The notes beneath the pieces were generated by a model. That model saw only the letters and a list, made by a program, of their open reading frames with translations, searched no databases and was not told the origin of the DNA. Source: Solobacterium sp. (GTDB lineage Bacteria; Bacillota_I; Bacilli_A; Erysipelotrichales; Erysipelotrichaceae). Taken from it: 11,639 bases of DNA. Numbering within the stretch: the first letter of the stretch is position 1; each line of letters opens with the position of its first letter. Below, one piece after another: positions 1 through 11,639 of this stretch. The translations under genes and the position numbers were made by a program. The stretch is taken from assembly GCA_016284975.1 (NCBI GenBank), contig JAEEPV010000183.1, positions 1 through 11,639 of the forward strand. Direction: 5' to 3'.

Positions 1-584
1 CGAACATCAAAGGACTGAAGGAAGGCCTGCATCAATACTATGAGATCGAACAGACAACGGATCTCTGGTCACTGAATACCGGAAGAGTGCAGGCAAAGCT
101 TGGTGTGAATGAAAAACCGATTCCGGAAAAAACACAGGTATCCTTTGTATTGATTGACAACTCTCACCTTACGGAACACGGCGTGCGGTATTTTGTGGCA
201 TTATCGAAACAGTTTGTTCTGATTACCTCAAACCCGGCGCATCCGGCATTCGATGTTGAGGACGATCGTCCTGGAATCATTTTCCAGGAGCGTCTTTCCT
301 TAGAAGCAGCACTGCAGGAGCTGTATACACGGTATGGATGTGAGAGGCTTACGATTCAAACAGGCGGTACGATGAACGGTCTGTTTCTGAGGGCGAAACT
401 GATCGATTATGTGGATATCGTAGTCGCACCGGTGCTGATCGGAGGAAAAGATACTTCGACCCTGATCGACGGTCCGTCCATTACCTCAAAGGAAGACCTT
501 TCCGGTCTTGGTGTTCTGAAACTGATCCGCTGTGAAGCGCTGGAAGACTCTTATCTGAGGCTTCGTTACCAGGTAATCCGATGA
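1..584 (+). CDS. RibD C-terminal / dihydrofolate reductase-like protein, 5' partial
   Basis: The frame is open from the window edge (codons begin at base 3) to the TGA at 582-584, so only the last ~193 residues are seen and the true start lies upstream. An internal GTG at 87 is not a convincing start because the frame upstream keeps coding. The C-terminal half contains QTGGTMNGLFLRAKLIDYVD, then VAPVLIGG, which matches the glycine-rich NADPH-binding segment and the conserved APVLLGG strand of the RibD C-terminal / DHFR-like reductase fold. Family members are NADPH-dependent reductases; full RibD makes the riboflavin pathway reduction, but stand-alone relatives often have unknown substrates. 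No deaminase domain or other rib gene is visible, so substrate and pathway remain open. A weak terminator follows, separating it from the glycerol genes. Confidence 0.75.
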   Translation, partial: NIKGLKEGLHQYYEIEQTTDLWSLNTGRVQAKLGVNEKPIPEKTQVSFVLIDNSHLTEHGVRYFVALSKQFVLITSNPAHPAFDVEDDRPGIIFQERLSLEAALQELYTRYGCERLTIQTGGTMNGLFLRAKLIDYVDIVVAPVLIGGKDTSTLIDGPSITSKEDLSGLGVLKLIRCEALEDSYLRLRYQVIR

Positions 585-610
585 CAATACCGATAAAAAC
601 GCACCCGTTG

Positions 611-636
611 CCAAAAAAATTATTTTTTCGGTTTTT
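611..636 (+). terminator. putative intrinsic terminator after the RibD-like gene
   Basis: CCAAAAAAA (611-619) can pair with TTTTTTCGG (623-631) over a 3-nt loop with one A/C mismatch, followed by TTTTT at 632-636. The stem is nearly all A-T, so it is weak, but its position 27 nt after the stop codon suits a terminator. Confidence 0.45.
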
Positions 637-801
637 ATGAAAATAAGTTACAAAACAGACACAAAAGTACCCCATTAAAAATAGGTTTTCAAGCGATAAA
701 AATAATCTTTTCAGAAACCATGCATACATGAACAAAATATAATGAAATATTTTCATTTTAGATAAAATTAGTAGGATGAATTGATTCCTTCCGGTTTTTT
801 C
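637..801 (+). other. AT-rich upstream region of the glycerol operon
   Basis: This stretch holds no supportable gene. It is strongly A/T-rich with A- and T-tracts. It contains a 7-bp dyad, AATGAAA (741-747) and TTTCATT (751-757) around TAT, and a TATAAT at 738-743 that lacks a recognisable -35 box at proper spacing. It could act as an UP-element-like or regulator-binding region for the promoter that follows, but that is inference only. Confidence 0.3.
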
Positions 802-830
802 TTGAATTGTATTTACAGGTGTACTAGAAT
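802..830 (+). promoter_or_regulatory. sigma-A-type promoter of the glpKF operon
   Basis: A TTGAAT -35 box (802-807) and a TAGAAT -10 box (825-830) are separated by exactly 17 nt, each one or two changes from consensus. Transcription would begin near 837, giving a leader of about 420 nt before glpK. The spacer holds one copy of the repeated box ATTTACAGGTGT, the usual position for a repressor operator. Confidence 0.6.
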
Positions 831-869
831 GAAATCAGTCATTTACAGGTGTTAAATCGAGAATGAAAT
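811..869 (+). repeat. imperfect tandem duplication, probable operator pair
   Basis: ATTTACAGGTGT occurs at 811-822 and again at 841-852. Each copy is followed by AGAATGAAAT, at 826-835 and 860-869, so a unit of roughly 25-29 nt is duplicated with a 4-nt length difference. The box contains the small dyad ACA-GG-TGT. Copy 1 lies between the -35 and -10 boxes and copy 2 just after the predicted start point. The 30-nt offset is close to three helical turns. An inverted core (CCTGTAAA, complement of TTTACAGG) lies downstream at 969-976. This layout fits a repressor, but no regulator gene is visible in the window. Confidence 0.55.
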
Positions 870-909
870 AACGAACGTGATAAGCATAAATGTTATTTGT
901 TTCCAGCAA

Positions 910-923
910 TGTAACCGCATACA
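910..923 (+). promoter_or_regulatory. candidate catabolite-responsive element (cre)
   Basis: TGTAACCGCATACA matches the CcpA consensus TGWNANCGNTNWCA at 13 of 14 positions (A instead of T at position 10). It lies about 70 nt downstream of the predicted start, so CcpA would act as a roadblock to elongation. Glycerol genes of Bacillota are commonly under catabolite repression, which fits. Confidence 0.5.
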
Positions 924-1237
924 TGATGTCACGTTTTAATTTCAGGGGCTTATTGTTCCGCTTGGTGGCCTGTAAAAACAACAGAACTGAAAAAGGGGAG
1001 ATAAAAATAAGATTTGTTCTGATTTATCCGACAGATTAAGGGGGATCCGAAGACAGAAAAATCTGATTTCCGGATCATAATTAAAGAAAAATTGAATCCA
1101 TACGTCTGATTTCACTTATGCGGCCGTTTCCTTTGATTCGGCCAATATTGAGTTTCTTCAAATTGTAGTTAACTTTCTGATCCTGCAGAAAGTGAAACGA
1201 AAGCATTACAGCTTTAGCATTATTGCCAATCATAATT

Positions 1238-1245
1238 AAAGGAGG
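1238..1245 (+). promoter_or_regulatory. glpK ribosome binding site
   Basis: AAAGGAGG lies 13 nt before the ATG, a somewhat long spacing. The site overlaps the second copy of the 13-nt leader repeat and could be masked by the loop at 1129-1138. Confidence 0.7.
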
Positions 1246-1249
1246 ATAA

Positions 1250-2755
<1,506 letters not shown>

Positions 2756-2802
2756 TTAGTCCTACATTGTCTTAGAAAAAATAGAGGAGATAGAAAAAAA
2801 TT

Positions 2803-3510
2803 ATGAGTCCGTATATTGCAGAATTTATTGGAACAGCGATGCTTGTTCTTCTGGGTGACGGTGTTTGCTGCAACGTCAGCCTGACAGGTTCCGGAATGAA
2901 GGGCGGCAATACCGTTCACATTCTCATTGGTTGGGGTATGGCAGTTATGGTTCCTGCGTTCACATTCGGCGCAGCTTCCGGTTCCCACTTCAACCCGGCA
3001 GTTACAATCGGCGCAGCTATGCGCGGTGGTCTCTCCTGGGGTATGGTTCCGGGTTACATCATTGCTCAGATGCTCGGTGGTTTCGTAGGTGCAGCGATCC
3101 TGATGGTTCTCTATGGCGATCAGATCAAGGCTACAGAAGACGATGACACAATCCGCGGCTGCTTCAGCACAGGTCCGGCTATTCGCAACACAAGCCTCAA
3201 CTTCCTGTCTGAGTTTGTAGCTACATTCGTTCTCGTATTCACACTCGCATCCATCCCTGCAGAAGCTGGTGCTTCCAACGTTTCCTGGGTTCTCGTCTAT
3301 GGCGTCATCGTTGCATGCGGTGCTTCCTTCGGCGGTCTCACAGGTTATGCTATGAACGCAGCAAGAGATGCTGCTCCGCGTTTCGCATATCAGCTCCTTG
3401 CTCCGAATAAGGGCAAGAAGAACCCTGACTGGGCTTACGGCTGGATTCCTGTTGTAGCTCCGATCTGCGGTGCAATCGTTGCTTCCTTACTGCACAACAT
3501 CTTATTCTAA
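2803..3510 (+). CDS. glpF: glycerol uptake facilitator (aquaglyceroporin)
   Basis: This 235-residue, strongly hydrophobic MIP-family channel should have six membrane helices and two re-entrant half helices, letting glycerol diffuse inward where GlpK traps it. The first constriction motif is normal (SGSHFNPAVTIG, Asn64-Pro65-Ala66). The second reads MNAARD (Asn185-Ala186-Ala187-Arg188), so the usual NPA is NAA; the selectivity-filter arginine (188) is retained. Trp44 matches the filter tryptophan of Escherichia coli GlpF, and Tyr182 stands where that protein has Phe200. The ATG follows AGAGGAGA with 12 nt spacing. It lies 47 nt after glpK without an intervening terminator, so the two are co-transcribed. 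A strong hairpin follows the stop. Confidence 0.95.
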   Translation: MSPYIAEFIGTAMLVLLGDGVCCNVSLTGSGMKGGNTVHILIGWGMAVMVPAFTFGAASGSHFNPAVTIGAAMRGGLSWGMVPGYIIAQMLGGFVGAAILMVLYGDQIKATEDDDTIRGCFSTGPAIRNTSLNFLSEFVATFVLVFTLASIPAEAGASNVSWVLVYGVIVACGASFGGLTGYAMNAARDAAPRFAYQLLAPNKGKKNPDWAYGWIPVVAPICGAIVASLLHNILF

Positions 3511-3554
3511 TCATTCGATTTGAATTAGAAGTTTTCTGTAATAGCACATAGGCT

Positions 3555-3612
3555 GGGGGAATCGGCACAAAGCGCATGTGCGTGACTGTGCTGATTCCTC
3601 CTTCTTCTTTCT
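3555..3612 (+). terminator. strong hairpin with U-rich tail after glpF
   Basis: Bases 3555-3569 pair with 3587-3601 over 15 bp (two G-U pairs), enclosing a smaller CGCA/TGCG hairpin. The stem is followed by the T-rich run TTCTTCTTT. It should terminate or attenuate transcription between glpKF and the oxidoreductase genes. No clear promoter is seen after it, so partial read-through is the likely source of downstream expression. Confidence 0.75.
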
Positions 3613-3688
3613 GTAGTAAATGTGTTTCTGCAGCAGGCCTGCAGACAGCATATCTGATTCACAAAACAAAAGAGGACTGATAACAAAC

Positions 3689-5143
3689 ATGTATGACGTA
3701 ATTATTATTGGCGCGGGAGTAACCGGCAGTTCGATCGCCAGACAGCTTTCGCGCTATAACGCAAGCGTCTGCGTACTGGAAAAGTGCGAAGATGTCTGCG
3801 AAGGAACGTCCAAGGCAAATTCCGCAATTGTCCATGCCGGCTTCGACGCTGCTGAGGGTTCCCTCATGGCGAAGATGAATGTCCGGGGTAATGAACTGAT
3901 GGGTCAGCTGGCGGAAGACCTTGATATTCCGTTTAAACGTAATGGCGCTATGGTCGTCTGCATCCACAAGGAAGCGATTGATGGACTGAAGACCCTGTAT
4001 GACCGTGGTATTGCCAATGGTGTTAAAGACTTAAGAATTCTGAGCCGCGAAGAAGCGCTGGAGATGGAACCGAATCTTTCCGACAATGTCGAAGGTGCGC
4101 TCTATGCTCCGACAAGCGGCATTATCTGCCCGTTTATGCTGAATATCGCCATGGCGGAGAATGCAGCAGTAAACGGTGTTGACTTCCGTTTCAATACAAA
4201 AGTTGAAGCTATTAAGAGAGACGAAGAAGGTATCTGGCATCTGCGCACCAATAACGGTGAGTATACCGCCAGATATGTCGTAAACGCTGCCGGTGTCTAC
4301 GCAGACATCATCCACAACATGGTCAGCGCAAATAAGATCAAGATTACGCCGCGCCGCGGTGATTACTGCCTGCTCGACAAGGAAGTCGGCGGACATGTAA
4401 AGCATACGATTTTCCCGCAGCCGACAAATCTCGGTAAAGGCGTTCTCGTTTCTCCGACGATCCACGGCAATCTGATTGTCGGTCCGACCGCGGTCGACCT
4501 TGAGAACAAGGAAGGCAACAATACGACTGCTGCAGGTATCGCAGATCTCATCGCGAAGGCAAACGATCACGTGAAGAATCTGCCGATGCGCAAGGTCATC
4601 ACTTCATTTGCCGGACTCCGTGCACATGAAGCAAACCATGAATTCATCATTAAGGAAGTTGAAGATGCACCGCACTTCATCGACTGTGCCGGCATCGAAT
4701 CTCCGGGCCTCACATCCTGCCCTGCCATCGGTGAGATGGTCGGCGGTATGCTGAAGGAAAAGATGAATCTCACGGAAAAGGAAAACTGGATCTCCAAGCG
4801 TAAGGGTATCCTCAATCCGCAGGAACTCTCTCTGGAAGAGCGCAATGAGCTCATCAAGAAAGAGCCGGCTTACGGACAGATCATCTGCCGCTGTGAATCC
4901 ATTTCCGAAGGCGAGATCCTCGACGCGATCCATCGTCCGCTCGGCGCACGCAGCCTGGACGGTGTCAAACGCCGCACCCGCGCAGGTATGGGAAGATGCC
5001 AGGCCGGCTTCTGCTCACCGCGTGTTATGGAAATACTGCACCGTGAACTTGGACTTCCGCTGGAAGAAGTCACGAAGAGCGGCGGCCGCAGCAACATTGT
5101 AATCGAGAGAACCAAAGGCTCGAACGGAGGCGACGAAGCATGA
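3689..5143 (+). CDS. GlpA-like FAD-dependent glycerol-3-phosphate dehydrogenase with BFD-like [2Fe-2S] domain
   Basis: This is a 484-residue flavoprotein. An FAD-binding Rossmann motif sits at the N-terminus (DVIIIGAGVTGSSIAR, GxGxxG at 8-13), followed by a DAO/GlpA-type catalytic domain. A C-terminal BFD-like domain has four cysteines, C400-x-C402 and C437-x4-C442 (ICRCES and GRCQAGFC), expected to hold a [2Fe-2S] cluster. The likely reaction is oxidation of glycerol-3-phosphate to dihydroxyacetone phosphate, passing electrons to the two proteins encoded next. I start at 3689 because AGAGGA lies 12 nt upstream and the FAD motif begins at once; an in-frame ATG at 3620 would add 23 non-conserved residues overlapping the terminator tail. 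The stop overlaps the next start by 4 nt (ATGA), showing translational coupling. The electron acceptor is not determined by sequence. Confidence 0.85.
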   Translation: MYDVIIIGAGVTGSSIARQLSRYNASVCVLEKCEDVCEGTSKANSAIVHAGFDAAEGSLMAKMNVRGNELMGQLAEDLDIPFKRNGAMVVCIHKEAIDGLKTLYDRGIANGVKDLRILSREEALEMEPNLSDNVEGALYAPTSGIICPFMLNIAMAENAAVNGVDFRFNTKVEAIKRDEEGIWHLRTNNGEYTARYVVNAAGVYADIIHNMVSANKIKITPRRGDYCLLDKEVGGHVKHTIFPQPTNLGKGVLVSPTIHGNLIVGPTAVDLENKEGNNTTAAGIADLIAKANDHVKNLPMRKVITSFAGLRAHEANHEFIIKEVEDAPHFIDCAGIESPGLTSCPAIGEMVGGMLKEKMNLTEKENWISKRKGILNPQELSLEERNELIKKEPAYGQIICRCESISEGEILDAIHRPLGARSLDGVKRRTRAGMGRCQAGFCSPRVMEILHRELGLPLEEVTKSGGRSNIVIERTKGSNGGDEA

Positions 5144-6408
5144 TTTCATACGATATTGTAATCATCGGCGGCGGACCTGCAGGTCTGGCAGCGGCGGTCT
5201 CCGCCAGAAAATCAGGAATCGAAAAGATCCTGATTCTGGAACGTGACAAAGAGCTCGGCGGTATTCTGAACCAGTGCATTCACAACGGTTTCGGACTTCA
5301 CACCTTTAAGGAAGAGCTGACCGGACCGGAGTATGCTTACCGCTTCATCGAGCAGGTACTCGAAGAAAAGATCGAATACAAGCTCAACACCATGGTTATG
5401 GACATCTCTCCTGACCGTGTTGTAACAGCCATGAGCCGGGAAGACGGCATGTATCAGATTCAGGCTGGTGCAGTCATTCTGGCGATGGGCTGCCGGGAAC
5501 GTCCGCGCGGTGCGCTCAACATTCCTGGTTACCGTCCGGCAGGCATCTTCTCTGCCGGTACTGCACAGCGTCTGGTCAATATCGAAGGCTATATGCCGGG
5601 CCGTGAAGTTGTTATTCTCGGATCCGGTGATATCGGTCTGATCATGGCCCGCCGTATGACGCTGGAAGGCGCAAAGGTCAAAGTCGTTGCGGAACTCCTG
5701 CCGTATTCCGGCGGTCTGAAGCGTAACATCGTACAGTGCCTGAACGACTTCGGCATTCCTCTGAAGCTTTCCCACACCGTAGTGGATATCGAAGGCAAGG
5801 AACACGTTACAGCGGTAACGATCGCTGAGGTTGGCAAAGACATGAAGCCGATCCCGGGAACGGAAGAACGCTATACCTGCGATACCCTTCTGTTATCCTG
5901 CGGTCTGATTCCGGAGAACGAACTGTCCAACAAGGCCGGCATTCAGATGAATCCGGTCACCAGCGGACCGATCGTCAACGAGAGTCTCGAAACGAATATT
6001 CCGGGTGTGTTTGCCTGCGGTAATGTTCTGCATGTACACGATCTGGTTGACTACGTTTCGGAAGAAGCGACCAAGGCTGGTGCCAATGCGGCGAAGTTCG
6101 TACAGAACGGTTCCAAAGATACTGCTAAGGGTCATGTCGTTGAACTCAAGGCAACGGACGGTGCACGCTACACCGTTCCATGCACGGTCGATGTCGACAA
6201 GATGGAAGACCTGCTTACCGTACGGTTCCGTGTCGGAGCAGTGTTCAAGGATTCCTTCGTCAGCGTTTACTTCGATGACGAACGGGTTCAGCATCTGAAG
6301 AAGCGGATTCTCGCACCGGGTGAAATGGAACAGGTCATCCTGCAGAAGAAGAAGCTTCAGGAAGTAAAAGATCTGAAGACCATTACGATCAAGATTGAGG
6401 CAGAGTAA
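5140..6408 (+). CDS. FAD/NAD(P)-dependent oxidoreductase, partner of the GlpA-like protein
   Basis: This 422-residue protein has two dinucleotide-binding motifs: GGGPAG (10-15) for FAD and GSGDIG (161-166) for NAD(P). It also has the late FAD-contact segment PGVFACGNVLHVHDLVD, as in pyridine-nucleotide-disulphide-oxidoreductase-fold enzymes. The redox CxxxxC pair of true disulphide reductases is absent; conserved-looking single cysteines are C46 (GGILNQCIHNGFG) and C118 (MGCRERPR). It probably links the glycerol-3-phosphate flavoprotein to NAD(P) or another carrier. Its ATG lies inside the previous stop codon (ATGA), with GGAGGCGA just upstream, and the next gene begins 2 nt after its stop. 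The three genes therefore form one translational unit. It takes the place of GlpB in the module but is not a clear GlpB orthologue. Confidence 0.85.
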   Translation: MISYDIVIIGGGPAGLAAAVSARKSGIEKILILERDKELGGILNQCIHNGFGLHTFKEELTGPEYAYRFIEQVLEEKIEYKLNTMVMDISPDRVVTAMSREDGMYQIQAGAVILAMGCRERPRGALNIPGYRPAGIFSAGTAQRLVNIEGYMPGREVVILGSGDIGLIMARRMTLEGAKVKVVAELLPYSGGLKRNIVQCLNDFGIPLKLSHTVVDIEGKEHVTAVTIAEVGKDMKPIPGTEERYTCDTLLLSCGLIPENELSNKAGIQMNPVTSGPIVNESLETNIPGVFACGNVLHVHDLVDYVSEEATKAGANAAKFVQNGSKDTAKGHVVELKATDGARYTVPCTVDVDKMEDLLTVRFRVGAVFKDSFVSVYFDDERVQHLKKRILAPGEMEQVILQKKKLQEVKDLKTITIKIEAE

Positions 6409-6410
6409 GT

Positions 6411-6770
6411 ATGGAAAAAAGAGAATTAACATGCATTGGCTGCCCGATGGGCTGCCAGATCACCGTTGAACTTGAGAATGGTGAAGTTCTTTCCGTAAAG
6501 GGCAATACCTGCCCGATCGGCGATAACTACGCGCGCAAGGAAGTCATTCATCCGGAACGCACCGTTACCTCCACTGTAGTCGTGGATGGCGGTGACAAAC
6601 CTCGCTGCTCCGTCAAGACAGCAGGCAATATTCCGAAGGACAAGATCGATGAATGCATGAAGGCGATCGATGCGGTGCGTGTCAAAGCACCGGTTAAGAT
6701 CGGCGATGTCATCATTGACAATGTACTCGGTACCGGCGTGAATGTCGTTGCGACTAGAAACGTTGACTGA
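6411..6770 (+). CDS. DUF1667 four-cysteine protein, probable Fe-S subunit of the glycerol-3-phosphate oxidising module
   Basis: This 119-residue protein begins CIGCPMGC (Cys8, Cys11, Cys15) and has a fourth cysteine at 34 (GNTCPIG), a spacing resembling the [4Fe-4S] site at the N-terminus of molybdopterin oxidoreductases. The rest, with KTAGNIPKDKIDECMKAI and VIIDNVLGTGVNVVATR, fits the DUF1667 family, which is repeatedly found beside GlpA-like and FAD/NAD oxidoreductase genes, for example in Thermotoga and clostridial glycerol operons as I recall. The role is probably electron transfer or assembly of the dehydrogenase, but its biochemistry is inferred from context. It follows the previous stop by 2 nt and ends the + strand glycerol operon at a terminator. 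Confidence 0.85.
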   Translation: MEKRELTCIGCPMGCQITVELENGEVLSVKGNTCPIGDNYARKEVIHPERTVTSTVVVDGGDKPRCSVKTAGNIPKDKIDECMKAIDAVRVKAPVKIGDVIIDNVLGTGVNVVATRNVD

Positions 6771-6781
6771 TTAAACATCTG

Positions 6782-6818
6782 AAAGAGGCCATTGCGTAAG
6801 TGCGCAGTGGTCTTTTTT
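6782..6818 (+). terminator. intrinsic terminator of the glycerol operon
   Basis: Bases 6782-6796 pair with 6803-6817 over 15 bp (three G-U) with a TAAGTG loop, ending in a run of six Ts. It is 11 nt after the DUF1667 stop codon. Confidence 0.85.
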
Positions 6819-6861
6819 AGGTGTAAAATAATTGTGTTGTGAAAATAGGAGAAATCATACT

Positions 6862-7386
6862 ATGACTACTGCTAATAAGCTGACCATTCTGAGAATCATT
6901 CTGGTACCGGTATTCCTCGGCGTACTGTATGCGGGATTCCCCAACAGCAACTACGTAGCGCTGGCGATCTTCATCATTGCCTCTCTGACCGATCTTCTGG
7001 ATGGCTATATTGCCCGGCACTACAACCAGATCACCAACTTCGGCAAATTCATGGATCCCCTCGCAGACAAGATCCTGGTCATGTCCGCGATGTGCTGGTT
7101 CGTGGAAAACGGTCAGATGCCGGGATGGGCGCTGGCAATTGTTCTTCTGAGAGAATTCGCCGTTTCCGGCATGCGCCTTGTCGCAGTGGAACAGGGCAAA
7201 GTCATCGCGGCTGCCTGGTCCGGCAAAGTCAAGACGGCTTCCACCATGGTCTGCCTCTGCCTGATGATGCTCAATATTCCGGAATGGCTGAATACGTTAT
7301 GTGTTGTGGTCATTGTGGCGACGACGGTATACTCCGGCGTTGAATACTTTATTAAGAATAAAGACGTCTTCAAAAACGCAGACTGA
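6862..7386 (+). CDS. pgsA: CDP-diacylglycerol--glycerol-3-phosphate 3-phosphatidyltransferase
   Basis: This 174-residue membrane protein condenses CDP-diacylglycerol with glycerol-3-phosphate to phosphatidylglycerol phosphate, the first committed step to phosphatidylglycerol and cardiolipin. The complete CDP-alcohol phosphatidyltransferase motif is present: Asp44, Asp47-Gly48, Ala51-Arg52, Gly61, Asp65 and Asp69. It is surrounded by hydrophobic helices typical of the family. I start at the ATG at 6862, where TAGGAGA lies 8 nt upstream and MTTANKLTILRI matches usual PgsA N-termini; an in-frame start at 6832 would add ten residues and skip this site. It is separated from the glycerol operon by a terminator, and a TAAAAT at 6824-6829 is only a weak promoter candidate. 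It shares the substrate glycerol-3-phosphate with its neighbours, which may or may not be meaningful. Confidence 0.93.
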   Translation: MTTANKLTILRIILVPVFLGVLYAGFPNSNYVALAIFIIASLTDLLDGYIARHYNQITNFGKFMDPLADKILVMSAMCWFVENGQMPGWALAIVLLREFAVSGMRLVAVEQGKVIAAAWSGKVKTASTMVCLCLMMLNIPEWLNTLCVVVIVATTVYSGVEYFIKNKDVFKNAD

Positions 7387-7397
7387 TCAAGCCAATG

Positions 7398-7428
7398 AAA
7401 AAGAACCAGATCAAACGGTTCTTTTTTT
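7398..7428 (+). terminator. intrinsic terminator of pgsA
   Basis: AAAAAGAACC (7398-7407) pairs with GGTTCTTTTT (7417-7426), with Ts continuing to 7428. It begins 12 nt after the pgsA stop and faces the dha operon terminator. Confidence 0.85.
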
Positions 7429-7441
7429 ATGCCCGGAAAAT

Positions 7442-7471
7442 AAAAAAAAAACAGAGAGCCGAAGCCCTCTG
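7442..7471 (-). terminator. intrinsic terminator of the dhaLMK operon
   Basis: On the minus strand CAGAGGGC and GCTCTCTG pair over 8 bp closing a UUCG tetraloop, followed by ten Ts (As at 7442-7451 on the + strand). It begins 19 nt after the dhaK stop. With the pgsA terminator it insulates the two convergent units. Confidence 0.85.
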
Positions 7472-7489
7472 TGTTAAAAACAAAACCAA

Positions 7490-8485
7490 TCAGAACTGTA
7501 CGAATGCAGGAGTATCTGCCGGTGCATCGAGCAGCTTCTTCATTTCATCATCCAGCTTGAGCAGTGTGATGGAGAAGCCTTCCATGTCGAGCGATGTCAT
7601 ATAGTTGCCGACGATGGTCTTGTAGATCTTGATGCCCTTTTCTGCCAGAACATCCTTAATGTGATTGTTGGCAACATAGAGTTCCATCAGCGGAGTGCCG
7701 CCCATGCCATTGACCAGGACACAGACTTCATCACCGGAATTGTAGATTCCCTCAGCGAGGATCTTGTCGAGCAGCTGATCGGAAATGCCGTTAACGGTGC
7801 TCATCTTTTCACGGTGAGTACCCGGTTCGCCATGGATACCGATACCGATTTCAATTTCATCTTCCGCAAGGTCAAAGCTCTTCTTGCCGGCTGCCGGAAC
7901 GGTGCAGGCATCAATCGCCATACCCATGGAACGTACGTTTGCGATAACCTTTTCAGCGACTGCCTTAACAGCTGCGAGATCTCCGCCGGCTTCTGCGCAG
8001 GCACCTGCGAGTTTGTGTACGAAGATGGTTCCGGCGATACCGCGGCGTCCGGTTGTCCAGGTACTGTTCTCAACTGCGACGTCGTCTGCGACAACAACCT
8101 GATCAACTTCGATGCCTTCATCTCTTGCCATGTCAGCTGCCATTTCGAAGTTCATGACATCACCGGTGTAGTTCTTGATTACGAGAAGAACACCCTTTCC
8201 GCCGTTGGCTGCTTTGATTGCTTCATAGACCTGATCCGGTGTCGGGGATGTGAATACTGCACCGGCAACTGCGCCGTCCAGCATACCTTTTCCGACGAAT
8301 CCGCCGTGGGAAGGTTCATGTCCGCTTCCGCCGCCGGATACGAGCGCAACTTTACCGTTGGAACCGCCGGCACGAACCAGTACTTCCAGTCCAGGCAGAC
8401 GCTTAACGTACTTCGGGCAAGCTGCTACCATGCCATCAAGCATTTCGTTTACTACATTGTCGACCTCATTAATCAGTTTCTTCAT
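7490..8485 (-). CDS. dhaK: dihydroxyacetone kinase, substrate-binding subunit DhaK
   Basis: This 331-residue subunit binds dihydroxyacetone covalently and, with DhaL and DhaM, converts it to dihydroxyacetone phosphate using PEP via the PTS. GGGSGHEPSHGG carries Gly53 and His56, NYTGDVMNFEMA carries Asp109, and GIGIHGEPG carries His218, the residue that forms a hemiaminal with the substrate. The numbering is identical to that of Escherichia coli DhaK. Length is close to the usual one for the PTS-type enzyme and there is no fused ATP-binding DhaL domain. AAAGGAGGG lies about 5 nt before the ATG. It is the last gene of the operon, 86 nt after dhaM; that gap holds two dyads. The long reading frame on the opposite strand is a composition shadow. 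Confidence 0.96.
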   Translation of the reverse strand: MKKLINEVDNVVNEMLDGMVAACPKYVKRLPGLEVLVRAGGSNGKVALVSGGGSGHEPSHGGFVGKGMLDGAVAGAVFTSPTPDQVYEAIKAANGGKGVLLVIKNYTGDVMNFEMAADMARDEGIEVDQVVVADDVAVENSTWTTGRRGIAGTIFVHKLAGACAEAGGDLAAVKAVAEKVIANVRSMGMAIDACTVPAAGKKSFDLAEDEIEIGIGIHGEPGTHREKMSTVNGISDQLLDKILAEGIYNSGDEVCVLVNGMGGTPLMELYVANNHIKDVLAEKGIKIYKTIVGNYMTSLDMEGFSITLLKLDDEMKKLLDAPADTPAFVQF

Positions 8486-8518
8486 ATTACCCTCCTTTTT
8501 GTATTATCCATGAAGAAC

Positions 8519-8558
8519 TCTGGCGCCAGAATGCGCCGAACCGCAGGTCATTGCGGTT
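8519..8558 (-). repeat. two dyads in the dhaM-dhaK gap
   Basis: The gap holds a perfect 12-nt palindrome, TCTGGCGCCAGA (8519-8530), and a stem AACCGCA (8539-8545)/TGCGGTT (8552-8558) with a 6-nt loop. Neither has a U-tail, so RNA processing, mRNA stability or a binding site is likelier than termination. Confidence 0.4.
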
Positions 8559-8571
8559 TATTCCAAAATGA

Positions 8572-8964
8572 TTACTGAATCTTGCGGAAGTCCCGTGTCT
8601 TCTCGGATTCTTCAATAACGCGGTTGAGATCTGAACCGATGGAAGCTTCAACGGCTGCGACAATGACACCTTCTACGATGGGGGCGTCAGCGATCCTGAC
8701 ATTGATGCCTTCCCCGTCCAGCATGTCGATTGCCATTTCCGCACTGATGATTCCGCTTCCGAGATCACCAAATACAACAACACCATCGCCCTTGTCGGCG
8801 TCACGGATCGCGTCCATGATTCTTACCGCATCGGTACCGATACTGCCGTCTTCCATTCCGCCGGCACAGAAGATGCCGTCATAGCCATGCGCCATCTGAA
8901 GTGCGAGCTCTTTGATGCCTTCGGCAATTTTAGCGCTGTGGGATACGATAACAATTCCTACCAT
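8572..8964 (-). CDS. dhaM: dihydroxyacetone kinase phosphoryl-donor subunit DhaM (EIIA-type, single domain)
   Basis: This 130-residue protein is an EIIA-Man-like domain. MVGIVIVSHSAKIAEGIKEL places the phosphorylatable His at position 9, and VVVFGDLGSGIISAEMAIDM matches the conserved Asp-Leu-Gly-Ser segment. It takes phosphate from phospho-HPr and passes it to ADP bound on DhaL. Enterobacterial DhaM is fused to HPr- and EI-like domains; here only the EIIA domain is present, so the general EI and HPr proteins of the cell must act. It begins 16 nt after the dhaL stop and has only a weak ribosome site (GAGAG/CGGA), so coupling to dhaL translation is likely. Confidence 0.93.
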   Translation of the reverse strand: MVGIVIVSHSAKIAEGIKELALQMAHGYDGIFCAGGMEDGSIGTDAVRIMDAIRDADKGDGVVVFGDLGSGIISAEMAIDMLDGEGINVRIADAPIVEGVIVAAVEASIGSDLNRVIEESEKTRDFRKIQ

Positions 8965-8980
8965 AGCAGTCCGCTCTCAA

Positions 8981-9601
8981 TCAGCCTTTGAGGAATTTCA
9001 AAATGGTTTCCAGTGTCAGCGTAGCGGAGGTAGCACCTGGATCCTGATGTCCGATACTGCGCTCTGCCAGATAGCTTGCACGGCCTTTGGTCGCACGGAT
9101 CGTCTTTGTGAATTCGATGCCCTTGCGTGCTTCTTCACAGGCCGCTTCCAGTGCGGTAACAAGATCTGCACCGCCGGCAACTTTTTCGGTGTAAGTTTCA
9201 TATGCCGGAATCAGGGAATCCAGCATCGTCTTTTCGCCGCGCTCTGCTTTACCGCGTTTCTGAATACCTGCGATGGCCGCCTTCAGCATTTCACCGAAAT
9301 CCTCTGCGGTGAGCTCAGTCTTTCCGGCTGCGACTTTTCCGGCATCCATATAAGCGGTGCCATACAGCGGTCCGGAAGCTCCGCCGACGGTTGACAGCAG
9401 TGTCATTCCGGTTTTCTTCAGCGCTGCGCCGATATCCGGATCATCCTTCGGCAGTTTCTCCTTAACCGCATGAAAACCTCTGGCCATGTTGACTCCATGG
9501 TCAGCGTCACCGATCTCGCGGTCGAGGTCTGTGAGGAAATCCTTGTTTTCCTCAATAACATCGGCGATTGCGGCAATACAATCATAAATTCTGCTAGACA
9601 T
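8981..9601 (-). CDS. dhaL: dihydroxyacetone kinase ADP-binding subunit DhaL
   Basis: This 206-residue helical subunit carries a tightly bound ADP that is rephosphorylated by DhaM and phosphorylates the substrate held on DhaK. LDREIGDADHG supplies the Mg-binding aspartates 27, 32 and 34 of the D-x4-D-x-D pattern. GGASGPLYGTAY and RASYLAERSIGHQDPGATSA match the nucleotide-binding and C-terminal family segments. AGGAGG lies 8 nt before the ATG. It is the first gene of the operon, so the order is dhaL-dhaM-dhaK rather than the more familiar K-L-M. A 380-nt upstream region separates it from the next gene on the same strand. Confidence 0.95.
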   Translation of the reverse strand: MSSRIYDCIAAIADVIEENKDFLTDLDREIGDADHGVNMARGFHAVKEKLPKDDPDIGAALKKTGMTLLSTVGGASGPLYGTAYMDAGKVAAGKTELTAEDFGEMLKAAIAGIQKRGKAERGEKTMLDSLIPAYETYTEKVAGGADLVTALEAACEEARKGIEFTKTIRATKGRASYLAERSIGHQDPGATSATLTLETILKFLKG

Positions 9602-9884
9602 TTGATTTCCTCCTATATCGTTGTATCGTTCACAGAAAAATTATTCTTCAGTTGTTTTATCAGCAGAAATTCAAACAAAAATGCGATCATTCGGTTTCAG
9701 CGCCGAGCTGTTTCTGCCCTTTCTGCAGAAAAGAGATTCCCATTTTGATCGACATTCAATGATGATTCAAATACGTTGATCCTCCCACGAGGAATGATTA
9801 TTCTCAGTTGTTATTTTTATATTACTATATTAAATATTATAGTACAAGTGATTCCAGATGGGTTTTTATATATTGGAAACGAGG
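9602..9884 (-). promoter_or_regulatory. upstream control region of the dha operon
   Basis: No gene is supportable here. On the minus strand a TATAAT (9841-9836) lies in a very AT-rich dyad: TACTATA (9823-9829) and TATAGTA (9838-9844) with an 8-nt spacer. No good -35 box is found at proper distance from it. TTGTAC-17-TAATAT and TTGAAT-17-CAAAAT are weaker alternatives on the same strand. A perfect palindrome TTTCTGCAGAAA lies at 9720-9731. The promoter is therefore probably within this region but not pinned down. Confidence 0.4.
9621..9634 (-). promoter_or_regulatory. weak cre candidate in the dhaL leader
   Basis: On the minus strand TGTGAACGATACAA agrees with TGWNANCGNTNWCA at 12 of 14 positions, failing at positions 12 and 13. 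It lies 20-33 nt before the dhaL start, next to the ribosome site. Confidence 0.25.
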
Positions 9885-9910
9885 AAAAAGCCCTTCCGTA
9901 ACAAGGGTTT
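9885..9910 (-). terminator. weak terminator after the small RHH-like gene
   Basis: On the minus strand CCCTT and AAGGG pair across GTTACGG, followed by C and five Ts. The stem is only 5 bp with a possible A/T extension past an A-C mismatch. It lies about 70 nt after the stop. Confidence 0.4.
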
Positions 9911-9980
9911 AAAATCGAAAAAAAATCACGCCGGAACGTAATTTCTTTCCTTTCGAAATTCATGCTTAAAATCATCCGGT

Positions 9981-10202
9981 TTATTTGGAAGATTTTGCTT
10001 TGCGGGCTGCTTTTTTCTTTTCCATATCCGCAAGGATCAATTCGGTGATATACGTTTTGACACTGTCCTTTTTTTCGAGCCAGCTGATAATCTTCTTTTC
10101 GTTCGCCTTATTGTAACGGATTGAGAACGAACGATAGTTCTCCCGATTATAGGTGTTGTTATAATCCAGCTTTTTCTGATAAGCAGTAAGTTTTTTTGCC
10201 AT
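9981..10202 (-). CDS. small basic ribbon-helix-helix-like protein
   Basis: This 73-residue, lysine-rich protein has the run YRSFSIRYNKANEKKIISWL followed by DSVKTYITELILADMEK. A short strand with alternating residues, a helix and a second helix match the pattern of small Arc/MetJ-type ribbon-helix-helix proteins, which are common on mobile elements and in toxin-antitoxin-like loci. The C-terminus (KKKAARKAKSSK) is a basic tail. If correct it would be a dimeric DNA-binding protein. AAGGAGA lies 9 nt before the ATG, and an extended -10 promoter is just upstream. No toxin gene or other mobile-element gene is adjacent. The gene and its flanks are more A/T-rich than the neighbouring metabolic genes, which may indicate transfer. 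The fold is a judgement from pattern, not a database match. Confidence 0.7.
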   Translation of the reverse strand: MAKKLTAYQKKLDYNNTYNRENYRSFSIRYNKANEKKIISWLEKKDSVKTYITELILADMEKKKAARKAKSSK

Positions 10203-10238
10203 AATTGTCTCCTTGAATATAAAAGATCGCTTGTTAAT

Positions 10239-10266
10239 ATTATAGCATGATAGTAGGGTTCGTAAA
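10239..10266 (-). promoter_or_regulatory. extended -10 promoter of the RHH-like gene
   Basis: On the minus strand TGCTATAAT (10247-10239) is a perfect extended -10. TTTACG (10266-10261) gives a 4-of-6 -35 with 16 nt spacing. Transcription would start about 30 nt before the ATG at 10202. Confidence 0.6.
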
Positions 10267-10373
10267 CAATAATTACCCGACTTTTTAATACATAACTGAT
10301 AATTCGTCTTTTAAATGATTAAATTTTCATTATTTACGAAAGAAACAGAGAACATTTTCAGAAACAATGAAAA

Positions 10374-11300
10374 TCAATACGCTGCCGGAAGCCGATAGCC
10401 GCTGTCGGTTTTCGCCATGGTAAGACGTTTGATATCCGGCTGGATCTCTCCGAGCGAATCCGCAAGTATATCCAGATAGATGATCCCGTCGCGTTCCTGT
10501 GCAGCGATGATGTAGCGCGGATTATAAACGGAAGAGGTTTCCTGTGCAATCATATCACTTCTGGCGCAGTATACGTTTCCATTTGCTTCCTTGAACATGG
10601 CGCTTTCGCTGTAGAAGGCGCTGTAGTAAAAATTCTCTTCCAGGAAATCACGGGTAAACACCCGTTCCGCAATGGCCCGGATATCTTCGAGCGAATGCGG
10701 TGTAACGCCGCCCATCGACAGCACCTCATAATATCCGGGGAAGGATTCGGTTTCGCTGAGGGACAGGTTCAGACCATACAGCCAGTTCAGCACCCGTTTC
10801 TCCTGTTCCAGTAATGAGGTCATCGTCGTACGGTACTCTGTGAACCGGCTGTCGTCCACCGTGACCTGTTCCGGATCGATCTGAAACAGGATCCGGCCAT
10901 TGAGCCAGAAGGAATTGCCGGTCGGTTCATAGATGATGAATATAACTTTATATTTATCATCAACCATATAACTTCCCGCATAGCTGCTGTTGGAATTCTC
11001 AATATACGCTTCTTCTTTTTTGAGATCGGAAAGTGATTTGATCTCCGGCAGAGACGTTACTTCCAGCGGCAGCGGATGGAGCTGGGTATTCAGATATTTT
11101 TCTACCTCCGGAATCCGGTTCGTGTTGTAATCCTGAATACAGCCCTGAATCATGGACAGTTCTTTTTCTTCATCCGTCCGGGTATCGGTTTCCGTGACCG
11201 GACCCGCCTCATAGGGGTTTACATCCTTGTCTTTATTTTTATTGCCGCAGCCACACAGGATGAGTAAAACACCGAGTGCGGCAAGTACTGTTTTCTTCAC
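10374..11300 (-). CDS. lipoprotein of unknown function
   Basis: The protein (308 residues from the chosen start) has a lysine-led hydrophobic signal, KKTVLAALGVLLILCGCGN, with an L-C-G-C lipobox. Lipidation is expected at that last Cys, followed by a charged linker rich in Lys, Asp, Glu and Thr. It should be anchored on the outer face of the membrane. The mature part has no repeats or catalytic motifs that I recognise; SLEDIRAIAERVFTRDFLEE lies about two thirds along. I choose the GTG at 11300 because AGGTGA lies 5 nt upstream; a GTG at 11309 lies inside that Shine-Dalgarno sequence, and a TTG at 11303 is also possible. It is the only gene on its transcript as far as visible and is divergent from the T-box leader, sharing its -35 region. 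Confidence 0.8.
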   Translation of the reverse strand: MKKTVLAALGVLLILCGCGNKNKDKDVNPYEAGPVTETDTRTDEEKELSMIQGCIQDYNTNRIPEVEKYLNTQLHPLPLEVTSLPEIKSLSDLKKEEAYIENSNSSYAGSYMVDDKYKVIFIIYEPTGNSFWLNGRILFQIDPEQVTVDDSRFTEYRTTMTSLLEQEKRVLNWLYGLNLSLSETESFPGYYEVLSMGGVTPHSLEDIRAIAERVFTRDFLEENFYYSAFYSESAMFKEANGNVYCARSDMIAQETSSVYNPRYIIAAQERDGIIYLDILADSLGEIQPDIKRLTMAKTDSGYRLPAAY

Positions 11301-11323
11301 CAAAGTCACCTGCTTTCGACCTC

Positions 11324-11352
11324 ATCGTAGCACACCCATACTGTCTTGACAA
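11324..11352 (-). promoter_or_regulatory. promoter of the lipoprotein gene
   Basis: On the minus strand TTGTCA (11352-11347), a 17-nt spacer and TACGAT (11329-11324) preceded by TGC form an extended -10 promoter. Transcription would begin near 11317, only about 17 nt before the GTG start. Its -35 box overlaps that of the divergent T-box promoter by 5 bp. Confidence 0.65.
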
Positions 11353-11375
11353 AACCAAAGCGGCAATGCTTAAAT
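11346..11375 (+). promoter_or_regulatory. promoter of the T-box / serS transcript
   Basis: A consensus TTGACA (11346-11351) and TTAAAT (11370-11375) are 18 nt apart, and TG-C precedes the -10 (extended -10). Transcription should begin near 11382, just before the T-box stem I. Confidence 0.75.
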
Positions 11376-11531
11376 GAACTCTAGAAACGCAGATGGGGAC
11401 AAGTAGTTTAATGGGTGCTCCGAGAAAGACAGTGGCTGATGGAAACTGTTGCGCCCGGAAATGAAATCCACCCCGGAGTGAAGTTAATCCCTTCCGGCAC
11501 CGCCCGTTATCCGGATAATGAGAGGTTGAAT

Positions 11532-11547
11532 TGTTTCACGTGAAACA
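11532..11547. other. parS: parS centromere site (ParB/Spo0J binding)
   Basis: TGTTTCACGTGAAACA is an exact copy of the Bacillus-type parS consensus bound by ParB/Spo0J, and it lies inside a 22-nt perfect palindrome (11529-11550). parS sites cluster near the replication origin. In RNA the same sequence forms the hairpin just before the T-box antiterminator. Confidence 0.85.
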
Positions 11548-11577
11548 ATTTGGCAAGCAGGGTGGCACCGCGATCAC

Positions 11578-11606
11578 ACATCGTCCCGCAAGGAGGATGT
11601 TTTTTT
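11578..11606 (+). terminator. T-box regulated terminator
   Basis: ACATC (11578-11582) pairs with GATGT (11596-11600) and TCC (11584-11586) with GGA (11592-11594), with one G-G mismatch, followed by seven Ts (11600-11606). Its 5' arm overlaps the antiterminator strand at 11582-11587, as required for a T-box switch. Confidence 0.85.
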
Positions 11607-11626
11607 GTTCAGACGGAGGAAAAAGT

Positions 11627-11639
11627 ATGATTGACATTA
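11627..11639 (+). CDS. serS: probable seryl-tRNA synthetase, 3' partial (first four codons)
   Basis: Only Met-Ile-Asp-Ile and one further base are in the window. CGGAGGA lies 6 nt before the ATG and the T-box terminator is just upstream, so this is the regulated gene. Seryl-tRNA synthetases commonly begin M-(L/I)-D-(I/L), and the UCC specifier agrees. The identity rests on these two clues and on no domain sequence. Confidence 0.6.

Follow-up and report, generated by a model that had tools for sequence, protein, structure and literature searches.

A parS palindrome that probably also serves as Stem III of the serS T-box leader in Solobacterium sp.

A single 16-bp palindrome in front of serS in a draft genome of Solobacterium sp. 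very probably stands under two constraints at once, as a parS site in DNA and as Stem III of a T-box riboswitch in RNA. The exact 16-mer TGTTTCACGTGAAACA, the established target of ParB/Spo0J and identical to the parS of Bacillus subtilis, occupies positions 11532-11547 (palindromic, hence assigned to neither strand) of the 11,639-nt stretch of DNA analyzed here, hereafter the window. Its position, its persistence in relatives, covariation of its flanks, a near-invariant core, and, in some genomes, copies that carry related variants can all be read from the sequences themselves. A sequence-only reading of the window had first proposed this double use; the proposal is well supported by position, flank motif, covariation, low parS copy number, the presence of parA and parB, and proximity to dnaA in a complete relative, but it does not extend to the whole family, part of which keeps the T-box motif without parS.

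The T-box leader and the first serS codons occupy the last 260 bases of the window. Using cmscan, we aligned the T-box model RF00230 at full length (model positions 1-219 of 219) to 11381-11591 on the forward strand, with 91.7 bits and an E-value of 6.2e-21. This score lies 1.3 bits below the RF00230 gathering score of 93; a default Rfam scan at the gathering threshold returned no match in the window, and the T-box appeared in the search by E-value. The leader of a close relative (L104) scored 96.8 bits, and the T-box was above gathering in 17 of 20 other loci tried, with L203, L229, and L147 below. Taking the triplet that precedes A-CC to be the T-box specifier, and judging its place from the Rfam alignment, the probable specifier is UCC (serine) at 11467-11469 (+). 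Sequence and Rfam alignment place the T-box sequence GGGTGGCACCGCG, the antiterminator bulge region, at 11560-11572 (+), and a consensus scan finds the terminator-like hairpin and T run at 11582-11606 (+). The serS start itself (MIDI..., 11627-11639, +), recognized from sequence and comparison with relatives, is cut by the contig end; the remainder of the gene is found where contig C182 of this draft genome ends, and from comparison with relatives we infer that contigs C242 and C182 adjoin. A SerRS of a close relative (P0001, TIGR00414 serS) is 98% identical to the C182 stretch, and the gene, split over two contigs in the source genome, is intact in relatives. Elsewhere in the window, genes at 1259-9601 with FGGY kinase, MIP channel, pyridine-nucleotide oxidoreductase, Dak1, EIIA-man, and Dak2 domains suggest use of glycerol and dihydroxyacetone, and upstream of serS lies a 311-aa frame (10374-11309, -) that looks lipoprotein-like by eye and had no Pfam match at E 0.001.

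The palindrome around the parS core is perfect over 22 nt (11529-11550); with the addition of three G-U pairs and one G-C pair it becomes a hairpin of 13 bp with the loop ACGU at 11525-11554 (+). This hairpin is present in the predicted minimum-energy fold of the whole leader, whose stability is ordinary (z -0.55), and in that of the leader's 91-nt 3' part (z -2.2). According to the Rfam alignment, the palindrome falls in the helix preceding the antiterminator, the place of Stem III. The sequence-only reading was thus accurate in its structural description, which had an exact parS inside a 22-nt perfect palindrome, extended by G-U and G-C pairs to 11525-11554, directly before the T-box antiterminator. 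According to a review (PMC7583486), the aminoacylation sensor cannot do without Stem III, which varies in both stem and loop and has 5'-RRRxG on one side and AA-3' on the other. In the window, GAGAG at 11520-11524 (+) fits the RRRxG purine motif and AA follows at 11555-11556 (+), so that the order GAGAG, stem, AA passes the RRRxG-Stem III-AA discriminator rule on both sides. Because Stem III can vary in sequence provided that it pairs, a perfect palindrome could take its place. A chance match to parS was considered and rejected, both on frequency and on conservation in relatives: even with up to three mismatches allowed, the 16-mer is the sole match in the window (shuffled sequences gave a mean of 0.05 such matches), and by arithmetic an exact parS is expected about 3e-6 times per 11.6 kb.

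To follow the overlap among relatives, we drew on the SerRS genes found in 223 of the 272 genomes of the family with an E-value no higher than 1e-100, which is too strict for divergent SerRS such as that of genus g56. The resulting sample of 120 loci in 48 of 59 genera is non-random, comprising the 30 best SerRS matches, all from the window's genus; 60 loci from further down the match list, which skip members of the window's genus already sampled with parS and include two without an exact link; and 30 loci that include all 13 genomes of g23, a genus picked for its one known case of overlap. Three loci lacked upstream sequence, seven lacked a T-box motif, and 110 carried one. At the Stem III place of these 110 leaders, parS was exact in 54, altered by one mismatch in nine and by two in five, and missing in 42. 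One of the two-mismatch leaders, L187, holds a partial parS-like stem with two end mismatches; it was kept as such in this tally and in the analysis of flank pairing, moved to the class without parS in the tree and the genus tally, and left out of the flank-motif test. In the 67 leaders then counted as having parS, its end lies 9-16 nt before GGTGG.

Within some genera the parS stem is kept throughout. All 30 sampled leaders of the window's genus have it (25 exact, five with one change), and by hand count the 59 genomes of this genus with a SerRS match comprise 53 with an exact linked parS, five with one change, and one whose leader is cut off. Likewise, it occurs in 13 of 13 leaders of g23 (eight exact, one with one change, four with two). 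The sequence-only reading had named relatives with an unrelated hairpin and parS only elsewhere as evidence against its proposal. Such relatives make up part of the family (27 sampled genera with the T-box motif and no parS in Stem III, against 16 with parS there and five with no motif), whereas the window's genus and g23 keep the parS stem. Leaders without parS mostly have another hairpin at this place, as judged by eye (for example, L149, L150, L161, and L176), and their genomes often have a parS right after serS. In one locus where no T-box motif was found (L194, genome G218), an exact parS lies about 99 bases before serS. Because 43 of the 110 sampled leaders (L187 counted as lacking) and 27 genera against 16 are without parS in Stem III, the overlap is dispensable at the scale of the family, a limit on its spread that leaves it standing where it is conserved.

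If the palindrome also acts as RNA, selection should be visible in the flanks outside the 16-mer, where pairing is needed for Stem III and not for parS. Over the first six flank pairs, the 54 exact leader sites average 4.44 standard pairs versus 3.22 (sd 0.13) in shuffled controls, a level reached by 0 of 2000 shuffles, although here and in the comparisons below the shuffles ignore kinship among the sequences and the sample is non-random, so that none of these figures is an exact probability. In 35 of these genomes a sister parS follows serS; there the mean was 3.23 of 6 versus 2.95, reached by 133 of 2000 shuffles. In 31 genomes that have no exact site in the leader, downstream parS sites gave 3.61 versus 2.80 (0 of 2000), and some of these are terminator-like. 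Across 56 distinct leaders, four flank pairs and six core pairs were paired in 93.6% of cells versus 83.7% after shuffling, 59 cells versus 24 were changed on both sides, and the covariation score was 0.277 versus 0.106. The flank motifs separate the two kinds of site as well: 37 of 67 leaders carry both RRRxG and AA directly next to the stem, a combination seen at 0 of 68 downstream control sites. A fit on one side alone occurs in 11 leaders and 28 downstream sites, and on neither side in 19 and 40, the strict rule thus failing on one or both sides in 30 of the 67 leaders. Separately, in seven genomes (L152, L154, L166, L170, L173, L182, and L202) a palindrome of 24-30 bp surrounds the parS after serS and, with the T-rich run behind it, looks like the serS terminator, so parS may there be reused in a second kind of RNA hairpin.

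These comparisons bear on the simplest alternative, that a parS near the origin and beside serS merely happens to fall in the leader, the hairpin being a by-product of the palindrome with no selection on the RNA. That parS often lies just after serS too, also where the leader has none, and that the single-contig relative G019 has serS close to dnaA, are what such an accident of location would lead one to expect. We nonetheless regard it as very improbable, because leader and sister sites differ in flank pairing and motifs: flank pairs covary at the leader site, while the sister site in the same set of genomes shows no clear covariation, and RRRxG and AA abut the stem. The different hairpin that mostly stands at this place, by eye, in relatives without parS also counts against an accident of location.

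Constraint on the DNA is suggested by the number, the placement, and the variants of parS copies. An exact parS is present in 222 of the 272 family genomes, mostly in one to three copies, with four copies in a single genome, and a reversed control pattern was found in none of the 272. The source draft genome holds two further exact copies besides the one in the leader, three altogether, and its sole other match at up to two mismatches has two. Those two further copies (L001:1501-1516 and L002:1501-1516) lie at or just before the starts of DUF218-domain genes, and in L002 an open frame runs through parS (MFHVKH). By hand count, 19 of the 100 T-box-positive genomes, many of them drafts, yielded no exact parS other than the leader copy. 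No sampled leader of g1 or g23 goes beyond two mismatches, and core pairs changed on both sides occur in none of the 30 g1 leaders and, at one pair, in four of the 13 g23 leaders; outside these two genera, invariance of the core is partly built in by the choice of sites with at most two mismatches. Among the nine one-mismatch leader sites, the change lies in the four-base loop in six, three of which share one change within a single genus; in one it leaves a G-U pair, and in two (L145 and L146) a stem pair is broken.

In some genomes several copies vary. Four members of g23 (G147, G151, G152, and G158) carry TGTTCCACGTGGAACA in the leader and TGTTTCACGTGGAACA or its complement as the second copy, and hold no parS of the common form. 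G159 has the same one-base variant in three of its four copies; G148 and G153 have a change in the second copy only, which the leader copy is without. If one DNA-binding protein acts on every copy, related variants are to be expected in the T-box and beyond it; G148 and G153 speak against such sharing. The related variants weigh against the idea that the 16-mer is a conserved T-box stem only, perhaps with a protein or RNA contact, and no working parS. In favor of that idea, every linked site with a downstream gene examined is a serS leader. We consider it extremely improbable, because copies outside the T-box exist, including the same 16-mer after serS, and carry such related variants; moreover, the 16-mer is the established ParB target, parA- and parB-type genes are present, and many relatives have another Stem III sequence. 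As a separate observation, six loci with divergent SerRS (L227, L228, and L242-L245; 32-35% identity) have an extra parS-like site inside serS, 317 bases from its start, beside the leader site.

The genes expected of a ParABS system are at hand. The sequence-only reading had counted a lack of parB against itself; contig C361 of the source genome carries two ParB-family genes side by side with a gene for a ParA-type ATPase (261 aa, below the cut-offs of the models it matched) that lies between them. Both ParB-family proteins (266 and 301 aa) are over the parB_part cut-off, with the Noc model as best match, below the Noc cut-off. In G019, the gene order is dnaA, dnaN, recF, gyrB, gyrA, the T-box with parS, serS, parS, tadA, and dnaX, interspersed with a few small frames, and the leader parS lies about 10.7 kb from the dnaA start. 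NCBIfam cut-offs are passed by DnaA, DnaN, and DnaX and missed by TadA; recF, gyrB, and gyrA were named by eye. G027 and G147 have a similar order by eye. In the window's genus, among the matches listed, two parS copies are mostly about 1.4 kb apart. G019 also holds two frames that share VAIDCHKNTYAAICGHGKPSAS between dnaN and serS, one of them just before the leader (L224 2870-3289 and 10102-10605); perhaps, as a guess, these are pieces of a mobile element.

To gauge how far the overlap extends, we searched 84,980 species, each represented by a single genome, with a strict pattern, parS with two free positions followed 2-32 nt on by GGGTGGNACCGCG. It returned 52 stretches, all titled Erysipelotrichaceae, Erysipelotrichia, Solobacterium, Bulleidia, Erysipelothrix, or Lactimicrobium; the exact 16-mer was present in all 52, and serS lay downstream in 51 by tblastn, the remaining one (L019) being cut off yet beginning like serS. 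The strict motif GGGTGGNACCGCG recovers only two genera, and because many family members carry GGTGGCAACACG or GGTGGCACCACG we adopted a looser T-box motif, with which parS stands just before the motif in 100 of the 272 genomes of the GTDB family and 19 of its 59 genera. This count includes G131, which we rejected as a case of Stem III given its longer spacing, different leader layout, and leader (L229) below the T-box gathering score. With two parS positions degenerate, 106 of 315 genomes matched across the order, including two of 43 from a second family. In an even draw across the class, 25 of 395 matched, ten of them outside the order; a draw labeled as the phylum gave 8 of 149, and all genomes listed for it lie within the class. 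A SerRS homologue was downstream in all 15 cases checked (the ten outside the order, the two of the second family, and three more), and serS is the downstream gene at every linked site examined.

This scatter raises the question of whether the overlap arose several times, since a palindrome is easily accommodated in Stem III and the T-box gene lies near the origin; we give this about an even chance. In a quick tree of 102 SerRS rows (the window's genus thinned to 14 of its 30 leaders), the state of the overlap changes at least seven times, and the ten linked cases outside the order have SerRS only 32-36% identical to the window's type, both of which speak for repeated origin. Well-supported branches, however, force only two changes, and one old gain with many losses fits too.

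Under the dual-use interpretation we prefer, the palindrome would be, as DNA, one of few chromosomal parS sites, beside serS and near dnaA in complete relatives, and an expected loading place for ParB; in RNA form, its letters together with a few flanking pairs would make up Stem III of the tRNA-aminoacylation sensor (the discriminator) of the serS T-box. Every serS leader transcript would thus fold the parS letters into Stem III, and ParB would load there as at any parS, the RNA keeping the pairing and ParB keeping the letters. We infer both that ParB binds the leader parS and that the T-box functions with a parS stem.

A regulatory link, which the sequence-only reading had also raised, is compatible with this interpretation. 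ParB on the leader parS could hinder RNA polymerase and lower serS expression, or leader transcription could unload ParB, linking serine starvation and segregation; we judge such coupling rather unlikely. Since parS sits between the T-box start and the gene, polymerase must cross it, and ParB of Pseudomonas aeruginosa represses genes beside the intergenic sites parS3 and parS4, whereas genes by the intragenic parS1 and parS2 are not major targets at native ParB levels (PMC5521831). The many relatives without the overlap also count against coupling, and bypass of roadblocks by Bacillus subtilis ParB in vitro (PMC9242446) might soften any clash between ParB and transcription at the leader. A specific form of the link, in our view unlikely, would have ParB loading and T-box transcription compete for the same DNA: uncharged tRNA(Ser), in switching serS on, would alter how ParB loads near the origin, or serS would be tuned by ParB dosage just after the origin has been duplicated.

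Both parS sites and T-boxes are well known; the literature we searched, open-licence PMC articles, yielded no description of a parS within a T-box, and the portion of PMC4634966 at hand names neither serS nor a T-box. One short sequence, kept across a genus, is seemingly selected both as a protein-loading site in DNA and as a riboswitch helix, which makes the sharing of letters between DNA-level and RNA-level constraint testable. A centromere-like site within the transcribed regulatory RNA of a housekeeping gene is also a natural setting for ParB loading versus transcription, and relatives with and without the overlap allow a clean comparison. Among known systems, the P. aeruginosa parS3 and parS4 sites resemble the one described here in placing parS in the regulatory region of a gene; they differ in lying in a promoter region with no riboswitch (PMC5521831). 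As a T-box, the leader is of the RF00230 type in its full-length covariance match, T-box sequence, terminator-like hairpin, and downstream serS, and departs from the usual form in that its Stem III is a parS palindrome. As a chromosomal parS of the ParABS (Spo0J/Soj) type, the site is typical in its exact 16-mer, few copies, accompanying parA- and parB-type genes, and proximity to dnaA in a complete relative, and unusual in sitting within a structured regulatory RNA, where it is extended by pairs outside the core.
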